A stretch of 64,000 nucleotides of DNA from Marinobacter alexandrii. Lineage in GTDB: Bacteria > Bacteroidota > Bacteroidia > Cytophagales > Cyclobacteriaceae. Made by a program: the position numbers and the translations under genes. This document shows, piece by piece, positions 1-64,000 of the stretch. A model generated the notes under the pieces. It had not been told where the DNA came from, ran no database searches, and was given only the letters and a program-made list of their open reading frames with translations. How positions within the stretch are numbered: position 1 is the stretch's first letter; each line of letters opens with the position of its first letter. The stretch covers positions 124,001 through 188,000 of the forward strand of contig JBDWTN010000007.1 of the NCBI GenBank assembly GCA_039984955.1. The letters run 5' to 3'.

Positions 1-1
1 A

Positions 2-310
2 GAATTTGAAGAGTTGGTGCTTCTCACCATAGCCAATCTGGCCAAAGATGCCTATGGGGTTGCCATACTCAATGATATCTCAGAAAGAGCCAATAGAAAG
101 CTCAGCATCGGAGCACTACACTCTACGCTTACCCGGTTGGAGGAAAAAGCCTACATCTCTTCCTATCTGGGAGAGCCAACCAACGAACGTGGTGGCCGGC
201 GTAAGCGATACTTTGAATTGACTGACAGTGCAATTACAGAACTGAATAATATGAAAGCACTCAGAGATCAGTTGTGGTCTGGTTCAAAAATCAACCTTTC
301 ACTTAAGTGA
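2..310 (+). CDS. PadR family transcriptional regulator, 5' end outside window
   Basis: The reading frame is open from the first complete codon, so the start codon lies left of the window; 102 residues remain. The visible protein is a winged-helix DNA-binding domain of the PadR type: it opens with EFEELVLLTIANL, continues with a helix containing DAYGVAI, and carries the recognition-helix stretch SIGALHSTLTRLEEKAYI followed by a wing with GGRRKRYFELT. PadR repressors normally control a neighbouring transporter gene. Here the stop codon overlaps the GTG start of the next permease gene by four bases (GTGA), so the two are almost certainly one translationally coupled unit. The ligand is unknown. 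Family assignment is firm; the target is inferred from position. Confidence 0.93.
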   Translation, partial: EFEELVLLTIANLAKDAYGVAILNDISERANRKLSIGALHSTLTRLEEKAYISSYLGEPTNERGGRRKRYFELTDSAITELNNMKALRDQLWSGSKINLSLK

Positions 311-2925
311 AAAGTAATCCACATCCCCCAAGGTTTGCTGAGCGGCTACTCAAATGGTATGCAGGCAGAGCGGATATGGAAGATATTCAAGGAGACCTGG
401 ATGAAGTCTATAGGTTAAACCTAAATCAGAACGGGGGACTAAAAGCTGACATTATCTATTGGCAACAGGTGCTTTCCCTTTTATTTTCTTATGGACTAAA
501 GAAGCGTAGAAAGGGTGCATCATACTCTTTCCATTATCATAAAAACTCAGCGGCTATGTTTAAAAATTACTTCAAAATAGCAATACGCAGTTTCTCGAAA
601 CACAGGCTATTCACGACCCTCAACGTATTTGGACTTGCGCTTGGGATGAGTGTATGTCTAGTTGTACTTTCAATTGTCGTAGCTATCTATCAATCTGATG
701 GATTTCATACGCATAAAGATCATATTTATCAGCTCAACACCAACATAGCTAATGAATCTGAAGAAAAGACCTATGGCTCCTCTTTTCATGCAACAGGGAA
801 CTACCTTAAAGAAAATTACCCTTTCATTGAAGAGGTGGTTAGCATACAGTCTGATTTTAGGCCAATCGTTAATCATCATGGAAATGATCTAAACTTCACA
901 GGATACTTTGCAAGTGAGGCTTTCTTTGACGTCTTCAGTTTCAAATTGATTAGTGGTGATCCACACTCTATATTGAAAAAGCCTTTTAGCGTAGTACTAA
1001 CAGAAAAGACTGCTAACAAGCTTTTTCGAGATGAAAATCCAATTGGAAAAACGGTAGAAACAGACATGGGAACTTTCACTGTGACTGGTGTTATGGAAGA
1101 TTTGAAGCAGACCCATTTCTTTTTTGAGATGCTTGCCTCTTATGAAACGTTTAAGGAGATGGGATCCTCCGACCTCAATAATGATTGGGTGAATTACAAG
1201 AACAACTATGCCTACATTTTATTGCAAGAAGGCACTAAACAAAGTCAACTGGATTTTGCTCTTTCTGAGATAGCTGAACATGCTTCCATTTTTCATCTAA
1301 ACAAAAAAATCGATCTGGAATCTATCGAACTGCCCCGTGTAGTTCCCAGATGGAATATCAACAATCCAATAGGCATAACCTGGGATAAACCCTCACTCAT
1401 TTTCTTTCTTGCAATTGGAATTTTAATGCTGATGCCTGCCATATTTAATCACACCAACTTATCCATTGCCAGGGCATTGAAGCGGGCAAAAGAGATTGGT
1501 ATTCGAAAAGTGGTTGGTGCAGAAAAAGTACAGATTAAAATTCAGTTCATTGTAGAGACTGTACTCATGGCACTATTAGCGCTTGGGGCTTCTTTCCTGA
1601 TAATGAAACCAATGAAACGAGGCTTTCTGGATATGGTCTATTTTTCAGAGGTCCTTGACACTGACCTAAACATCTATCAAGCTTCTATTTTCCTTCTATT
1701 CTCTTTATTGGTAGGCTTATTTGCAGGAATCTTCCCTGCTCAATATTTTGCCAGATTAAATCCGATTCAGATATTGAAAGGTGAAATAACTAAAGGGAAG
1801 AATGGCGCATCAGGATTCAAAAAAGGGCTCTTCGTCTTTCAATTTTTCATGTCACTGGTATTCATTATTGGAGTAGCGGCAATCAGCAAACAGTACAGCT
1901 ATGTGTTGAACAATAATCATGGGTTTGAGTCGGACAATATTCTTACTCTTCCTTTCAATGGAATTGACAAACAAGTTGCTATCAATGAGCTTGGCAATCA
2001 TCCGGATGTAAAAGCCATCACAGCGTCATCTAATCTACCAGGAGTATTCTTACCCGATAGAATTCAAATCACATCAAATGATGTAGATACAATAGAAGCA
2101 ATACAGGTATACATATCAGATGATTTTGTTAAAAACATGAAAATGGAGCTGAGTTGGGGTGAAAGTGAGTCCATCAGTCGGTCCCATCAGAATGAAGAGT
2201 TAGTACTGGTCAATCAACAGTTTATCAACTTATTGAAAGTGTTTAATACGCAAAAAGATACGCTCCGATTCAACTTGTCAGATGGTACTCATTGTAGAGT
2301 TGTTGGGATACTAAAAGATTTCAATTTTGAGCCGCTGAGTGAGTTAATTAGTCCACTAATGATGCGCTACTCATTAGCAGAAAGCAACTATGCTTTACTT
2401 ACTATCAATTCACCTAATATCAAACGAACTATTTCAGAGTTGGATGATATCTGGAAAGCCATTGATCAAGACGAGGGTTTTCAGGCCTCTTTCCTGGATG
2501 ATGAAATCGAAGAAGCTTATTACATCATGGTTGCTCAGATCAAATTCTTTAGTGTATTGAGTCTATTGGCTATCACCATTTCTTGCTTAGGATTGCTAGG
2601 AATGGTCTCATATACCACAGAGAATCGCACAAAAGAAATTGCTGTTCGGAAAATTATGGGTGCAACGAATGGAAGCCTTTACTATTTACTCACCAAAGAT
2701 TTTATCAAGCTCATTGGGATCTCCTCATTAATCGCTATCCCTTTTTCTTATCTTTTTTATGACAAGGTATTTCTTCATTTCCTTATCAGATATGGAACTG
2801 GATTGGGAGTGATTGAAGTGATTGCAAGTATTGTGTTTTTGTTCATTGTAGGTGCAGCATCTATTTACTGGCAGACATCCAAAGTAACTAAGGCCAATCC
2901 AGCAACAAAGCTGAGGTATGAATAA
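307..2925 (+). CDS. ABC transporter permease, FtsX/MacB type with PadR-linked prefix domain
   Basis: An 872-residue inner-membrane permease of the MacB/FtsX superfamily. Residues about 1-75 form the soluble prefix domain seen in PadR-linked permeases of Bacteroidota (LLKWYAGRADMEDIQGDLDE). It is followed by MFKNYFKIAIRSF, a first membrane helix near 106-127, a periplasmic MacB core domain, three helices near 370-490 with the FtsX signature RAKEIGIRKVVGA, a second periplasmic domain, and a second FtsX module near 740-865 with TKEIAVRKIMGA. The start is GTG at 307, supported by the four-base overlap with the PadR gene and by homology beginning at once. No ATPase is encoded here, so it must use one from elsewhere. 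MacB-type systems act in mechanotransmission or export rather than classical import; the substrate is unknown. Confidence 0.93.
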   Translation: MKSNPHPPRFAERLLKWYAGRADMEDIQGDLDEVYRLNLNQNGGLKADIIYWQQVLSLLFSYGLKKRRKGASYSFHYHKNSAAMFKNYFKIAIRSFSKHRLFTTLNVFGLALGMSVCLVVLSIVVAIYQSDGFHTHKDHIYQLNTNIANESEEKTYGSSFHATGNYLKENYPFIEEVVSIQSDFRPIVNHHGNDLNFTGYFASEAFFDVFSFKLISGDPHSILKKPFSVVLTEKTANKLFRDENPIGKTVETDMGTFTVTGVMEDLKQTHFFFEMLASYETFKEMGSSDLNNDWVNYKNNYAYILLQEGTKQSQLDFALSEIAEHASIFHLNKKIDLESIELPRVVPRWNINNPIGITWDKPSLIFFLAIGILMLMPAIFNHTNLSIARALKRAKEIGIRKVVGAEKVQIKIQFIVETVLMALLALGASFLIMKPMKRGFLDMVYFSEVLDTDLNIYQASIFLLFSLLVGLFAGIFPAQYFARLNPIQILKGEITKGKNGASGFKKGLFVFQFFMSLVFIIGVAAISKQYSYVLNNNHGFESDNILTLPFNGIDKQVAINELGNHPDVKAITASSNLPGVFLPDRIQITSNDVDTIEAIQVYISDDFVKNMKMELSWGESESISRSHQNEELVLVNQQFINLLKVFNTQKDTLRFNLSDGTHCRVVGILKDFNFEPLSELISPLMMRYSLAESNYALLTINSPNIKRTISELDDIWKAIDQDEGFQASFLDDEIEEAYYIMVAQIKFFSVLSLLAITISCLGLLGMVSYTTENRTKEIAVRKIMGATNGSLYYLLTKDFIKLIGISSLIAIPFSYLFYDKVFLHFLIRYGTGLGVIEVIASIVFLFIVGAASIYWQTSKVTKANPATKLRYE

Positions 2926-2947
2926 TCATTTAGCTAAAAAGGACAAA

Positions 2948-5563
2948 ATGACTAAGCAGAACTACCCTCCCATTCTTGCCGAAAAACTACTCAAATGGTA
3001 TGCTGGCAGAGCAGAAATGGAAGATATTGAAGGAGATCTGGATGAGGTTTATCAAAACCAATACCAACAAAAAGGAAAACTAAAAGCCGATCTCAAATAT
3101 TGGCATCAAATATTCTCACTACTCTTTTCCTACGGACTAAGGAAAAGAAAATCAAAAGCAGACTATTCTTCATACTACTTTAAAAACTCAATGACTATGT
3201 TCAAGAATTACTTCAAAATCTCCATCCGAAATCTTAAAAAGCAAAAGGCATTCACCATCATCAATGTCCTTGGTTTATCCATAGGAATGTCTATAGCCCT
3301 ACTTGCATTAGCAATGTACTTAGAGCTCAATCAGTTCGACACTTACCATGAAGATGCTGAAAATATTTATCGCGTGACTACTGAATTAACATACAGTGGA
3401 GATAGAGAAAAGTATGCTTCTGCACCACCAGCGCTCACTTATCGAATGGATGAAGAAATACCTTCAATCTATAAATCCGTTCATATAGATGAGAATTTCT
3501 CTGCTCTAATTGATCACAATGGAAACAATATTCGAACATACGGATATCATACCGAACCTTCTTTTTTTGATGTATTTGCCTTTGAACTGGAGTCTGGAGA
3601 CCCATCCGTTCTAAATGAACCAGGAGTTGTTATACTCACAAAAGAATTAGCGACAAAACTATTTGGTGAGCAGTCTGCTCTGAATCAAATCATCGAAACT
3701 GAAGAGTGGGGGCAGTTGCGTGTGGCAGGTATTTTGAAAGAATTTCCAAAGCTTACTCATCTAGCTTTTGACCTTCTTGCAGGCTTTCCTGTTTCTAAGA
3801 AATTTAATGCCAATTACAAAACATCTCAATGGACAGATTTTACTGATAGCTATTATTATTTCGCTATACCAAATGAGTTTAAAAGTCAGTTAATAAGTCG
3901 AATGAATGAAATAGGTCAAGCTGGCACACTTGATTTTCAGGCAGAAGATGAAACGGTAACCTATGACTTACAAGCACTATTAGACATTACACCGGGAGAA
4001 CTTATCAATGATGGAATTGGAGTGCAGTTTGATATGCCTACTATGCTTCTATTTTTTGGAATCTCATTACTTATTCTAGTTCCCGCATGTCTTAATTATT
4101 CTAATATGTCCATTGCTATTGCACTAAAGCGAGCAAAAGAAGTAGGGATAAGAAAGGTAATGGGTAGCTATAGAAAGCACATCATCAATCAGTTTTTAGT
4201 CGAAACGATACTCATATGCTTGGCTTCACTCTTAATCTCTAGCCTCGCTTTCATTCAGCTCAAAAAGGAGTTTTCAAGTATGCTCGCGGGCGGTACATCT
4301 CTCCTGTTCGAAGTGACTCCTGTCTTGATCCTCGTGTTTATTGGTTTTGCCATTCTAACGGGCATTTTAACAGGCATAGGACCGGCACTCTATTTTGCGA
4401 AAATATCCCCCATTCAAGCTTTGAAATCAGATTCCTCCAAGAAAGTCACCATCTCAGGCATCAGAAAAGGATTGCTCGTATTTCAATTCGCCATGACGTT
4501 GAGCTTCATGATTGGAACGGGAGTATTACTTAAACAATACCAGGAAAGCAGGTCTTTCAAGCTTCCATTTACCACAGAAAACACATTCATTGTTTATACT
4601 CAAAAAACAGATGTCCAACTTCTGAAAAACGACCTCTCGAATCAGTCCAACATCTCGGCGTTAAGTTTCAGTTCCAGTATTCCAGGCACTTCACTCACGA
4701 AAAGCACATTCGTCTTTAATGACGATTTGCAAGATTCAGTAAGAATCAGAGAAGTATTTGTAGACGATCAATTCATAAATAACATGAATCTCAGCATGAT
4801 TTGGGGAGATAAATTAAGCGAAAGTGGACAACAAGTCGATGAGGTAGTTGTCAATCGGGAGATGATGAGAAGACTGGATCAATTAAACTTTAAAGACACC
4901 ACATTCATTTCTCTGAAAAACGGTCAATATGCAAAGATTGTAGGAGTCATTGAAAATTATAATCATGAACCTCTCAATGAAAGCATTGAGCCTATGATGT
5001 TAAGAATTGATGATAGCGAGCTCGCTTATGCTATAGTCAGTCTTCAGAATGAAAATCATATTGCTAGTACTCAGTTCTTGCAAAATAGATGGGACGCATT
5101 GTTTCCGAATGTCCCGTTCAGAGCTACTCTCTTAGAAACAGAAATAGATAACGCCTATGATTTCTTTATCATTGGCTTAAGAATATTTGGATTTTTAGCG
5201 GTTTTAGCGATTACAATATCCTGCTTAGGTTTATTGGGAATGGTTGTGTATGCAACAGAAAACAGAACGAAAGAAGTAGCCGTTAGAAAAATACTTGGGG
5301 CTAGTAAGAAAAGCCTTTACAGAACACTCGCCGGACTATTTATTAAACTCTGGTCTATTGCATTACTTATAGCCATACCAGCTTCCTATCTCTTTTATGA
5401 CAATTTTCTAGTAACCATTTTTAACAAATTCGGAGATGGTGTTGGCCTTGTTGAGATTGCTTTGAGTGTATTAGCCACGCTCCTCCTAGGTGGAAGTGCG
5501 ATCATATGGCAAGTCAACAAAATAGCCAATGTAAATCCCTCAGATAATTTGAGATATGAATAG
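2948..5563 (+). CDS. ABC transporter permease, paralogue of the preceding gene
   Basis: A second FtsX/MacB permease with the same architecture as its upstream neighbour: prefix domain (ILAEKLLKWYAGRAEMEDIE), MFKNYFKISIRNL, MacB core, FtsX module with RAKEVGIRKVMGS, second core domain and a C-terminal module with TKEVAVRKILGA. I prefer the ATG at 2948, which has an AAAAAGGA-like ribosome-binding site and starts ten residues before the conserved region; an ATG at 2918 is in frame, overlaps the previous stop and would add ten residues, so coupling from 2918 cannot be excluded. The pair is clearly a tandem duplication whose copies have diverged strongly in the periplasmic parts. It is probably co-transcribed with the PadR gene. 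Substrate unknown. Confidence 0.92.
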   Translation: MTKQNYPPILAEKLLKWYAGRAEMEDIEGDLDEVYQNQYQQKGKLKADLKYWHQIFSLLFSYGLRKRKSKADYSSYYFKNSMTMFKNYFKISIRNLKKQKAFTIINVLGLSIGMSIALLALAMYLELNQFDTYHEDAENIYRVTTELTYSGDREKYASAPPALTYRMDEEIPSIYKSVHIDENFSALIDHNGNNIRTYGYHTEPSFFDVFAFELESGDPSVLNEPGVVILTKELATKLFGEQSALNQIIETEEWGQLRVAGILKEFPKLTHLAFDLLAGFPVSKKFNANYKTSQWTDFTDSYYYFAIPNEFKSQLISRMNEIGQAGTLDFQAEDETVTYDLQALLDITPGELINDGIGVQFDMPTMLLFFGISLLILVPACLNYSNMSIAIALKRAKEVGIRKVMGSYRKHIINQFLVETILICLASLLISSLAFIQLKKEFSSMLAGGTSLLFEVTPVLILVFIGFAILTGILTGIGPALYFAKISPIQALKSDSSKKVTISGIRKGLLVFQFAMTLSFMIGTGVLLKQYQESRSFKLPFTTENTFIVYTQKTDVQLLKNDLSNQSNISALSFSSSIPGTSLTKSTFVFNDDLQDSVRIREVFVDDQFINNMNLSMIWGDKLSESGQQVDEVVVNREMMRRLDQLNFKDTTFISLKNGQYAKIVGVIENYNHEPLNESIEPMMLRIDDSELAYAIVSLQNENHIASTQFLQNRWDALFPNVPFRATLLETEIDNAYDFFIIGLRIFGFLAVLAITISCLGLLGMVVYATENRTKEVAVRKILGASKKSLYRTLAGLFIKLWSIALLIAIPASYLFYDNFLVTIFNKFGDGVGLVEIALSVLATLLLGGSAIIWQVNKIANVNPSDNLRYE

Positions 5564-5654
5564 GTAATTTCAATCTTATTAATTTTTACTTTTATCAGGA
5601 ATCTGACAACATTTCAATGAAATTTATATTCCATTTGCAGCGTTAAACTGCACA

Positions 5655-8138
5655 ATGACCAGAACACTAATATCTACTTTCATTCTTTTCGTTATAGTCT
5701 TTTCATTGGATGCGCAGCAGACTGTCGTATCTGGAAAAGTAACCGAGGTTGAAACTGGCGCTCCAGTACCTTTCGCCACCGTTGTTTTTCAAGGAACAAC
5801 GGAAGGTGCTGTGACCGATTTCGATGGAAACTTCACTGCGTCTACAAGTCTAAATGTAGATTCTATTTATGTCACATATGTAGGCTTTCTTAAGCGAGTT
5901 AAGGGCTTAAAGCGTGGTGAAAATCAAGTGATAAATTTTCAGCTTGCTGAAGACATCATGACATTAAACGAAGTAGTGGTGACGCCAGGAGAAAACCCAG
6001 CTTTTGCTGTAATGCGCAAAGTCATTGAAAACAAAGACAAGCACGATAAACGAAAGTTGGCAGCCTACGATTACGAAAGCTATACACGTACCGAGTTTGA
6101 TTTAGACAACATCTCCGATGAGATGCGTGATCGCAAACTCATGCAGAAGGTATTGGATGTTATGGATAGTATTGATCAGATTGCAGGAGAAGATGGCAAG
6201 CCCATTCTTCCATTGATGATGTCGGAAGCTATTTCACGGTTCTATTTTAGGAAAGCACCTTATGCAAAGCATGAGCAAGTCATACGCACCAAAGTAAGCG
6301 GCATTGGAGTTACCGATGGAACCCTCACTTCTCAATTGATTGGAAGCACTTATCAGGAATACAATTTCTACCAAAACTGGTTAAATATCGTAGGCAAAGA
6401 GTTTGCAAGCCCAATAGCCAATGGATGGAAACTCATCTATGAATATGAGCTAGTGGATAGTCTCTACATTGGTGATGATTATTGCTATAAGCTGGAGTTC
6501 TTCCCAAAACAAGAGCTTGATCTTGCCTTCACAGGCTCCATGTGGATTACGAAAGACGATTATGCGTTAAAACAAATTGATGCTTTCGTTCCTAAAACGG
6601 CTAACCTCAATTTTGTTGAAAAAATCAAGATCCAACAAGAGTTAGCACCTACCACTTCCGGGCCGTGGTTACCAGCCAAAATTCGGGTAGTTGTAGATCT
6701 GAAACCTGTCACAAAGAAAACAGCAGGTATTTTAGCCAAGTTCTACGTCTCCAACAAGGACTTTGTGGTTGATCAACCAAAAGACAATGAATTCTATATG
6801 AATGTCATTTCTCTTGATCCCAATGTGAGAGAGTCTGACGAAGAATACTGGGCAGAAGCACGCCATGATTCACTTACTGCGATTGAAGTGAATGTATTTT
6901 CTATGATTGATTCACTAAAGAAGATCCCTGTTGTTCGAAACATTACAGAAATAACGAAATTCATTACGACAGGCTTCATCAAAGCAGGACCGATAGATAT
7001 AGGACCTTACACTACTTTCTTTGGTAACAATGATATTGAAGGGATAAGGTTGGGAATGGGCCTGAGAACAAATATTAATTTAAGCAACAAATGGACGATC
7101 GGTGGCTACACAGGCTATGGCTTTGATGATGAACGATGGAAATACACAGCGTACGTTTCCTTTTTAGCCAATAGGAATCCTTGGACTGAAATAAAATACG
7201 AACAGCAGCGTGAAGTTGAGCAAGTCTGGTTGTTGAATGAAGACATTGGTGCGAATAGTTTGTTCTATACTTTCAGTCGTTTCGGCACTCTCATTCAGCC
7301 TTTTCTAAAGCAGAAATACAAACTTAGTTTTCAAAGGCAGCTAGGCCAAGGCATTAATAGCACGCTATCCTTCAAACATGTAGAGATTCAGCCTTTGTTT
7401 GACTTTAGCTTTTTCACCGATGATGCCAGAACGGTTACTCAAACAGATTATTCCGTAAATGAAGCAACCATCAAAACGCGATACGGAAAAGATGAAATCA
7501 TCCTCGTAAATGACAATCAACGAATCAACCTGGGGCCGATTAGATTCCCCGTCTACGAATTCACCTACACCTATGGTTCAGATATCGCAGGAGGTGATTT
7601 TGAATATCACAAACTGAAACTCTCTTTTCAGAAACAACAAAAAATGGGGCTTTTCGGAGTATCTAACTTTAACCTGACTGGAGGTTACCAATTGGGCACT
7701 GTCCCTTATACCTTACTGTTCAATCCCATTGGAAATGAAACTCCTTTCTATGTAGGCTTTGCATATAACCTCATGAACTTTTTCGAGTTCTCGTCAGATC
7801 GGTATGTAGAACTAAAATATAGGCACTCATTTGAGGGATTCATTTTTAACCGAATTCCCCTACTGAAGAAATTGAAGTGGCGACTATTTGTAAATGCCAA
7901 TGGATTATTGGGTGATATTCGAGAAGAAAATATTGCTATTTCAAACTTTGAACGAGACGCAAACGATAATCCTATTCTACCATTTCGTCAATGGGATGGC
8001 ACACCTTATTTAGAGGCTGGTTATGGCATTGAAAATATTTTTAAAATCCTTTCTGTTCAAGCCTTCCACCGACTGACTTACATAGATGATAACGCATCTA
8101 AATTTGGATTGAAATTTAATGTTTCGTTCAGTTTGTAA
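5655..8138 (+). CDS. DUF5686 / carboxypeptidase-regulatory-like domain outer-membrane protein
   Basis: 827 residues with a cleavable signal peptide ending near residue 20 (FSLDAQQ). Residues about 25-110 are a CarboxypepD_reg-like beta-sandwich (VSGKVTEVETGAPVPFATV ending in NEVVVTPG), the plug-proximal module common in TonB-linked outer-membrane proteins. The rest matches DUF5686, beginning with NPAFAVMRKVIENKDKHD, and ends in beta-rich, alternating sequence with a terminal FNVSFSL that looks like an outer-membrane barrel. Family members are abundant in Bacteroidota, often one or more per genome, and have no settled biochemical role. It stands alone between a permease operon and trmN6; the 15-base gap to trmN6 suggests co-transcription. 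Location is inferred from signal peptide and barrel-like C-terminus. Confidence 0.9.
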   Translation: MTRTLISTFILFVIVFSLDAQQTVVSGKVTEVETGAPVPFATVVFQGTTEGAVTDFDGNFTASTSLNVDSIYVTYVGFLKRVKGLKRGENQVINFQLAEDIMTLNEVVVTPGENPAFAVMRKVIENKDKHDKRKLAAYDYESYTRTEFDLDNISDEMRDRKLMQKVLDVMDSIDQIAGEDGKPILPLMMSEAISRFYFRKAPYAKHEQVIRTKVSGIGVTDGTLTSQLIGSTYQEYNFYQNWLNIVGKEFASPIANGWKLIYEYELVDSLYIGDDYCYKLEFFPKQELDLAFTGSMWITKDDYALKQIDAFVPKTANLNFVEKIKIQQELAPTTSGPWLPAKIRVVVDLKPVTKKTAGILAKFYVSNKDFVVDQPKDNEFYMNVISLDPNVRESDEEYWAEARHDSLTAIEVNVFSMIDSLKKIPVVRNITEITKFITTGFIKAGPIDIGPYTTFFGNNDIEGIRLGMGLRTNINLSNKWTIGGYTGYGFDDERWKYTAYVSFLANRNPWTEIKYEQQREVEQVWLLNEDIGANSLFYTFSRFGTLIQPFLKQKYKLSFQRQLGQGINSTLSFKHVEIQPLFDFSFFTDDARTVTQTDYSVNEATIKTRYGKDEIILVNDNQRINLGPIRFPVYEFTYTYGSDIAGGDFEYHKLKLSFQKQQKMGLFGVSNFNLTGGYQLGTVPYTLLFNPIGNETPFYVGFAYNLMNFFEFSSDRYVELKYRHSFEGFIFNRIPLLKKLKWRLFVNANGLLGDIREENIAISNFERDANDNPILPFRQWDGTPYLEAGYGIENIFKILSVQAFHRLTYIDDNASKFGLKFNVSFSL

Positions 8139-8153
8139 TACCTAATAGCTTCA

Positions 8154-8900
8154 ATGTCCAACGATTACTTTCAATTCAAGCAGTTTCTAATACAGCAGGC
8201 CAATTCCGGAATGAAAGTAACTACCGATGGATGCCTGTTTGGAGCCTGGGTGGCGAGTGAGATCAATGCTAATGCCGAACCTAAAAAGATACTGGATATT
8301 GGAGCTGGTACTGGACTACTCTCACTTATGCTGGCACAAGCAACGCAGCAAAGTCAAATCGAAGCAGTTGAGATTAATACGTCAGCATTCGAAGAAGCCT
8401 TATCAAACTTTTCAGATTCGAAATGGAGTGAGCGACTGAAGATCTACCAATCTCCTATTCAAGATTTCTCTGTTGACTCTACCTATGATTTAATTCTATC
8501 CAATCCCCCTTTTTTTACTGATAGTCAGAAAGGAACAATAGATGATAAGAATCAAGCACTGCATTCTTCTGATCTACCTATGCAAGCTCTACTCAAGGCA
8601 GTGCTTGCATTGTTGTCCAAAGATGGAACGTTCTATGTACTGTTTCCTGAAAGAGAAATGGATCGGTTCATTGAACTGGCAAATAAGTCACAACTCTGCC
8701 TGACCGAATCTCTTGAAGTGAGAAACCAATCGGGTAGTAAGGTTTTTAGGAAAATGGCTGCTTTCAGCTTCAGAGAAAAAGAATTTAATCAAAGAGAGAT
8801 CATAATCAGGAAGTCAGATGGTAGATACACAGACGAGTTTTGGAGCTTATTGGAAGAATTCTACTTAGAGTACAATGATCCATATTTTAAAACATTCTGA
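8154..8900 (+). CDS. trmN6: tRNA1(Val) (adenine(37)-N6)-methyltransferase
   Basis: A 248-residue Rossmann-fold methyltransferase. Family members methylate N6 of A37 in tRNA1(Val) using S-adenosylmethionine. The N-terminus FQFKQFLIQQ and GMKVTTDGCLFGAW are the family hallmark, motif I is ILDIGAGTGLLSLML near residues 43-57, and the amino-methylase signature NPPFF sits near 117-121, which identifies an exocyclic adenine N6 target. Length is normal for the family (about 240). It follows the DUF5686 gene by 15 bases and converges on the M56 peptidase gene, with a long hairpin that includes its own stop codon in between. Confidence in family is high; substrate specificity is by family precedent. 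Confidence 0.9.
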   Translation: MSNDYFQFKQFLIQQANSGMKVTTDGCLFGAWVASEINANAEPKKILDIGAGTGLLSLMLAQATQQSQIEAVEINTSAFEEALSNFSDSKWSERLKIYQSPIQDFSVDSTYDLILSNPPFFTDSQKGTIDDKNQALHSSDLPMQALLKAVLALLSKDGTFYVLFPEREMDRFIELANKSQLCLTESLEVRNQSGSKVFRKMAAFSFREKEFNQREIIIRKSDGRYTDEFWSLLEEFYLEYNDPYFKTF

Positions 8901-8929
8901 GCGAGTAGAATATTACTCACTCAGAATGT
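8892..8929. terminator. Hairpin between convergent genes
   Basis: ACATTCTGAG at 8892-8901 pairs with CTCAGAATGT at 8920-8929, and inside it GAGTA pairs with TACTC, giving a long interrupted stem with a small AT loop. It overlaps the TGA stop of trmN6 and ends just before the stop of the convergent M56 gene. There is no clear T run on either strand, so it may be a Rho-independent-like block or an mRNA 3' end stabiliser rather than a canonical terminator. Confidence 0.5.
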
Positions 8930-8941
8930 AAGGCATTCGAT

Positions 8942-10609
8942 CTACTCTATCGAAATTGCCATAGGCACTCCTCTCCTTACCTCACGATATTGTTGTTTTG
9001 CCTTCTCACTTGTTTTTTGTGCTCTATTGATATCATAGAAGCTTTTGCCATAAAGCTCTTGAGCTTTTTCTTCATAATAGTCATAGTAACCTTGCTTCAT
9101 TGAATTCAGACTAGTTAAATATTCCTCATATGTATCATCATCTTCATACCTTCCTCTAACTACGAAGGCAGACTTGTCAATCATTGGATCATGAAGGGAT
9201 TTATAAATAAGCTCTGAATATTGTTCCTGAGTTTTCCCCATATCCACATCAAGAAGTTGAATGCCGTTCTCTTGAACAAACTTATCTGTCAATTCTGGTA
9301 CTGTGATTCCTGATTTACTATTGGGAGCGGGGGGTAACATCATTGGAATATTCAGAAGCTCACCGGACTCATTTTTTCCAACATAAACGATCATCCTCAG
9401 CTCTTTTTCACGAAGCACGTCTTGCACATTTCGCACAAGTTTCATCTGCTGGTTCTTGTCCACCTTTAGAATCATTTGTGCTTTTGGATGAAAATCCCCA
9501 TCAAAGCTTGAGAGCTCTTTCAACGTCATTAGTTCGTCTTTGAAATAAATTAGATCATTTTTAATGATTATATCAAAACGCACCTCTGAACTGATGTTGA
9601 AAACGTACTTAGTATCCTGAATTACCGGGAAGTCAACTGAAAACTCTTCTGTCAATGAAAGATCCTGCTCTTCCAGCTTTGAATTGCATTGGACAATGAC
9701 CAAACTAAATAGTACTGTCAATGTGATTACTGTGGCTACCTTGAACTTTCCAAGGTTACCGATCTTTTGTATGTTCATCATGGTTATTCTTTTTTTAATG
9801 AATGATAAATTGAAATTGTGTACTAACCCGAATGAGTTGTTGCTGATCAATTGTCTCAAAAGCAAAGTTTGATACTCAACCAAGGAATAACCCTTTTTAA
9901 TCATTTTTCTATCTGCTATATATTCATGTGTAGTTTTTAAAGATTTATTGAGCCACCAGATCACTGGATTAAACCAGAGAATAGCACTCAGAAGTTGAAC
10001 AATAATCAAATCAAAGGAATGTCTTTGTTGAATATGAGTCTTTTCATGTTCCAGTATATGGGCAAACTCATCACTATCCAACATTTCTATTGAAACAAAG
10101 ACACTATTCAAAAAGGAAAATGGTGCTATCGGCTGTGGAACCTTCACGATAGTTAGCCCACTCACAATCTCTTTCGAGTTTCCCGACTTCAATTTGAAAA
10201 TCCACCTCAACATCCAAATGAGTCGAAAAATAGAGACAATCAAACCAATGGCGTAAACAATCAAGAGTATATCAAAAAACAGATTTCTGTGTTTTCCCTC
10301 TTTTATAGATGTTATCGAAGATGAGCTAAAATTCTGATCTATTATTCCATAAGACCAGTTCTTCACTATATCCTGATAACCAACACGTGCATCACTCAGC
10401 TGCTTAATTGGCTGATCAATTATACCTCCCTTGTCAGAAGTGAAATCAATACTTAAAAGTGGTAAAGTAAATGAGCAAACAAGAACACCTAACAAATAAA
10501 ATCTGTTGAAATTGAGGGAAGCTTCTTTTCTCAGTAATGCGTGATAAATAAGATACAGAATACCCAGAGTCGCGCTTGATTCTAATAGAAATAAGATAGC
10601 TTCATTCAT
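8942..10609 (-). CDS. M56 family (BlaR1/MecR1-like) membrane metallopeptidase
   Basis: A 555-residue membrane protein of the BlaR1 type. Three or four N-terminal helices include ILYLIYHALL and DILLIVYAIGLIVSIF; the cytoplasmic zinc site is HEKTH at about residues 188-192, followed by WFNPVIWWLNKSLKTTHEYIADR, where the final Glu is the probable third ligand. A further helix lies near 289-311 (VATVITLTVLFSLVIVQ). The remaining 245 residues are presumably periplasmic and are not a recognisable penicillin-binding domain, so the signal sensed is unknown. In this family the peptidase is activated by a periplasmic signal and leads to inactivation of the partner BlaI repressor. Its start overlaps the end of the blaI-like gene by eight bases. 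Alternative role: housekeeping membrane proteolysis. Confidence 0.9.
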   Translation of the reverse strand: MNEAILFLLESSATLGILYLIYHALLRKEASLNFNRFYLLGVLVCSFTLPLLSIDFTSDKGGIIDQPIKQLSDARVGYQDIVKNWSYGIIDQNFSSSSITSIKEGKHRNLFFDILLIVYAIGLIVSIFRLIWMLRWIFKLKSGNSKEIVSGLTIVKVPQPIAPFSFLNSVFVSIEMLDSDEFAHILEHEKTHIQQRHSFDLIIVQLLSAILWFNPVIWWLNKSLKTTHEYIADRKMIKKGYSLVEYQTLLLRQLISNNSFGLVHNFNLSFIKKRITMMNIQKIGNLGKFKVATVITLTVLFSLVIVQCNSKLEEQDLSLTEEFSVDFPVIQDTKYVFNISSEVRFDIIIKNDLIYFKDELMTLKELSSFDGDFHPKAQMILKVDKNQQMKLVRNVQDVLREKELRMIVYVGKNESGELLNIPMMLPPAPNSKSGITVPELTDKFVQENGIQLLDVDMGKTQEQYSELIYKSLHDPMIDKSAFVVRGRYEDDDTYEEYLTSLNSMKQGYYDYYEEKAQELYGKSFYDINRAQKTSEKAKQQYREVRRGVPMAISIE

Positions 10610-10976
10610 CTTTCTTAGACTTTAGTTCCTTAAGCATTTTCATTACTTCATTTAATTCCTCTTCATCAAGATTTTTACTTTCTGAAAAGAAGTTCACTAC
10701 CTGCTTCAAGGAGTTATTATAGTAGTCTGAAACCAATCGAGACAACTGCCCCTTGCTATACTCTTCCTTGGATACCATCGGATAATATTGATAAGTCTTG
10801 CCATAGGCATTATAGCCTACTATCTCCTTCTGCACCAATACCCTTACAATTGTTGATACAGAGTTGTATGGAGGTTTAGGGTTGGGATATTGCTCAAGGA
10901 TATCCTTGATAAAACCTTTTTCAATATCCCAGAGAATCTTCATAATCTTCTCTTCTGCCTTGGTTAAAGTAGTCAT
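10602..10976 (-). CDS. BlaI/MecI/CopY family transcriptional repressor
   Basis: 124 residues, the usual BlaI length. The winged helix covers residues 1-75: LTKAEEKIMKILWDIEKGFI, then YNSVSTIVRVLVQKEIV as recognition helix, then the wing YGKTYQYYPMVSKEEY. The C-terminal half (LVSDYYNNSLKQVVNFFSES) is the dimerisation and cleavage region. It is the first gene of a two-gene operon with the M56 peptidase, whose start overlaps its end by eight bases, the standard arrangement in which the peptidase relieves repression. Operator-like inverted repeats lie within and next to its promoter, so autoregulation is very likely. The lineage has many BlaI/BlaR pairs not linked to beta-lactamase; no resistance gene is adjacent here. 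Confidence 0.94.
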   Translation of the reverse strand: MTTLTKAEEKIMKILWDIEKGFIKDILEQYPNPKPPYNSVSTIVRVLVQKEIVGYNAYGKTYQYYPMVSKEEYSKGQLSRLVSDYYNNSLKQVVNFFSESKNLDEEELNEVMKMLKELKSKKDE

Positions 10977-11006
10977 ACTTCTAAGAGTTAAAATTGATCA
11001 GCTACA

Positions 11007-11037
11007 CAAACTTACAACTTAATTTTAAGTTAAACAA
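11007..11037 (-). promoter_or_regulatory. Bacteroidota-type promoter of the blaI-like operon
   Basis: Read on the minus strand, a -33 element TTG (11037-11035) is followed after exactly 20 bases by TAAGTTTG (11014-11007), a full match to the -7 consensus TAnnTTTG. The predicted transcript would start roughly 24 bases before the ATG at 10976. The spacer holds an inverted repeat, which makes this a repressible promoter. Confidence 0.75.
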
Positions 11038-11071
11038 CTTATTATTAAGTTTTATTATTTAAAACTAAGTT
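11016..11071. promoter_or_regulatory. Array of BlaI-type operator repeats
   Basis: Site 1 is AACTTAA-TT-TTAAGTT (11016-11031), a perfect 7-base inverted repeat lying between the -33 and -7 boxes. Site 2 is AACTTA-TTAT-TAAGTT (11036-11051), overlapping the -33 box. Site 3, at 11057-11071, reads AACTTAGTTTTAA on the minus strand and matches site 1 over most of its length as an imperfect half. Three related elements between divergent genes fit cooperative binding by the BlaI-like dimer; the link to this protein is inferred from position. Confidence 0.7.
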
Positions 11072-11125
11072 GATAATTGCAGTCCACATCTGTAATAAAT
11101 TGGAGTTTTCAGTAACTCACCTTAC

Positions 11126-11572
11126 ATGAAACTTATTCTACCGAAAGACAGATCTTCTCTTACAGAGAAGCAAGACAAAAAATATCAGTCGCTAAACAAT
11201 CTCATTAATTCACTGAATGAGAAAGAATTAACTACTGATTTTATCTCTATAAGCAACTCTGAATTAGAAGCGCTGAATGAAATTCAAGACTCAGATCAGC
11301 ACCTTTTAAAATTGACTACAAAAACATATGCTAAAATCTATAATAGGGCCGTGACCAAACTCAAATACACAACCAAAAGCTACTACATGACACTATGGAT
11401 GTCTCTAGGCATGGCAGTTTTCGGCATTCCTTTCGGAATGATCTTTAGCATGAGTTTAGACAATTTCGCTTTTCTTGGATTGGGTTTACCAATCGGTATG
11501 TCCATTGGTCTTGCGATTGGAGCAGGACTGGATAAGAAGGCGGAGACAGAAGGAAGGCAACTTGTCGTTTAG
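11126..11572 (+). CDS. Unknown membrane protein divergent from blaI
   Basis: 148 residues, not recognised. Residues 1-85 are charged and helical (EKQDKKYQSLNNLINSLNEK), with no signal peptide, so this part is probably cytoplasmic. Two glycine-rich hydrophobic helices follow near 88-110 (MTLWMSLGMAVFGIPFGMIF) and 114-134 (FLGLGLPIGMSIGLAIGAG), with a charged tail ending in GRQLVV. It is transcribed away from the blaI-like gene, and the operator-like repeats in the shared 149-base gap sit close enough to its own promoter region to regulate it too. It has normal coding character and an ATG start; the function cannot be told from sequence. Confidence 0.75.
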   Translation: MKLILPKDRSSLTEKQDKKYQSLNNLINSLNEKELTTDFISISNSELEALNEIQDSDQHLLKLTTKTYAKIYNRAVTKLKYTTKSYYMTLWMSLGMAVFGIPFGMIFSMSLDNFAFLGLGLPIGMSIGLAIGAGLDKKAETEGRQLVV

Positions 11573-11753
11573 TATATCTTAGACAATCCATCCTAATAAA
11601 CGTTCTGGAACCTCTTAACTTCTCTTTTCGAGTTGGAGAAATTAAACATAGATCACTTCTTTATCCTTCAAATACATCTTTTCATCGAATCTCAATCCCC
11701 TAGCACAGGAATTTAGTCTTTTCATCGTCTAACCTTAAAATTCAAAGACGATT

Positions 11754-12926
11754 ATGACTAAACTGCTGATACCACTCGCTTTCCTTTTTCTATTTTCTTC
11801 TTGCGACAGTTCTGAAGAAGAAGTAATTGAAGTTGATATTGAACAAAGCGCAATACTGGTTCAATTCGAAAATCGAATTGATTTAACTAATCTTCCAAAT
11901 TACGCTAACCAGGAAATTCCATCGTATATATCGAAAGATAATACAACAACAAATCCAATCACGGATAATGGATCTATTCTTGGAAGAGTACTTTTCTATG
12001 ATAAGAATTTATCCATAGATAACACAGTAGCCTGTGCAAGTTGTCATCAACAATCTTTTGGATTTAGTGATGGGGATATTGCATCTACAGGTGTGAATGG
12101 AAGCACTGGCAGACACTCTATGAGGCTGGTGAACGCACGCTTTGCAGATGAAGTGAATTTCTTTTGGGATGAACGCTCAACTAGTCTAGAAAGTCAAACC
12201 ACTCAGCCCATTCAAGATCACATAGAAATGGGATTTAGTGGAGAAGAAGGAAATGATGACATATCACGTCTTTTCGAAAAGCTAGAGTCCATAGACTACT
12301 ACAATGAGCTTTTCACATTTATATATGGAGATACTGAAGTGAATGAGCAACGAATGCAAAATGCCTTAGGTCAGTTTATCAGAAGTATTCAATCATTTGA
12401 CTCAAAGTATGATTTAGGTAGAGCTCAAGTAAATAACGAAAACACAGATTTTCCTAATTTCTCAGAACTTGAAAATGAGGGAAAAGCGCTTTTCATGGAT
12501 CGGGTTGATTTTAATAATAACGGAGTTAGAGTAGGTGGTGGAATAGGATGTAATGCTTGCCATCGAGCTCCAGAGTTTGACATTGATCCAAGAAGCGGAA
12601 ACAATGGAATCATCGCGTCTTTAAGTGGTGGAACAGATACAGAAGTAACCAGATCTCCATCGCTAAGGGATCTATTCAATACCTCGGGGGAGGTCAATGG
12701 CCCATTTATGCATACAGGGTTTTCTGAAGATTTCGAAGATGTCTTAGATCATTACGATAATATCCCTGCTGCCGGAAATGGTTTGGATAGACGTCTGAAT
12801 CCAATGGGCAATACTCAAAACTTAAATATGACTCAAGGAGAAAAAGATGCAGTAATTGCTTTTATAAAAACCTTAACGGGATCTGACATCTACTCCAATG
12901 ATAAATGGTCTGATCCGTTCAATTAA
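11754..12926 (+). CDS. Di-haem cytochrome c peroxidase family lipoprotein
   Basis: 390 residues. A lipoprotein signal peptide (LAFLFLFSSCDSS) puts it in the periplasm attached to a membrane. Two CxxCH haem c sites are present: CASCH at about residue 94 and CNACH at about 266, the first followed by QQSFGFSDG, as in the CcpA/MauG superfamily. Other family sequences seen are GRVLFYDKNLS before the first haem, EMGFSG in the middle and PFMHTGFSEDFEDVLDHYD near the end. Members reduce hydrogen peroxide with electrons from c-type cytochromes, or catalyse MauG-like oxidations. It is monocistronic or followed by the rhodanese gene after 76 bases. Assignment is firm; the exact substrate is not. Confidence 0.93.
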   Translation: MTKLLIPLAFLFLFSSCDSSEEEVIEVDIEQSAILVQFENRIDLTNLPNYANQEIPSYISKDNTTTNPITDNGSILGRVLFYDKNLSIDNTVACASCHQQSFGFSDGDIASTGVNGSTGRHSMRLVNARFADEVNFFWDERSTSLESQTTQPIQDHIEMGFSGEEGNDDISRLFEKLESIDYYNELFTFIYGDTEVNEQRMQNALGQFIRSIQSFDSKYDLGRAQVNNENTDFPNFSELENEGKALFMDRVDFNNNGVRVGGGIGCNACHRAPEFDIDPRSGNNGIIASLSGGTDTEVTRSPSLRDLFNTSGEVNGPFMHTGFSEDFEDVLDHYDNIPAAGNGLDRRLNPMGNTQNLNMTQGEKDAVIAFIKTLTGSDIYSNDKWSDPFN

Positions 12927-13002
12927 AAGTGAGGGATGAACTTTAAGCGATCTTATAGAGTTGAAGTTTATCAGATTGCTTTTAGTTTTAAAGAAAAAAA
13001 TC

Positions 13003-13296
13003 ATGCTCGGATTCCTCACCGGAAAGAATAAAAAAGTTCAGCAATACTTAAATGAAGGAGGAATCATCGTAGATGTTCGCTCTAAAACTGAATACGAAGA
13101 AGGACACCTCAGAAATTCTACAAATATTCCATTAGACTCTTTGCCAAAATTTATAGGTCAGCTTGATAAGTCTAAACCTATAGTGACATGCTGTGCTTCT
13201 GGCATGCGAAGTGGTTCAGCTAAACGCATGTTAAAAGCAAATGGCTTTAGCGTAGTTAATGGTGGTGGCTGGATGAATCTTCAGAAGTACGAGTAA
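13003..13296 (+). CDS. Single-domain rhodanese-like protein
   Basis: 97 residues from the ATG at 13003, giving MLGFLTGKNKKVQQYL, the usual start of these small Bacteroidota rhodaneses; a TTG at 12961 would add 14 residues with no conservation value. The domain runs IIVDVRSKTEYEEGHL, STNIPLDSLP, and the active-site loop CCASGMRSGSA, where the second Cys is the expected persulfide-carrying nucleophile. It ends in VVNGGGWMNLQKYE. Rhodanese domains move sulfane sulfur, usually in sulfur or redox homeostasis. The last 41 bases overlap, on the opposite strand, the end of the sterol-desaturase-like gene. It is short but complete, and cytoplasmic since no signal peptide is seen. Confidence 0.9.
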   Translation: MLGFLTGKNKKVQQYLNEGGIIVDVRSKTEYEEGHLRNSTNIPLDSLPKFIGQLDKSKPIVTCCASGMRSGSAKRMLKANGFSVVNGGGWMNLQKYE

Positions 13297-14152
13297 AACC
13301 GTGAGCTGCTTGTCCAACGAAATTTTCAGGGAAATTTTCATCGCCTGGAAAACCTAGTTCTATGTCTCTCCCATTTTCAGGTATGTAACTTGTTTTGAAG
13401 AGATAATCCCAGATACTCAAAGTCAACCCAAAATTCACACCATAAGATCGATCTTCTGGCAATGCTTTCACATGATGCCAAATGTGCATTTGTGGATTGT
13501 TAAAAACATATTTCAACGGACCTAGATTGAGTTTGAAATTGGAGTGGTTAAAATGGCCAACTACTAAGGTGAAAATATGAATTACGAAAAAATCCCTTAA
13601 TCCAATTCCAATTAATGCAAGTGGGATATATTCAATCGTCCTGTAGATAATTGTCTCCATCCAGTGGTATCTTAAATGTGCAGCAAAGCCCATCTCTTTG
13701 ACACTGTGATGTACCTTATGAAATTCCCATAAAAAAGCTGACCGGTGCAACAAGCGATGTGTCCACCATTGCACAAAATCCCTCACTATAAAGCCGAGAA
13801 GTAAATGAGCCCAAACTGGCCAGTTCATTACTTCAAAAGCCACCAAGTTCGTAATGCCTATTAAAGCCAATACATCATTAAAAAAAACAACCACCACATC
13901 AGACGCTGCATTGAATACAATCAGGGAAAAAAGAAAGAAGTTAAAAAACATATAAAAGAGATCAAGCCAAAAATCTTTCCTAAACTTTGCTTGATTTTTC
14001 CTCCATGGCTTTATCCATTCTAAAACTAAAAAAAAGGCAGAAACACCCAATAGCCAATAAAAATAGCTATGCCATTGAGGCATAGAAATTTCTTGCCATA
14101 GATAGTTAGCATATCCAGAATATGCATTTTTAATAATCTGCCAATAGTTCAT
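13256..14152 (-). CDS. Sterol desaturase / fatty acid hydroxylase family membrane enzyme
   Basis: 298 residues, a polytopic membrane di-iron enzyme. Hydrophobic helices are near 30-50, 65-90 and 108-125. The histidine clusters that bind iron are HRLLH (in DFVQWWTHRLLHR), HKVHH and HIWHH, with further His in HLRYHW and GHFNHSNF, the full set for the fatty acid hydroxylase superfamily. Members hydroxylate or desaturate lipids using O2 and an electron donor; the substrate here (sterol-like, sphingolipid or fatty acid) cannot be told. The final residues SSSHHH are encoded inside the region overlapping the convergent rhodanese gene. It stands alone on the minus strand, with 111 bases to the next divergent gene. 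Confidence 0.92.
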   Translation of the reverse strand: MNYWQIIKNAYSGYANYLWQEISMPQWHSYFYWLLGVSAFFLVLEWIKPWRKNQAKFRKDFWLDLFYMFFNFFLFSLIVFNAASDVVVVFFNDVLALIGITNLVAFEVMNWPVWAHLLLGFIVRDFVQWWTHRLLHRSAFLWEFHKVHHSVKEMGFAAHLRYHWMETIIYRTIEYIPLALIGIGLRDFFVIHIFTLVVGHFNHSNFKLNLGPLKYVFNNPQMHIWHHVKALPEDRSYGVNFGLTLSIWDYLFKTSYIPENGRDIELGFPGDENFPENFVGQAAHGFTRTSEDSSSHHH

Positions 14153-14263
14153 GATTTATTAAGCTGGTGATGGACCAAAAAGTTCACAACAATTTTATCA
14201 AAGCTAAACTTGTTAAATACTTCGTATGTTACAACATTAGATTACCAATCAGAGAAATAATAT

Positions 14264-14830
14264 ATGCCAAATACAGATGGTAGGCTTACGTTAGATATAA
14301 ATGCTCCTGCCCCACTTTTTAAAATCAATGACATTTTTGATAGAGAAATAGATTTATCCAAATACAAAGGAAAAAAAGTACTCATCGCCTTTTTCAGGCA
14401 TGCCGGATGTCCTTTTTGCAATACCAGAGTTCACAATCTTCAAAAGCATTACGAAAATTTAAAAGCGAAAGGTCTTGAAATGATTTTCTTTTTCGAGTCA
14501 AAAAAAGAATTAATGGTTTCTAGTGATTTTCACAGTAGTATCTCTCCTATTCCCTTAATCTCAGATCCTGAAAAAACTTGGTATGATGCATACGGCGTGG
14601 AAAGTTCAGGATTGAAATCTGCAAAAAGTCATTTCAAATCCTTCTTCCAGCAAGTCATTGAAGCAAAAAAAAGCAAAGTTCCAGTACATTGGATGTCAGG
14701 AAATGAGTCTATAAAAACAATCCCTGCGGAGTTCCTAATGGATGAAAAAGGGATCATAAGAGCGGTACATTATTCAAAAGGACTAAGAGATCGGATGTCA
14801 ATTGATGCAATCATCGAATTCGCCGGATAA
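14264..14830 (+). CDS. Peroxiredoxin-like (AhpC/TSA superfamily) protein
   Basis: 188 residues with a thioredoxin-like fold: LTLDINAPAPLFKINDIFDR at the N-terminus, YKGKKVLIAFFRHAGCPFCN at about 37-56 with a CPFC motif in the active-site position, then LMVSSDFHSSISPIPLISDP. The protein carries a CxxC where 2-Cys peroxiredoxins have PxxxTxxC, typical of the peroxiredoxin-like family found in Bacteroidota and proteobacteria. No signal peptide, so it is probably cytoplasmic. The insertion around residues 115-140 (SAKSHFKSFFQQVIEAKKSK) is a helical lid common in this subfamily. Converges on ddl with seven bases between them. Likely a thiol-dependent reductase of peroxides or disulfides; substrate unproven. 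Confidence 0.88.
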   Translation: MPNTDGRLTLDINAPAPLFKINDIFDREIDLSKYKGKKVLIAFFRHAGCPFCNTRVHNLQKHYENLKAKGLEMIFFFESKKELMVSSDFHSSISPIPLISDPEKTWYDAYGVESSGLKSAKSHFKSFFQQVIEAKKSKVPVHWMSGNESIKTIPAEFLMDEKGIIRAVHYSKGLRDRMSIDAIIEFAG

Positions 14831-14837
14831 ACTATAA

Positions 14838-15857
14838 TCAGGTTCCTCTTTCGATAGCCAATTCAATAAGCTCATTAATTAAGTCCGAATAGCTCATCCC
14901 CTCCTGCTCCCAAAGTTGGGGATACATGCTAATACTTGTAAAACCGGGGATGGTATTTACCTCATTGACCAAGATTTCTCCATTATCCTGAAAAAACATA
15001 TCTACACGTGACATTCCTTGACAGCCCAATGCTTTATATGCTTTGATTGCTGTTGCTTTTAATTGATCTACATATTTAAGATCAACATCTGCAGGTATCC
15101 TAGTCGTTGCTTTTGATGAAGAGGCGTATTTTTCTTCATACGAATAGAAATTACCTGATATCACTTCCCCAACTCCTGAGGCTTTTGGATGATCATTACC
15201 TAAAACCGCGCATTCTAATTCCTTACCTTCTACCTTTTTTTCTACGAGTACTTTTCGATCATACTGCAGCGAATCTTTGATAGCAACATTCCATTCGGAT
15301 TCATTTGTCACTCTATGTACACCTACAGATGACCCCATATTTGCTGGTTTCACAAATACCACAGAACCAAGGAAAGATACCTCAGCATAAGTAGGTATTT
15401 CATCACCACGGATGATCAAGATCCAATCCGCTACCTTAATCCCACTATCTCTTAAAAGGCGTTTTGCTACGTCTTTGTCCATTGAAGCTGCAGAGCCAAG
15501 CACATCAGAGCCTACAAATGGGATTCCCAATAGACACAGAAGTCCCTGAATAGTACCATCTTCTCCTTTCGGACCATGTAGGATAGGAAACACTACATCA
15601 AATCTTCCAATTGATTTATTGTTAGAAACAAAAAAATCTTGACCTCCGGGATGAATAGAAACCAGTTCTCCTTGAGTCGTAATTTCCTCTGCCAGCTCAT
15701 CCTCTCTCACCAATCTCCAACTGCCTGCTTTAGATATTCCTATTATTGAAAAATTATATCGAGACTTATCAATTTCCTTAATGATGTTTTTTGTAGAACG
15801 AATTGATATTACATGTTCTGGTGATTGGCCACCACAAAGGATTAAGATATTTTTCAT
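14838..15857 (-). CDS. ddl: D-alanine--D-alanine ligase
   Basis: 339 residues, normal for Ddl. It joins two D-Ala using ATP to supply the D-Ala-D-Ala end of peptidoglycan stem peptides, in the cytoplasm. Visible landmarks are the N-terminal CGGQSPEHVISIRST (GG-S-EH-S-S signature), FPILHGPKGEDGTIQGLL, the ATP-grasp segment VFVKPANMGSSVGVHRV, VLVEKKVEGKELECAVLG and the metal-binding end of the domain EILVNEVNTIPGFTSISMYP, in which Glu and Asn coordinate Mg. All key residues are present. A 69-residue unknown protein lies just upstream in the same direction with 24 bases between, so they are likely co-transcribed. Confidence 0.96.
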   Translation of the reverse strand: MKNILILCGGQSPEHVISIRSTKNIIKEIDKSRYNFSIIGISKAGSWRLVREDELAEEITTQGELVSIHPGGQDFFVSNNKSIGRFDVVFPILHGPKGEDGTIQGLLCLLGIPFVGSDVLGSAASMDKDVAKRLLRDSGIKVADWILIIRGDEIPTYAEVSFLGSVVFVKPANMGSSVGVHRVTNESEWNVAIKDSLQYDRKVLVEKKVEGKELECAVLGNDHPKASGVGEVISGNFYSYEEKYASSSKATTRIPADVDLKYVDQLKATAIKAYKALGCQGMSRVDMFFQDNGEILVNEVNTIPGFTSISMYPQLWEQEGMSYSDLINELIELAIERGT

Positions 15858-15881
15858 AAGGGTACGTTAAGTAACATATAT

Positions 15882-16091
15882 TCAATCATAAATCTCTCTC
15901 AACTCAAAATCATCTCCTTTTCCATACTGAATAAGCTCGCTCATCAAGTAATTCTCCATTGAAAAAATATCCTTCAAACGGTAATCATTTCTTCCAATTA
16001 CCTCGAAAAGAATAAACTCGTTCACTTCGCCATAATTGATTAGACGATACTTCTTACCTACACGCATGCTAGAAAATGCCAATCCACTCAT
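15882..16091 (-). CDS. Small conserved protein upstream of ddl
   Basis: 69 residues; I recognise no domain. The sequence is compact and mixed in composition, starting MSGLAFSSMRVGKKYRLINYGE and ending LIQYGKGDDFELREIYD, with several beta-strand-like stretches that could make a small SH3-like barrel. There is no signal peptide or membrane helix. It precedes ddl by 24 bases on the same strand and is divergent from a lipoprotein gene, so it is probably the first gene of the ddl transcript. Its position and normal codon use make it likely to be real, but its function is unknown. Confidence 0.7.
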   Translation of the reverse strand: MSGLAFSSMRVGKKYRLINYGEVNEFILFEVIGRNDYRLKDIFSMENYLMSELIQYGKGDDFELREIYD

Positions 16092-16136
16092 ATTGATAGC
16101 AATATTATTATGCGATTTTTGATTTACTTTTACTTT

Positions 16137-16562
16137 ATGAAAAAAATTCTTCCATTCCTTCTAATTACAGTCTTTTACATCGTTAGTTGCAAGGATGATG
16201 ATCGCTTAACTGAAGTACTTACTGGTACCTGGATAGGACAAAGAATTGATATTACGAACTGTTCTGACGATGCACGAAATATTTCGGAAGAAGTGGACTG
16301 TGGTGATGTCTCTTGTTTTCGTTTAATCCTCAATAGTAATACTTACTCATTTCAGCAAAGAACAAGTGTAACAGAAGGCACATGGAGCGTAGGAGATGTA
16401 TTAAGCTTATGTGTAGAAGAGGAAAACGAAATTATTTGTGATGAATACCTATTCACATTAACAGGAGCCAGTCTTATACTTTCTGCAGATACCACCTCGG
16501 CGAGATGTGTCACCACCTTCACCTTTGATAAGTTGTTCGAACAAGACACAACATCTTCATAA
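16137..16562 (+). CDS. Small lipoprotein, lipocalin-like
   Basis: 141 residues from the ATG at 16137, which gives a perfect lipoprotein signal peptide (MKKILPFLLITVFYIVSC); a start nine codons earlier would weaken it. After the lipidated Cys come an acidic spacer KDDDRLTEV and LTGTWIGQRIDITNC, the entry motif of small lipocalin-like beta barrels. Four more cysteines (DCGDVSC and two later) could form disulfides. The body alternates in beta pattern (TYSFQQRTSVTEGTWSVGD). Such proteins are common in Bacteroidota and may bind a hydrophobic ligand, but no function is known. Divergent from the ddl unit. Confidence 0.75.
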   Translation: MKKILPFLLITVFYIVSCKDDDRLTEVLTGTWIGQRIDITNCSDDARNISEEVDCGDVSCFRLILNSNTYSFQQRTSVTEGTWSVGDVLSLCVEEENEIICDEYLFTLTGASLILSADTTSARCVTTFTFDKLFEQDTTSS

Positions 16563-16588
16563 GTCAATAGAATTACTAGCTAAGATTT

Positions 16589-17167
16589 TTAGGAACCATC
16601 ACTGATTAGCTCCCCCATATCATACTCATATTCAATCTTTAAATTTCCTTCCTGATCATACCATTTAGCTAATCCATGGATCTTTCCATTTTCATAATTG
16701 GACTCCTCCATCGTTTTTCCATCCACATAGAACTTCTGTTGCAATCCACTCAGCACTCCATTACTATAATTTTTGCGTTCTACTATATTTCTACGCTTAT
16801 AAATAAGGTATTCGCCATTTAGCACATCGTCATTGTAATAGGCTTTGGTTTCTACATACCCAAGATTGTCAAACACAAGCTCAACTCCTTGCTTTTTCCC
16901 ATTAAGGTATGTTGTAATTGACTGTACCTTACCATGGGTATCATAAGCGGTCCAGGTTCCATGATACAAGCCATCAAGAAAGTCGCCTTCTCCTATGGTG
17001 ATTTCATCTGATCTTAATGTAACTTTTTGAAGCCCTTGCCTTCCCTGATAGTCAGAAACAATCGCATTGGGTGGAATTTGACTTCCTTCAATAGGTTCAG
17101 AATAAGTGTTTGTTGATCCTCCGCAAGCACCAGATATAGTTGCTAAAATCAAAAAAATCTTTTTCAT
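16589..17167 (-). CDS. YwqK/MORN-variant repeat lipoprotein
   Basis: 192 residues. The N-terminus MKKIFLILATISGACGG is a lipoprotein signal peptide. The remainder contains at least five repeats of the form G-x-W/L-x-x-Y-x-x-x-G-x-x-x-x, for example DGLYHGTWTAYDTHGKVQS, NGKKQGVELVFDNLGYVET, NGEYLIYKRRN and HGLAKWYDQEGNLKIEYEY. These match the MORN-like repeats annotated as YwqK antitoxin; in Bacteroidota such proteins are lone surface or periplasmic lipoproteins, and no toxin partner is adjacent. Its start overlaps the DoxX stop by one base (TAATG), so translation is coupled. Function unknown. Confidence 0.82.
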   Translation of the reverse strand: MKKIFLILATISGACGGSTNTYSEPIEGSQIPPNAIVSDYQGRQGLQKVTLRSDEITIGEGDFLDGLYHGTWTAYDTHGKVQSITTYLNGKKQGVELVFDNLGYVETKAYYNDDVLNGEYLIYKRRNIVERKNYSNGVLSGLQQKFYVDGKTMEESNYENGKIHGLAKWYDQEGNLKIEYEYDMGELISDGS

Positions 17168-17565
17168 TATCTCTTAAATATTTTGGGTAAAACATCTTTA
17201 AAGATTTTATCCTTATTCGTAAAAATAACATACAAACCGCATAGAAAAACGATAAGAGCATAATAGAAAAGCTGCCCTTTATCATTCATAATTTCTATTC
17301 CCAATATTGTTAAGTGCATTCCTATAGCACCAATCATTAGCCCAACAGCCAAGACACCCCCTACCCATGCAGTGCGAGGTATTATCAACAAGACAGCAGC
17401 TATCAATTCCATTATTCCAATTAACCATCTTCCCCATGGCTCCATTCCCACCATCTTGAAGATGTACATAGATTCTGGAGATCCAGTAAATTTGAAATAA
17501 AGCGTTTGTGCCATTATAAAGGCGGCAGCTAGTCTAGCAATGATATAGGCAGTTTTCGTCAGCAT
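17167..17565 (-). CDS. DoxX family membrane protein
   Basis: 132 residues with four membrane helices: IIARLAAAFIMAQTLYFKFTG, LIGIMELIAAVLLIIP, VGGVLAVGLMIGAIGMHLTIL and GQLFYYALIVFLCGLYVIF. The pattern R-x-x-x-A (IARLAAAFIM), then KFTG, then GxxE (GIMELIAA) fits DoxX. Members are inner-membrane proteins of uncertain role, tied in some bacteria to thiosulfate oxidation or to redox protection. It begins the two-gene unit with the YwqK-like lipoprotein and is divergent from the LuxR-type gene, with only 34 bases between the two start codons, so the promoters must overlap or lie within the genes. Confidence 0.85.
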   Translation of the reverse strand: MLTKTAYIIARLAAAFIMAQTLYFKFTGSPESMYIFKMVGMEPWGRWLIGIMELIAAVLLIIPRTAWVGGVLAVGLMIGAIGMHLTILGIEIMNDKGQLFYYALIVFLCGLYVIFTNKDKIFKDVLPKIFKR

Positions 17566-17599
17566 AAGAGTGATTTTAGATTGATAATATATAAAGATT

Positions 17600-18040
17600 T
17601 TGAAAAAGCTTAAGAAATTAAATAGAATCTATTGGGTATACGGTGGCATTATGGGCCTCCTAATGATTTCCCTACAAGTCGTGCATTACAAGACAATGGT
17701 TAGGGACATTAAGGTGGAATTGTTTGGCGGAATTATAGGAGTTCTTTTTCTTGCATTTGGTATTTGGTTAGGCACATCAAGTTTCAAAACTAAAAAAGCT
17801 TCAGATAAATACGATGCTTTGAAGCTTGGTTTAAGCAAACGCGAAGTACAGGTGCTTGAATTATTAGCACAAGGATTTTCAAATCAGGAGATAGCAGATA
17901 AGCTATTTGTTTCATTGAATACCGCCAAAACTCACATATCAAATATATACGCCAAACTCAATGTACAACGAAGAACGCAGGCTATTCAAAAAGCGCGGAA
18001 CCTAGCCTTGATAGATCATTCTTTCGAGGGGAAAGCATAA
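17600..18040 (+). CDS. Membrane-anchored LuxR-type transcriptional regulator
   Basis: 146 residues. Two membrane helices at about 12-30 (YWVYGGIMGLLMISLQVV) and 40-60 (LFGGIIGVLFLAFGIWLG) are followed by a LuxR/NarL helix-turn-helix at 78-140: LSKREVQVLELLAQGFSNQE, then KLFVSLNTAKTHISNIYAKL. The start is TTG at 17600, which keeps the basic N-terminus MKKLKKLNRIYWVYG seen in relatives. This arrangement, a short membrane hairpin plus HTH next to a DUF4199 gene, recurs in Bacteroidota and suggests signal reception in the membrane. There is no receiver domain, so it is not a classical response regulator. DUF4199 is 61 bases downstream and is the likely partner or target. Confidence 0.88.
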   Translation: MKKLKKLNRIYWVYGGIMGLLMISLQVVHYKTMVRDIKVELFGGIIGVLFLAFGIWLGTSSFKTKKASDKYDALKLGLSKREVQVLELLAQGFSNQEIADKLFVSLNTAKTHISNIYAKLNVQRRTQAIQKARNLALIDHSFEGKA

Positions 18041-18101
18041 AATCACCCGAAAGAATGAATAAAAAACGAATCATTTAATCGTGATTTGAAAGAAAAAAGA
18101 T

Positions 18102-18608
18102 ATGAAAACTAAAATAGCATTGAAGTATGGGTTGATAAGCGGTTGTATGATTGTCAGCTCTTGGTTTATATTATTAGGTTTTGAAGATAATCCAGATTTT
18201 GCACTAGCCGAAATACTCGGTTATGCTATTATGATAGCTGCGCTTTCAGCAGTTTTTGTAGGCATCAAACGAATTCGTGATGAAAACGGATCTCTTTCAT
18301 TTAAAGAAGCTTTCTTAAATGGCTTAGGTATAACGCTCGTTGCTTCCACCATTTATGTAATTGGATGGATGATCTATATGCCTAATTTCGCTCCAGACTT
18401 TGTAGATAAGTATACCGCATCACAAGTAGAACTGATAGAGCAGATGGATATTGAGAATGAAGAAAAACTAGAACAAATAAATGACATCAACGAGTGGATG
18501 GAAACCTATAAACAACCTCATATAATGGTAGCTATGACATTTGTTGAAATTTTCCCTGTTGGCTTAATAGTCACATTGATTTCGGCTTTAATCTTGAAGA
18601 GGAAGTAG
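18102..18608 (+). CDS. DUF4199 membrane protein
   Basis: 168 residues with four membrane helices: near 8-28 (KYGLISGCMIVSSWFILLG), 36-56 (EILGYAIMIAALSAVFVGI), 72-94 (AFLNGLGITLVASTIYVIGW) and 143-165 (MVAMTFVEIFPVGLIVTLIS). The sequence IKRIRDENGSLSFKEAFLNG between helices 2 and 3 is the DUF4199 core, and a charged helical loop at 105-140 follows. The family is restricted largely to Bacteroidota and has no assigned role. It lies downstream of the membrane LuxR-type regulator in what looks like one unit and 20 bases before the GH32-like lipoprotein gene, which may share the transcript. Confidence 0.88.
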   Translation: MKTKIALKYGLISGCMIVSSWFILLGFEDNPDFALAEILGYAIMIAALSAVFVGIKRIRDENGSLSFKEAFLNGLGITLVASTIYVIGWMIYMPNFAPDFVDKYTASQVELIEQMDIENEEKLEQINDINEWMETYKQPHIMVAMTFVEIFPVGLIVTLISALILKRK

Positions 18609-18628
18609 ATTCTATCTAATTTCACTGA

Positions 18629-19921
18629 ATGATTAAGAAACTAGCTCTTCTTTTTATTTCTGGATACTTTCTTTCCTGCAGCACTACAGAAAAAGAAGAA
18701 AATACATCAACAAGTGAAAGACAAGGTTCTCAAAGCAACTACGTCCCATCAGGCTTTCATGCATCAATAAACCATGGTAAGAAAAATCAACCGGTAAGTC
18801 TATTATTAGAGGATTCACTTTATCACCTTTATTATACCACTGGTACAGATGAATTGGGTCATTTGAAAAGCGTAAACTTACTTGACTGGGATTATGATCA
18901 ATCCATCTCTATAGGTGATTCCTATGGGAAAGTACAATACGACCTATTCAATAGTAGTGGTCTCTCTGAGCCTTGGATTAAGTATTGGGTAGATGACAAT
19001 GAATTAATCATTTCGACAAGTGCGGATGGAAAATCTAATTGGAACGACAGATCTGTTCTCAAAACAGAGGGCTTCAATCCAAGTATATCGTGGGACAGCA
19101 ATCTGGAACAATGGATTCTTGTATTAACCAATGGAAACAAACTAGAAATACACACTTCTGTAGATTTTCTTAGATGGGAAAGTAGTTCGGAAATAGTTTA
19201 TGAAACTCCTTTACAAAGTGCCTCATTATCACAAATAGGTAGCCAATGGTTGTTTGTCTTAAATCAGGAAGAGATAAAGTACCAAATAGGTAGCTTTGAT
19301 GGGGCATCTTTTATTCCCTTAGGTACTCCATCTTCTTTGTTTGAAGGGAGTAATTTTCAATCTGCCAATCTATTTCATACTGGAGATAAAACACTCCTGA
19401 TTGCGCAAAGTGAAAAAAACACAAACTCAACTTCTCCAACATTCAGTTTGCCTTTAGAAGTTGACATCAAAGATGAAAATATCCTCTTATTTCCTACATC
19501 TCACTTTAGATCGAAATTCACAGGAAAGAGAAGAGGAAAGCTTAGTAAGCTCGTAGCTGAAGGTCCTTCATGGTATTCTTTTACCATAGATCAAAAATTT
19601 TCAAACTTAAAAATGATCCTAAATGATCCCGCTTCTTCCATGAATATGGAATGGGATACCGAAAGGAAAATCATTAAATTCGATAGATCTAAATCAAGCA
19701 TTGGTGATCTTGAAATTATTGAATCTAATCTTTCGATTGATCCAGACAATTTAAAAGTTGATATTCTTATTGATCATGATGTTATAGACATTTTCTTCAA
19801 CGATGGTGAAGCGTATTTTTCCATTTCTGTCAAACCATTTTCATTTTTTAGTGAAGTGCAAATCTATCTGGATGACAAAAAATATGATGCAAGGGGAGTT
19901 TTGTTCAATATTGGCATCTAA
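18629..19921 (+). CDS. GH32-like lipoprotein with altered catalytic residues
   Basis: 430 residues with a lipoprotein signal peptide (ALLFISGYFLSCST). The fold resembles glycoside hydrolase family 32 (levanase/invertase): a beta-propeller with the blade-1 sequence LLLEDSLYHLYYT and SVNLLDWDYD, and a C-terminal sandwich with LKVDILIDHDVIDIFFNDGE, the strand found in GH32. By eye, the nucleophile motif WMNDPNG is replaced by NHGKKNQ, and the RDP motif by FNP in GFNPSISWD; a Glu in YETP may correspond to the acid/base ECP. Two of three catalytic carboxylates are therefore missing, so it is more likely a glycan-binding or structural protein than an active fructan hydrolase. No fructan-use genes are adjacent. 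Confidence 0.72.
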   Translation: MIKKLALLFISGYFLSCSTTEKEENTSTSERQGSQSNYVPSGFHASINHGKKNQPVSLLLEDSLYHLYYTTGTDELGHLKSVNLLDWDYDQSISIGDSYGKVQYDLFNSSGLSEPWIKYWVDDNELIISTSADGKSNWNDRSVLKTEGFNPSISWDSNLEQWILVLTNGNKLEIHTSVDFLRWESSSEIVYETPLQSASLSQIGSQWLFVLNQEEIKYQIGSFDGASFIPLGTPSSLFEGSNFQSANLFHTGDKTLLIAQSEKNTNSTSPTFSLPLEVDIKDENILLFPTSHFRSKFTGKRRGKLSKLVAEGPSWYSFTIDQKFSNLKMILNDPASSMNMEWDTERKIIKFDRSKSSIGDLEIIESNLSIDPDNLKVDILIDHDVIDIFFNDGEAYFSISVKPFSFFSEVQIYLDDKKYDARGVLFNIGI

Positions 19922-20020
19922 GTAAATAGATGTTATCACCTATAACATAAAACATAGAAAGACAGAATTTTTAGTCCAAAAAACCTTAAACTTGAATTAC
20001 GAAGTTATTAAACTAACCCT

Positions 20021-20899
20021 ATGAAGTCACCATATAAAGTCATAATCCTATTAACTCTTGTTTCCTTTTTAGTTGGATGTACATCCAGTACAAATCAAAA
20101 TGAAAAGTCTAGAGAAGAGCTAAAGGAAGAGAAAACCATACATGATTTAGAGCAACTTTTAGAGGACTTACCACCTCCCTCTTTGGTTCCTTTCACACTC
20201 AAATCCATTGAAGCAGAATTCGATAAAGGGCACATCAATTCACTTGAAGGCATAGAATCTTATAAAAGTAATCGTGACAAAATGGCTCTTAATATGGGTG
20301 TATATGCTTCAGATATAAGCTACATGGCCGCTTATGGTCATGAAAATGATTGTATTGAGTACCTAAAAGCTTCTCATGAAATGGCTGAATTCCTCGGGGA
20401 TTCTGCAATCTACAATGAAGATGACTTGAATGAATTTAGAGGTCACATAGCCGCACAAAACGAAGATGAAATCTCCCGGATACTTGGAAAGCTTTTTCTA
20501 GAGACAAGCGTAAAAATGGAAGAGGATCACCATTTAACAATGGCAGGTCTTGCACTTACTGGAAGCTTTGTTGAAGGTTTGTATCAAGCAGTCATTACCT
20601 TAGAAACTTACCCTGAAACACCGGAAAACGAAAAATTACTTGAGCCATTAGTGAAAATAGTCCTTGGCGAAGAGCAAGCATTGCTAGATATTATTCAAGT
20701 ATTGGAAGATCTTCCATTCGATGATACCATCGCTGACATGATTGCAGAATTATCAATTCTAGATAGGCTCTATAAAGGAGACATGAAAAACATTGAAGAG
20801 AAAATGAAAAACGATCCCAATTTTATTTTGACCAAAGAAGTAATGAGGGATGTTACATTAGAAGTAAAAAGAATCAGAGGAAAAATTACAGTTATGTAA
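20021..20899 (+). CDS. Unknown lipoprotein
   Basis: 292 residues with a clear lipoprotein signal peptide (LLTLVSFLVGCTSS). The mature protein is acidic and almost wholly alpha-helical, beginning with NEKSREELKEEKTIHDLEQL. Features include LPPPSLVPFTLKSIEAEF, LNMGVYASDISYMAAYGHEN and EDHHLTMAGLALTGSFVEGLYQAV. I recognise no named domain; similar predicted lipoproteins occur in Cytophagales. It is probably monocistronic and ends at a strong terminator built from a perfect 20-base palindrome. Likely in the periplasm or on the inner face of the outer membrane. Confidence 0.8.
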   Translation: MKSPYKVIILLTLVSFLVGCTSSTNQNEKSREELKEEKTIHDLEQLLEDLPPPSLVPFTLKSIEAEFDKGHINSLEGIESYKSNRDKMALNMGVYASDISYMAAYGHENDCIEYLKASHEMAEFLGDSAIYNEDDLNEFRGHIAAQNEDEISRILGKLFLETSVKMEEDHHLTMAGLALTGSFVEGLYQAVITLETYPETPENEKLLEPLVKIVLGEEQALLDIIQVLEDLPFDDTIADMIAELSILDRLYKGDMKNIEEKMKNDPNFILTKEVMRDVTLEVKRIRGKITVM

Positions 20900-20923
20900 T
20901 TAGCACTTAATCCCTAATCCTTA

Positions 20924-20949
20924 GGCACTGACTAGTCAGTGCCTTTTTT
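20924..20949 (+). terminator. Rho-independent terminator
   Basis: GGCACTGACTAGTCAGTGCC (20924-20943) is a perfect 20-base palindrome followed directly by six T, ending the preceding lipoprotein gene on the plus strand. Confidence 0.9.
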
Positions 20950-20960
20950 GTTTATACATA

Positions 20961-20986
20961 AAAAAACCTCTCGAAATTTCGAGAAG
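20961..20986 (-). terminator. Rho-independent terminator
   Basis: TCTCGAAATTTCGAGA (20969-20984) is a perfect palindrome; read on the minus strand it is followed by GG and a T run (A run at 20961-20966 on the plus strand). It ends the H1-like gene transcribed leftward. Confidence 0.85.
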
Positions 20987-21014
20987 TTCTGTTTGTCTTA
21001 ATAAATAAGGATAC

Positions 21015-21416
21015 TTATTTATCCTCTTTTTTCTTAGCAGCTGGCTTTTTAGGAGCAGCTTTCTTCGTTTCTTTTTTTTCTGCCTTTGGCTTTGCTTCTT
21101 TTTTCTCAGCAACTTTTGCTTTCGGCTCTGCCTTCTTTTTAGGCGCAGCTTTTTTCACTTCCTTCTTCGGAGCATCAGCTACCTCAGCTTTTGGTGCAGC
21201 TTCTTTCTTAGGCGCTATTTCTTTTTTTGGAGCAGCTTTTTCAGCCTTAGGTTCCTCTTTTTTAGACTTAGCCTTGTTTGCAAACTCAGCCTTAATCTCC
21301 TCAATATCAACTTGTTTAATAGAAGGAACAGCGTTTAAACGCTTCATTGTGTTCACTCTATTTTTAGCGACATTTTTATTTTTTCTTCCTTTTCTTTCTA
21401 ATCTTGTTACGGCCAT
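21015..21416 (-). CDS. H1-like Lys/Ala/Pro-rich basic protein
   Basis: 133 residues from the ATG at 21416, chosen because MAVTRLERKGRKNKN is the conserved start in relatives and because a strong promoter lies just upstream. An in-frame start 22 codons earlier would overlap that promoter. Residues 1-55 are a conserved basic domain (NVAKNRVNTMKRLNAVPSIK and VDIEEIKAEFANKAK). From 56 on it is almost only Lys, Ala, Pro and Glu in repeats such as APKKEAAPK and KKAAPKK, like the tail of histone H1 and of bacterial H1-like proteins. This suggests binding to nucleic acid, either as a nucleoid protein or with ribosomes; which of the two is not known. The disordered tail carries an excess of positive charge. 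Confidence 0.8.
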   Translation of the reverse strand: MAVTRLERKGRKNKNVAKNRVNTMKRLNAVPSIKQVDIEEIKAEFANKAKSKKEEPKAEKAAPKKEIAPKKEAAPKAEVADAPKKEVKKAAPKKKAEPKAKVAEKKEAKPKAEKKETKKAAPKKPAAKKKEDK

Positions 21417-21446
21417 TTTCTTGGTCTTCTTACGTGAAATGAGCCG

Positions 21447-21477
21447 CAAATTTAGGTTATTATGTAGTTTTGTCCAA
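21447..21477 (-). promoter_or_regulatory. Promoter of the H1-like gene
   Basis: On the minus strand TTG (21477-21475) is followed after 20 bases by TAAATTTG (21454-21447), a complete match to TTG-N20-TAnnTTTG. The transcript would begin about 24 bases before the ATG at 21416. Confidence 0.75.
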
Positions 21478-21488
21478 AACAATATTTA

Positions 21489-22844
21489 ATGTCTAAAAGT
21501 AAGCCTTCACTTCCTCGTGGAACCAGAGATTTTGGTCCTACCATTTCTGCGAAACGTAGCTACATCATTGAAAAAATTAAGAAGAATTTTATAAAATATG
21601 GTTTTAGTCAATTAGAAACTCCAGCAATGGAGAACCTATCTACCCTTACAGGAAAATATGGCGATGAAGGTGATCAACTGCTTTACAAAATCTTAAATAG
21701 CGGGGATTATCTAAGCAAAGCAACAGAAGACGATTATAAGGAAGGAAGTAAACATTTATCTAGCAAAATTTCAGAAAAAGGTCTTCGATATGACCTGACA
21801 GTCCCGTTCGCCAGATTTGTAGTCATGAATCAAAATGAAATCCCTTTTCCATTTAAGCGCTATCAGATTCAACCTGTATGGAGAGCAGATCGACCTCAAA
21901 AAGGCAGGTACAGAGAGTTTTATCAGTGTGATGCAGATATTGTTGGGAGTAAAGGAATATGGAACGAAGTAGAACTGACACTTCTATTCCATGATGTATT
22001 CAATGATTTAGCCCTTGAAGATTACATAGTTAAAATCAATCATAGAGAGATATTATTCCTTTTAGCTGATTATGTAGGGTTAAAAGAAAAAGCCATTCCT
22101 TTTACGGCCGAAATTGATAAGCTGGATAAGATTGGACGAGAGAAGGTTGTAGATAATGTCCTTGCCTTAGGAGGAGATTCCTCTAAAATAGATGAAGTAA
22201 TGGATCTCATTATTTTAAAAGACAGAGACCAACTTCTGAATAAAGTCAAATCAATAGACGACTCAAATACCGGAGTAATAGAGCTTTTAGGCTTTTTTGA
22301 AAGACTCAACCAGTTTAAGGAAAGAAATTTAAGAGTAGAACTAGACCTTTCGCTTGCCAGAGGCCTCTCCTACTATACAGGAATGATCTATGAAGTAAAA
22401 CCCACTAGTGTGAGAATGGGTAGTATTTGTGGAGGTGGTAGATATGATAACCTTACAGGAATCTTTGGATTAGATGGAGTATCCGGAATAGGAATATCAT
22501 TTGGATTGGATCGAATCTATGACGTAATGGATGAGCTTAATTTATTTCCTGAAAAAATAACTCAGCAGATTGAAATCCTTATTTTACACTTCAACGAAGA
22601 AAACCTGAGACATGGTCAATCCATTGTGATGCAATTGAGAGCTGCTGGAATCAAAGCAGACCTCTATCCCGAATCTGTGAAAATTCAAAAGCAGTTTACT
22701 TACGCCGATAAAATTCGGACTCCTTATGCACTCATTATTGGTGATAATGAAATGAGTTCTGGAGAGTACATGATTAAAAACATGCAATCCGGTGAACAGA
22801 AACCAATGAGCATTGATAAAATAATCCAGCTCTTTAAAGGTTAA
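21489..22844 (+). CDS. hisS: Histidine--tRNA ligase
   Basis: 451 residues, a class II aminoacyl-tRNA synthetase that charges tRNA-His in the cytoplasm. Motif 1 region is SYIIEKIKKNFIKYGFSQLE; the ATP and histidine site is RYDLTVPFARFV and RADRPQKGRYREFYQCDADI (motif 2); the histidine-specific loop is ARGLSYYTGMIYEV; motif 3 is GISFGLDRIYDVM, preceded by GGGRYDNLTG. The C-terminal anticodon domain runs from about 360 (EILILHFNEENLRHGQSIVM). Length and motifs are complete. It is divergent from the H1-like gene with 72 bases between starts and is followed after 30 bases by the T9SS substrate gene. Confidence 0.97.
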   Translation: MSKSKPSLPRGTRDFGPTISAKRSYIIEKIKKNFIKYGFSQLETPAMENLSTLTGKYGDEGDQLLYKILNSGDYLSKATEDDYKEGSKHLSSKISEKGLRYDLTVPFARFVVMNQNEIPFPFKRYQIQPVWRADRPQKGRYREFYQCDADIVGSKGIWNEVELTLLFHDVFNDLALEDYIVKINHREILFLLADYVGLKEKAIPFTAEIDKLDKIGREKVVDNVLALGGDSSKIDEVMDLIILKDRDQLLNKVKSIDDSNTGVIELLGFFERLNQFKERNLRVELDLSLARGLSYYTGMIYEVKPTSVRMGSICGGGRYDNLTGIFGLDGVSGIGISFGLDRIYDVMDELNLFPEKITQQIEILILHFNEENLRHGQSIVMQLRAAGIKADLYPESVKIQKQFTYADKIRTPYALIIGDNEMSSGEYMIKNMQSGEQKPMSIDKIIQLFKG

Positions 22845-22874
22845 CTTTACAGACTTTGTTTGTATTTCTAATTG

Positions 22875-24497
22875 ATGCCGCGCTGGATACATATTGCTTT
22901 ACTTATTATCCTGCCTGCTACTGCTAGTAGCCAGGCATTCAGCAGTAAAGGACGTTTTTCTGTTGAATTTGATCGTGGCTGCTCGCCAGTTACCATAAAT
23001 ATTACTGAACATGATGGTTTCGGTGACGTAACAAGGCAATATTTTTATTTTGAAGGAGCTGGTATCACAAGTAGTCAGACATTTACCTATCAAGAAACTG
23101 GAACGTTTGAAATTGTTCAAGTCATTGGAAGTGATTTACCTGATGATAAAACAGACACTTTAATTGTTAATGTTCTTGAATCAATTAAGCCTCAAATAGA
23201 AATCACTAAATGCAGCAATTTAGATATTTCTGTTACTTCCAAAGACTCATATTATGATAGCATCCGAGTTTATTTCACTACAACAGACTCAGTGACTCTT
23301 GTAAATAATCAAAAATCAGAGTTCAGTTTTTCATCACCGAATCTGGTCGCCATTGGTCTGAAAGGTTTTTTTGATAATGCAGATGAAGTTTGCTCAACCT
23401 ATTTTGAAGAATTACTTCCAATTTCATCCATAGAAGCACCTCAAATTCTCTCTGCCTCGATAAAAGAGACTTGTAAAGATATCTTCTCCATGTATCTTGA
23501 GCTCGCTGAAGTAGATACATTGGTTCGCTATAGAGTAATCTTAGATCAATCAGGAGAAACGACTCTTTTTGACAACTATCTTTTTCAAAGCACCTTGGTT
23601 CTTAGTGATATACCCTTCACAAAATCAAATTATTGTATTCAGGTTGAATCTTATGATCCATGCAATGATGTTACCCAAAGAAGTTCTGCGATTTGCGCTG
23701 AACCAAGTCAACTATCCCTATCCCCTTTTGAGACGCTGTATTCCACATACGATTCAGCAGGGATTTTCATCAATTTGGATGAAGTAAATGTTGGAACTTT
23801 TGATGTCTACAGACGGATTCAAGGCCAGGAATTTGAATTGAGATCGCAAAACTCTTCCTCTTTTACAGACCCAATTGGGTCATTAAGTCGGCAATATTTT
23901 TATAAGATTGATTATATCGATAGTTGTGGACAAGTGCTCTATTCAGCAGAAACCAATCCCCCTCTGATAGAATCAGATGAAATTGAACCCAATCAATACC
24001 TTGCAAGATTTACCCAGCCGGTTAATTCCATTGACTTAGGTATTTCAAATGAATACAGAACCGGCACGACATTTTCTCAATCCACGGGTGATATCAATTC
24101 CCCAGAGTTTCCCGTTTCCCTCAATGCAAAAGACGGGAGCCCAAGGCAGTTCATAAGCGCTACATCATCATATACAAATGGACTCATATTAACTTCAAAC
24201 TCAGAGGCGGTCAGATACGAGCTTATTATTTATGTCCCAAAAGCTTTCACTCCGAATGGTGATGGATTAAACGATCACTTAGAATTATTTGGTTTGCCTA
24301 CAGAAGATGCTGTCACTAATATCTATTCAAGATGGGGACAGCTTGTTTATTCCTCGGATCAACCAAGTCCAGGGTGGGATGGTACAATCAGCGGATCTTT
24401 AGCCGATGAAGGAACTTATCTTTATGAAATAATCTTTGAAACAGTGTCAGGTGAAAAACGCAGGCAAAAAGGTACCTTTACATTGATAAAAAAATAG
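22875..24497 (+). CDS. Secreted protein with T9SS type B (gliding-associated) C-terminal domain
   Basis: 540 residues from the ATG at 22875. A signal peptide (ALLIILPATASSQA) leads to the periplasm. The C-terminal 85 residues are the type B sorting domain: VPKAFTPNGDGLNDHLELFG, then IYSRWGQLVYSS, GWDGTISG and DEGTYLYEIIFE, ending in KGTFTLIKK. This directs export through the type IX secretion system and anchoring at, or release from, the cell surface. The middle consists of immunoglobulin-like or fibronectin-like beta domains (RFSVEFDRGCSPVTINITE resembles a PKD domain start) and paired Cys. It sits six bases before the ybaB-like gene. The specific role, adhesion or motility related, is unknown. 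Confidence 0.92.
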   Translation: MPRWIHIALLIILPATASSQAFSSKGRFSVEFDRGCSPVTINITEHDGFGDVTRQYFYFEGAGITSSQTFTYQETGTFEIVQVIGSDLPDDKTDTLIVNVLESIKPQIEITKCSNLDISVTSKDSYYDSIRVYFTTTDSVTLVNNQKSEFSFSSPNLVAIGLKGFFDNADEVCSTYFEELLPISSIEAPQILSASIKETCKDIFSMYLELAEVDTLVRYRVILDQSGETTLFDNYLFQSTLVLSDIPFTKSNYCIQVESYDPCNDVTQRSSAICAEPSQLSLSPFETLYSTYDSAGIFINLDEVNVGTFDVYRRIQGQEFELRSQNSSSFTDPIGSLSRQYFYKIDYIDSCGQVLYSAETNPPLIESDEIEPNQYLARFTQPVNSIDLGISNEYRTGTTFSQSTGDINSPEFPVSLNAKDGSPRQFISATSSYTNGLILTSNSEAVRYELIIYVPKAFTPNGDGLNDHLELFGLPTEDAVTNIYSRWGQLVYSSDQPSPGWDGTISGSLADEGTYLYEIIFETVSGEKRRQKGTFTLIKK

Positions 24498-24503
24498 AGA
24501 GAC

Positions 24504-24836
24504 ATGTTTGATATGATGAAAATGATGGGCAAAGTGAAGGAGATGCAATCCAAGATGAAAGAAGCTCAAGATCAGCTAAAAGACATCACAGTAACAGGTG
24601 AATCTGGAGGAGGACTGGTGAAAGCCAGCGCTAATGGAAACAAAGAATTGATTGCATTAGAAATCGATGATTCTCTGGTTAATGGAACCGATAAGGGGAT
24701 GATGCGGGATTTAATCATCGCTGCTGTAAATAAAGCCGTGAATGAAGCAGATATCAAAGCAAAAGAGCATATCAAAAACTCTACAGAAGGGTTAATGCCT
24801 AATATTCCAGGGATGGACCTTTCAGGAATGATATAA
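24504..24836 (+). CDS. YbaB/EbfC family nucleoid-associated protein
   Basis: 110 residues, typical length. The N-terminus MFDMMKMMGKVKEMQSKMKE is the long amphipathic helix of the family; the core has GGGLVKASANGNKELIALEI and the tail is helical with a flexible end (GLMPNIPGMDLSGMI). YbaB/EbfC dimers bind DNA with little sequence preference and influence nucleoid structure. It is usually next to dnaX and recR in other phyla; here it lies between a T9SS substrate and a glycosyltransferase, with no gap to the following gene (stop TAA directly followed by ATG), so it is part of the same transcript. Confidence 0.95.
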   Translation: MFDMMKMMGKVKEMQSKMKEAQDQLKDITVTGESGGGLVKASANGNKELIALEIDDSLVNGTDKGMMRDLIIAAVNKAVNEADIKAKEHIKNSTEGLMPNIPGMDLSGMI

Positions 24837-25823
24837 ATGATTAAAACTTCTGTTGTTATACTTAATTATAATGGGAGAAACTATCTGGAAAAATTTCTCC
24901 CTTCCGTTATCGCTCACTCGAAAGATGCAGAAATCATTGTAGCAGACAATCATTCCAGTGATGATTCAATTGAATTTCTTTCTACAAAATTCCCTCATGT
25001 ACGATTGATCAAACTCCATAAAAATTATGGATTTGCTGGAGGATATAACGAAGCATTAAAAAAAATTGATGCAGAATATTTCTTACTTCTTAATTCGGAT
25101 GTTGAAGTAACGGAGAACTGGCTTCAACCTATGGTATCCTTTCTGGATAATAATGAGCTCTATGCAGCATGCCAACCTAAAATCAAGGATTATAATCATA
25201 AAGCTTTATTTGAGTATGCAGGTGCTGGCGGAGGGTTTCTTGATTTTTTGGGATACCCTTTCTGCAGAGGGCGGATTTTCAATCACTTAGAAATTGACTC
25301 AGGACAGTACAATAACCCCATGGATATTTTTTGGTCTTCAGGTGCATGCATGTTGGTAAGATCAAATGTTTTCTTTGAGGCAGGTGGATTCGACTCAGAT
25401 TTTTTTGCTCATATGGAAGAAATCGACTTGTGTTGGCGTATTAATAGCCTTGACCTCAAGATCAAATCGATTCCAGAATCCACGGTTTATCATGTTGGTG
25501 GCGGTACTTTAGATAAATCGAATTCATTCAAAACTTATCTTAACTTCCGTAATGGGCTTTTTCTACTTCTGAAGAATCTTCCACTTAAGAAATTATGGCA
25601 AAAAATTCCCGCAAGGGTACTACTCGACTGGGTTGCTGCTATGAAATTCCTTATTGAAGGAAATCCCAAACACAGTCTTTCGGTTTTAAGAGCACATGTA
25701 TCTGTGATTGCTAACTTCAATAAAACATTAAAAAAACGTCGGTTAACGTCCCCAATTCCTAAGTCTAAATTGATGCTTTTTGAATATTTCTTAAAGGGAA
25801 ATAAAAAATTTAGTAATCTTTAA
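24837..25823 (+). CDS. Family 2 glycosyltransferase
   Basis: 328 residues. A GT-A fold glycosyltransferase of the rhamnosyltransferase-like WcaE/RfbN group: SVVILNYNGRNYLEKFLPSV at the start, IIVADNHSSDDSIEFL for the nucleotide site, LLLNSDVEVTENW as DxD-like motif, and HMEEIDLCWRINSLDLKI, the ED/E acidic motif near 200. The region NYGFAGGYNEAL is the family's usual glycine segment. No membrane helices, so it acts at the inner face of the membrane using a nucleotide sugar; the acceptor is unknown, likely a surface polysaccharide or lipid. It starts immediately after the ybaB-like stop codon and its end overlaps the pspC gene on the other strand by four bases. Confidence 0.92.
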   Translation: MIKTSVVILNYNGRNYLEKFLPSVIAHSKDAEIIVADNHSSDDSIEFLSTKFPHVRLIKLHKNYGFAGGYNEALKKIDAEYFLLLNSDVEVTENWLQPMVSFLDNNELYAACQPKIKDYNHKALFEYAGAGGGFLDFLGYPFCRGRIFNHLEIDSGQYNNPMDIFWSSGACMLVRSNVFFEAGGFDSDFFAHMEEIDLCWRINSLDLKIKSIPESTVYHVGGGTLDKSNSFKTYLNFRNGLFLLLKNLPLKKLWQKIPARVLLDWVAAMKFLIEGNPKHSLSVLRAHVSVIANFNKTLKKRRLTSPIPKSKLMLFEYFLKGNKKFSNL

Positions 25824-26029
25824 TAATACCAAAGTGTATTATTTCGCCTTCTGAGGTGTTTTCTGAAATTCATTACAAAAGCTAAGCCCAGATAAATAAT
25901 GAGTGGCGAACCGAAAGTCAAGAAAGAGGTGTAAATAAAAAATAGTCGTATGCTGGAAGTAGGTATGCCTAGTTTCTCACCTAACCTGGTACAAACACCG
26001 AACGCATATTTCTCTAAATACTCTTGCAT
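25820..26029 (-). CDS. PspC domain membrane protein
   Basis: 69 residues, a single PspC domain. KYAFGVCTRLGEKLGIPTSS followed by IRLFFIYTSFLTFGSPLIIY and a second hydrophobic stretch LGLAFVMNF gives the usual two-helix PspC fold with a basic end (RKHLRRRNN). Full-length PspC of enterobacteria takes part in the phage-shock envelope stress response; these small single-domain forms in Bacteroidota have no partner PspA here and an unknown role. The start at 26029 faces the OmpA-like lipoprotein gene; its end overlaps the glycosyltransferase by four bases. Confidence 0.9.
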   Translation of the reverse strand: MQEYLEKYAFGVCTRLGEKLGIPTSSIRLFFIYTSFLTFGSPLIIYLGLAFVMNFRKHLRRRNNTLWYY

Positions 26030-26109
26030 GATTTACTAATTAGCTCAAAGATATACAATACTAGTTTTAGATAGTTCAATTATTAGTACTCCAAAACAAT
26101 AAATTCGAT

Positions 26110-26117
26110 TAATTTTG
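26110..26117 (+). promoter_or_regulatory. Candidate -7 box of the OmpA/TPR lipoprotein gene
   Basis: TAATTTTG matches TAnnTTTG and stands 60 bases before the ATG at 26178, giving a leader of about 54 bases. I see no TTG at the matching -33 position, so this is a moderate candidate only. Confidence 0.4.
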
Positions 26118-26177
26118 CGTGGATATAACTAAGAATTATACTATTTATTGTTTGTACAATTAAAAAAACAGAATCAA

Positions 26178-27941
26178 ATGAAAAAATTTAACCTAGCCAT
26201 GGCATTTGCTGCCGGAGCAATTTTGCTTTCCGGTTGTAAGCTTGACAAGATGATAAAATTGGCTCAGGAGAGTGATCTTCAAGTGAATCCTAATCCACTT
26301 GAAGTACACGGAGGAAACGTACCATTCGAGGTGAGTGCGGTTACTCCGCCAAAAACTCTTCCACAAAATACAATGCTCACTTTAAATACAATTTACGTAT
26401 ACGGTGATCAGGAAGTAACTGTTGGATCAATAGAAATGAAAGCTTCTGATTTTCCAAATAGTTCTTCAACTACTTCAAGGAGAGCAGAAAACTTCACATT
26501 CCCTTATCAGGAAGGAATGAATCCAGGTACGCTTTATATACAGGCTGTTGCAACTGATACACGAAACGGAAAGACAAAAGAGTCTGAGCGTCTTTCAGTT
26601 GCTCAAGGCCTAATCATGACTTCTGGATGGGTGAAAGATGTGACAATGGCATCTTACGCAGCTCATGGATATGATGATAGAGAAGAATTAGTTCCAACAA
26701 ATGTAGATTTCTACTTCGACCAAGGAAGATCTAATTTAAGAACGTCCTTAAAATATGATGGTGTATCTAATGCATCTAAAAGAGATGAGCTAAGTGCATT
26801 CATCGCTGAGAAGAATGTTACAAGAACAGTTACCATCACAGGTACTCACTCACCAGAGGGTACTGAAACAATAAACAGTGACTTATCTGAAGATAGAGCT
26901 TCAACAATCGAGAAATACTACAGAGCTAGAATGGATCGATATGATTATAAAGGAGCCGCAGATTCAATTGATTTCATCCTTAAGCCAGTTGTTCAGAATT
27001 GGGCTTCATTCAAAGCTGCTTTAGCTTCTTATGATGGGATTACTTCTGAGGAAAAGTCTCAGTACAACAACATCATCAATGGATCAGGTTCTTTCGTAGA
27101 AAAAGAGAAAGAAATGAAAAAGCTTTCTACCTACAAGAAAGTATTCAAAGATGTATATCCTGGTTTAAGAACAGCACAAACGAATGTTCTTACAGTAAAG
27201 CCTAAGAAATCTAATGCTGAGATAGCAGTTTTGGCCAAGTCTATCGTAAATGGAGATGCTAATGCGGATACATTGACTATAGAAGAGCTTATGTTCAGCG
27301 CTACCTTGACTCCATCTTTGGAAGAAAAAGCGTCTATCTACAAAGCTGCTGCTGACAAATCAGGAGCATGGGCTGCTCATAACAATCTTGCTGCTGCTCA
27401 CATTGAGATGGCAAAAAGAGGAGATGCTTCTAAATTAGACGGAGCTGCAACTCAACTTGAAATTGCTATGAACAAAATGGGCGATGCTGCTGAAGTACAA
27501 GCTAACATGGCTGCTGTTCAAGTTATGCAAGGTGAGTACGAAGCTGCTTATGAAACACTTAATGGTGTTAGCTCTTCTTCCAATGATATCAATGGAAAAG
27601 TAAGTGCTATGAAAGGCGCTGTTGAAGTGAGAATGGCTGAATACGATAAAGCTAAAGCTACATTTGCTTCCGCTACTAACGGAGAGAATGTAATGATCGA
27701 TAGAGGTCTTGCATACTTGCTAAGTGGTGATTACAAAATGGCAGATGCTGAATTCAATCAAGTAGAAAGAGCTGATGCTTATTACTTGCTTGCAGTTTCA
27801 GCAGCTAGACAAAGTAATGCTGCTGGTGTAGGTTCTAATCTTAAGAAAGCTGTTGATGCTGAGCCGTCTTACAAAGACATGGCATTAAATGATCTTGAAT
27901 TTACCAACTTCGCTGAAGCTGTAAACGAAGCAGTGAAATAA
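26178..27941 (+). CDS. OmpA-domain lipoprotein with C-terminal TPR-like repeats
   Basis: 587 residues from the ATG at 26178, which gives the lipoprotein signal MAFAAGAILLSGCKLDK. Residues about 30-145 are a beta domain, followed by an OmpA-like peptidoglycan-binding region near 170-260 (NVDFYFDQGRSNL, TITGTHSPEG, NSDLSEDRASTIEKYY). The rest, from about 385, is helical and alanine-rich with TPR-like units (AWAAHNNLAAAHIEMAKRG, AEVQANMAAVQVMQGEYEAA, MIDRGLAYLLSGDYKMADAE). Codon choice is strongly biased to GCT, AGA and GTT compared with its neighbours, which fits high expression. It probably links the outer membrane to peptidoglycan and scaffolds another complex. Ends at a strong terminator. 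Confidence 0.87.
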   Translation: MKKFNLAMAFAAGAILLSGCKLDKMIKLAQESDLQVNPNPLEVHGGNVPFEVSAVTPPKTLPQNTMLTLNTIYVYGDQEVTVGSIEMKASDFPNSSSTTSRRAENFTFPYQEGMNPGTLYIQAVATDTRNGKTKESERLSVAQGLIMTSGWVKDVTMASYAAHGYDDREELVPTNVDFYFDQGRSNLRTSLKYDGVSNASKRDELSAFIAEKNVTRTVTITGTHSPEGTETINSDLSEDRASTIEKYYRARMDRYDYKGAADSIDFILKPVVQNWASFKAALASYDGITSEEKSQYNNIINGSGSFVEKEKEMKKLSTYKKVFKDVYPGLRTAQTNVLTVKPKKSNAEIAVLAKSIVNGDANADTLTIEELMFSATLTPSLEEKASIYKAAADKSGAWAAHNNLAAAHIEMAKRGDASKLDGAATQLEIAMNKMGDAAEVQANMAAVQVMQGEYEAAYETLNGVSSSSNDINGKVSAMKGAVEVRMAEYDKAKATFASATNGENVMIDRGLAYLLSGDYKMADAEFNQVERADAYYLLAVSAARQSNAAGVGSNLKKAVDAEPSYKDMALNDLEFTNFAEAVNEAVK

Positions 27942-27961
27942 TTAATATTCTCACTAGTAAT

Positions 27962-27994
27962 AAAAAAGCCCTACCAGATTGGTAGGGCTTTTTT
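27962..27994 (+). terminator. Rho-independent terminator
   Basis: An A6 run plus GCCCTACCA (to 27976), loop GAT, then TGGTAGGGC followed by six T. It could work in both directions but serves the plus-strand lipoprotein gene. Confidence 0.9.
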
Positions 27995-28108
27995 ATTTAA
28001 TCATATATCTGTAATTCGATCATACTCATCGTTAAAAACCATCCGGAAAACGATCAATAATAAGGCATTCATCATTAATTTAGCAAACCGAAAAATACAA
28101 CTTTTACA

Positions 28109-29089
28109 ATGAGAGAAATCCAATTCAGAGAAGCACTTGGCGAGGCAATGAGTGAAGAAATGAGAAGAGACGAAGATGTCTTTTTAATGGGTGAGGAAGT
28201 AGCTGAGTATAATGGTGCTTATAAAGTAAGTCAGGGTATGCTTGATGAATTTGGAGCAAAACGAATAATAGATACCCCTATTGCTGAGCTAGGCTTTGCT
28301 GGAATTGGTGTTGGAGCTGCAGCGAACGGCCTACGTCCTATCATCGAATTCATGACGTTTAACTTTTCACTTGTAGCAATAGATCAAGTTATTAATAGTG
28401 CTGCAAAGATGCTTTCCATGTCTGGAGGTCAATATAGTGTTCCAATTGTATTTCGAGGGCCTACAGGAAACGCCGGACAACTAAGTCAACAACATTCTCA
28501 AAATTTTGAAAACTGGTATGCAAATACCGCTGGACTAAAAGTAGTCGTTCCTTCCAATCCATATGATGCTAAAGGACTTTTAAAAACGGCCATCAGAGAT
28601 GATAATCCTGTAATCTTCATGGAATCTGAGTTGATGTATGGAGACAAGGGTGAAGTTCCTGAAGAAGAATACTTATTAGAAATAGGTCAAGCAAATGTCG
28701 TAAGAGATGGATCAGATGTTACAATCGTTTCATTTGGTAAAATGATGAAAGTGGCTAATCAGGCTGCTGAAGAATTAACTAAAGAAGGAACCGAAGCTGA
28801 AGTGATTGATCTTAGATCAGTGAGACCAATAGACTACCAATCAATTGTTGAGTCTGTCAAAAAAACAAACAGGCTAGTGATTGTAGAAGAAGCATGGCCA
28901 TTGGCTTCAATCTCCTCTGAGATAAGTCACCATGTACAACGAAATGCATTTGATTGGCTTGACGCTCCTGTACACAGGATCACCAACAAAGATGTATCCC
29001 TTCCATATGCTCCAACATTAATTGAAGAAGTTCTTCCTAATGTTGCAAGAACTATTGAAGCAGTAAAGACAGTTACCTATCAGAAGTAA
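28109..29089 (+). CDS. pdhB: Pyruvate dehydrogenase E1 component, beta subunit
   Basis: 326 residues. With the alpha subunit it forms the thiamine-diphosphate-dependent E1 of the pyruvate dehydrogenase complex, turning pyruvate into acetyl groups for CoA. Family sequences present: EIQFREALGEAMSEEMRRDE, MGEEVAEYNGAYKVSQGM, IDTPIAELGFAGIGVGAA, EFMTFNF, RGPTGNAGQLSQQHSQ and VVVPSNPYDAKGLLKTAI, with the C-terminal RSVRPIDYQSIVESVKKT. The conserved Glu of the GEEVAEYNG stretch binds the cofactor. It stands alone with no pdhA beside it, a common arrangement in Bacteroidota. Assignment between PDH and branched-chain E1 favours PDH because of the QHSQNFENWYANTAGLK signature. Confidence 0.93.
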   Translation: MREIQFREALGEAMSEEMRRDEDVFLMGEEVAEYNGAYKVSQGMLDEFGAKRIIDTPIAELGFAGIGVGAAANGLRPIIEFMTFNFSLVAIDQVINSAAKMLSMSGGQYSVPIVFRGPTGNAGQLSQQHSQNFENWYANTAGLKVVVPSNPYDAKGLLKTAIRDDNPVIFMESELMYGDKGEVPEEEYLLEIGQANVVRDGSDVTIVSFGKMMKVANQAAEELTKEGTEAEVIDLRSVRPIDYQSIVESVKKTNRLVIVEEAWPLASISSEISHHVQRNAFDWLDAPVHRITNKDVSLPYAPTLIEEVLPNVARTIEAVKTVTYQK

Positions 29090-29110
29090 TTGACACAAAA
29101 TATTGTAATC

Positions 29111-29139
29111 AAAAAGGCAGACAACTCGTTTGCCTTTTT
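29111..29139 (+). terminator. Rho-independent terminator
   Basis: AAAAAGGCA (29111-29119) pairs with TGCCTTTTT (29131-29139), forming a terminator after pdhB whose A/T arms let it also end the convergent helicase gene, with which it overlaps by one base. Confidence 0.85.
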
Positions 29140-31073
29140 CATTTACGGCTATAAATGTCATAATTCAACTCGTAGACGGAAGCGTATTTACCATGCTTCT
29201 GAACATATTCAATTAAGTTGGTAAAGAAAGAATCAGATCCTAGAGTTGCTGAATCTCCGACGATTACCAGCCTGTGTCTGGCTCTTGTCATAGCTACATT
29301 CAACCTTCGGTATTCTTTCAAAAAACCTATTTCACCATCCGAATTAGATCTGGTAAGTGAGATGTAAATAGCATCACGTTCTTGCCCCTGAAATGCATCC
29401 ACACTATTGATATTAATGTGCTCTCGATAAGAAGCTACTTCCTCTGACTCGTTTACCTTCTTGTTTAGCACCTCTACTTGCGCCTTATATGGAGCAATAA
29501 CTCCAATGGAGAGTCCATCAGGTTTATCATCAGCAATGAGATTGATAAGTAAGTCTGCTTCATCTTCGTTATATGTGCTAAGAGTTTCCTTTTTGACTTT
29601 TTCGGTATATCCTGCCCCTGCTGTATCAACGAAATAAATGGCTGGTTCAAACATCTTATCTCTCGAAGTAACAGAGGAAGATGCCTTCAACTTACTATCG
29701 TAGAATTGAACACTTGAGAAATTCATAATAGATGCCTCCATCCTATATTGAGTTTCTAACATCACTTTAGCATCAGCTTGATTATCAACTCCTCTGTAGA
29801 ACAATGTATCTTCCAGTCCTTCTTTAGCAGCCTCTCTGGACTTAATGGTAGGCGGTAGTTGATGATGATCACCAGACATGATAACTCGTTGAACACGATT
29901 TAAGGGTATCCAACATGCGGCCTCCAAAGCTTGCGATGATTCATCAATAAATATGGTCTTAAACAGGCGATCTTGGATTAATGAATGGCAAGATCCAGTA
30001 AGCGTACATGCAATTACTTGAGCTTTATCTAAAAGGCTTTCTGAAATGTAGTTTTCTAAAAACCTGGACTCTCTCTTTAAACTTTTAGCCTCTTTGTACA
30101 ACATTTCACGTTGTGTCTTTTCCTGCTTCCCAAAATTTCGTTTGTATTTGCTTGCAAGCGTTCGAAATTCTTCAGATTGCTTTCTCATCTCCTTGAGTCT
30201 TCCAAAATCTGCATGCTGACTGATTTTTACATCCAAGCTGTTTTCCACTACTTCTGGAGTCAATCTTGCTGGATGTCCTATCCTCAATACACTTATGCCC
30301 TCATTAGCGAGTCTTTCTACAAGGAGGTCTACCGCGGCATTGCTCGGAGCACAAACAAGAGCCTGCCTTTCAATTTCCACAGTTTCTTTAATGCACTTAA
30401 CTAAAGTGGTTGTTTTACCTGTACCTGGAGGTCCATGAACGAATGCAACATCCTTTGAGCTAGCAATCTTTTCAAAAGCACTATTCTGTCCTTTATTCAA
30501 TGAAGGGACCTCATACATGTATCCTCCACCAAATTGTGCCTGCCGATTTCCATAAAAAACATCTCGTAGTTCTGATAAGCGATCATTTTTTGCATTTAAT
30601 ACCAGATTCAATGCTTTATTCATTTCCCGATAGGTAGAGTCATCAAACAAGAGATTCAATCCTAATCTATCTTCTTTAATCCAGTCAGGTAAAAATGATT
30701 GGTTAAGCACAACTCGCATCGTATACTCTTTTAAGTAGCCTACAACTCCGTTGATTGTCTTTTTCTCATCGCTTCCAGAAAATATTCCAACTACAGATCC
30801 TACGTGAAATGAATGTTTTTGCTCCCTATTTTTAGACTTAGATAATTCGAGTGTAAGTCGTTCACCGGTACTAATAAAGTCCTTTTCTATTTGAATAGGA
30901 TACCATGTAATCCCATTCTTTTCTCTGTCCTGAATGGTAGTAAGAGTCATTCGCTCTTGAAATTGAGTATAGTCAGCTTCCTTTTCTTTTTTAAGTAAAG
31001 CTATCTGATGCTCTAACTGATGGGTGATTTCTTCTGAGGTCAAGTGATTCAATTTTATGCAGCAATTAAACAC
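29139..31073 (-). CDS. Superfamily 1 helicase of the DNA2/NAM7 (SMBP2-like) type
   Basis: 644 residues. Helicase motifs in order: Q-like region with LNKGQNSAFEKI, Walker A GPPGTGKTTTLVKCI at about 215, motif Ia CAPSNAAVDLLVERL, Walker B IDESSQALEAACWIPL, motif III GDHHQLPPTI, motif IV LLETQYRMEASIMNF-like segment, motif V SVDAFQGQERDAIYISLTRS and motif VI RLNVAMTRARHRLVIVGD. This is the Upf1-like group (AAA_11/AAA_12), 5' to 3' translocases on RNA or DNA. A beta-barrel domain occupies residues about 80-180. The start is uncertain: GTG at 31073 or a later in-frame TTG nearer the conserved helix. It lies alone, facing pdhB, and divergent from the SRPBCC-like gene. Confidence 0.9.
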   Translation of the reverse strand: MFNCCIKLNHLTSEEITHQLEHQIALLKKEKEADYTQFQERMTLTTIQDREKNGITWYPIQIEKDFISTGERLTLELSKSKNREQKHSFHVGSVVGIFSGSDEKKTINGVVGYLKEYTMRVVLNQSFLPDWIKEDRLGLNLLFDDSTYREMNKALNLVLNAKNDRLSELRDVFYGNRQAQFGGGYMYEVPSLNKGQNSAFEKIASSKDVAFVHGPPGTGKTTTLVKCIKETVEIERQALVCAPSNAAVDLLVERLANEGISVLRIGHPARLTPEVVENSLDVKISQHADFGRLKEMRKQSEEFRTLASKYKRNFGKQEKTQREMLYKEAKSLKRESRFLENYISESLLDKAQVIACTLTGSCHSLIQDRLFKTIFIDESSQALEAACWIPLNRVQRVIMSGDHHQLPPTIKSREAAKEGLEDTLFYRGVDNQADAKVMLETQYRMEASIMNFSSVQFYDSKLKASSSVTSRDKMFEPAIYFVDTAGAGYTEKVKKETLSTYNEDEADLLINLIADDKPDGLSIGVIAPYKAQVEVLNKKVNESEEVASYREHININSVDAFQGQERDAIYISLTRSNSDGEIGFLKEYRRLNVAMTRARHRLVIVGDSATLGSDSFFTNLIEYVQKHGKYASVYELNYDIYSRK

Positions 31074-31114
31074 AAATCACTGAGTTTGGTTAATACTATA
31101 ACAAGAATAAGTTT

Positions 31115-31600
31115 ATGCTATTACAACCTGCTCCTCCCAACTTTCGAAATCATCAACACAAGTTTTCATTTGTCATAAAATCAGATGAATCAAAAGTTTG
31201 GCAATGGCTAAATGATCCTAAGACATTTATGAACAATCAAGTTTGGCCATATAAAGTAGAATTCTACAGCCCCCATCCTCCACAAATACAGAATGGATTT
31301 CACGAAGGGGTATTAACTAATCACACAGGGCCATTAATCAATTTTGCTGGGCAGTTGGTTTCGATTAAAGAAAACTATCGTGACTTACAGTACTTCTACG
31401 GTAGCTATGCTATTCGTTTTAGTTGGATAAGGCCCTACAGACTTGAATTTTGGACAAAGAATATGGAAGGTCATACAGAATTAACCTGTGCAATCAGTTC
31501 GTATGTAAAGCCTAGCATGTATTCACTTTGGAATAAAAGCCAGAAATTTTTCTGGAAGCGATTTAAAAAATGGTCTACTCAAAGTATAATGAAAATTTGA
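31115..31600 (+). CDS. SRPBCC/START-like hypothetical protein
   Basis: 161 residues. No signal peptide and no membrane helix. The start HKFSFVIKSDESKVWQWLND looks like the first strand and helix of an SRPBCC (Bet v 1-like) domain, followed by beta strands (GVLTNHTGPLINFAG, YFYGSYAIRFSWIRP, ELTCAISSYV) and an aromatic, basic C-terminal helix (YSLWNKSQKFFWKRFKKW), the position of the long helix in that fold. Members bind lipids or other hydrophobic ligands. The call rests on pattern only. The gene ends one base before the convergent ffh stop. Confidence 0.65.
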   Translation: MLLQPAPPNFRNHQHKFSFVIKSDESKVWQWLNDPKTFMNNQVWPYKVEFYSPHPPQIQNGFHEGVLTNHTGPLINFAGQLVSIKENYRDLQYFYGSYAIRFSWIRPYRLEFWTKNMEGHTELTCAISSYVKPSMYSLWNKSQKFFWKRFKKWSTQSIMKI

Positions 31601-31601
31601 G

Positions 31602-32930
31602 TTATTTCATTCCTCCTAACATATTGGCAAGAGCTCTCTTCCCTCCTGATTTGTTCATCATCTTCATCATCTTCCGCATCTGCTCAAATTGCTTCAAAAG
31701 TTGATTTACTTCCTGTATTGAGGTTCCACTTCCTTTTGCTATCCTTTGCTTTCGGGTGCCATTTAATACCTCTGGTTGTGTACGTTCTTTGGGAGTCATG
31801 GATTTAATAATCGCCTCGATAGGCTTAAGTGAGTCATCATCTATATCAATATCTTTGATTGCTTTTCCCATTCCAGGGATCATACCCAAGAGATCTTTCA
31901 TGCTTCCCATTTTTTTCATCTGCTCCATTTGAGCTAGGAAATCATCAAACCCGAATTGATTCTTCCGAATCTTCTTATTTATACGACGAGCTTCGTCCTC
32001 ATCATAATTCTGTTGCGCCCTTTCAACCAAGCTTACAACATCTCCCATCCCGAGAATTCTGCTAGCCATCCTATCTGGGTGGAACAGATCTATGGCATCC
32101 ATCTTCTCTCCTGTTGAGATATACTTGATTGGTTTCTGAACTTCTTTACGAATAGAAAGAGCCGCACCACCACGAGTGTCACCATCTAGTTTTGTTAATA
32201 CAACTCCATCAAAGTCCAATCGCTCATTGAAGGTTGCCGCTGTATTAACTGCATCCTGACCAGTCATTGCATCAACCACAAATAGCGTTTCTGCTGGCTT
32301 TACTTCCTTTTTGAGCTCAGATATTTCATTCATCATCTGCTCATCTACTGCCAATCTACCCGCAGTATCAATAATCAGTGTTCGTTTTCCATTATCCTTT
32401 GCATGCTTGATTGCATTTTTCGCAATCTTCACTGCATCTTTATTTTCAGGCTCAGCGTACACTTCAACACCTACTTGTTCGCCTAAAACCTTGAGCTGGT
32501 CAATTGCCGCAGGACGATAAATATCACAAGCTGCGAGTAAAACAGTACGCCCTTGCTTCTTTAAAAGACTAGCAAGTTTACCTGTAAAGGTGGTTTTACC
32601 AGAACCTTGAAGTCCTGAAATAAGGATAATGTTTGGATTGCCATCAAGACTAATCGGAACATTAGTATCTCCCATGAGCTTAGTAAGCTCTTCAGAAACA
32701 ATCTTCGTTAATAATTGACCAGGAGAAACCGAAATAAGTACATCTCTTCCTAACGCTTCTTCTTTAATGTTATCAGTGACATCTTTTGCTACTTTGTAAT
32801 TAACATCTGCATCGACTAGAGCTCTTCTGATCTCCTTGATCGTAGTTGCAATATTAATTTCTGTAATCTGCCCTTGGCCTTTCAGGTTCTTGAATGCCCG
32901 GTCCAGTTTTACACTTAAATTATCAAACAT
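31602..32930 (-). CDS. ffh: Signal recognition particle protein Ffh
   Basis: 442 residues. Ffh with 4.5S RNA recognises signal sequences on nascent proteins and hands ribosomes to FtsY. The N domain (residues 1-90) has MFDNLSVKLDRAFKNLKG; the G domain holds G1 GLQGSGKTTFTGKLA, DTAGRLAVDEQMM, TKLDGDTRGGAAL and the insertion box; the methionine-rich M domain runs from about 320, with MEQMKKMGSMKDLLGMIPGM and SGTSIQEVNQLLKQFEQM followed by a Met/Lys-rich end. All motifs are intact. Converges on the SRPBCC-like gene and is divergent from the acidic secreted protein. Confidence 0.97.
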   Translation of the reverse strand: MFDNLSVKLDRAFKNLKGQGQITEINIATTIKEIRRALVDADVNYKVAKDVTDNIKEEALGRDVLISVSPGQLLTKIVSEELTKLMGDTNVPISLDGNPNIILISGLQGSGKTTFTGKLASLLKKQGRTVLLAACDIYRPAAIDQLKVLGEQVGVEVYAEPENKDAVKIAKNAIKHAKDNGKRTLIIDTAGRLAVDEQMMNEISELKKEVKPAETLFVVDAMTGQDAVNTAATFNERLDFDGVVLTKLDGDTRGGAALSIRKEVQKPIKYISTGEKMDAIDLFHPDRMASRILGMGDVVSLVERAQQNYDEDEARRINKKIRKNQFGFDDFLAQMEQMKKMGSMKDLLGMIPGMGKAIKDIDIDDDSLKPIEAIIKSMTPKERTQPEVLNGTRKQRIAKGSGTSIQEVNQLLKQFEQMRKMMKMMNKSGGKRALANMLGGMK

Positions 32931-32954
32931 AATCGTACTTCAGTTTTCAGGATA

Positions 32955-32962
32955 CAAAGGTA
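32955..32962 (-). promoter_or_regulatory. Candidate -7 box of ffh
   Basis: TACCTTTG on the minus strand matches TAnnTTTG, 25 bases before the ffh ATG. No TTG is found at the usual -33 distance. Confidence 0.4.
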
Positions 32963-33058
32963 TAAAATAGTGTTCAGTGAATGATAGCTCTTTTGAAATG
33001 AAACCTTTTTTTACAGATAGAGTATAACTAGTACCTTGCATAACAAAATACAACCAAC

Positions 33059-33523
33059 ATGAAAAAGACTATTTTAATACTAGCCGTAGCGCTTTGTTTT
33101 TCTGTAGTAGGTCAAGCTCAGAAAGTAACGAAAAAGGATATTGTAGGCACATGGAAATTGGTGATTGATATCGAAGAGGAAATGGAAGAAGAAGCTGAAG
33201 ATGCTGACACTATGCTTGAAGAAGTGTTTATTAAGGCAATTTCTGGTTTCGTTGGAGGAATTATGGAAGATGTTGAGATCTATTTTGACTTTCAGAGTGA
33301 TAATGATGTAAAGATTACAGTAAATGCTTACGGCGAAACTGAAACTGAACGAGGTTCATGGTACATCAATCGTCGCGGTTACCTGGTAATTGAAGACATA
33401 GAAGACGATGACGATAGTTTTCATATCTCTGCGGACGATGACGAATGGAAATTAGTTGATGGGATTCTCGTAAGTGACGAACATGAGAGAGACAGAAATG
33501 TGTACATGGCTCGTGTAAACTAA
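33059..33523 (+). CDS. Acidic secreted lipocalin-like protein
   Basis: 154 residues with a cleavable signal peptide (LAVALCFSVVGQAQ). The mature start KKDIVGTWKLVIDIEEE is the entry strand of lipocalin-like domains. It is strikingly acidic: EEEMEEEAEDADTMLEE near residue 38 and EDIEDDDDSFHISADDDE near 122, with little positive charge except in strands ERGSWYINRRGYLVI. Possible divalent-cation binding is suggested by the acid clusters but not shown. It is probably monocistronic, divergent from ffh, and ends at a bidirectional terminator shared with DoxX. Confidence 0.78.
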   Translation: MKKTILILAVALCFSVVGQAQKVTKKDIVGTWKLVIDIEEEMEEEAEDADTMLEEVFIKAISGFVGGIMEDVEIYFDFQSDNDVKITVNAYGETETERGSWYINRRGYLVIEDIEDDDDSFHISADDDEWKLVDGILVSDEHERDRNVYMARVN

Positions 33524-33547
33524 GAACAATTAATCACCACTCTACTG

Positions 33548-33578
33548 AAAGGGCAATCTTCTAAGACTGCTCTTTTTT
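33548..33578. terminator. Bidirectional terminator between convergent genes
   Basis: AAAGGGCA (33548-33555) pairs with TGCTCTTT (33568-33575, one G-T pair), an inner TCTT pairs with AAGA, and a T run follows. It includes the end of the doxX-like gene. Confidence 0.65.
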
Positions 33579-33962
33579 ATTTATCAATACATCTAAGCTG
33601 ATTTTACCAGCTCCATTTAGCATCAAAAAAACTGAACCTGCAAGCATAGAAATAGCTGGATAAGTACTCGGGTATGTATCGCCTACATGAACTAAAAGGA
33701 TGGCTACAATAAAGTTGACAATCATCAAAATACTAGCTGGTCGAATTTTGAATCCCAAAAAGAAAAAAACACCACAAGTGAATTGAATATACACCGACAT
33801 TATTGCCGAAAAGAGAGGTAATGGCATTCCGTAGGCTTCAAGAAAGTTGCTAAACTCTAGCATTCGCTCCCAAGAAAATATATTATCTATCGTCCCGTAG
33901 ATAAGGTGAAAACCTACAGTCAGCCTAATGGGTAAGTCTGCGTAACCTTTTAGTTTATTCAT
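33561..33962 (-). CDS. DoxX family membrane protein
   Basis: 133 residues from the ATG at 33962; a start six codons earlier is possible but would increase the overlap with the upstream gene from 8 to 26 bases. Four membrane helices: LPIRLTVGFHLIYGTIDNIF, AIMSVYIQFTCGVFFFLGF, PASILMIVNFIVAILLVHVG and AISMLAGSVFLMLNGAGKIS. The R-x-x-x-G-x-x-x-I/L pattern of helix 1 and the ending NGAGKISLD are DoxX marks (the last is a very common GxxxxSLD motif). Coupled to the SGNH hydrolase gene by an 8-base overlap. It shares the family with another gene in the window but is not closely similar to it. Confidence 0.85.
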   Translation of the reverse strand: MNKLKGYADLPIRLTVGFHLIYGTIDNIFSWERMLEFSNFLEAYGMPLPLFSAIMSVYIQFTCGVFFFLGFKIRPASILMIVNFIVAILLVHVGDTYPSTYPAISMLAGSVFLMLNGAGKISLDVLINKKEQS

Positions 33963-34557
33963 TTCCAAAAATCGTATCAATGATAACTTTCGCTGCTAGT
34001 CTACTGCCTTTAGGTGAAGGATGAAATCCATCTGATCCATAAAGTGAATAGTCTTTTTGGCTTTCGAAGTAATCTTTCCATACCTCTCCTACCGGGCATA
34101 AAATTGCGTCATTTTGAGTAGCTACTTCTCTATGATTTCTAATAACTCCATCAAATGTGTAATAATACGTTTGAGATGGCCAGACCATAAAAAAGACTAA
34201 TTGAGTGCCGTTCTGCTTGCAAAGCATTTTTAGTGTTTTCCCACTTTCCAAAAGCATTCTTCTCCCTTCTTCTTGTGATGAAGGTCCCTGCTGCACAATT
34301 ACATAGTCAAATTTTCCATTTCTTATACGCTTTTGTACTTCGCCATCCTTCAGGTGATCAACTAAAGCATAGTTTGGGTAAGCCAACATTGTATTTTTTA
34401 ACTTAATCCCTCTGATCTTCGCTTCATTGCTGACAAGCTCTGGTAAATTGTTAGTGTAGGTAAGACTATTTCCTACAAAGAGGATTTTTTGAATCCCCTG
34501 AGCTAGACATCCTTCAAATAGGAACAAGTAGACTAACGATAAAAAAAAGTGTTTCAT
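33955..34557 (-). CDS. SGNH/GDSL-type hydrolase, secreted
   Basis: 200 residues with a signal peptide (SLVYLFLFEGCLAQG; the Cys within it is not in a good lipobox, so it may be cleaved by signal peptidase I). Block I is FVGNSLTYTNNLPELV with the catalytic Ser; block V is GSDGFHPSPKGSRLAAKV with catalytic Asp and His. The middle contains FDYVIVQQGPSSQEEGRRML (block III-like, Q in place of Asn) and LVFFMVWPSQTYYY. Such enzymes cleave esters of sugars or lipids in the periplasm or outside. Overlaps doxX by eight bases, so one unit; substrate unknown. Confidence 0.87.
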   Translation of the reverse strand: MKHFFLSLVYLFLFEGCLAQGIQKILFVGNSLTYTNNLPELVSNEAKIRGIKLKNTMLAYPNYALVDHLKDGEVQKRIRNGKFDYVIVQQGPSSQEEGRRMLLESGKTLKMLCKQNGTQLVFFMVWPSQTYYYTFDGVIRNHREVATQNDAILCPVGEVWKDYFESQKDYSLYGSDGFHPSPKGSRLAAKVIIDTIFGNE

Positions 34558-34762
34558 CTTTCAACCAAAACAATGGTAAAGTTGATGACCCTACATAACT
34601 AAACAGGCAATTGCCTTGACTAATAAGAATGCATCAAATCCATTTATATGATGTGCAAAAAAGATCATTCAAAATTGCATGACCTGACTCTTCAGAATCT
34701 ATCAATGAATAATCTTTCTTAGCTAAGAGAATGAGTCTTAAATCACAATGCCAATCAAGGAC

Positions 34763-35233
34763 TTACTCGAATAGCATTCCTTTTAAATCTGCTGGGGAGT
34801 AATTAATCGACTTTAAAGTTTTATTGTCTCCGACTCGATACACAAGCCACTTACCATCACGTTCTTCATAGAATGCATCTGTATCTTTTTCCGTTTTATA
34901 GTGATCCACTGTCTTTTTTGCCTCTTCCTCAGTTTCGCAGGCCTTACTCATATTGGATCGTTGAACCTCATTGAATAGCTTCCCAAATTTTTCACCCATT
35001 CCGAATTCTAAGATCGCTCCCGATAAAACATATTGAATATCACAAAGTGCATCTGCAATTTCTACGAGATCTTTATCGTCTATTGCTTCTTGGAGCTCCT
35101 TAAGCTCTTCAGCAATTAAGGATATACGCAACTTACACCTGTCTTCTGATGGAATCTGTGGTTCTTCAAGAACTGGATGGCGAAAGGTTTTATGAAATTC
35201 AGCTACTTGATTTAGTGGGTCAATCTTATCCAT
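34763..35233 (-). CDS. MazG-like nucleoside triphosphate pyrophosphohydrolase
   Basis: 156 residues, all-alpha NTP-PPase superfamily. The metal site is visible as LIAEELKELQEAIDDKD followed by LVEIADALCDIQYVL, the ExxE...ExxD pattern that binds Mg. Members hydrolyse NTPs or dNTPs to NMP and pyrophosphate, often to clean modified nucleotides. After the domain, residues 105-156 (KKTVDHYKTEKDTDAFYEER, then WLVYRVGDNKTLKSINYSPA) form a C-terminal extension found in related proteins of Bacteroidota. The start overlaps the end of the MetS-like gene by eight bases, so it is the third gene of a coupled unit with the transporter; a functional reason is not evident. Confidence 0.88.
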   Translation of the reverse strand: MDKIDPLNQVAEFHKTFRHPVLEEPQIPSEDRCKLRISLIAEELKELQEAIDDKDLVEIADALCDIQYVLSGAILEFGMGEKFGKLFNEVQRSNMSKACETEEEAKKTVDHYKTEKDTDAFYEERDGKWLVYRVGDNKTLKSINYSPADLKGMLFE

Positions 35234-35336
35234 TGATGTCTTTTTCTTTTCTTATTGCTTTAGTTAAAAAATATACAAATCCTCCCATCACCATTGATAG
35301 GATTATGATCATACTTATGATTGCTCCAGTGCTCAT
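35226..35336 (-). CDS. MetS-like small subunit of an NSS transporter
   Basis: 36 residues: a single membrane helix (AIISMIIILSMVMGGFVYFL) preceded by MSTG and followed by a basic end (TKAIRKEKDING). The ATG at 35336 overlaps the TGA stop of the NSS transporter (ATGA), and the end overlaps the MazG-like start by eight bases, an arrangement that implies translational coupling on both sides. In Corynebacterium the transporter MetP needs a small membrane protein MetS, and short single-helix proteins right after NSS genes are widely annotated as MetS. The assignment rests on this position, the length and the helix; not tested. Helix-forming residues and downstream basic residues fit a Nin topology. 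Confidence 0.8.
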   Translation of the reverse strand: MSTGAIISMIIILSMVMGGFVYFLTKAIRKEKDING

Positions 35337-36817
35337 GACTTTACAAATTTCTTGTATAGATATCCATTTAATATCAATCCAGCAATGATTACGATCCCCC
35401 ACTGAGTGATCGTGGAAGCATTGCTATAAACTCCAAATAAATCCCATTGCCCTTCCTCATTAAACCATGTAGCACTGTAATCTTGAGACAGCCACCAATA
35501 TATTAGGAAAACCCCTACAGCAATATTGGTGAATATCGCAAATCTGAAAAAGCTAGATGGAAGAATCATATCAGATCCTACATCGATATTTTGTTCTTTG
35601 AATTTCACAGGGTTATTCATAGCTACAGCAATCAATATGAATAGTCCAGTAACTATCAATCCTACACCCCAAACCCAATCCTGATTTGAGAAAAAATCCA
35701 AAGACCAGGCTGATGGGAATCCAAATACTACAAAGCAGACAATGACAATAACCAATGTATTCTTTTTGGTGATATTGAGATCCGCAACATTTTGAAGAAA
35801 TAGCTCAATCATAGGAAGTAAAGAACTAAAAGCCGCAACAAACAAGGCTAGAAAAAATAACACAGACAAGTAGTCCCCTCCAGGAACATTTGCGAAGAGC
35901 ATTGGGATAATGGTAAATGTTAATGCCTGATTACCTGTTTGTAAGAAGGTAATCGCTTCTGTATCTGATGCAGATAAAGCGAAAACAGCTGGGATTATCG
36001 CCATACCTGAAAGTAATGAAGCTGTATTATTTCCAAACGCTCCAATAAAAGTATTGAGTGTTACGTCTTCATTGTCTCGTGAAAATGCAGAAAGTGTCAT
36101 CATTAATCCCCAACCAGCTCCCGTACTCCAAGCTGACTGAGAGAGTGCTTCGATCCAAATAGTAGGATTACTAAAAAGCGACCAATCAATTGCGAACATA
36201 TACTCGAGACCTCTTATTCCTCCCTCCATATTCAACGAAACAAACACGATAACCACTAGAAGGATAAACAAGCTTGGTATCAGTAATTTATTGGCTTTTT
36301 CAAGTCCATTTTTAACCCCTCTAATAAGAATTATAACAGCTAAAAAAATCACACATATGTAGACAATGACGGTAGTCCAATCACGGTTTGATATTCCATT
36401 CCAAAAATTTGTTAAGTAGTCAGGGTTTGACTGAAGTGTTTCAAGAAGTGTCTCTGTCTTAAAGATGTTACCAACTGAAAATGTGAGATATCTAAAAGAC
36501 CAGGCTGTAACAATTGCATAGTAGAAGGCAATTCCTAATGTGCAAATAGTAATAAAGAACCCCATCCAGGTATACTTCTTACCTGCAAATCGCGCGAAAC
36601 TTCCTATAACTCCACTTTTAAATTTCTTACCAATTGCAAACTCAGAGAGTAATAAAGGAATTGACCAAATAAATAGGAAAAGTATCCAAAGGAGAATGAA
36701 GGATCCACCATACTGACCTGCCAGCCTGGGAAATCGCCAAAGGTTGCCCGCGCCAATAGCCATACCTAATGCAGCTAAAACAATACCCCAGCGATTACTA
36801 AACTGTTCTTTACTCAT
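35333..36817 (-). CDS. Sodium-dependent (NSS family) transporter
   Basis: 494 residues with 11 or 12 membrane helices in the LeuT fold. The first helix has the unwound sodium and substrate site GMAIGAGNLWRFPRLAGQYGG (positions about 17-37 in the protein); helix 2 has LLLSEFAIGK; helix 6 has the serine/glycine-rich bend ALSQSAWSTGAGWGLMMTL, and helix 8 has SSLLPMIELF. Substrates of this group are amino acids or related compounds, moved with sodium; none can be told for certain. It is the first gene of a three-gene unit with a MetS-like peptide and a MazG-like hydrolase. Upstream is an inverted repeat and a -7 box. Confidence 0.93.
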   Translation of the reverse strand: MSKEQFSNRWGIVLAALGMAIGAGNLWRFPRLAGQYGGSFILLWILFLFIWSIPLLLSEFAIGKKFKSGVIGSFARFAGKKYTWMGFFITICTLGIAFYYAIVTAWSFRYLTFSVGNIFKTETLLETLQSNPDYLTNFWNGISNRDWTTVIVYICVIFLAVIILIRGVKNGLEKANKLLIPSLFILLVVIVFVSLNMEGGIRGLEYMFAIDWSLFSNPTIWIEALSQSAWSTGAGWGLMMTLSAFSRDNEDVTLNTFIGAFGNNTASLLSGMAIIPAVFALSASDTEAITFLQTGNQALTFTIIPMLFANVPGGDYLSVLFFLALFVAAFSSLLPMIELFLQNVADLNITKKNTLVIVIVCFVVFGFPSAWSLDFFSNQDWVWGVGLIVTGLFILIAVAMNNPVKFKEQNIDVGSDMILPSSFFRFAIFTNIAVGVFLIYWWLSQDYSATWFNEEGQWDLFGVYSNASTITQWGIVIIAGLILNGYLYKKFVKS

Positions 36818-36847
36818 AAATGACTTTTTGCGAATTGCGAATCTGTC

Positions 36848-36855
36848 AAATATAT
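36848..36855 (-). promoter_or_regulatory. Candidate -7 box of the NSS transporter
   Basis: TATATTTG on the minus strand matches TAnnTTTG and lies 31 bases before the ATG at 36817, leaving a leader of about 24 bases. No TTG lies 20 bases upstream; the inverted repeat at 36877-36901 occupies that place. Confidence 0.5.
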
Positions 36856-36876
36856 GTAAAGTTTATCACGTCGTTT

Positions 36877-36901
36877 ATACCCTTTTTCATAAAGGGTATA
36901 T
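36877..36901. promoter_or_regulatory. Inverted repeat upstream of the NSS transporter
   Basis: TATACCCTTT (36877-36886) and AAAGGGTATA (36892-36901) are perfect 10-base arms around TTCAT. It sits just upstream of the -7 box. It lacks a T run, so it looks more like an operator than a terminator of the upstream permease gene. Confidence 0.5.
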
Positions 36902-36942
36902 CCCGTGGAAGAGCTCTATATAGGATGAACCGAAAAACTGAA

Positions 36943-39399
36943 TTATTCGTCCTTCAAAGTAGTGGCTGGATTGATTAACGCTGTAGATATTGTACGGTGA
37001 CTGACCGTTATGACAGCAACAACTAACGTAGCTATAAAGGCTAATGCAAAGAAACCAGCCCCCATTTCTATTCTAAATTCATAATCATTTAGCCACTCAT
37101 TCAGTACCAGATATGCTGCCGGTGCAGCAATAACAAAAGCAACAATTACCAGTATTAAAACTTCGAATGTAAACTTGCTAATAATGCTCATCACGGATGC
37201 TCCCAATACTTTTCTGATGCCCACCTCCTTAGTTCTATTAGCTGAAATGAATGCAATCAGTCCGTAGAGTCCTAAGCAGCCGATAATGATAGAAACTGCT
37301 GAGAAAGTAGTCATTAGGGTTGCTATGCTCTTCTCTCTCTCATAGTTTTCTGCCAGTTCTTCATCAAAAAACTGCCAGTTCTTCACAAACTCAGGATACA
37401 CTTGCTCCCACACATTTTCAAAGTGCGTAATTGCTGTTTTAACATTTGCTCCTTCTCTTGTCTTATATGCTACTTCATAGAATACATCAGGATCATTTAA
37501 TATGACGATATATTGAAATCCTTCGCTTAGATTTTGTGAATGAAAATCTTTCATTACTCCTACAATATTCAGTTCCAACCCTCTCCAACCAGAAGTCAAT
37601 TTTTCTTCCAATGCTGCATTATAATTATCATTAAAGCCCATCAGGTTAGCAATTTGTTCATTGATAACCACATCAATTATACGCTTTCCATTTGCAGTCT
37701 CCTTAATAGTGTCACTTCTACGAATATTTCTTCCTTCAAGTAACTCCAAGCCATATAAACTCACATAGTCTTCATCGGCTACTTTAAAACTTGCATTGTA
37801 GGAATCCTCAGATTCAAGTGGCGGATAGTTGAAATTGGAATGAGAGTTAGAATTTCCTGTTGGAGAGCTTAGTGAAAATGATACCAACTGTATGGAAGGG
37901 TCTTCTAACATCATTCTTTTGAAGCGTTCATTCTTAGTTTGATTTCGTTCTGGTAAATAACTCTTGATAATCGCTTCTTTTTCGAAACCTAAATCTTTAT
38001 CTAAGAAATAGTTCATCTGCGCAGAAATGATCACTGTTCCAATGATCAAAAATTGAGAGATGGTAAATTGAGCAACTACGAGTGCTTTCCTTAAATTCAA
38101 TCCTCCAGAATGATTCTTTGCGGTAATCTTACTTTTCAATGCCTTCACCGTATTCATATTACTTAAAAGAATAGATGGGTAAAAGCCTGAAAGGAAGCTC
38201 ACAAGAACAAGTAATAAAGCCAAAAATCCTATGGTCTCAAATCCATTAAAAAGATCGAGCGATAAGCGACTACCGACTACATCTTCCAATCGGATAAACA
38301 AAAATTCTGCAATCGCCAGTGAGCAGAATAAAGCTATTAAGGTTATAAGAGTGATTTCAGTAAAAAACTGAACTACCAATTGAGTGGAATAACCACCAAT
38401 TGCCTTTCGTATTCCAATTTCTTTCGATCGATTCGCAGCTTGGGCTGTGGCCAGGTTAATAAAATTGATACATGCCGTTAATACAAGAAACAAAGCAATA
38501 ACTGCCAAAGCTTTCGTTAATGCTGCAGGTGTAGAATATGCGTAGCTACCATAGTCTTCATCATAATGAATATCTGACAATGGCTGAACCACAAATCTGG
38601 TTTTTTCTGAAGCTCCTTCATCATAGTATTTCTCAACAAAGTCAATAAGTTTTGTATTCATTGCCTCTGGATCAAAGGTGTCACCCACAAGAAAGTAGGT
38701 GTTTGTACTTGAACTGGTTGAGTTCCATTCTTTGCCTTCGTTGTAGTAAGGATTAGACTTTGCTTGCCCGCTGTATTCACACAAAATCGTGAATGGGAAG
38801 TTCGTGGCTTCAACAGGATCTTCAATCACTCCTACCACTTTCACATCTAATAGATTCCCTAGATTAAAATCCATTCCCATGGCCTCCGCCTCATTTCCTT
38901 CTTCTAATCCGAACAATTTTCTAGCCTCCGACCCTGAAATAACACCGGTGTTTGGTTCTGTTAATGCTGTTTTTTTATCTCCCGCAATAAAATCCACAGA
39001 AAAAATGTTGAAAAAAGCATTTTCTGTGTAGACAATTCCTTCCTCCAAAAGGAATTTATTCAGGTTATCACCATCTCGCACATTCACTTGATCACCATAA
39101 ACATAATGAGTACGAACCACCTCTAAGATATCTGGGTAGTCCTCCTGGAGCGCAGGACCTACTGGATGCGGGTTACCTGCTCCTTTACTTATGTCATTAG
39201 GTCTAATATTGTTACGAACTACTCGATAGATATTCGAATAATTTTCTTGATGCTCATCAAAGCTATTCTCGAACGATATCACTTTAAAAATCACAAGAGC
39301 ACATCCAATACCAAGGGCAAGTCCAACAATGTTGAGAATGGTATAAACCTTATTTCTTGACAGGTTTCTAAGTGCGGTTTTAAAATAGTTCTTGAACAT
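36943..39399 (-). CDS. ABC transporter permease, FtsX/MacB type
   Basis: 818 residues. Starts with MFKNYFKTALRNLSRNKVYT, the opening seen in the lineage's FtsX-type permeases, but has no PadR-linked prefix domain, unlike the two at the left end. First helix TILNIVGLALGIGCALVIF near 18-36; FtsX module 1 near 285-415 with RSKEIGIRKAIGGYS; FtsX module 2 near 690-810 with RTKEVGIRKVLGAS; ends NPATTLKDE. Between lie two periplasmic MacB core domains. No ATPase or regulator is adjacent. Such proteins export or transmit a mechanical signal; the substrate is unknown. It is separated from the NSS gene by 125 bases. Confidence 0.92.
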   Translation of the reverse strand: MFKNYFKTALRNLSRNKVYTILNIVGLALGIGCALVIFKVISFENSFDEHQENYSNIYRVVRNNIRPNDISKGAGNPHPVGPALQEDYPDILEVVRTHYVYGDQVNVRDGDNLNKFLLEEGIVYTENAFFNIFSVDFIAGDKKTALTEPNTGVISGSEARKLFGLEEGNEAEAMGMDFNLGNLLDVKVVGVIEDPVEATNFPFTILCEYSGQAKSNPYYNEGKEWNSTSSSTNTYFLVGDTFDPEAMNTKLIDFVEKYYDEGASEKTRFVVQPLSDIHYDEDYGSYAYSTPAALTKALAVIALFLVLTACINFINLATAQAANRSKEIGIRKAIGGYSTQLVVQFFTEITLITLIALFCSLAIAEFLFIRLEDVVGSRLSLDLFNGFETIGFLALLLVLVSFLSGFYPSILLSNMNTVKALKSKITAKNHSGGLNLRKALVVAQFTISQFLIIGTVIISAQMNYFLDKDLGFEKEAIIKSYLPERNQTKNERFKRMMLEDPSIQLVSFSLSSPTGNSNSHSNFNYPPLESEDSYNASFKVADEDYVSLYGLELLEGRNIRRSDTIKETANGKRIIDVVINEQIANLMGFNDNYNAALEEKLTSGWRGLELNIVGVMKDFHSQNLSEGFQYIVILNDPDVFYEVAYKTREGANVKTAITHFENVWEQVYPEFVKNWQFFDEELAENYEREKSIATLMTTFSAVSIIIGCLGLYGLIAFISANRTKEVGIRKVLGASVMSIISKFTFEVLILVIVAFVIAAPAAYLVLNEWLNDYEFRIEMGAGFFALAFIATLVVAVITVSHRTISTALINPATTLKDE

Positions 39400-39463
39400 G
39401 GATCTATCTGTTTTGTGTTACTAGCGGCAAAATCATGCCATTTTAGTTAACTCCTTGATAGAC

Positions 39464-39508
39464 AAAAAAATACACCTGACTTAACACTATGAAGTGAAGC
39501 CAGGTGTA
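39464..39508 (-). terminator. Terminator of the OPT transporter gene
   Basis: On the minus strand TACACCTG (39508-39501) pairs with CAGGTGTA (39478-39471), with a further inner stem, and is followed by a run of seven T. Confidence 0.75.
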
Positions 39509-39535
39509 CACCTAATTCGTTCGTAATTGAACAGT

Positions 39536-41515
39536 TTAATCTTTTTCTTTGGATACTTTTACTACTGATCTATAAATGAAAAATATGATCGCTGCGAAGA
39601 TGATTAACCCTGGCCAACTAGAGGATTCTTCAAGAATTCTCATGGAGTTTGGATCACCTCCGGACTTCATTATTCCTACAGTCAATCCAGCACCAAGAAT
39701 TCCCATTAGTGCTTCTCCAGTGATTAACCCAGAAGCTAGTAGTAATCCTGCATTATTTCCTCTTTCTACATTTTTATTACCCTTAGTAGCTTTGGTTAGA
39801 AAGTATGCCAGTACTCCTCCTACAAAGATTGATGAATCCAGCTCAAATGGAAGATATAGTCCTACGGCTACTGCCAAAACTGGCATTCTGAAATTAGATT
39901 CCTTAGATTTTAAGTACTGATCAATTAAGATGATAGCAACAGCAATTCCCGCTCCAACATATATGATATTCCATGGTAAGCCACCGCTAAAAATCCCTTG
40001 AGCAACACTCATCATCAATGTTGCCTGAGGAGCGGCAAGTGATTCTGGATGCTCAGGCGTAGGCGCTCCAATGCCGTTTCCAATTAATAGAATGTTTAGT
40101 ACAAGTGGAATTACCAATGCTCCGGCTACCACTCCCACTACTTGCATTATTTGTTGCTTATATGGAGTAGCTCCCAATACATGCCCAGCTTTTAAGTCTT
40201 GCATATTATCTCCTGCAATAGCAGCCGCACAGCATACAACAGCTCCAATTAAAATCGCTCCAGCTGCACCTGACAACTCATTGCCAGTTCCCATTAAGGT
40301 CAGCAATAAAATAGAAGCGAATAGAATCGTTGCGATAGTTACTCCGGAAATTGGATTATTTGAGCTTCCTACTAAACCGGCCATATATCCAGCAACGGCA
40401 GCAAAAAGGAAACCAGCTACGACCATGATAAGTGTCATGGTGATACTTACGGTAACATCGCTAATTGCTGATAAGTAAATCATGAAAATGGGAACAACGA
40501 GTACTCCGATACCAATAAGTACCCAAGACATAGGCGTATCCATTTCTGTTCTTATCTGATCTCTCATTGAAGTCCCACCAGATTTGAATGCTTGAAGACC
40601 CGCCTTAAATGCTGTACCCAGTGAGTTTGCAAGGCTCATTAGAGCCCAAAGTCCTCCTACTACCATTGCTCCAACACCTAAGTATCTCATCTTAGCACTC
40701 CAGAGTGCTCCACCAATGTTATCTGCATTTACATCACTTACGCTCGTGAATTTACCCAACTCAACAAGTTCAGCAGCAACTGATTCAAACCCATTCGTAC
40801 CTATATAAATAGGCATTCCAATCCACCATGTGATCACGCCTCCAAGGAATACTAAAAATGCAATATTAAGGCCTACAATGTAGCCTACTGCCACCAGAGC
40901 AGGTGATAGATTTAAACTGAAGTATCCATAAAATTTCTGGCCTACAAGAGTTGCTTTTTCAAAAAGTCCACTCCACAAATTGAATGTAGAATCTGCTAGT
41001 TTGAAAAGGCCTCCAAGTAACGAGCCCCAAACTAAATATTTCACGGACTTGCCTCCCTCTTCTCCTGTCTTTAATACTTCAGCTGTAGCAACTCCTTCTG
41101 GAAACTTCAAATTTTCCTCTACAATTAATGCTTTTCTAAGAGGTATGGTAAAGAGTATCCCTAAAACGCCTCCGCAAAGTGCGATTGCCATTGTTTCGAA
41201 ATAATTAAACTCTTCCCAGTATCCCATAATAACAAGAGCCGGAATAGTGAAAATAACACCTGCTGCTAGAGATTCTCCAGCGGATGCTGCTGTCTGTACA
41301 AGGTTGTTCTCAAGTATGTTAGAGTTTTTGAATACTTTCAATAGCGCCATTGAAATTACTGCTGCAGGAATTGAGGCTGACACAGTTAGTCCTGCAAACA
41401 ATCCGAAATAAGCATTGGCAGCAGAAAGCACCATTGATAAGACAGCACCAAGTAGTACAGCCTTAACAGTAATCTCTGGTAAACTTGTATTTGAATCAAT
41501 ATATGGTTTTTCCAT
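39536..41515 (-). CDS. Oligopeptide transporter, OPT family
   Basis: 659 residues, almost all hydrophobic, about 15-16 membrane helices. Marks of the bacterial OPT/YSL group: PEITVKAVLLGAVLSMVLSA, AANAYFGLFAGLTVSASIPA, AASAGESLAAGVIFTIPALV and GGVLGILFTIPLRKALIVEE, FPEGVATAEVLKTGEEGG in a cytoplasmic loop, and DNMQDLKAGHVLGATPYKQQ. Members import peptides or metal chelates with protons. The C-terminus is short and basic (YRSVVKVSKEKD). It stands alone between an FtsX-type permease and a DUF4097 protein, with terminators on both sides, so its expression is independent. The substrate cannot be told. Confidence 0.93.
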   Translation of the reverse strand: MEKPYIDSNTSLPEITVKAVLLGAVLSMVLSAANAYFGLFAGLTVSASIPAAVISMALLKVFKNSNILENNLVQTAASAGESLAAGVIFTIPALVIMGYWEEFNYFETMAIALCGGVLGILFTIPLRKALIVEENLKFPEGVATAEVLKTGEEGGKSVKYLVWGSLLGGLFKLADSTFNLWSGLFEKATLVGQKFYGYFSLNLSPALVAVGYIVGLNIAFLVFLGGVITWWIGMPIYIGTNGFESVAAELVELGKFTSVSDVNADNIGGALWSAKMRYLGVGAMVVGGLWALMSLANSLGTAFKAGLQAFKSGGTSMRDQIRTEMDTPMSWVLIGIGVLVVPIFMIYLSAISDVTVSITMTLIMVVAGFLFAAVAGYMAGLVGSSNNPISGVTIATILFASILLLTLMGTGNELSGAAGAILIGAVVCCAAAIAGDNMQDLKAGHVLGATPYKQQIMQVVGVVAGALVIPLVLNILLIGNGIGAPTPEHPESLAAPQATLMMSVAQGIFSGGLPWNIIYVGAGIAVAIILIDQYLKSKESNFRMPVLAVAVGLYLPFELDSSIFVGGVLAYFLTKATKGNKNVERGNNAGLLLASGLITGEALMGILGAGLTVGIMKSGGDPNSMRILEESSSWPGLIIFAAIIFFIYRSVVKVSKEKD

Positions 41516-41581
41516 TATGATAATTTTGGGTTAGGTTTTTAGTTGATCACTAACAAAAATGTCTATTTGCATCCATAAAAC

Positions 41582-41608
41582 AAAAAAGGGTAGCTATTAG
41601 CTACCCTT
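41582..41608 (-). terminator. Rho-independent terminator
   Basis: AAGGGTAGCT (41586-41595), loop ATT, AGCTACCCTT (41599-41608); on the minus strand followed by six T. It ends the DUF4097 gene. Confidence 0.88.
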
Positions 41609-41632
41609 ATCTATTTCCATAGTTATTTGAAA

Positions 41633-42541
41633 TCAATCATACTCTTGATCGCCACTGGACGTTGTACCTGTAACCTTGATACCTCCTCGACTAAGTACCA
41701 GTCGCTTTTCTCCAGATTTACTTCCTACTTCTAAGTCTCCTGAAGTTGCCGTTAGATCGAAGCTCAAATCATTCAGATCATTGACAAAATCAATTTCAAT
41801 ATTTCCTGAAGTAGCATTAAAATATGAGTTATCAGTTAACTCAATACCATAACCATCGATTTCGCCAGATGAAGTACGTGCTCTAAGGGCTCCAATTCCT
41901 TTTCTAAACTCTACATCACCTGAAGTTGCCTGAACTTCAATTTTTCCCTTAAATCCTGAAATAGTGATATCGCCAGAGCTGGCTCTTGTCTCAATATTTC
42001 CTTCGGTATTGTATAGTTTTTGATCGCCACTGGTTGATTCGATATCTGAATCACCTGTCAATCCATCTATTTCTATATCACCGCTGGAGGTCTCTACTTT
42101 CAGATTAGCAACGATACTTTTAAGTGTAATATCTCCGCTTGATGCTTCAATTCTTGACTCATTCGCACGCAGGTTTGCCACATTAACATCTCCCGACGAA
42201 TTATCGATATCTAATTTCACTCCATCTGTAATAGTCAAATCAATTCTGGATTCGGTTATCCGATAGTTCTTCCAACCACGATCAGTTTTTCTGTCTACTT
42301 TAATTACTAAAGTAGATCCAACAATGTCTGTTTCAAACCTATAATCTCCTTCATCGCCATTACCTGTGATCTCTCCTTTAAAGTATACACGATCTCCAGT
42401 ATTGACGTATACATCTACAAAAGATCCTTCGATTCTAACTTCGTTAACGTTTTCAGCTTCTAATTCAGCCTTGGCTAAAACATTTTGTGCGACTGACTCT
42501 AGAGAGATGAGTGCGAGAATTACAGCAATTGATTTCTTCAT
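41633..42541 (-). CDS. DUF4097-type secreted beta-solenoid protein
   Basis: 302 residues with a signal peptide (ALISLESVAQN). From about residue 108 the protein is built of short repeats with the core S-S-G-D: NSSGDVNVANL, ASSGDITLKSI, TSSGDIEIDGL, STSGDQKLYN, ASSGDITISGF, ATSGDVEFRKG, TSSGEIDGYGI, ATSGNIEIDF, ATSGDLEVGS and TSSGDQEYD. About ten repeats every 18-22 residues fit a beta-helix as in the DUF4097 adhesin-like domain. The protein is acidic and presumably sits in the periplasm or on the surface; role unknown. It is separated from prc by 48 bases on the same strand, so it may be transcribed with it. Confidence 0.87.
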   Translation of the reverse strand: MKKSIAVILALISLESVAQNVLAKAELEAENVNEVRIEGSFVDVYVNTGDRVYFKGEITGNGDEGDYRFETDIVGSTLVIKVDRKTDRGWKNYRITESRIDLTITDGVKLDIDNSSGDVNVANLRANESRIEASSGDITLKSIVANLKVETSSGDIEIDGLTGDSDIESTSGDQKLYNTEGNIETRASSGDITISGFKGKIEVQATSGDVEFRKGIGALRARTSSGEIDGYGIELTDNSYFNATSGNIEIDFVNDLNDLSFDLTATSGDLEVGSKSGEKRLVLSRGGIKVTGTTSSGDQEYD

Positions 42542-42589
42542 ACAAATAATATGTTTTTATTAAAGATGAAGATTTTTCCAAATAGTTGC

Positions 42590-44644
42590 CTAGCCAATCT
42601 TGAATTTTTTCATAGCAGCTAACAAACGTAACCCTTCTTTCAGGTAAGGATCGTTTTTCAATTTTTCATCAATCTTATCTTTCTCCACTACTTCAGAATT
42701 ATCAACAGCTGTTGCTAAATCATCTTCATCCGTACTTGTCGCAGCTTTACGAGTTTCCAGATTTAGAGAAACTGATTTTCTATTTCTACTTTCTTTCGCT
42801 TTTTCAATATCGCGAACTAGCTTTTGTAAATCAGGATCAGAGTTAAGATCACTTCTGTACAGGTCATTCAAATGATCTAAAAGTCCTTCCGTAATTGAGT
42901 TGGTTGGTGTAAAATTAGCACTGGCTATTTCATCCCATGGAAGTGCATTCTCCCTGCTTGCTTCGCCATAATCCTCCTGTGAATAAATAGATGGAAACTG
43001 AACATCCGGTGCTATGCCTACTCTTTGGTTACTGCTACCTGTAACCCTGTAAAATTTAGCCAGGGTCATCTTAATTTGTCCCAAGTTGAGTTCCGGATTT
43101 CTTATATACCTACTTAAATCAATCACATTCTGAACTGTCCCTTTCCCAAAAGTACTTTCACCAATGATCACACCTCTTTTATAATCTTGAATGGCTCCAG
43201 AAAATATCTCAGATGCAGATGCACTCCCTCTATTTACCATAACGGCAAGTGGTCCATCATAGAAAACTTTTCCGCCATCTTCATCATCCATCTTATCTAC
43301 GGATTGATCATAATTTCTTACTTGAACCACTGGTCCATCTGGAATAAATAATCCGCTAAGCTCAATAGCTTCTTGGAGGGATCCTCCTCCATTAAATCTT
43401 AAGTCTATCATCAAACCGTCCATTCCCTGCTCCTCAAGCTCTTTGATCAATTTTTTAACATCTCTTGTTGTACTGCGATAGTCTTCCTTACCCGCTCTCA
43501 ATTCTTCAAAATCTAAATAAAAACTTGGAACGGTAATTACCCCAAGGTTATAGGTTGTATTTCCCTCACTGATTGGAATCATCTCAGCTTTAGCAGCTTG
43601 CTGCTCTAAATTGATTTTATCTCGTACAAGTCTAAGCGTGTCTGGAAGCGCATTTACCCCTTCACTTGCCTTTAAAATTTGAAGCCTTACAACTGACCCT
43701 TTTGATCCTCGTATTTTTGCGACTACATCATCTAATCTCCAACCAATTACATCCAAGAATTCACCATCATCTCCTTGAGCAACACCAATTATTTTATCGT
43801 CTTTCTTAAGTCGCTTACTCTTATATGCCGGCCCTCCAGGGATGATGTCAGCCACTTGTGTGTAGTCGAGATTCTGCATTAGCCTTGCGCCAATTCCCTC
43901 CAAAGATAGGCTCATATCTATTTGAAAATTCTCTGCATCGGGTGGTGAGAAATAATCAGTATGTGGGTCATAGGCATTGGTATATGCATTCATATAACTC
44001 TGAAATACATCTTCACTATTATATTGATATATCGCTTTTTGAATTCGTTGATATCGTTTTTTTAAGCTTGTGGCAATATCATCCCATTCGCGTCCTGCGA
44101 GCTTATAGCTCAAAGCTTGGTTTTTGATTGTTTTCCTCCATATGTCCTCTTGTTCTTCACTTGAGGTTAACCAACCAGCATCTTCTCGATCAAAAACAAA
44201 TATTTCTTCCTTCGAAAAATCAAATTCAGTCTCTAGTAAAATGAAGTAATAGTCTATTTGCGAAAGAACTCTTTTACGATAAATATCAAATACATCAAAA
44301 GCTAATTGCAAATCTCCTTCAGGTATTTTCTCATCTAGTTGATACCTATATTTTTCAAATTTCTCAACATCGGAAGCATAGAAATATGCTTTATTGGGAT
44401 CAAGGGATTCGAAATAGTTATCGAAAATGACTGAAGAAATTGAATCAGAGAGTGGAAGTTTTCGGTAGTGAATTCTTTTTAAAAGATTTGTAATCACATA
44501 AGCCTCACTAGGGTGTTCTTCTTTAGGTTTCAATGTTTTGAGTGTATCCCCTTGAAATAAGGATTGAATTTCTTCACTATATCCACTAGAAACTCCGAAG
44601 GAAGTAAGTAGCACAAACCCTGCTATCAACAGAAACTTATTCAT
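42590..44644 (-). CDS. prc: Tail-specific carboxy-terminal processing protease
   Basis: 684 residues, matching the long Prc/Tsp type (S41A). A signal peptide (GFVLLTSFGVSSGYS) brings it to the periplasm. An N-terminal helical domain (residues 30-250) comes first, then a PDZ domain around 255-340 (LEGIGARLMQNLDYTQVADI, GGPAYKSKRLKKDDKIIGV) and the S41 peptidase near 370-560: MIDLRFNGGGSLQEAIELSG, VNRGSASASEIFSGA with the catalytic Ser at about 475, and GESTFGKGTVQ with the catalytic Lys at about 500. The C-terminal DUF3340 segment is present. It cleaves proteins at their C-termini, in E. coli including FtsI and the peptidoglycan hydrolase MepS. Confidence 0.94.
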   Translation of the reverse strand: MNKFLLIAGFVLLTSFGVSSGYSEEIQSLFQGDTLKTLKPKEEHPSEAYVITNLLKRIHYRKLPLSDSISSVIFDNYFESLDPNKAYFYASDVEKFEKYRYQLDEKIPEGDLQLAFDVFDIYRKRVLSQIDYYFILLETEFDFSKEEIFVFDREDAGWLTSSEEQEDIWRKTIKNQALSYKLAGREWDDIATSLKKRYQRIQKAIYQYNSEDVFQSYMNAYTNAYDPHTDYFSPPDAENFQIDMSLSLEGIGARLMQNLDYTQVADIIPGGPAYKSKRLKKDDKIIGVAQGDDGEFLDVIGWRLDDVVAKIRGSKGSVVRLQILKASEGVNALPDTLRLVRDKINLEQQAAKAEMIPISEGNTTYNLGVITVPSFYLDFEELRAGKEDYRSTTRDVKKLIKELEEQGMDGLMIDLRFNGGGSLQEAIELSGLFIPDGPVVQVRNYDQSVDKMDDEDGGKVFYDGPLAVMVNRGSASASEIFSGAIQDYKRGVIIGESTFGKGTVQNVIDLSRYIRNPELNLGQIKMTLAKFYRVTGSSNQRVGIAPDVQFPSIYSQEDYGEASRENALPWDEIASANFTPTNSITEGLLDHLNDLYRSDLNSDPDLQKLVRDIEKAKESRNRKSVSLNLETRKAATSTDEDDLATAVDNSEVVEKDKIDEKLKNDPYLKEGLRLLAAMKKFKIG

Positions 44645-44768
44645 ATGTATTATTTTAGACGTATTCTTTCAACGCAATATTTAATAGATTGATTTAAAAA
44701 TAGTCGATTTTTTATGAGTGGTTCAAAGAGCAGGCCAAATCGTGTGTATTTAATAAAATTTAACAGGA

Positions 44769-45041
44769 ATGAGAAAGTATGGTTATGGAATTCTAATGGT
44801 ACTGATTGCCTTTGTACTTCTAGCCTTAATATTCTTTGCTTTCATCAAATCTGCGGATTTTGAAAATCGCTTAAATCAATCAGAAGTGGTTGCCAACAAA
44901 TTAAAAGAAGAGGTGATCCGACTACAAGAAGTCGCTATCAATGCAGAGGCTAGTGCAAAAACTGCTGAGATGGAGACTTTAAGATGTACCAATGAAGCCA
45001 ATCAGCTTCTAGAAGAACTTGCAAAATGTAAGAGTAAATAA
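44769..45041 (+). CDS. Small membrane coiled-coil protein A
   Basis: 90 residues, not recognised. A single N-terminal helix (GILMVLIAFVLLALIFFAFI) would insert with the C-terminus outside the membrane, or act as an uncleaved signal anchor. The rest is one long coiled coil (SEVVANKLKEEVIRLQEVAI to ETLRCTNEANQLLEELAK) ending in CKSK. The gene is followed after eight bases by a second protein of the same design, which suggests a duplicated pair acting together. An earlier in-frame start is not seen; the GGAATG start context is ordinary. Function unknown. Confidence 0.65.
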   Translation: MRKYGYGILMVLIAFVLLALIFFAFIKSADFENRLNQSEVVANKLKEEVIRLQEVAINAEASAKTAEMETLRCTNEANQLLEELAKCKSK

Positions 45042-45049
45042 AACCTAAT

Positions 45050-45280
45050 ATGAAAAAGAACATTGCAATATTTATCCTATTAGTGCTAACAGTAGTTTCA
45101 TTTATATATGCCTCTATAAAAGCGGATGAAGCAGAAAAGGCTGCAGTAGCAGCTATAGTGGCTCAAGCTCAAGCAGAGAAGGAAAAAGAACGAGCTGACC
45201 ACCAAGCAAGAATAGCATTGGATAATGCTGCTGACGCAAGATCAGTTCAAGCGGAACTGGAACAATGTAAAGCTAAGTAG
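45050..45280 (+). CDS. Small membrane coiled-coil protein B
   Basis: 76 residues, not recognised. It mirrors the gene before it: an N-terminal membrane helix (AIFILLVLTVVSFIYASIK), a heptad-rich helix of Ala, Glu and Lys (AEKAAVAAIVAQAQAEKEKE, then RADHQARIALDNAADARSVQ) and the end LEQCKAK against LAKCKSK in its neighbour. The last Cys followed by Lys is therefore conserved between the two. Eight bases separate the genes. Possibly the proteins pair through the coiled coil; this is inference. Ends at a weak terminator. Confidence 0.68.
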   Translation: MKKNIAIFILLVLTVVSFIYASIKADEAEKAAVAAIVAQAQAEKEKERADHQARIALDNAADARSVQAELEQCKAK

Positions 45281-45281
45281 C

Positions 45282-45301
45282 TCACCCTTTCAGGTGATTT
45301 T
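45282..45301 (+). terminator. Weak terminator after the coiled-coil pair
   Basis: TCACC (45282-45286), loop CTTTCA, GGTGA (45293-45297) and four T, with more T-rich sequence after it. Confidence 0.5.
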
Positions 45302-45361
45302 CGTTTTTCATTTCTTACGTCAGGTTTTTTCTTATTTATTTGAGATCAAATAAAATTGAAT

Positions 45362-45754
45362 ATGAAAAAGCGAGTGACTGGAATTGGTGGCATCTTTTTT
45401 AAAACTGAAGATCCTGAAAAAATGAAAACTTGGTATCATAAACATCTCGGAATTGAGTCTGATCAATATGGAGGTTTATTCAAGTGGCGTGATCATGATG
45501 ATAAAGAGAAGGAATGTACTACAGCCTGGAGTCCATTTACAAAAGATACAAAATACTTTGGCCCAAGTACAAAAGAATACATGTTTAACTATCGTGTAGA
45601 GAATCTAGTAGAGCTTTTAGAAGAGTTGAAAAAGGAAGGAGTTGAAGTTGTGGGAAAAATAGAAGAATACGAATACGGAAAATTTGGTTGGATCATGGAT
45701 CCAGAGGGAAGAAAAATTGAACTATGGGAACCCATAGATGGCCCGTTTTTGTAA
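45362..45754 (+). CDS. VOC (glyoxalase/bleomycin resistance) superfamily protein
   Basis: 130 residues from the ATG at 45362. The paired betaalphabetabetabeta modules are visible: VTGIGGIFFKTEDPEKMKTW, YHKHLGIESDQYGGLFKW in the first and EYMFNYRVENLVELLEELKK, VEVVGKIEEYEYGKFGWIMD, PEGRKIELWEP in the second. Possible metal ligands are His in the first module and Glu in IELWEP. The family covers glyoxalase I, dioxygenases, epimerases and resistance proteins; the subtype cannot be told. It lies alone on the plus strand, one base before the convergent anti-sigma-like gene. Confidence 0.87.
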   Translation: MKKRVTGIGGIFFKTEDPEKMKTWYHKHLGIESDQYGGLFKWRDHDDKEKECTTAWSPFTKDTKYFGPSTKEYMFNYRVENLVELLEELKKEGVEVVGKIEEYEYGKFGWIMDPEGRKIELWEPIDGPFL

Positions 45755-45755
45755 A

Positions 45756-46094
45756 CTACAAATGGAGCTTTTTATTCTTTATCAATCGGCTGTCCAAAAC
45801 TTGAATAATCGTTATTAGCACTCCGATTAACACGGCCATAGGCACTACTTGATTCGTTAGATTTTGAACACCTTTAAGGTTTTCTAGTGCTGATGGTAAA
45901 AAGTAAGCGAATGTTGCATACCCAAATCCAAACATTATAACTATGCCTAGGGTCATCCATAAGTAAAGTCTTTTCTGACTTACTCTTTCCCTATTTCGTA
46001 CAGCTTTTATTACTCGATCTTTAAAATCAGTCCCCAACTGAAATGATGGTTCTGTTTTTAAAGCCTGATCTACAATATCTTCAATGTTTTTCAT
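45756..46094 (-). CDS. Small membrane protein, likely partner of the ECF sigma factor
   Basis: 112 residues. A short charged N-terminal domain (IEDIVDQALKTEPSFQLGTD, then DRVIKAVRNRERVSQKR) is followed by two helices: LYLWMTLGIVIMFGFGYATF near 45-64 and VVPMAVLIGVLITIIQVL near 84-101. The cytoplasmic segment plus membrane helices, and the location 95 bases downstream of the sigma gene on the same strand, fit an anti-sigma factor. There is no zinc-binding HxxxCxxC motif, so it would not be of the ZAS class. Unknown otherwise; the anti-sigma role is inferred from position only. Confidence 0.68.
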   Translation of the reverse strand: MKNIEDIVDQALKTEPSFQLGTDFKDRVIKAVRNRERVSQKRLYLWMTLGIVIMFGFGYATFAYFLPSALENLKGVQNLTNQVVPMAVLIGVLITIIQVLDSRLIKNKKLHL

Positions 46095-46189
46095 GCCTGT
46101 AATCTGTTTTCAAATGGTCACATGGAATCACATACATTTTTATTCATCCTTAGTTTAAAATATTAAGGAAGAATAAAATTATACCTATT

Positions 46190-46738
46190 TCATGGCAATA
46201 GTGCTACCTCCTTTATAGCTTGTTCTTCAACAATTTTTTTCAACTTAAGCCTAGCTCGATGAATATAATTTTTCACCGTTCCTTCAGGCATACCTGTAAC
46301 GTCAACTATCTCAGGGTATGAAAAGCCTTCTAAATAGAACAGCGTCAAAACAGTTTTATAATTGACTGGAAGCTGATCAACTAATTTGAGAATAAAAAGC
46401 TTCATATCATGTTCTTCAGTTATTGACTTTTGATCATCAATTGCAAATGCAATTTGATCAATATCTACCTGAACGATTTTTTTCTTTTTAGCAAAATTTA
46501 AAGCTGCTCTAAATGCGATTGTTGCAATCCATGTGGATAATTTAGAATCAAATTTAAATGTACTCAGTTTATCAAAAATTTTAACAAACACGTCTTGACA
46601 AAGCTCTTCCCTATCCATATCATCAGAAACTACACGCGCGATCATATGAACAACTAATCTTTCATACTTACTTATTAATAGTCTCATCGCAGAATCACTT
46701 CCACTTAAAACTTGCCGCGCCAGTTCCTTTTCATCCAT
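46190..46738 (-). CDS. ECF-type RNA polymerase sigma factor
   Basis: 182 residues. Region 2: LLISKYERLVVHMIARVVSD, EELCQDVFVKIFDKLSTFKF, then STWIATIAFRAALNFAKKKK (2.4). Region 4: VDQLPVNYKTVLTLFYLEGF, SYPEIVDVTGMPEGTVKNYI, HRARLKLKKIV, the helix-turn-helix that binds -35 elements. There is no region 3, so it is an ECF sigma. The start is ATG at 46738. It is followed by the small membrane protein and is divergent from the DUF6249 gene. Between the two divergent genes are paired TGCAACAT arms, which might be its own promoter elements. Confidence 0.93.
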   Translation of the reverse strand: MDEKELARQVLSGSDSAMRLLISKYERLVVHMIARVVSDDMDREELCQDVFVKIFDKLSTFKFDSKLSTWIATIAFRAALNFAKKKKIVQVDIDQIAFAIDDQKSITEEHDMKLFILKLVDQLPVNYKTVLTLFYLEGFSYPEIVDVTGMPEGTVKNYIHRARLKLKKIVEEQAIKEVALLP

Positions 46739-46769
46739 TCAATACTATTAGTCAACTCAAGTCAACAAA

Positions 46770-46807
46770 ATGTTGCAATAAAAAAATATTTTAATTTTCT
46801 GCAACAT
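46770..46807. promoter_or_regulatory. Outward-facing TGCAACAT arms between sigma and DUF6249 genes
   Basis: ATGTTGCA (46770-46777) and TGCAACAT (46800-46807) are a perfect 8-base inverted repeat 22 bases apart, so TGCAACAT reads outward towards each gene. To the right, TGTCA follows 18 bases after TGCAAC. To the left the minus strand gives TTGACT. GTCAAC is also repeated directly at 46751-46766. This resembles -35-like elements of a divergent, ECF-driven pair; the function is not proven. Confidence 0.45.
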
Positions 46808-46865
46808 CTCAACAGATCAGTGCTGTCACACGAGTAAAGATGTTCAATTTTAAAATTTACGAATT

Positions 46866-47198
46866 ATGGATGATTTTATACCAATAGTAGCCATTGTATC
46901 TGTTTTTGGTTCAACAATACTTTTCGTTTCAATACTTACGAACTATTCGCTTAAGAGAAAATTAATAGATAAGAATATGGTTAATCCAGAAGCAGCTAAT
47001 CTATTTGGAAAGCACGAAAACAGGCAGAGTGCACTTAAATGGGGCTTAATAGTGCTGTTTGGAGGGCTAGGATTAATTATTATTGATGTAATGGGTCTTG
47101 ATAATGACGATGCAATGCCTTACGGAATAGAAGCCGTGTGTATCGCAATAGGTTTCTTAATCTACTATGCACTTGTGAAAAAAGACTCTGATAGCTAG
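46866..47198 (+). CDS. DUF6249 membrane protein
   Basis: 110 residues with three membrane helices: FIPIVAIVSVFGSTILFVSI near 4-23, LKWGLIVLFGGLGLIIIDVM near 58-77 and EAVCIAIGFLIYYALV near 88-104. Between the first and second is a cytoplasmic stretch KRKLIDKNMVNPEAANLFGK, the DUF6249 hallmark. No function is known for the family; in Bacteroidota it is frequently adjacent to ECF sigma genes, as here, where it is divergent from one. It is a probable target of the sigma factor, by inference from position. Confidence 0.83.
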   Translation: MDDFIPIVAIVSVFGSTILFVSILTNYSLKRKLIDKNMVNPEAANLFGKHENRQSALKWGLIVLFGGLGLIIIDVMGLDNDDAMPYGIEAVCIAIGFLIYYALVKKDSDS

Positions 47199-47350
47199 AA
47201 AGTAATGGCGCAACTCAAAGGTCAAAAACTCAAAATCTAATGCGTTGCGTCATTTTTTCAGATTTGAAAAAGTGAATCTCTTTTATTTACAGCTTATTAT
47301 TTTTCATTTGTTCTTTAAACCTTTACTATACATCCTGTGTCAAAAGAAGC

Positions 47351-47497
47351 ATGAAGTGGAAAATACTCATCAAACTTCTTTATTTAGTTGTCCTGTTTGC
47401 GGTAGCAGCATATAAATGGGATAAAGAATCTCAGCTTATAGATTCGGATCCTACTATAGACACCACTACGATCCAGCAAGCTTACCACGAAGCTTAA
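47351..47497 (+). CDS. Small unknown membrane or secreted peptide
   Basis: 48 residues: MKWKILIKLLYLVVLFAVAA, then YKWDKESQLIDSDPTIDTTT and a short tail ending QQAYHEA. One hydrophobic helix follows three basic residues, so it could be a small membrane anchor or signal peptide with an acidic tail. ATG start, in the 380-base gap between the DUF6249 gene and fbaA. I found no known relative by eye. That it is a gene is moderately likely, since the basic-hydrophobic-acidic order is unlikely by chance. Confidence 0.5.
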   Translation: MKWKILIKLLYLVVLFAVAAYKWDKESQLIDSDPTIDTTTIQQAYHEA

Positions 47498-47528
47498 TCA
47501 ACTCATTTTCTTTCCGTATTGTAGAAGT

Positions 47529-47536
47529 TATATTTG
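47529..47536 (+). promoter_or_regulatory. Candidate -7 box of fbaA
   Basis: TATATTTG matches TAnnTTTG, 43 bases before the fbaA ATG. No good TTG is seen at -33. Confidence 0.4.
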
Positions 47537-47578
47537 CAGACCAAAATTCTGTTTAATAACTCACAAACTTTTACAAAA

Positions 47579-48643
47579 ATGAAATTCAGACCTGGTGTAT
47601 TGACTGGACAAGAGGTAACGGATCTTCTTGATTATGCCAATAAAAACGACTTTGCCATCCCTGCGGTAAATGTTACAAGTTCGAGTACTGTAAACGCTGT
47701 TATAGAAGCAGCAAGAGATATCCAATCACCAGTGATCATTCAGTTCTCCAATGGAGGGGCTGCTTTCATGGCTGGAAAAGGGCTTTCTAATGAAGGTCAA
47801 GCTGCAGCGATAGCTGGCGGAGTTGCTGGAGCTCATCATGTACACCAAATAGCTGAAGCTTATGGGGTAACAGTAATACTACATACCGACCATGCTGCAA
47901 GAAAATTACTCCCTTGGATTGATGGCCTCTTAGATGCCGGAGAAAAACATTTTCAGCAAACAGGAAAATCTCTTTATTCTTCTCATATGTTGGATCTTTC
48001 AGAAGAACCAATTGAGGATAATATTGGTACATGTGTTGAATACTTCAAGCGCATGGACAAAATGGGTATGACGCTGGAGATAGAACTAGGAGTTACTGGA
48101 GGTGAAGAAGATGGTGTTGACAATTCAGATATTGACAATTCTATGCTCTATACACAGCCAGAAGAAGTAGCGTATGCTTACGAAAAATTGAAAGAGGTAA
48201 GTGACAATTTCACAATTGCTGCTGCTTTTGGAAACGTTCACGGCGTATACAAACCAGGTAATGTGAAATTGACTCCTATAATCTTGAAAAACTCGCAGGA
48301 TCATATTCAACAAAAACACAGCACTTCTGAAAACCCTGTAAACTTCGTTTTCCATGGTGGATCAGGCTCTTCCAGAGATGAAATTAGAGAAGCTATCACC
48401 TATGGGGCGATCAAAATGAACATTGATACAGATTTGCAATGGGCATACTGGGATGGTGTAAAAGGATATTACCAGAAGAATGAAGGGTATCTTCAAGGGC
48501 AGATTGGAAATCCAGAAGGAGATGATAAGCCTAATAAGAAGAACTATGATCCTCGTGTATGGATCAGAGAAGCTGAGAAAACATTTACTGAGCGATTGAA
48601 GTTGGCATTCGAAGATTTGAATTGTATAAACAGAAACGCTTAA
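47579..48643 (+). CDS. fbaA: Class II fructose-bisphosphate aldolase
   Basis: 354 residues from the ATG at 47579; the earlier start 15 codons upstream would overlap the -7 box and lies outside the conserved region. The enzyme reversibly splits fructose 1,6-bisphosphate in glycolysis and gluconeogenesis using zinc. Visible landmarks: FAIPAVNVTSSSTVNAVIEA, VILHTDHAARKLLPWIDGLL with the catalytic Asp (TDH) and a zinc His, LEIELGVTGGEEDGV, AAFGNVHGVYKPGNVKL with a zinc His, and FVFHGGSGSSRDEIREAI with the third zinc His, then GAIKMNIDTDLQWA. The E. coli FbaA-like longer type is indicated by length. Followed after six bases by the dehydrogenase gene. Confidence 0.96.
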   Translation: MKFRPGVLTGQEVTDLLDYANKNDFAIPAVNVTSSSTVNAVIEAARDIQSPVIIQFSNGGAAFMAGKGLSNEGQAAAIAGGVAGAHHVHQIAEAYGVTVILHTDHAARKLLPWIDGLLDAGEKHFQQTGKSLYSSHMLDLSEEPIEDNIGTCVEYFKRMDKMGMTLEIELGVTGGEEDGVDNSDIDNSMLYTQPEEVAYAYEKLKEVSDNFTIAAAFGNVHGVYKPGNVKLTPIILKNSQDHIQQKHSTSENPVNFVFHGGSGSSRDEIREAITYGAIKMNIDTDLQWAYWDGVKGYYQKNEGYLQGQIGNPEGDDKPNKKNYDPRVWIREAEKTFTERLKLAFEDLNCINRNA

Positions 48644-48649
48644 GATAAA

Positions 48650-49537
48650 ATGAAGAATATTTCAGTAATCGGCAGTGGCACAATGGGCAATGGTATTGCC
48701 CATGTATTTGCTCAAAGTGGCTATAATGTAGCGCTGATTGACATCAATGAAGCGGCTTTAGAAAAAGCTATAGCAACTGTTTCAAAGAATCTGGATCGAA
48801 TGGTCCAGAAAGAGAAAATTTCATCTTCAGATAAAGAATCGACTCTCAATAACATTACAACTTTTACTTCTACAGAAGAAGGCATTAAGAATGCAGATTT
48901 AGTAGTAGAAGCGGCTACTGAGAACTTTGAGATAAAGAAGAAGATCTTTGAGGTGATGGATGCGAATGCTCCGGCCAATGCTATCTTATCAACCAATACT
49001 TCTTCCATTTCGATCACTAAGATTGCTGCCGCAACCAAGCGACCTGACAAGGTAATAGGAATGCACTTTATGAACCCTGTTCCAGTCATGAAGCTCATAG
49101 AAGTCATTCGAGGGTATGCTACTTCCAATGAAACTACTTCTACTATCATGGAAATGAGTAAGAATCTAGGAAAGGTTCCTGTGGAAGTCAATGACTACCC
49201 TGGGTTTGTAGCTAATAGAATTCTTATGCCTATGATCAACGAGGCGATCATTACACTACATGAGGGAGTTGCAGGTGTAGAAGAAATTGATACTGTCATG
49301 AAGCTAGGAATGGCCCACCCTATGGGACCACTTCATCTAGCTGATTTCATAGGTTTGGATGTATGTCTTTCAATCATGCATGTTCTGCATGAAGGATTCG
49401 GTAATCCAAAATACGCACCATGTCCTTTGTTAGTCAACATGGTTACAGCCGGGTATCTGGGAGCTAAGACAGGAGAAGGTTTTTACAAATACACTCCAGG
49501 TTCAAAAGAACTGATTGTGAGCAGTATGTTTAGCTAA
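48650..49537 (+). CDS. 3-hydroxyacyl-CoA (3-hydroxybutyryl-CoA) dehydrogenase
   Basis: 295 residues. NAD-dependent oxidation of 3-hydroxyacyl-CoA, used in fatty acid degradation or butyrate pathways. The Rossmann fold is at the start (ISVIGSGTMGNGIAHVFAQS), with LIDINEAALEKAI ending in the Asp that selects NAD. The catalytic region is IGMHFMNPVPVMKLIEVIRG (His near 140), and NDYPGFVANRILMPMINEAI and MGPLHLADFIGLDVCLSIM belong to the helical C-domain. Length (about 290) fits the single-domain type. The gene is six bases downstream of fbaA and ends at a terminator, so the two make a unit. Confidence 0.93.
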   Translation: MKNISVIGSGTMGNGIAHVFAQSGYNVALIDINEAALEKAIATVSKNLDRMVQKEKISSSDKESTLNNITTFTSTEEGIKNADLVVEAATENFEIKKKIFEVMDANAPANAILSTNTSSISITKIAAATKRPDKVIGMHFMNPVPVMKLIEVIRGYATSNETTSTIMEMSKNLGKVPVEVNDYPGFVANRILMPMINEAIITLHEGVAGVEEIDTVMKLGMAHPMGPLHLADFIGLDVCLSIMHVLHEGFGNPKYAPCPLLVNMVTAGYLGAKTGEGFYKYTPGSKELIVSSMFS

Positions 49538-49555
49538 CAGAACTTAAAAGAAAAG

Positions 49556-49583
49556 AAAGGCAGCCCATGTAGCTGCCTTTTTT
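49556..49583 (+). terminator. Rho-independent terminator
   Basis: AAAGGCAGC (49556-49564), seven-base loop, GCTGCCTTT (49572-49580) and more T. Ends the fbaA unit. Confidence 0.9.
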
Positions 49584-49658
49584 ATTTAATCATCATCCTA
49601 AACCAATTAGGATATCTTTAAGCGAATTTGGAACTTACACTCCCTAAACTCACTTAAG

Positions 49659-51827
49659 ATGAAAAATTTCAAATCATTGGTATGGCTAGCAGGAATGATG
49701 CTACTGATAGCTTGTACAAATCAAACAACAGAAGAAAAACCTATGAGACCGGATGCACCCGTTGCAGCAAAGGCTGATACCTTATTAAAAGAACATGGTC
49801 AAACACGAGTAGATCCATATTTTTGGATGAGATTGACAGATGATCAGAAAAACGCAGAAAAACCAGATGATCATACCAAAGAGGTGTTGGCATACTTAAA
49901 TGCAGAAAATGACTATACAGAAAAGGTTCTCTCTCATACGGAGGGTCTTCAATCAAAACTCTATGATGAGATTATTGGACGAATAAAAAAAACCGATGAA
50001 TCAGTACCCTATTTATCTAATGGTTATTGGTATTACACTCGCTATGAGGAAGGCGGGGAATATCCTATCTATTGTCGAAAGAAAGGGAGCCTGGATGCCC
50101 CCGAAGAGGTGATGATAAATGTCAACGAAATGGCCGAGGGATATGGATATTACGCCGCTTATCCTGCAGGTATATCAACAGACAATAAAATTTTGGCTAT
50201 CGCTGAGGATACTTTAAGTAGAAGAATATATACCATAAGGTTTAAAAACTTAGAAACAGGAAAATTCCTTGAGGATCAAATTGAAAATACCTATGGAGGT
50301 GGCGCTTGGGCTAATGATAATGAAACCTTTTTCTATGGAACAAAAAACCCTGTGACACTGCTTCCTGAAAAAATCTACAAGCACAAATTGGGTGATGATA
50401 CGAAGAATGACCCATTAATCTATCAGGAAGAGGATGATACATTTTATACTTATGTGTACAAAACAAAGTCAGACAAGTACATTGTTATTGGTAATTCCAG
50501 TACTCTGATAAATGATTATCAAATTCTGAAAGCCGACAATCCTAACGGAGACTTTAAGCAATTTATCCCAAGAGATCCTAAGGCACATGAATACAGTATT
50601 TCACATTTTCAAGACAAATTTTATGTGATGACCAACCGAGATGCTCCCAACTTTAAATTAATGGAAGTATCAGAAAACAATACTGCAGAGAAAAATTGGA
50701 AAGAGGTCATTCCTCACAGAAGTGATGTATTACTGGAAGGTTTAGAACTTTTCAATAATCATATGGTAGTCGATGAACGAAAAAATGGGCTAACCAATCT
50801 AAGAATCATTAACCAGACAACAGGAGATGAACATTATCTCGATTTTGGAGAACAAGCGTATAATACTTACACTTCCGTTAATGCTGAGTTTAATACAAAC
50901 ATTCTACGTTTTGGATATACATCCATGACTACTCCAAATTCTACCTTTGACTACAACATGGAGTCTCGTGAGAAGATCCTCCTGAAGCAACAAGAAGTAG
51001 TTGGAGGTCATAATCCAGAAGATTACGTTACAGAACGTCTTTGGGCGACAGCAAGAGATGGCGTTAAAGTTCCAATCTCATTGGTGTATAAAAAAGGCTT
51101 TGAGAAAAATGGAAAAGGTCCGCTACTTCAATATGGTTACGGTTCGTACGGATCTACCATAGATGCCAGTTTTAGTTCTGTTAGGTTAAGTCTTCTTGAT
51201 CGTGGCTATGCTTTTGCAATAGCACATATCAGGGGCGGCCAATTGATGGGACGTCAGTGGTATGAAGATGGGAAAATGTTCAAGAAAATGAACACGTTTA
51301 ATGATTTCATTGACTGTTCCAAATTTCTCATAGAAGAGAAGTACACGTCAGCTGACCACCTCTATGCTCAAGGTGGAAGTGCAGGCGGTCTTTTAATGGG
51401 TGCGGTTGTTAATCTTGCTCCAGAATTGTACAATGGTATACTGGCTGCAGTTCCTTTCGTGGATGTGGTTTCTACCATGTGGGATGAAAGTATACCGCTA
51501 ACCACTGGAGAGTTTGACGAATGGGGTAACCCTAAGAATCTCGAATCTTATGAATATATGATGTCTTACTCACCATATGATCAAGTAAGTGCACAGGATT
51601 ATCCTAATATGCTTGTGACTACTGGACTATTTGATTCTCAAGTACAATATTGGGAACCTGCTAAATGGGTTGCCAAGCTTAGAGACATGAAGACAGATCA
51701 GAATTTATTAATCCTTGATACCGATATGGAGGCGGGACATGGAGGAGCTTCAGGAAGATTTAAGAGATATAAGACAACTGCACTTCAGTATGCATTCCTG
51801 ATGGATTTGGAAGGAATTAAAGAATAG
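49659..51827 (+). CDS. S9 family peptidase, oligopeptidase B-like lipoprotein
   Basis: 722 residues. A lipoprotein signal (GMMLLIACTNQTT) puts it in the periplasm. A beta-propeller domain covers about 80-430, and the alpha/beta hydrolase catalytic domain the rest: LYAQGGSAGGLLMGAVVNLA with the catalytic Ser near 574, GLFDSQVQYWEPAKWVAKLR with Asp near 657 and MEAGHGGASGRFKRYKTTAL with His near 692. Motifs ERLWATARDGVKVPISLVY and AFAIAHIRGGQLMGRQWYEDGK are typical of oligopeptidase B (protease II), which cleaves short peptides after basic residues. Ends at a strong terminator. Extracytoplasmic location differs from the cytoplasmic E. coli enzyme. Confidence 0.93.
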   Translation: MKNFKSLVWLAGMMLLIACTNQTTEEKPMRPDAPVAAKADTLLKEHGQTRVDPYFWMRLTDDQKNAEKPDDHTKEVLAYLNAENDYTEKVLSHTEGLQSKLYDEIIGRIKKTDESVPYLSNGYWYYTRYEEGGEYPIYCRKKGSLDAPEEVMINVNEMAEGYGYYAAYPAGISTDNKILAIAEDTLSRRIYTIRFKNLETGKFLEDQIENTYGGGAWANDNETFFYGTKNPVTLLPEKIYKHKLGDDTKNDPLIYQEEDDTFYTYVYKTKSDKYIVIGNSSTLINDYQILKADNPNGDFKQFIPRDPKAHEYSISHFQDKFYVMTNRDAPNFKLMEVSENNTAEKNWKEVIPHRSDVLLEGLELFNNHMVVDERKNGLTNLRIINQTTGDEHYLDFGEQAYNTYTSVNAEFNTNILRFGYTSMTTPNSTFDYNMESREKILLKQQEVVGGHNPEDYVTERLWATARDGVKVPISLVYKKGFEKNGKGPLLQYGYGSYGSTIDASFSSVRLSLLDRGYAFAIAHIRGGQLMGRQWYEDGKMFKKMNTFNDFIDCSKFLIEEKYTSADHLYAQGGSAGGLLMGAVVNLAPELYNGILAAVPFVDVVSTMWDESIPLTTGEFDEWGNPKNLESYEYMMSYSPYDQVSAQDYPNMLVTTGLFDSQVQYWEPAKWVAKLRDMKTDQNLLILDTDMEAGHGGASGRFKRYKTTALQYAFLMDLEGIKE

Positions 51828-51846
51828 TTTTTAAAGCGATATTCCT

Positions 51847-51877
51847 AAAAAAGCCTCGAAGTATTCGAGGCTTTTTT
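51847..51877 (+). terminator. Rho-independent terminator
   Basis: AAAAAAGCCTCGAA, loop GTA, TTCGAGGCTTTTTT: a 14-base perfect stem ending the S9 peptidase gene, with a T run. Confidence 0.92.
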
Positions 51878-51942
51878 GTTTTATACTTTCTAAGTTTCAC
51901 ATCACTATTTATCTTACCAGTCAAACCTAACCTTATTTATTC

Positions 51943-52527
51943 ATGAAATTAGAAATCAAGTATCAAAAGCGATACTCTCGAGGAGAGCTTTTGCTTAGAT
52001 CAATTTTTGGAGGTATCTACATTGTACTACCTCATCTTTTCTTGTTAATTTTTGTCTCACTCTGGGGTTCAATACTCTCGGTTATTTCATTCTGGATAGT
52101 CCTGTTTACTGGCAAGTATCCACAGAGTTTTTTCGAGTTTCAGGAAGGGCTTTATCGCTGGAACCTTCGCTTAAATGCTAGAATCAGTAATTTATCTGAT
52201 GACTATCCTGCTTTTGGTATCAATGGTAAAGATGAATACACCAGTTTGGAAATCCCATATCCTGAGCGTCTTAGCAGAGGCACTCTTCTATTGCGCTTTT
52301 TCTTGGGAGCCTTCTACGTAATACTACCTCATGCTTTTATGCTTTTCTTTAGAACCATTGCTTCTTCTGTATTACAATTTTTAGCCTGGTGGGTAGTCTT
52401 GTTTACAGCAGAATATCCTCAAAGTTGGCATGAATTCAATGTTGGAACCATTCGATGGGGAATGCGAGTTAATATCTACATGTCATTCATGACAGACGAA
52501 TATCCTCCATTTTCTGGAAAACCATGA
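51943..52527 (+). CDS. Duplicated DUF4389 membrane protein
   Basis: 194 residues made of two copies of the same roughly 97-residue domain. Copy 1 reads YSRGELLLRSIFGGIYIVLP, HLFLLIFVSL, WIVLFTGKYPQSFFEFQEGL and LSDDYPAFG; copy 2 reads LSRGTLLLRFFLGAFYVILP, HAFMLFFRTI, WWVVLFTAEYPQSWHEFNVG and MTDEYPPFS. Each copy has two membrane helices and ends with the RW...R...Y...DxYP signature of DUF4389 (here YRWNLRLNARI and IRWGMRVNIYM). Function unknown. Start of the next gene overlaps its end by four bases (ATGA), giving a coupled operon with a DUF4870-like protein and an M48 protease. Confidence 0.87.
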   Translation: MKLEIKYQKRYSRGELLLRSIFGGIYIVLPHLFLLIFVSLWGSILSVISFWIVLFTGKYPQSFFEFQEGLYRWNLRLNARISNLSDDYPAFGINGKDEYTSLEIPYPERLSRGTLLLRFFLGAFYVILPHAFMLFFRTIASSVLQFLAWWVVLFTAEYPQSWHEFNVGTIRWGMRVNIYMSFMTDEYPPFSGKP

Positions 52528-53009
52528 AAGAACAATATCATCCAATACCACAGCCAAGTGAGCTAAGTGACAGGGAAAAAGATGATGCAATGGGATCATA
52601 CCTTATGATGTTTGCATCAATCGCTGTTGGGCTTCCTTTGCCTATCATTAACCTCATTGCGGCAGTTGTTTATTATTTCACAAACAGGTCGAAAGGTCTG
52701 TTTGTGCATTTTCATTCTTTGCAATCATTGATTAGTCAGCTCCCAACAACCGTCATCAATGCTATTGGAGTGTTTTGGGCCGTTCGTATTTATTTCTTTG
52801 ACTGGGACCTTACTGATAATTTCAGAGGCTATGTAATCATGGCAATCATTTTTAATCTTGCTTATTTCGCATTTAGCATATTAGGTGCAGTGAAGGCACG
52901 AAAAGGACGCATGTATTACTTCCTTTTCTTTGGTAGACTCTCTTATGAGGCTGTATTTAAGATAAAGGAAATAGACGAAGGCAAGAATCAAAACTTACCT
53001 CCTAAATGA
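52524..53009 (+). CDS. DUF4870-like membrane protein
   Basis: 161 residues. A charged N-terminus (EQYHPIPQPSELSDREKDDA) precedes four helices: MMFASIAVGLPLPIINLIAA near 29-50, LISQLPTTVINAIGVFW near 73-90, YVIMAIIFNLAYFAFSI near 103-121, and a short terminal segment. HFHSLQSLISQ after the first pair matches the conserved DUF4870 segment (usually FH..QAL). Small membrane proteins with this domain have no known job. It overlaps DUF4389 and M48 genes by four bases on either side, so it is surely translated with them. Confidence 0.78.
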   Translation: MKEQYHPIPQPSELSDREKDDAMGSYLMMFASIAVGLPLPIINLIAAVVYYFTNRSKGLFVHFHSLQSLISQLPTTVINAIGVFWAVRIYFFDWDLTDNFRGYVIMAIIFNLAYFAFSILGAVKARKGRMYYFLFFGRLSYEAVFKIKEIDEGKNQNLPPK

Positions 53010-53788
53010 AAATATGGCGTGAGTTACTCATACTAGTTTTAGTCTTTGGATTAATCTGGTTAGCATTTACATGGCGACCACTTAGTCTTCCAGGAACAGA
53101 TTTGAGACTTAGCAAAGATCGAGAAAAAGATTTGGCTGAGCTTATCATGGATGACCTGGAAGATGCTTATGAGTTCTATGACGATTCAGTCGTCAACAAG
53201 TTCATCACGCCTATTACGACCCGGCTCTTGGATTCTTTGAAGGATCAACAGTATGTATACAAGTTTCATCTCATAGAGAGTCCAGAAATCAATGCTTTCG
53301 CCACGATAGATGGGCATGTTTATGTTTTTTCGGGTCTTGTCAAGTTTGTAGATAACCCTGAACAACTTGCTGGTATTCTGGCTCATGAAATAGGCCATCA
53401 TGAAAATGGGGACCTAGTGGATCGATTGATGAAGGAACTTGGACTCAGCGTGCTTGCAGCGGTGCTTACAGGTGGAGATGCTGTCATGATCTCTGAAATA
53501 AGCAAGCTATTGATCTCAAGCGGCTTTGATCGTAAACAAGAAAGAGAAGCGGATGATTTCGCCTACGAATTAATGGTAAAGTCCCAAATCAACCCGTCAA
53601 GGTTAGCACATTTCTTTACTAAACTTAAGGCTGAGGAAAAAACCTATCCAGATGATCTTGAAATTATCATGACTCATCCCAATTCTAAAAATCGAATTGA
53701 AGGAGCACTCTCATACCCTCTACCTGTAGAATTTGAGGAACGGAAATTTGATTTGGACTGGGAGCAGTTAATTGAGACCAATCTTTAA
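53006..53788 (+). CDS. M48 family metallopeptidase, membrane-anchored
   Basis: 260 residues. An N-terminal helix (LLILVLVFGLIWLAF) anchors it; the rest would be in the periplasm. The zinc site is HEIGHHENGD at about 126-135 with catalytic Glu in HExxH, and the third ligand is the Glu in READDFAYELM near 181. Other family pieces are NAFATIDGHVYVFSGLV before the site and TKLKAEEKTYPDDLEIIMTH, TKLxxxE...HP, after. Similar to YggG/BepA-like M48 peptidases that handle quality control of envelope proteins. It is the last of three overlapping genes; the two upstream are membrane proteins that could be substrates or scaffolds. Confidence 0.9.
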   Translation: MKIWRELLILVLVFGLIWLAFTWRPLSLPGTDLRLSKDREKDLAELIMDDLEDAYEFYDDSVVNKFITPITTRLLDSLKDQQYVYKFHLIESPEINAFATIDGHVYVFSGLVKFVDNPEQLAGILAHEIGHHENGDLVDRLMKELGLSVLAAVLTGGDAVMISEISKLLISSGFDRKQEREADDFAYELMVKSQINPSRLAHFFTKLKAEEKTYPDDLEIIMTHPNSKNRIEGALSYPLPVEFEERKFDLDWEQLIETNL

Positions 53789-54304
53789 TTACTTAAAAAT
53801 ACATTCCGCATTATCTATGGAAATCTGTACAACAGCTTCAGGAATCTTCTGATCACTGAATGTATTTTTCATGTCTTTGATGCGAATAAAAACAATGCCC
53901 GATTCTGTGATATCCTTCATGTTTTGTTCAGACATTTGATACGTGATATCATAACGTGTAATCTTACTTCCAAAATCTTTGATAATCTCAGGAGAAGAGC
54001 TTTCTATGGCATTCATACGGATTACTTCTCCATTTCCTGCACGCATCACCAATTCACTTCCTTTAGGGATTACTGTGTCAAGTTCACCATAGTCACCTAC
54101 CTCGACCTGAAACTTGAAATCACTACCATTTCTAATGTATGAGAAGTAGTAGTAAGGTGTAGGCCCTGTTAATCGAGTCTTTACTGTTCGAATAATATCA
54201 TCTGTGATCGGATCTTTTTCATTAACCACATACTTACAGATTTGAGCCGTGGAGCCAAGTCCCATTACAAATAGGGCAAAGAGTAATATTAATTTTAATC
54301 TCAT
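53789..54304 (-). CDS. Unknown secreted protein
   Basis: 171 residues with a signal peptide (LLFALFVMGLGSTAQ). The mature part is beta-rich (YYYFSYIRNGSDFKFQVEVG, GELDTVIPKGSELVMRAGNG) and ends NAECIFK; the Cys at the start (QICKYVV) and near the end could pair. Not recognised. It converges exactly on the end of the M48 gene, the stop codons being adjacent, and has 329 bases to the next gene upstream. Location outside the cytoplasm is inferred from the signal peptide. Confidence 0.75.
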   Translation of the reverse strand: MRLKLILLFALFVMGLGSTAQICKYVVNEKDPITDDIIRTVKTRLTGPTPYYYFSYIRNGSDFKFQVEVGDYGELDTVIPKGSELVMRAGNGEVIRMNAIESSSPEIIKDFGSKITRYDITYQMSEQNMKDITESGIVFIRIKDMKNTFSDQKIPEAVVQISIDNAECIFK

Positions 54305-54633
54305 AAATGGATGCTTAACACATTTGAACTACAACAATTCAAAAGTAGAAATCAAGTATCTTAATAAAAAAGCCTGAGAAACTTTGTGTGCTAACTTAAT
54401 TTAAAAACTCTGGCCAGCCTATATCAAACCTCTTATTAGAAGGATTATGAATCAGTCAGCACCGTCAATGATCCCCGTGAAGGGCGTGATTTAATGCACT
54501 GAACAAACCCATTTATTGTTACATTCTCAGATTTGTATACTGCTATGCCAGAGCAATGTAAAAGTAATTCACTCAATTGAATGAACCTTTAATTACCGCT
54601 TCAAAATTCTCAAGTTGAACCTTATAAACGGAA
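54305..54633. other. Gene-free stretch
   Basis: About 330 bases between two minus-strand secreted-protein genes. Every frame is interrupted, the longest ORF I see from an ATG is 15 codons, and no tRNA-like fold or strong hairpin is visible. It presumably holds the promoter of the 53.8 kb gene. Confidence 0.6.
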
Positions 54634-55125
54634 TTAATCACTACCATCAATCACTCTCTTGAAGAATAGACGTGTTATAAAAATGCCTTTACCATCATTT
54701 TGCCCTCCGCCAAGTCCTTTTGAGACACCAGCATCGCTTTCCACTCCGCTAGTTACAAAAGCAAGATCCCATCCCTCATCAATCAATTTGTTAATTTTTG
54801 ATGTTATCAATGCATCATTAGAGGCGATGTTTTGAAAGTTAATCCCTGTTATACTGTAAAAATTTAGCAGTTTAGCTTCATTAAATTCATCAACCTTTAA
54901 ATCCTTTCTATCTGCATCTAATTTGCTTTTCTTTCCGTCAGTTCTGTCAGCAGAAAAATCATCCACATTCAATTCAGAGCCTGTTTCGATAATTCTGGAT
55001 CTACCAACCCCTCCTGGAACAATGGATTCAACAATTGTTACAACTTTAAATTCGATCCTATTTTGACCAAATGAAAAATTGACACATATCATAGATATGA
55101 TAAAGAATTGAATAAGTGCTTTCAT
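54634..55125 (-). CDS. Unknown secreted protein
   Basis: 163 residues with a signal peptide (FFIISMICVNFSFGQ). The mature part starts NRIEFKVVTIVESIVPGGVG and contains a charged middle (SADRTDGKKSKLDADRKDLK), followed by LLNFYSITGINFQNIASND and DEGWDLAFVTSGVESDAG, a pattern found in some DUF4177-like small domains (strand-helix-GWELV-strand). The C-terminus IFITRLFFKRVIDGSD is consistent with a final strand. Relationship to DUF4177 is a guess. It is probably monocistronic. Confidence 0.65.
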   Translation of the reverse strand: MKALIQFFIISMICVNFSFGQNRIEFKVVTIVESIVPGGVGRSRIIETGSELNVDDFSADRTDGKKSKLDADRKDLKVDEFNEAKLLNFYSITGINFQNIASNDALITSKINKLIDEGWDLAFVTSGVESDAGVSKGLGGGQNDGKGIFITRLFFKRVIDGSD

Positions 55126-55420
55126 TTTGTACTTTTTAAATTATCTCTTATTCAATTTAATTCATAAAAAATGGTTTTGGTAATAAGTTGATTTAAAGCA
55201 TTAAATAAAAAGCCACTCTAGTGCCTGATTGGAAGGCTCTATAGGTGAGTAATCTCCAATTGGACTACACTAATCTCAATACACATAATCCCTCTGAAAC
55301 CTTCGATCTATTTATCTCATACTTCACAAGCATTACATACAATCCCTCGTGAAGCTGCGCTTTCAAACCAACTTCGTTGACTGTCAGTTGCTGTGGTTCT
55401 CAACCAAAAAAAACATAAAA
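55126..55420. other. Gene-free stretch before the tRNA
   Basis: About 295 bases with stops in all frames and no convincing RNA fold beyond the terminator at its right end. It separates the secreted-protein gene from the tRNA transcription unit on the same strand. Confidence 0.6.
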
Positions 55421-55446
55421 AAACCCTGACATGTCTGTCAGGGTTT
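55421..55446 (-). terminator. Terminator of tRNA-Thr
   Basis: AAACCCTGACA (55421-55431), loop TGTC, TGTCAGGGTTT (55436-55446). On the minus strand a T-rich run follows the stem, directly after the tRNA 3' end. Confidence 0.85.
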
Positions 55447-55449
55447 GAG

Positions 55450-55523
55450 AGCCTCCAGTCGGATTCGAACCAACGACCCGCGCATTACAAGTGCGCTGCT
55501 CTGGCCAACTGAGCTATGGAGGC
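55450..55523 (-). tRNA. tRNA-Thr (anticodon TGT)
   Basis: 74 bases. Read on the minus strand: acceptor GCCTCCA pairing with TGGAGGC, D stem GCTC/GAGC with loop AGTTGGCCA, anticodon stem GCGCA/TGCGC around CTTGTAA (anticodon TGT, reading ACA and ACG codons), five-base variable loop, T stem GTTGG/CCGAC with loop TTCGAAT, discriminator T. The CCA end is not encoded. All stems are perfect. It is transcribed leftward and ends at a terminator; a broken copy of part of the gene lies 44 bases to the right. Confidence 0.97.
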
Positions 55524-55567
55524 TTAGCTTCTGCTTTTTTGCCTTGTTTGTGAGAAAGTTTGACTTC

Positions 55568-55618
55568 CAAGTGTGCTGCTCTGGTCGAAACGTCGAACCG
55601 CAACTAAACTATGGAGGC
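55568..55618 (-). pseudogene. Relic of a second tRNA-Thr
   Basis: On the plus strand CAAGTGTGCTGCTCTGG (55568-55584) is one base from CAAGTGCGCTGCTCTGG of the intact gene, and AACTAAACTATGGAGGC (55602-55618) matches AACTGAGCTATGGAGGC with two changes. Between them lie 17 extra bases (TCGAAACGTCGAACCGC), including TCGAACC, which resembles a T-loop piece. The bases after GGAGGC (TAGCTTC) are also shared. The 3' half is missing, so it is a broken copy. Confidence 0.72.
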
Positions 55619-55694
55619 CTAGCTTCATCCTCTTACAAGGCTGAAAATCGGTTTGCAAAAATAGCAGTGTAGAGTTATTTCGCAAATCTATTTT

Positions 55695-57947
55695 TCAATT
55701 TTGTGCAGAAATTGCTACAAGTTGTAATTTCAGGTCTTCTAATTCACCTTTAGCCTTATCAATTCTTTCCTGCATATCCGCCTTTAACTTATCAGCAGTG
55801 GCAGATTTTGCGAAAAATTCCATGTTTGTGTTCCAAGTGGAAATATCATTCTCAATAGAAGAAATTTTTCGCTTGATAGAATGTTCCTTACGATTAAGTT
55901 TTTGCGCTCCACCTGGAGAATTTCTTAAACGTCCCATCGAGATATGATTTCTTAGATCTGTACGATCATCTTCATGAATTGCTTCATTAGAGAGTATCGC
56001 CTCTTTCACTTTATCAAATCGATTGTGAATTTTTTTGATGGTATTCTTAGGAACAAATCCTATCGCAGTATAATTATCAATCAAATCATACACATCATCT
56101 AGGTTAACCTCATCCCCCGCTCCTGCGGCCTCTAACTGATCACAAATCTTAAGTTTCAACTGAAGATTGTCTTCATATTCTTTGAATTGCTCTTTATTCT
56201 GATCCCTCCGTTTATTAAAAAAATGATCGCAAGCAGTTTTAAATTTCTTGTACGTTTCATTTCGAACCTTCTCAGGCACAGGACCTACATCTTTCCACTG
56301 AGCTTGCAAATGTTTAAACTTATCAGCGGTAGAGTTCCATTCTTCGTTATCCTTCAAAGCTTCAGCTTTTTCAATGAGCCCGTGCTTTTTAGCAAGGTTT
56401 TCTTCTCGTTTTGATTCTAGTTCTTTGAAAAACTGATTCTTATTGGCAAAGAATCCTTTGAATGCATTCCAAAATGCTTTATTGGTAGCTTTGGCATTCT
56501 CTCTTGGCACCCCTCCTATTGCTTCCCATTGCTTTTGCAATTCAAGAAGCCCTCTAGTTTGATCATTCCACTCCGTAATTCTATCCGAGCTAAACTTTGT
56601 AAACTCTTCCACTTGCTTGATCAGCTCTTCCTTCTTCAAGAGGTTGGCTTCAAACTCAACTTTGAGCCCTTCAAAATACTCCTTGCGACGTGAGTAAATC
56701 GCATCTGAAGCAGCCTTAAATCTTTGCCATAATGGCTCCTGATGCTCCTTAGGTACCGGACCTAGGTGCTTATATTCATCATGCAGCTCGTTCAACTGAA
56801 TGATCGCCGTTTTCATGTCCTCAGTTTCACTCAGCGCTTCAGCCTTTTCACAAAGCTCCTCCTTCAACTTCAAGTTCTTCTTTCGATCCAGATCTTTCAG
56901 CTCGAAGTAAATACTTCGATTATCATAATATCTGTCAAGTAACGCATTGTAATTCGCCCAAAGCGTCTTATTCTGCGCTCCGGGAACAGGGCCCACTTTT
57001 TTCCATTCTGACTGAAGGTCCCGAACGGAATTGATGCTATTGGAAGATTCCTCACCATCTACGATCTGTCGCAATTCTTCGAGCAATCGCTCCTTCTTCT
57101 TGAGGTTATCTTCCTTTTGATTTTCTAAATCCTTATAATGCTTATTTCGCTTCGTTCTAAGCTGACCGAAAAGAGTGAAAAACTCCTTATCTATTTCATC
57201 TCCGTGATATTCAAATGAATCTGCTTCGTTTCCTTCGGAAACAAATTTCTGCAACGCTTCATTTTTAGAGATTTCATATAGCTCATCAAAGCGTGGTTTA
57301 ATGGCTTTTAGCACTCGGTCGAGTGACCGAATGTTTTCTTCGTTTTTTATTTCTCGAATCTTCGAGACAATCTCATCTTTGGAAGCATGATCAAAATCGA
57401 GTTCTTCTTCTTGTGTATCTTCTTCGCTCGAACTGTCACTTTCTTCTTCTACTGAGTCATTTTCATCAGCCTCATTAACTCCTTCACTTGTTTCAACAGT
57501 AGCTTCTTGAGTTTCTTCAACTTTCTGTTTTTCAACAGTCTCAACAGCTACCGTCTCAGTCGTCACCTCCTCCTCAGTTTCACTTGGTTTGGGCTTCTCA
57601 GAAATGGCCTCTTGAGCAACTTCAATGTTATCCATTTCAGCCTTCTCATCAATCACTACCTCGGCTTCTATCTCCTCGACTTTTTCTACTTCCTCTACCT
57701 CACTTGATTCAGCAACAGTCTCTGGAGTTTCTTCTACTTTCTCTACTTCAGGACTCTCTTCAGATGCTACTTCAACAGGAGCTTCTTCTGATTTCGTTTC
57801 CACGATCTCCTCAGTGGCCTCTTCCCTATGTTCTTCTACTACTTCGGGTTGATTTTCATTACTTAATTCAGATTGGCTCTGAACTTCATCAGGAGTTTCG
57901 TTTTTGGTTTGATCCGAAACATCCTGCAATTTCTCTGCATTATCCAT
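55695..57947 (-). CDS. DUF349 repeat protein with acidic N-terminus
   Basis: 750 residues. The first 190 are low complexity, rich in Glu, Val, Thr and Ser (EEVEKVEEIEAEVVIDEK), and disordered. From about 195 a series of helical DUF349 units follows, each with a W...G.VP or similar: LQSEWKKVGPVPGAQNKTLW, LHDEYKHLGPVPKEHQEPLW, LQKQWEAIGGVPRENAKATN, LQAQWKDVGPVPEKVRNETY and a further DNYTAIGFVPKNTIKK. Five copies are visible, each with the (K)-x-W-K-x-hG-x-VP core. The C-terminus is a coiled coil (LKADMQERIDKAKGELEDLK). The family is widespread in Bacteroidota with unknown function, possibly translation- or division-linked. No membrane segment. It is divergent from nothing; upstream is yqgE with 46 bases. 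Confidence 0.9.
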   Translation of the reverse strand: MDNAEKLQDVSDQTKNETPDEVQSQSELSNENQPEVVEEHREEATEEIVETKSEEAPVEVASEESPEVEKVEETPETVAESSEVEEVEKVEEIEAEVVIDEKAEMDNIEVAQEAISEKPKPSETEEEVTTETVAVETVEKQKVEETQEATVETSEGVNEADENDSVEEESDSSSEEDTQEEELDFDHASKDEIVSKIREIKNEENIRSLDRVLKAIKPRFDELYEISKNEALQKFVSEGNEADSFEYHGDEIDKEFFTLFGQLRTKRNKHYKDLENQKEDNLKKKERLLEELRQIVDGEESSNSINSVRDLQSEWKKVGPVPGAQNKTLWANYNALLDRYYDNRSIYFELKDLDRKKNLKLKEELCEKAEALSETEDMKTAIIQLNELHDEYKHLGPVPKEHQEPLWQRFKAASDAIYSRRKEYFEGLKVEFEANLLKKEELIKQVEEFTKFSSDRITEWNDQTRGLLELQKQWEAIGGVPRENAKATNKAFWNAFKGFFANKNQFFKELESKREENLAKKHGLIEKAEALKDNEEWNSTADKFKHLQAQWKDVGPVPEKVRNETYKKFKTACDHFFNKRRDQNKEQFKEYEDNLQLKLKICDQLEAAGAGDEVNLDDVYDLIDNYTAIGFVPKNTIKKIHNRFDKVKEAILSNEAIHEDDRTDLRNHISMGRLRNSPGGAQKLNRKEHSIKRKISSIENDISTWNTNMEFFAKSATADKLKADMQERIDKAKGELEDLKLQLVAISAQN

Positions 57948-57993
57948 TATGGAAACTTTACTTTTCTCTAAGACACAAAACTAACCAAATACC

Positions 57994-58572
57994 CTAATTC
58001 AATCGGGGATCTTTTGGATAGTTAGACATGAGCCGGTATTTCCCACCCATGATTTTTAGACACGCTTTCCATAGGTCTTGGTTGTCCCAATCAAAAATCA
58101 TTTCCGGCGTAGTGTTTTTTAAGACAATCCACGACTTAGCTTTCATCTCATCCATTAACTGACCTGGACCCCAACCAGAGTAGCCTATAAAAAATCTAAC
58201 ATCCGTTGGCTGAACACTTCGAGTATTCATCATTTCCGTAAGTTTATTGAAATCTCCACCCCAATAAACCCCATTAACCACTTCTCTGGATGAATCAATC
58301 AGCTTTTGTTCGCGATGGACGAAATGTAGAGTATCATGCTCTACCGGACCTCCTACAAATAGTTTTGCGGGATAGCTACCCACTTCATCTACTACTTCCT
58401 TCAAGCCCACATTTGCCTGATTATTGAGTACAAATCCAAATGTTCCATTTTCATCATGTTCACAAAGGAACACGACTGTACGTTCAAAGTTTGGATCAGG
58501 CAAATAGGGTTCAGAGATTAAAAGGTCTCCTTTCTCTGGCTTTATAAGTTTATCTGACGAAAAAAAATCCAT
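57994..58572 (-). CDS. YqgE/AlgH family protein
   Basis: 192 residues. GDLLISEPYLPDPNFERTVV, FLCEHDENGTFGFVLNNQAN, LFVGGPVEHDTLHFVHRE and IGYSGWGPGQLMDEMKAKSW are the family's conserved blocks, all present. YqgE/AlgH is widespread and monomeric, first noted as a regulator of alginate synthesis in Pseudomonas, but its biochemical function is not established. The start is ATG at 58572, one base before the miaE stop, so it is transcribed with miaE and perhaps with the DUF349 gene. Confidence 0.95.
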   Translation of the reverse strand: MDFFSSDKLIKPEKGDLLISEPYLPDPNFERTVVFLCEHDENGTFGFVLNNQANVGLKEVVDEVGSYPAKLFVGGPVEHDTLHFVHREQKLIDSSREVVNGVYWGGDFNKLTEMMNTRSVQPTDVRFFIGYSGWGPGQLMDEMKAKSWIVLKNTTPEMIFDWDNQDLWKACLKIMGGKYRLMSNYPKDPRLN

Positions 58573-58573
58573 A

Positions 58574-59158
58574 CTAATGCAATGCGGGTCTTATGGGAAG
58601 TTCATCCAGAATGACTCCCTCCAATTGTTTCATTTCCTCCAACCGATCATACACCTCCTGTTCATCAAAGTAATTAAGCGCCATCTTCACAAATACCTCT
58701 CCATGTCTAGCCTCTGATGCCCAAAGTCGATGATAAAACTGTTTCAAACCTCCTTCCTCTAATGCTTCGTACACTAATCTAAAACGTTCTGCACCTCGTG
58801 TTTCTACCAATGATGCTAATAACAATCGATCCATGAAACGTTCTTCTCTTCCATCTCTACAGATTTTAATCAGCTTTTGCATATACATGTCTTTGGGTAT
58901 TTCATGATTGAGTTGTAAGCCTCTCTGCTGCATGATATCATATACATCTCTAAAATGCTCCAGTTCTTCAACGGATGTATCAATGAGTTCAGGGATAATT
59001 TCTGTACGATTGGGATATTTAGCGACAAGACTCAATGCCATCCCTGAAGCTTTCCTTTCGCAATCGGCATGATCCTGAAGAAAGGAATCAAAATCTGCCA
59101 TCACTGCTTCTACCCATTCTTTTTTTGAGTCTACTGTCAAGTCAATTCTAAACTTCAT
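58574..59158 (-). CDS. miaE: tRNA-(ms2io6A37) hydroxylase
   Basis: 194 residues, a ferritin-like di-iron oxygenase that hydroxylates the isopentenyl group of ms2i6A at position 37 of tRNAs. The iron ligands are visible: the Glu in DCERKASGMALSLVAKYP, EELEHFRDVYDIM (ExxH), LLLASLVETRGAERFRLV with a bridging Glu, and LWASEARHGEVFVKMAL (ExxH). Length is normal. The yqgE gene follows with one base in between, so they form a unit. The reaction needs O2, matching an aerobe. Start at 59158, 68 bases from the divergent pdxH. Confidence 0.93.
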   Translation of the reverse strand: MKFRIDLTVDSKKEWVEAVMADFDSFLQDHADCERKASGMALSLVAKYPNRTEIIPELIDTSVEELEHFRDVYDIMQQRGLQLNHEIPKDMYMQKLIKICRDGREERFMDRLLLASLVETRGAERFRLVYEALEEGGLKQFYHRLWASEARHGEVFVKMALNYFDEQEVYDRLEEMKQLEGVILDELPIRPALH

Positions 59159-59226
59159 CTACCTTTGGATTACTAACTTTTAAATTCAACATAAGTTGTG
59201 TTTCAAAAGTAAACGGAAAGCTGAAC

Positions 59227-59868
59227 ATGAGAGAGGATATTGCTTCTATACGTAAAGAATACACTCAGGCAGAACTGGATGAACAATCTGTTTTGCAGAA
59301 CCCGTTCGAACAATTTGAAAAATGGTTTCAGGAAGCATTAAATAGTGAGATAGTAGAACCTACAGCAATGATCCTTTCTACAGTCAACCCAGAAGGACAA
59401 CCTTATCAGCGGACTGTACTACTTAAAACATTTAATGAAGATGGCTTTGTATTTTATACAAATTATGAAAGTAGAAAAGCAAGTCACTTGAATGAAAATC
59501 CGAAAGTATCACTACTGTTTCCCTGGTATTCTTTAGAGCGCCAAGTCGCCATTACTGGTGAAGTAAAAAAAGTATCTACTAAAGAATCTCTCAATTATTT
59601 CTTATCCAGACCTTCAGGAAGCCAGTTAGGCGCCTGGGTATCCAACCAAAGCGAGGTGATTACTTCCCGGAATATTTTAGAAACGAAGTTGGCTCAGATG
59701 AAACAAAAATTCAAGGATGGAAAGATTCCGCTTCCAGATCATTGGGGTGGATACCGCGTCATTCCCGATTCCATTGAGTTTTGGCAAGGGCGATCGAGTC
59801 GATTGCATGATCGCATCCTATTCGAACAAAGTGAAGGTAATTGGAACATTAGCCGACTTTCTCCCTGA
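59227..59868 (+). CDS. pdxH: Pyridoxamine 5'-phosphate oxidase
   Basis: 213 residues, an FMN enzyme that makes pyridoxal 5'-phosphate from PMP or PNP. Visible: PFEQFEKWFQEALNSEIVEP, MILSTVNPEGQPYQRTVLLK, GFVFYTNYESRKASHLNENP for FMN binding, LLFPWYSLERQVAITGEVKK, LSRPSGSQLGAWVSNQSEVI, and the C-terminal WGGYRVIPDSIEFWQGRSSR followed by LHDRILFEQ and W..RLSP with the final Pro. All are conserved family segments. Its stop overlaps the next ATG (TGATG), so the glycosyltransferase downstream is coupled. Upstream divergent is miaE. Confidence 0.96.
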   Translation: MREDIASIRKEYTQAELDEQSVLQNPFEQFEKWFQEALNSEIVEPTAMILSTVNPEGQPYQRTVLLKTFNEDGFVFYTNYESRKASHLNENPKVSLLFPWYSLERQVAITGEVKKVSTKESLNYFLSRPSGSQLGAWVSNQSEVITSRNILETKLAQMKQKFKDGKIPLPDHWGGYRVIPDSIEFWQGRSSRLHDRILFEQSEGNWNISRLSP

Positions 59869-61061
59869 TGTCTATCTACCTAGAGCGGTATGCCTGGCCG
59901 CACAAACTCTTTCCTGATTATCAACCACCTGGTAACCTGTCTCTGATTGTGGTCATCCCCTGTTTTAAAGAACCAGATTTAATTGGCGCGCTAAACGCAT
60001 TAAATGCATGCGATGAAACACATGGCCAGGTGCTTGTAATCGTTGTAGTGAATGAATCAGAAAATGCTACCAAGAAGGATCAAGCTGCCAATAAGAAAAC
60101 ACTGGATGATCTAAAAAACTATCAAAGCAAACTACCACTATTGATTTCACATCAAAAGCTGCCAAACAAAAAAGCAGGTGTAGGACTTGCTCGAAAAATA
60201 GGAATGGATGAGGCTGTACGAATCTTTCGAAGATCAGGCAATGACGGAGGAATCGTCTGCTTTGATGCAGACTGCCGTTGTGATGCAAACTATCTCGATG
60301 AAATAGAGCTTGCCTTTGCAAATCCTGGAACTCAAGCAGGAGTTGTTTTTTATGAGCATCAACTTCATGGTGTGAATCACGAATCAATCGTTGATTATGA
60401 ATTGTATCTGCGATACTACATTGACGGGTTGAGACATACCGAGTTTCCATATGCTCATCAAACGTTAGGTTCATGTATTACCGTACGAACGTCAATGTAT
60501 GAAAAAGTAGGCGGCATGAATACCCGAAAGGCTGGCGAAGATTTTTACTTTCTCAACAAAACTATTCCACATGGGAAGTTTGTAGAGATCAATAGCACCA
60601 CAGTACGCCCTTCTGATAGGGTTTCTGATCGGGTTCCTTTCGGAACTGGAAAAGCCATAAATGATATGATCCATGCAACGGAAGACTATTCCGTCTATCA
60701 CCCGAATATTTTTGAAGACCTTAAACTCTTCTTCAGTAAAGTGGAGTCTTTTTGGGAAGAAGATATCTGGAAAATCCCCATGACGCTCACTTCTTTTTTG
60801 GGTGATGATTGGGTAGATCAAATTAATGAGGTCAAGAAGCAGGTAAGCTCAAAGGAAGCATTTGTTAGACGTTTCTTTCACTGGTTTGACGCATTCAAGA
60901 TCTTAAAGTTTGTTCATCTGGCTAGAGATGAATTCTATCAGAATGTAGAACTAGAGGAAGCTATTGAATGGCTGAGAGCAAAACATTTATTCCTGAAAGG
61001 CTCCAAAGAATCACTTTTGATCCAATTGCGGTATTTGGATAGAGAGACTGTTAGTTGGTAG
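59868..61061 (+). CDS. Family 2 (GT-A) glycosyltransferase, soluble
   Basis: 397 residues. SLIVVIPCFKEPDLIGALNA begins the nucleotide-binding fold, NKKAGVGLARKIGMDEAV lies before GIVCFDADCRCDANYLDEIE with the DxD metal site (DAD), and MYEKVGGMNTRKAGEDFYFL is the acceptor and ED-like motif. The C-terminal 120 residues (IFEDLKLFFSKVESFWEEDI, LTSFLGDDWVDQINEV) form a helical domain I do not recognise. No membrane segment. Its start overlaps the pdxH stop by one base, yet the functions look unrelated. Sugar donor and acceptor are unknown. Confidence 0.88.
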   Translation: MSIYLERYAWPHKLFPDYQPPGNLSLIVVIPCFKEPDLIGALNALNACDETHGQVLVIVVVNESENATKKDQAANKKTLDDLKNYQSKLPLLISHQKLPNKKAGVGLARKIGMDEAVRIFRRSGNDGGIVCFDADCRCDANYLDEIELAFANPGTQAGVVFYEHQLHGVNHESIVDYELYLRYYIDGLRHTEFPYAHQTLGSCITVRTSMYEKVGGMNTRKAGEDFYFLNKTIPHGKFVEINSTTVRPSDRVSDRVPFGTGKAINDMIHATEDYSVYHPNIFEDLKLFFSKVESFWEEDIWKIPMTLTSFLGDDWVDQINEVKKQVSSKEAFVRRFFHWFDAFKILKFVHLARDEFYQNVELEEAIEWLRAKHLFLKGSKESLLIQLRYLDRETVSW

Positions 61062-61161
61062 TTCACAAGCACAAGCAGTTTTTGATTTTCCTTTTGAGAC
61101 TCTCTCAAAAATGGTTTAGAATCCTCTATCTTAATCGGTTGAATCAAGTTGATAAAATATT

Positions 61162-61959
61162 ATGGCTCCCTCCATTTCAAACATCCGTATCTATCCGATC
61201 AAATCATTGGATCCTGTGGAGCTGCAAGAAGTAGAAATTGGAGTGCACTCGCTAAAAAATGATCGCATCTTCGCCATGATTGCTGAAGATGGTAGGTATG
61301 TGAATGGCAAGCGTACAGGTAGAGTCAACCAATTGCATTCCAAGTTTGACCTAGACAATAAGTCTATCCAACTGACGGAAAGAGGTTTGAATAGCTGGGA
61401 GGTATTTGAACTTCGGGCTGATAATCTTGAACTCCAGTCATACCTGCAGGATTTCTTTGACATGAAACTTCGCCTGGAACATAATGAACAAGGAGAACTC
61501 CTGGATATCCCTCGAAATAGCAGCGTTACTGTTGTAAGTGAGGCTTCCCTCCTTTCTTTGCAGAAAGACTTTCCAACGTTAAGCATAGAAGACTTACGCT
61601 TACGTTTTCGAACGAACATTGAATTAACAGATGTAGATGCCTATTGGGAAGAACAGCTTTTCAATACTCCACAATCCGGCATTCGCTTTAGAATGGGTGA
61701 AGTAGAATGCATCGGCATGTCTCCCAGAGCAAGATGCAACGTCCCTCCTCGCAATCCTATGACAGGCGAAACCGACAAATCCTTTGTGAAAACCTTGATA
61801 AAAAGTAGGGCAGAAAACCTCCCCGAAGAAAGTACACTCGGTCAATTTGGTAATTTCTACCACCTTACCGTGGACACCTATCTTCCTCCCACCGAAACAG
61901 GAAAGATTTTGAAGACAGGCGACAAGGTTGAAATATTGGAGACTGTCCAATTTCAATAG
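61162..61959 (+). CDS. MOSC domain protein (YcbX/mARC-like)
   Basis: 265 residues. The N-terminal MOSC_N beta barrel covers residues 1-110: ISNIRIYPIKSLDPVELQEV and NDRIFAMIAEDGRYVNGKRT. The MOSC domain follows with VVSEASLLSLQKDFPTLSIE, LRLRFRTNIELTDV and the cofactor loop CIGMSPRARCNVPPRNPMTG, in which the Cys of RARCNVP is the predicted molybdenum ligand. YcbX and mARC reduce N-hydroxylated compounds with a molybdenum cofactor. No ferredoxin domain is fused, as it is in YcbX of E. coli, so an electron partner is needed from elsewhere. The start is ATG at 61162, 100 bases after the glycosyltransferase. Confidence 0.92.
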   Translation: MAPSISNIRIYPIKSLDPVELQEVEIGVHSLKNDRIFAMIAEDGRYVNGKRTGRVNQLHSKFDLDNKSIQLTERGLNSWEVFELRADNLELQSYLQDFFDMKLRLEHNEQGELLDIPRNSSVTVVSEASLLSLQKDFPTLSIEDLRLRFRTNIELTDVDAYWEEQLFNTPQSGIRFRMGEVECIGMSPRARCNVPPRNPMTGETDKSFVKTLIKSRAENLPEESTLGQFGNFYHLTVDTYLPPTETGKILKTGDKVEILETVQFQ

Positions 61960-61975
61960 GAGCTCACATAAAACG

Positions 61976-62842
61976 ATGAACGGAAATTTTATAGATGCTT
62001 TTAGAGTTGCTTTCAAAAGCAGATTAGGTGATAAGAACCTGAAAACTCAATGGATTGAAACTGATTTTGGGAAAATCAGAGCGCTTGATACACAAGGGAA
62101 TAAACCAGTAATCATTAATGTTCCAGATGGTCCAAATGTTATTGAACATCATGAGTATTTAATTGAGAAACTTTCTAAAGACTTTCGAGTAATTTGTTTT
62201 GAGTTTCCTGGGTTTGGCTTTTCATACCCTACATTAAAATATGACTACTCACTCGAAAAATCAGTCAGTCTGGTTTTAAATTTAATGAATATTTTAAGAG
62301 TGGAAGAAGCTGCTCTCTCATTTTCTTGTGGCAATGGGTTTTATGCAATTAAAGCCGCCCAAGTAGCCCCAGAACGATTCACTCATCTGTTTTTAGCTCA
62401 AACACCTTCCATACATTTAATGGAAAGCTGGGTATCTAACACCGTTCCTAAGATTTTAACAAAACCAATTCTAGGACAGTTGGCTAATGCATTTTTAGAA
62501 AAAAAATTCGCGAAAAACTGGTATAAGTATGCACTCCCCAAGGGTTCTGATATATCAGGTTATCAAAGTAAGGCTTTGAATTCTTTAAAAAAAGGCGGGT
62601 GTTTTTGCTTATCAGGGCTAGTTCAAGGATTGACTAAGGATAAGAATTCAGCACTCAAAACATTAGAAGTACCAGCAACTTTGGTATGGGGAAATAAGGA
62701 CTTTACCCATCAGAAAACGAACAATAAGTCTATCCTTGAGCACTTACCTAATTGTGAGATAATAGAATTTAATGACTGTGGACATTTTCCTGAATTGGAA
62801 AATTCACACCATTATGTAAAACTTGTAAAAGAACGACTGTAA
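61976..62842 (+). CDS. Alpha/beta hydrolase
   Basis: 288 residues from the ATG at 61976, 16 bases after the MOSC stop; an earlier start would overlap the MOSC gene. The fold reads VIINVPDGPNVIEHHEYLIE (strand 3 and oxyanion region), FRVICFEFPGFGFSYPTLKY, then the nucleophile elbow AALSFSCGNGFYAIKAA (S-F-S-C-G in place of the usual G-x-S-x-G), TLVWGNKDFTHQ with the Asp and FNDCGHFPELENSHHY with the His. The triad is thus complete. Possible esterase, haloalkane dehalogenase-like or C-C hydrolase; the substrate is unknown. The gene is probably in one transcript with the MOSC gene. Confidence 0.87.
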   Translation: MNGNFIDAFRVAFKSRLGDKNLKTQWIETDFGKIRALDTQGNKPVIINVPDGPNVIEHHEYLIEKLSKDFRVICFEFPGFGFSYPTLKYDYSLEKSVSLVLNLMNILRVEEAALSFSCGNGFYAIKAAQVAPERFTHLFLAQTPSIHLMESWVSNTVPKILTKPILGQLANAFLEKKFAKNWYKYALPKGSDISGYQSKALNSLKKGGCFCLSGLVQGLTKDKNSALKTLEVPATLVWGNKDFTHQKTNNKSILEHLPNCEIIEFNDCGHFPELENSHHYVKLVKERL

Positions 62843-62890
62843 AACTGATGAGGATTTCTGAAGATTTCCAGTTTGAATAGTTGTTGATTA

Positions 62891-63910
62891 ATGAAATCTC
62901 TTTTATTGGAAACATCACAAAATAACAACATAGCATCAACCCAGTTAACTCATCGGATCACCATTGCCTGGTCCATATCTGAGTGTGCATTGGGGGGTAT
63001 CATGCATACTGTCCAGTCTCCCTTTACAGGATTGATCGTGGGGGGACTTTCTGTATTATTCATTGCACTGATCGCTTTTCATGCTGAGAAGCCTGCTACT
63101 GAAATCTTGAAATCTGTTGTATTCGTACTCGGCATAAAACTAGCCATCAGTCCACATGCACCTATAGGTGCTTTTTTCGCTGTTGCATTACAAGCTTCAT
63201 TAGGAGCATTATTCTTTCATGTCATTCGAAACTTCACTATTGCAGCTTTGTTCACAGCCATTTTGAGTCTTGTCCTATCAGCAATTCAGAAGATCATCAT
63301 CCTGACCATCTTGTTTGGTGTCAATTTTTGGGAGGCAATCGATCAATTTTCCAAAAGTCTGATAACCAGATTATCAATTTCAGAGATTGACTTTTCACTA
63401 TCCAATTGGCTCATTTTCTCCTATATTGGTTTATATACCATCGGAGGATTGATCGTTGGCATCATCTCAACCAAACTCCCCTCTCTATTCCATCGCAATG
63501 CTAAACAGCTGGATGAACGCATTGCTTCATTTCCATCATTGAATCTTGAGCAGAAAACCACTCATTCTCCAAAGCGAAAATGGATCATGCTTCTTCTCAT
63601 CATATTGGTTGTACTATTTATTCAAGTCCTATTCTTAAGCTATGAATCTGCGATCACACAACTAGTTAGAACTATCATCATCATTAGCGTTTGGTTGATC
63701 ATTGCCCGTCCAGTCTTGGCTTGGGGTATGAAAAGAATCTTCCATGAAAAACAAGCCTCTTTGACCTCTGAAATTGAAGCAGTGCAAGTTCGCATACCTA
63801 TATTGATCGGCTTTGGGCAGTTTGCATGGAAACATCGAAAACAAGGAAGCGGCTATCCATTTACCAACTTCATGACTCTTTATCTCTACTATGCCATCTA
63901 CAAACTGTAG
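62891..63910 (+). CDS. Polytopic membrane protein of unknown family
   Basis: 339 residues with about eight helices. N-terminal half: WSISECALGGIMHTVQSPFT, GLIVGGLSVLFIALIAFHAE, SPHAPIGAFFAVALQASLGA, NFTIAALFTAILSLVLSAI and a loop region with FGVNFWEAIDQF, then LIFSYIGLYTIGGLIVGI. After a charged linker come MLLLIILVVLFIQVLFLSYE and LVRTIIIISVWLIIARPVLA. The N-terminal half has a faint look of an ECF transporter S component (PIGAFFAV, GALFF), but this is not firm. The end overlaps the following P-loop NTPase gene by 20 bases, so the two are coupled and likely act together. Confidence 0.65.
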   Translation: MKSLLLETSQNNNIASTQLTHRITIAWSISECALGGIMHTVQSPFTGLIVGGLSVLFIALIAFHAEKPATEILKSVVFVLGIKLAISPHAPIGAFFAVALQASLGALFFHVIRNFTIAALFTAILSLVLSAIQKIIILTILFGVNFWEAIDQFSKSLITRLSISEIDFSLSNWLIFSYIGLYTIGGLIVGIISTKLPSLFHRNAKQLDERIASFPSLNLEQKTTHSPKRKWIMLLLIILVVLFIQVLFLSYESAITQLVRTIIIISVWLIIARPVLAWGMKRIFHEKQASLTSEIEAVQVRIPILIGFGQFAWKHRKQGSGYPFTNFMTLYLYYAIYKL

Positions 63911-64000
63911 CATTTATATTCTCACTGGAGAAATCCAATCGGGAAAGTCTACCGCATTGTCTGAGTGGATTGATGACATAGAAAAGCAAGGAATGCGTGT
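63891..64000 (+). CDS. P-loop NTPase (THEP1/DUF2478-like), 3' end outside window
   Basis: Only the first 36 codons are visible: MPSTNCSIYILTGEIQSGKS continuing TALSEWIDDIEKQG. The Walker A is GEIQSGKST, following a strand, and after it comes the helix ending KQGMR, the start of the THEP1/NTPase_1 or DUF2478 nucleotide hydrolase fold. Compared with other P-loop types, the IQSG variant and short helix-strand spacing fit small NTPases. Starts inside the preceding membrane-protein gene with a 20-base overlap. The right edge of the window cuts it, so no more can be said. Confidence 0.65.
   Translation, partial: MPSTNCSIYILTGEIQSGKSTALSEWIDDIEKQGMR

Follow-up and report, generated by a model that had tools for sequence, protein, structure and literature searches.

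Organisation of the locus

Within the window, i.e. the 64,000 nucleotide stretch of contig JBDWTN010000007.1 that was analysed, three open reading frames on the plus strand occupy positions 51943–53788 and encode a DUF4389 protein, a DUF4870 protein and an M48 metalloprotease. Gene 1 (51943–52527, + strand, 194 aa) specifies a membrane protein with two DUF4389 repeats (PF14333 twice), gene 2 (52524–53009, + strand, 161 aa) a DUF4870 membrane protein of the Tic20-related HOTT family (PF09685, 35.6 bits), and gene 3 (53006–53788, + strand, 260 aa) an M48 metalloprotease with N-terminal membrane anchor (PF01435, 99.6 bits). According to the ORF coordinates, both junctions consist of a 4-base ATGA overlap, and together with the Pfam matches this bore out the genes and overlaps of the original prediction. 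An intrinsic terminator was predicted at 51846–51878 (+ strand), between the operon and its upstream neighbour, an S9 prolyl oligopeptidase gene, and the next ORF downstream lies on the opposite strand, so that the trio looks like a three-gene operon.

The overlaps had been put forward as rare. They are indeed the only two −4 overlaps among the 38 same-strand neighbour pairs of the window, as delimited by a crude gene caller, but ATGA/TGATG overlaps are ordinary in prokaryotes and, according to the available text of PMC6728339, make up substantial fractions of the gene pairs in many of them. Among Bacteroidota trios, exact −4 spacing at both junctions was found, besides the window, only in its two closest relatives (L003 and L004), the other spacings being variable, and the overlap was therefore ruled out as the main signal. 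Ekhidna lutea DSM 19307 (L004) carries trio proteins 79–83% identical to those of the window.

Conservation of gene order

Using the DUF4389 protein as query, 8 loci were retrieved from a named genome collection, 6 of which (L003–L008) are full trios in the same order, originating from a Cytophagaceae MAG, Ekhidna lutea, three Bacteroidetes/Bacteroidia MAGs and an Ignavibacteria MAG. L009, from a Spirochaeta MAG, contains DUF4389 and HOTT genes with no M48 gene at the locus, and a search of its genome for M48 gave no match; L010 proved to be a contig end. Across 341 genomes of the taxonomic order of the window's genome, DUF4389 was matched in 12, and the trio is complete in 10 of them, the window's included. 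G490 and G541 have DUF4389 without HOTT or M48, the copy in G541 being cut off at the contig start; a transposase-like ORF, named by sequence, adjoins this cut gene (L046:1-2284). At family level, 4 of 60 sampled genomes matched DUF4389, all four with the trio, which is absent from G428, the one genome sampled from the same genus. In the phylum sample, surroundings were fetched for seven weak DUF4389 matches (L049–L055), which are no trios as judged by this search.

For Spirochaetota, 164 genomes were searched with the HOTT protein of L009. Matches were obtained in 10 genomes, and in 8 of them, with 9 places, at E ≤ 1.0e-33. Full trios are found at six of these nine places (L261–L265, L267), HOTT-M48 with DUF4389 undetected at L268, DUF4389-HOTT at L009, and a lone HOTT gene beside other genes at L266 (G919). 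The weak matches in G775 and G773 were kept outside the neighbourhood counts, as was a HOTT match in G465 (E 5e-4) from the search of the window's order.

The order DUF4389-HOTT-M48 is thus shared by 24 loci from two phyla, 18 in Bacteroidota (17 and the window) and 6 in Spirochaetota, which places the association beyond chance, while the flanking genes differ between trio loci, close relatives excepted. Its patchy distribution (10/341 in the order; absent from G428) argues that the trio is no essential housekeeping factor. A lack of conserved order, or an M48 gene standing alone in most relatives, had been named as findings that would speak against the original prediction; the order is conserved, and M48s of the linked clade were not found alone.

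A HOTT-M48 core with exchangeable partners

With HOTT as query, 17 genomes of the order were recovered at E < 1e-20, 10 with the trio and 7 without DUF4389, and M48 stands beside HOTT in all 17. In the seven, HOTT is followed by M48, and genes for a TM2-like protein (7/7) and a DUF2752-like protein (6/7) lie upstream. An example of such a TM2-DUF2752-HOTT-M48 operon is located at L118:3677-5659. A Pfam scan of L118, L121 and L122 confirmed TM2, DUF2752 and M48; the DUF4870 score was 24.2 in L118, just under the cut-off of 25, and 31.4 in L122, over it.

An M48 of this second operon kind was used to query 247 Bacteroidota genomes and gave 9 matches at E ≤ 6.5e-36, followed by the next at 2.6e-26. 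Above this gap HOTT directly adjoins M48 in 9/9 genomes, namely in seven TM2-DUF2752 operons (TM2 being unseen in L205), in the window's trio and in G137, where HOTT-M48 occurs alone; below the gap this applied to 0 of 6 loci examined. In chosen genomes, M48 reached E ≤ 1.1e-50 in 12/12 with the trio, the best value among 10 without the trio being 4.3e-23. From the phylum sample, 85 of 100 HOTT rows were examined for M48 (14 were left out and the window's own was set aside as known); M48 stands beside 6 of the 85, all six being of the TM2-DUF2752 kind by sequence, although in L205 the contig start cuts off TM2.

Every M48 of this kind that was found thus has HOTT beside it, and what lies upstream of the two can be exchanged: the HOTT-M48 pair is the core, to which either DUF4389 or TM2-DUF2752 is added. 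The original prediction overlooked this core and the exchange. G448 contains the trio and additionally a second-kind HOTT gene with a broken-looking DUF2752 gene and no M48 (L123:5019-5786), as though a genome that holds the trio were losing the second operon kind.

In the M48 tree one branch (SH-aLRT 99) splits 31 linked from 18 housekeeping M48s after prior removal of long-branch and duplicate rows (hk_L056, hk_L061, hk_L101 and the duplicate hk_L109); with all 53 rows, the long-branch hk_L056 falls inside the trio M48s and no clean group results. One branch (SH-aLRT 99) likewise splits 33 linked HOTTs, including two without M48 (L009, L123), from 31 other HOTTs, the latter being profile-detected ORFs of <260 aa and hence a set biased towards close ones. 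Trio members alone are not one clade in either tree. Protein distances are correlated among the three genes of the trio (r 0.70, 0.71 and 0.61; 0/2000 permutations as high), for which shared descent alone would suffice.

Features of the three proteins

Gene 1 matches PF14333 with 62.1 bits (cut-off 25), and each of the two repeats, at 52021–52215 and 52321–52512 (+ strand), exceeds 25; the halves are 46% identical to each other. The duplication highlighted in the original prediction is real but not special, as duplicated DUF4389 occurs without HOTT or M48 in plasmid proteins of Rhodococcus, Streptomyces and Corynebacterium and beside sixA-like genes, by which it was discarded as a distinguishing feature. 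The DUF4389 model (pLDDT 74) consists of two units with one long and one shorter helix each and had no match of weight in the PDB (best Foldseek E 2.8; best Z 4.7 among 47 chains); a reticulon-like hairpin was considered as the fold. Distant DUF4389 proteins are present in 9 of 72,556 plasmid records, and in the 4 of these 9 that were examined no HOTT or M48 is listed beside them, the gene tables being incomplete. On Rhodococcus and Streptomyces plasmids (L062, L065), DUF4389 is located among genes for universal stress proteins and flavodoxin-domain proteins. In L052–L055, duplicated DUF4389 genes adjoin a gene resembling SixA histidine phosphatase (named by sequence), and in a P. aeruginosa gene table in the available text of PMC12054119 a DUF4389 gene follows or precedes gpsA on one side and sixA on the other, with a 4-base overlap with sixA; DUF4389 and SixA may form a conserved pair of their own.

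Gene 2 passes the curated DUF4870 cut-off of 25. Paulus et al. 2024 gave this family its new name HOTT (homologues of Tic Twenty). In the available text of PMC11628618 they describe its members as distant homologues of chloroplast Tic20, known from 38 or more bacterial phyla and uncharacterised with the exception of the magnetosome MamF-like proteins, without which a subset of magnetosome membrane proteins is not correctly targeted. The original prediction overlooked this relation. The HOTT model (pLDDT 79, from 8 sequences) comprises helices at residues 16–33, 39–54, 59–92 and 98–126, in agreement with the superfamily description in the same text: a re-entrant first hairpin, a charged loop and two further membrane helices. 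Compared with 906 chains, Tic20 ranked 2 (7xzi_B, Z 8.8, 130 aligned, rmsd 3.7) and 6 (8z9y_B, Z 8.4, 119 aligned, rmsd 3.3), scores that unrelated helical bundles reach alike, one designed bundle exceeding both Tic20 chains (Z 8.9); Foldseek gave no significant Tic20 match (best E 0.88).

The alignment sets the linked HOTTs apart from other HOTTs. A GLPLP turn in the predicted re-entrant helix (52629–52643, + strand) is partly an insertion, with G36, P38, L39 and P40 in 33/33 and L37 in 32/33 linked HOTTs, columns 35–37 being empty in 30–31 and column 38 in 28 of the 31 others. Y26 stands where most other HOTTs have H. In the loop after this helix (residues 54–72; 52683–52739, + strand), acidic positions have become basic or neutral: position 56 is acidic in 27/31 and position 62 is Asp in 19/31 other HOTTs, both being mostly basic or neutral in the 33 linked ones. 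Gene 2 thereby lacks the acidic residues conserved in loop 1 of HOTTs, as do some other Pfam members; by Pfam it is classified as a divergent HOTT, filed as neither a MamF-like nor a Tic20 protein. With the acidic loop residues replaced, the MamF/Tic20 mechanism may fail to carry over to it.

Gene 3 exceeds the Peptidase_M48 cut-off of 20.3 clearly and has one N-terminal hydrophobic segment (residues 3–21). The N side of this anchor is net positive in 29/31 linked M48s (L043 and L047 have a net charge of 0), and the following 20 residues carry no net charge or a negative one in 27/31, being positive in the window's copy, L003, L202 and L192. The charge pattern fits a catalytic domain that probably faces outward, as in the original prediction, less clearly in the window's own copy. 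The HEIGH zinc/catalytic motif lies at residues 127–131 (53384–53398, + strand). Glu179 in QEREAD (53540–53542, + strand), invariant in 18 trio M48s and aligned with NEQEAD of BepA, is the probable third zinc ligand, and His224 in THP (53675–53677, + strand), likewise invariant in the 18, would be the counterpart of BepA His-246, taking the BepA histidine aligned in THP to be residue 246, as we read the alignment. According to the available text of PMC8423444, His-246 is a switch that turns the protease off. The nearest solved structures are 3c37 and BepA. Six M48 stretches in the window's genome lie over the Pfam cut-off, so that gene 3 is additional to other M48s. In plasmids, M48 was matched in 199 records, all at <60% identity and, among the matches listed, BepA-like or unnamed.

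A role in anti-phage defence found no support, as PADLOC returned only weak M48 matches (E 0.028 and 0.06) and none for the other proteins scanned. Phage or plasmid cargo was rejected as well, as the searches gave no match for DUF4389 in phage sequences and none for HOTT in plasmid records.

Interpretation and alternatives

Our preferred reading, held tentatively and with somewhat more doubt than conviction, is that the products of the trio form a single inner-membrane module for handling membrane proteins, with HOTT as hub and a His-switched periplasmic M48 protease. HOTT, a small multi-helix protein resembling Tic20, would have DUF4389 as its membrane partner, or TM2-DUF2752 in its stead elsewhere, and M48 would be anchored beside both in a physical complex, its catalytic domain reaching into the periplasm. 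HOTT together with DUF4389 would probably act on a set of membrane or exported proteins, by binding them or assisting their insertion, and M48, kept off by a BepA-like His switch, might serve quality control by cutting stalled or misfolded proteins, or else trim them. This reading is based on the conserved order, the HOTT-M48 linkage, the one-branch trees, the relation to Tic20 and MamF given in the available text of PMC11628618, and the BepA-like conserved residues; counted against it were Tic20 fold scores no better than those of helical bundles, the replaced acidic loop residues of HOTT, L009 without M48, the lone HOTT of G919, DUF4389 without HOTT in G490 and G541, and the patchy distribution.

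In mitochondria, OMA1 is a membrane-stress protease that cuts a regulator. The main rival reading is of this type and appears rather doubtful to us: HOTT and DUF4389 (or TM2-DUF2752) would monitor the state of the bilayer and set the His-switched M48 free to cut a regulator, the small proteins being regulators instead of insertases. Small membrane partners interchangeable around a fixed HOTT-M48 pair, a HOTT loop charge differing from that of other HOTTs and the conserved His-switch residue would all suit such a sensor, but no recurring substrate or regulator gene was seen in the operon flanks, and L009 has HOTT-DUF4389 without the protease.

The differing flanks, with no common cargo gene seen beside the operons, also speak against the proposal that M48 matures one specific envelope product delivered by HOTT and its partner. 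We regard this as improbable, even though the patchy distribution resembles that of an accessory trait and the M48s form a dedicated group apart from housekeeping ones. Patchiness across two phyla could also arise if the genes were joined only through moving together, without need of joint action; yet the HOTT-M48 pair is kept in two operon kinds while its neighbours are not, HOTT has no plasmid and DUF4389 no phage match, and the distances of the three proteins correlate, even if shared descent alone gives that, which leaves co-mobility the least credible of these explanations.

The module reading points to a small machine for the handling and quality control of membrane proteins, in which a Tic20-related protein travels with its own membrane-anchored protease. 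Taken further, HOTT-M48 could be the core of an unrecognised bacterial machine for membrane-protein insertion and quality control, in which a Tic20-type insertase has a periplasmic protease to itself and a membrane adaptor that can be exchanged (DUF4389 or TM2-DUF2752), so far in Bacteroidota and Spirochaetota; we consider this extension speculative and on the unlikely side. In the literature searched, whose scope excluded bioRxiv preprints and many subscription papers, DUF4870 and M48, Tic20 and M48, or DUF2752 and the TM2 domain never appeared together, DUF4389 was named in 1 paper and DUF4870 in 4, DUF2752 was unmentioned, and no described system with these parts was found, in line with the original prediction. 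The module is real and conserved, consists of known families and appears to be undescribed. That HOTT keeps its protease partner across both operon kinds and both phyla offers a testable handle on Tic20 relatives in ordinary bacteria and possibly bears on the origin of a chloroplast import component, and an M48 protease group that brings its own membrane partners is identified.

Comparison with known systems

By curated cut-offs, gene 3 is classified as none of the characterised M48 proteases BepA, LoiP and HtpX. With HtpX it shares membrane association, but its anchor is N-terminal with the catalytic domain following, and it scores 29.3 bits (cut-off 245). It belongs with the small M48s of the BepA/LoiP group (72.9 bits for LoiP, YggG), yet stays far under the LoiP NCBIfam cut-off of 365 and has no lipobox, as there is no cysteine in residues 1–30. 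The E. coli periplasmic M48 BepA (YfgC) aligns with its catalytic domain over residues 13–234, including HExxH, the Glu ligand and the His switch residue; the BepA equivalog of NCBIfam is nevertheless not reached (102 bits, cut-off 570), and gene 3 is membrane-anchored, has a HOTT partner and lacks the TPR domain, Pfam finding M48 only in its 260 aa and no C-terminal TPR domain.

Gene 2 resembles HOTT/MamF-like proteins and plastid Tic20 in its Pfam score over the cut-off and in its model, where the first hairpin is broken and two long helices come after it. It differs from them by the added GLP at the re-entrant turn, Y26 for H, the replaced acidic loop residues and its fixed M48 partner, of which the available text of PMC11628618 makes no mention. 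The closest counterpart of the whole operon is the TM2-DUF2752-HOTT-M48 kind, in which TM2 and DUF2752 replace DUF4389, while the HOTT-M48 pair is common to both kinds and stands in identical order at the 3′ end.
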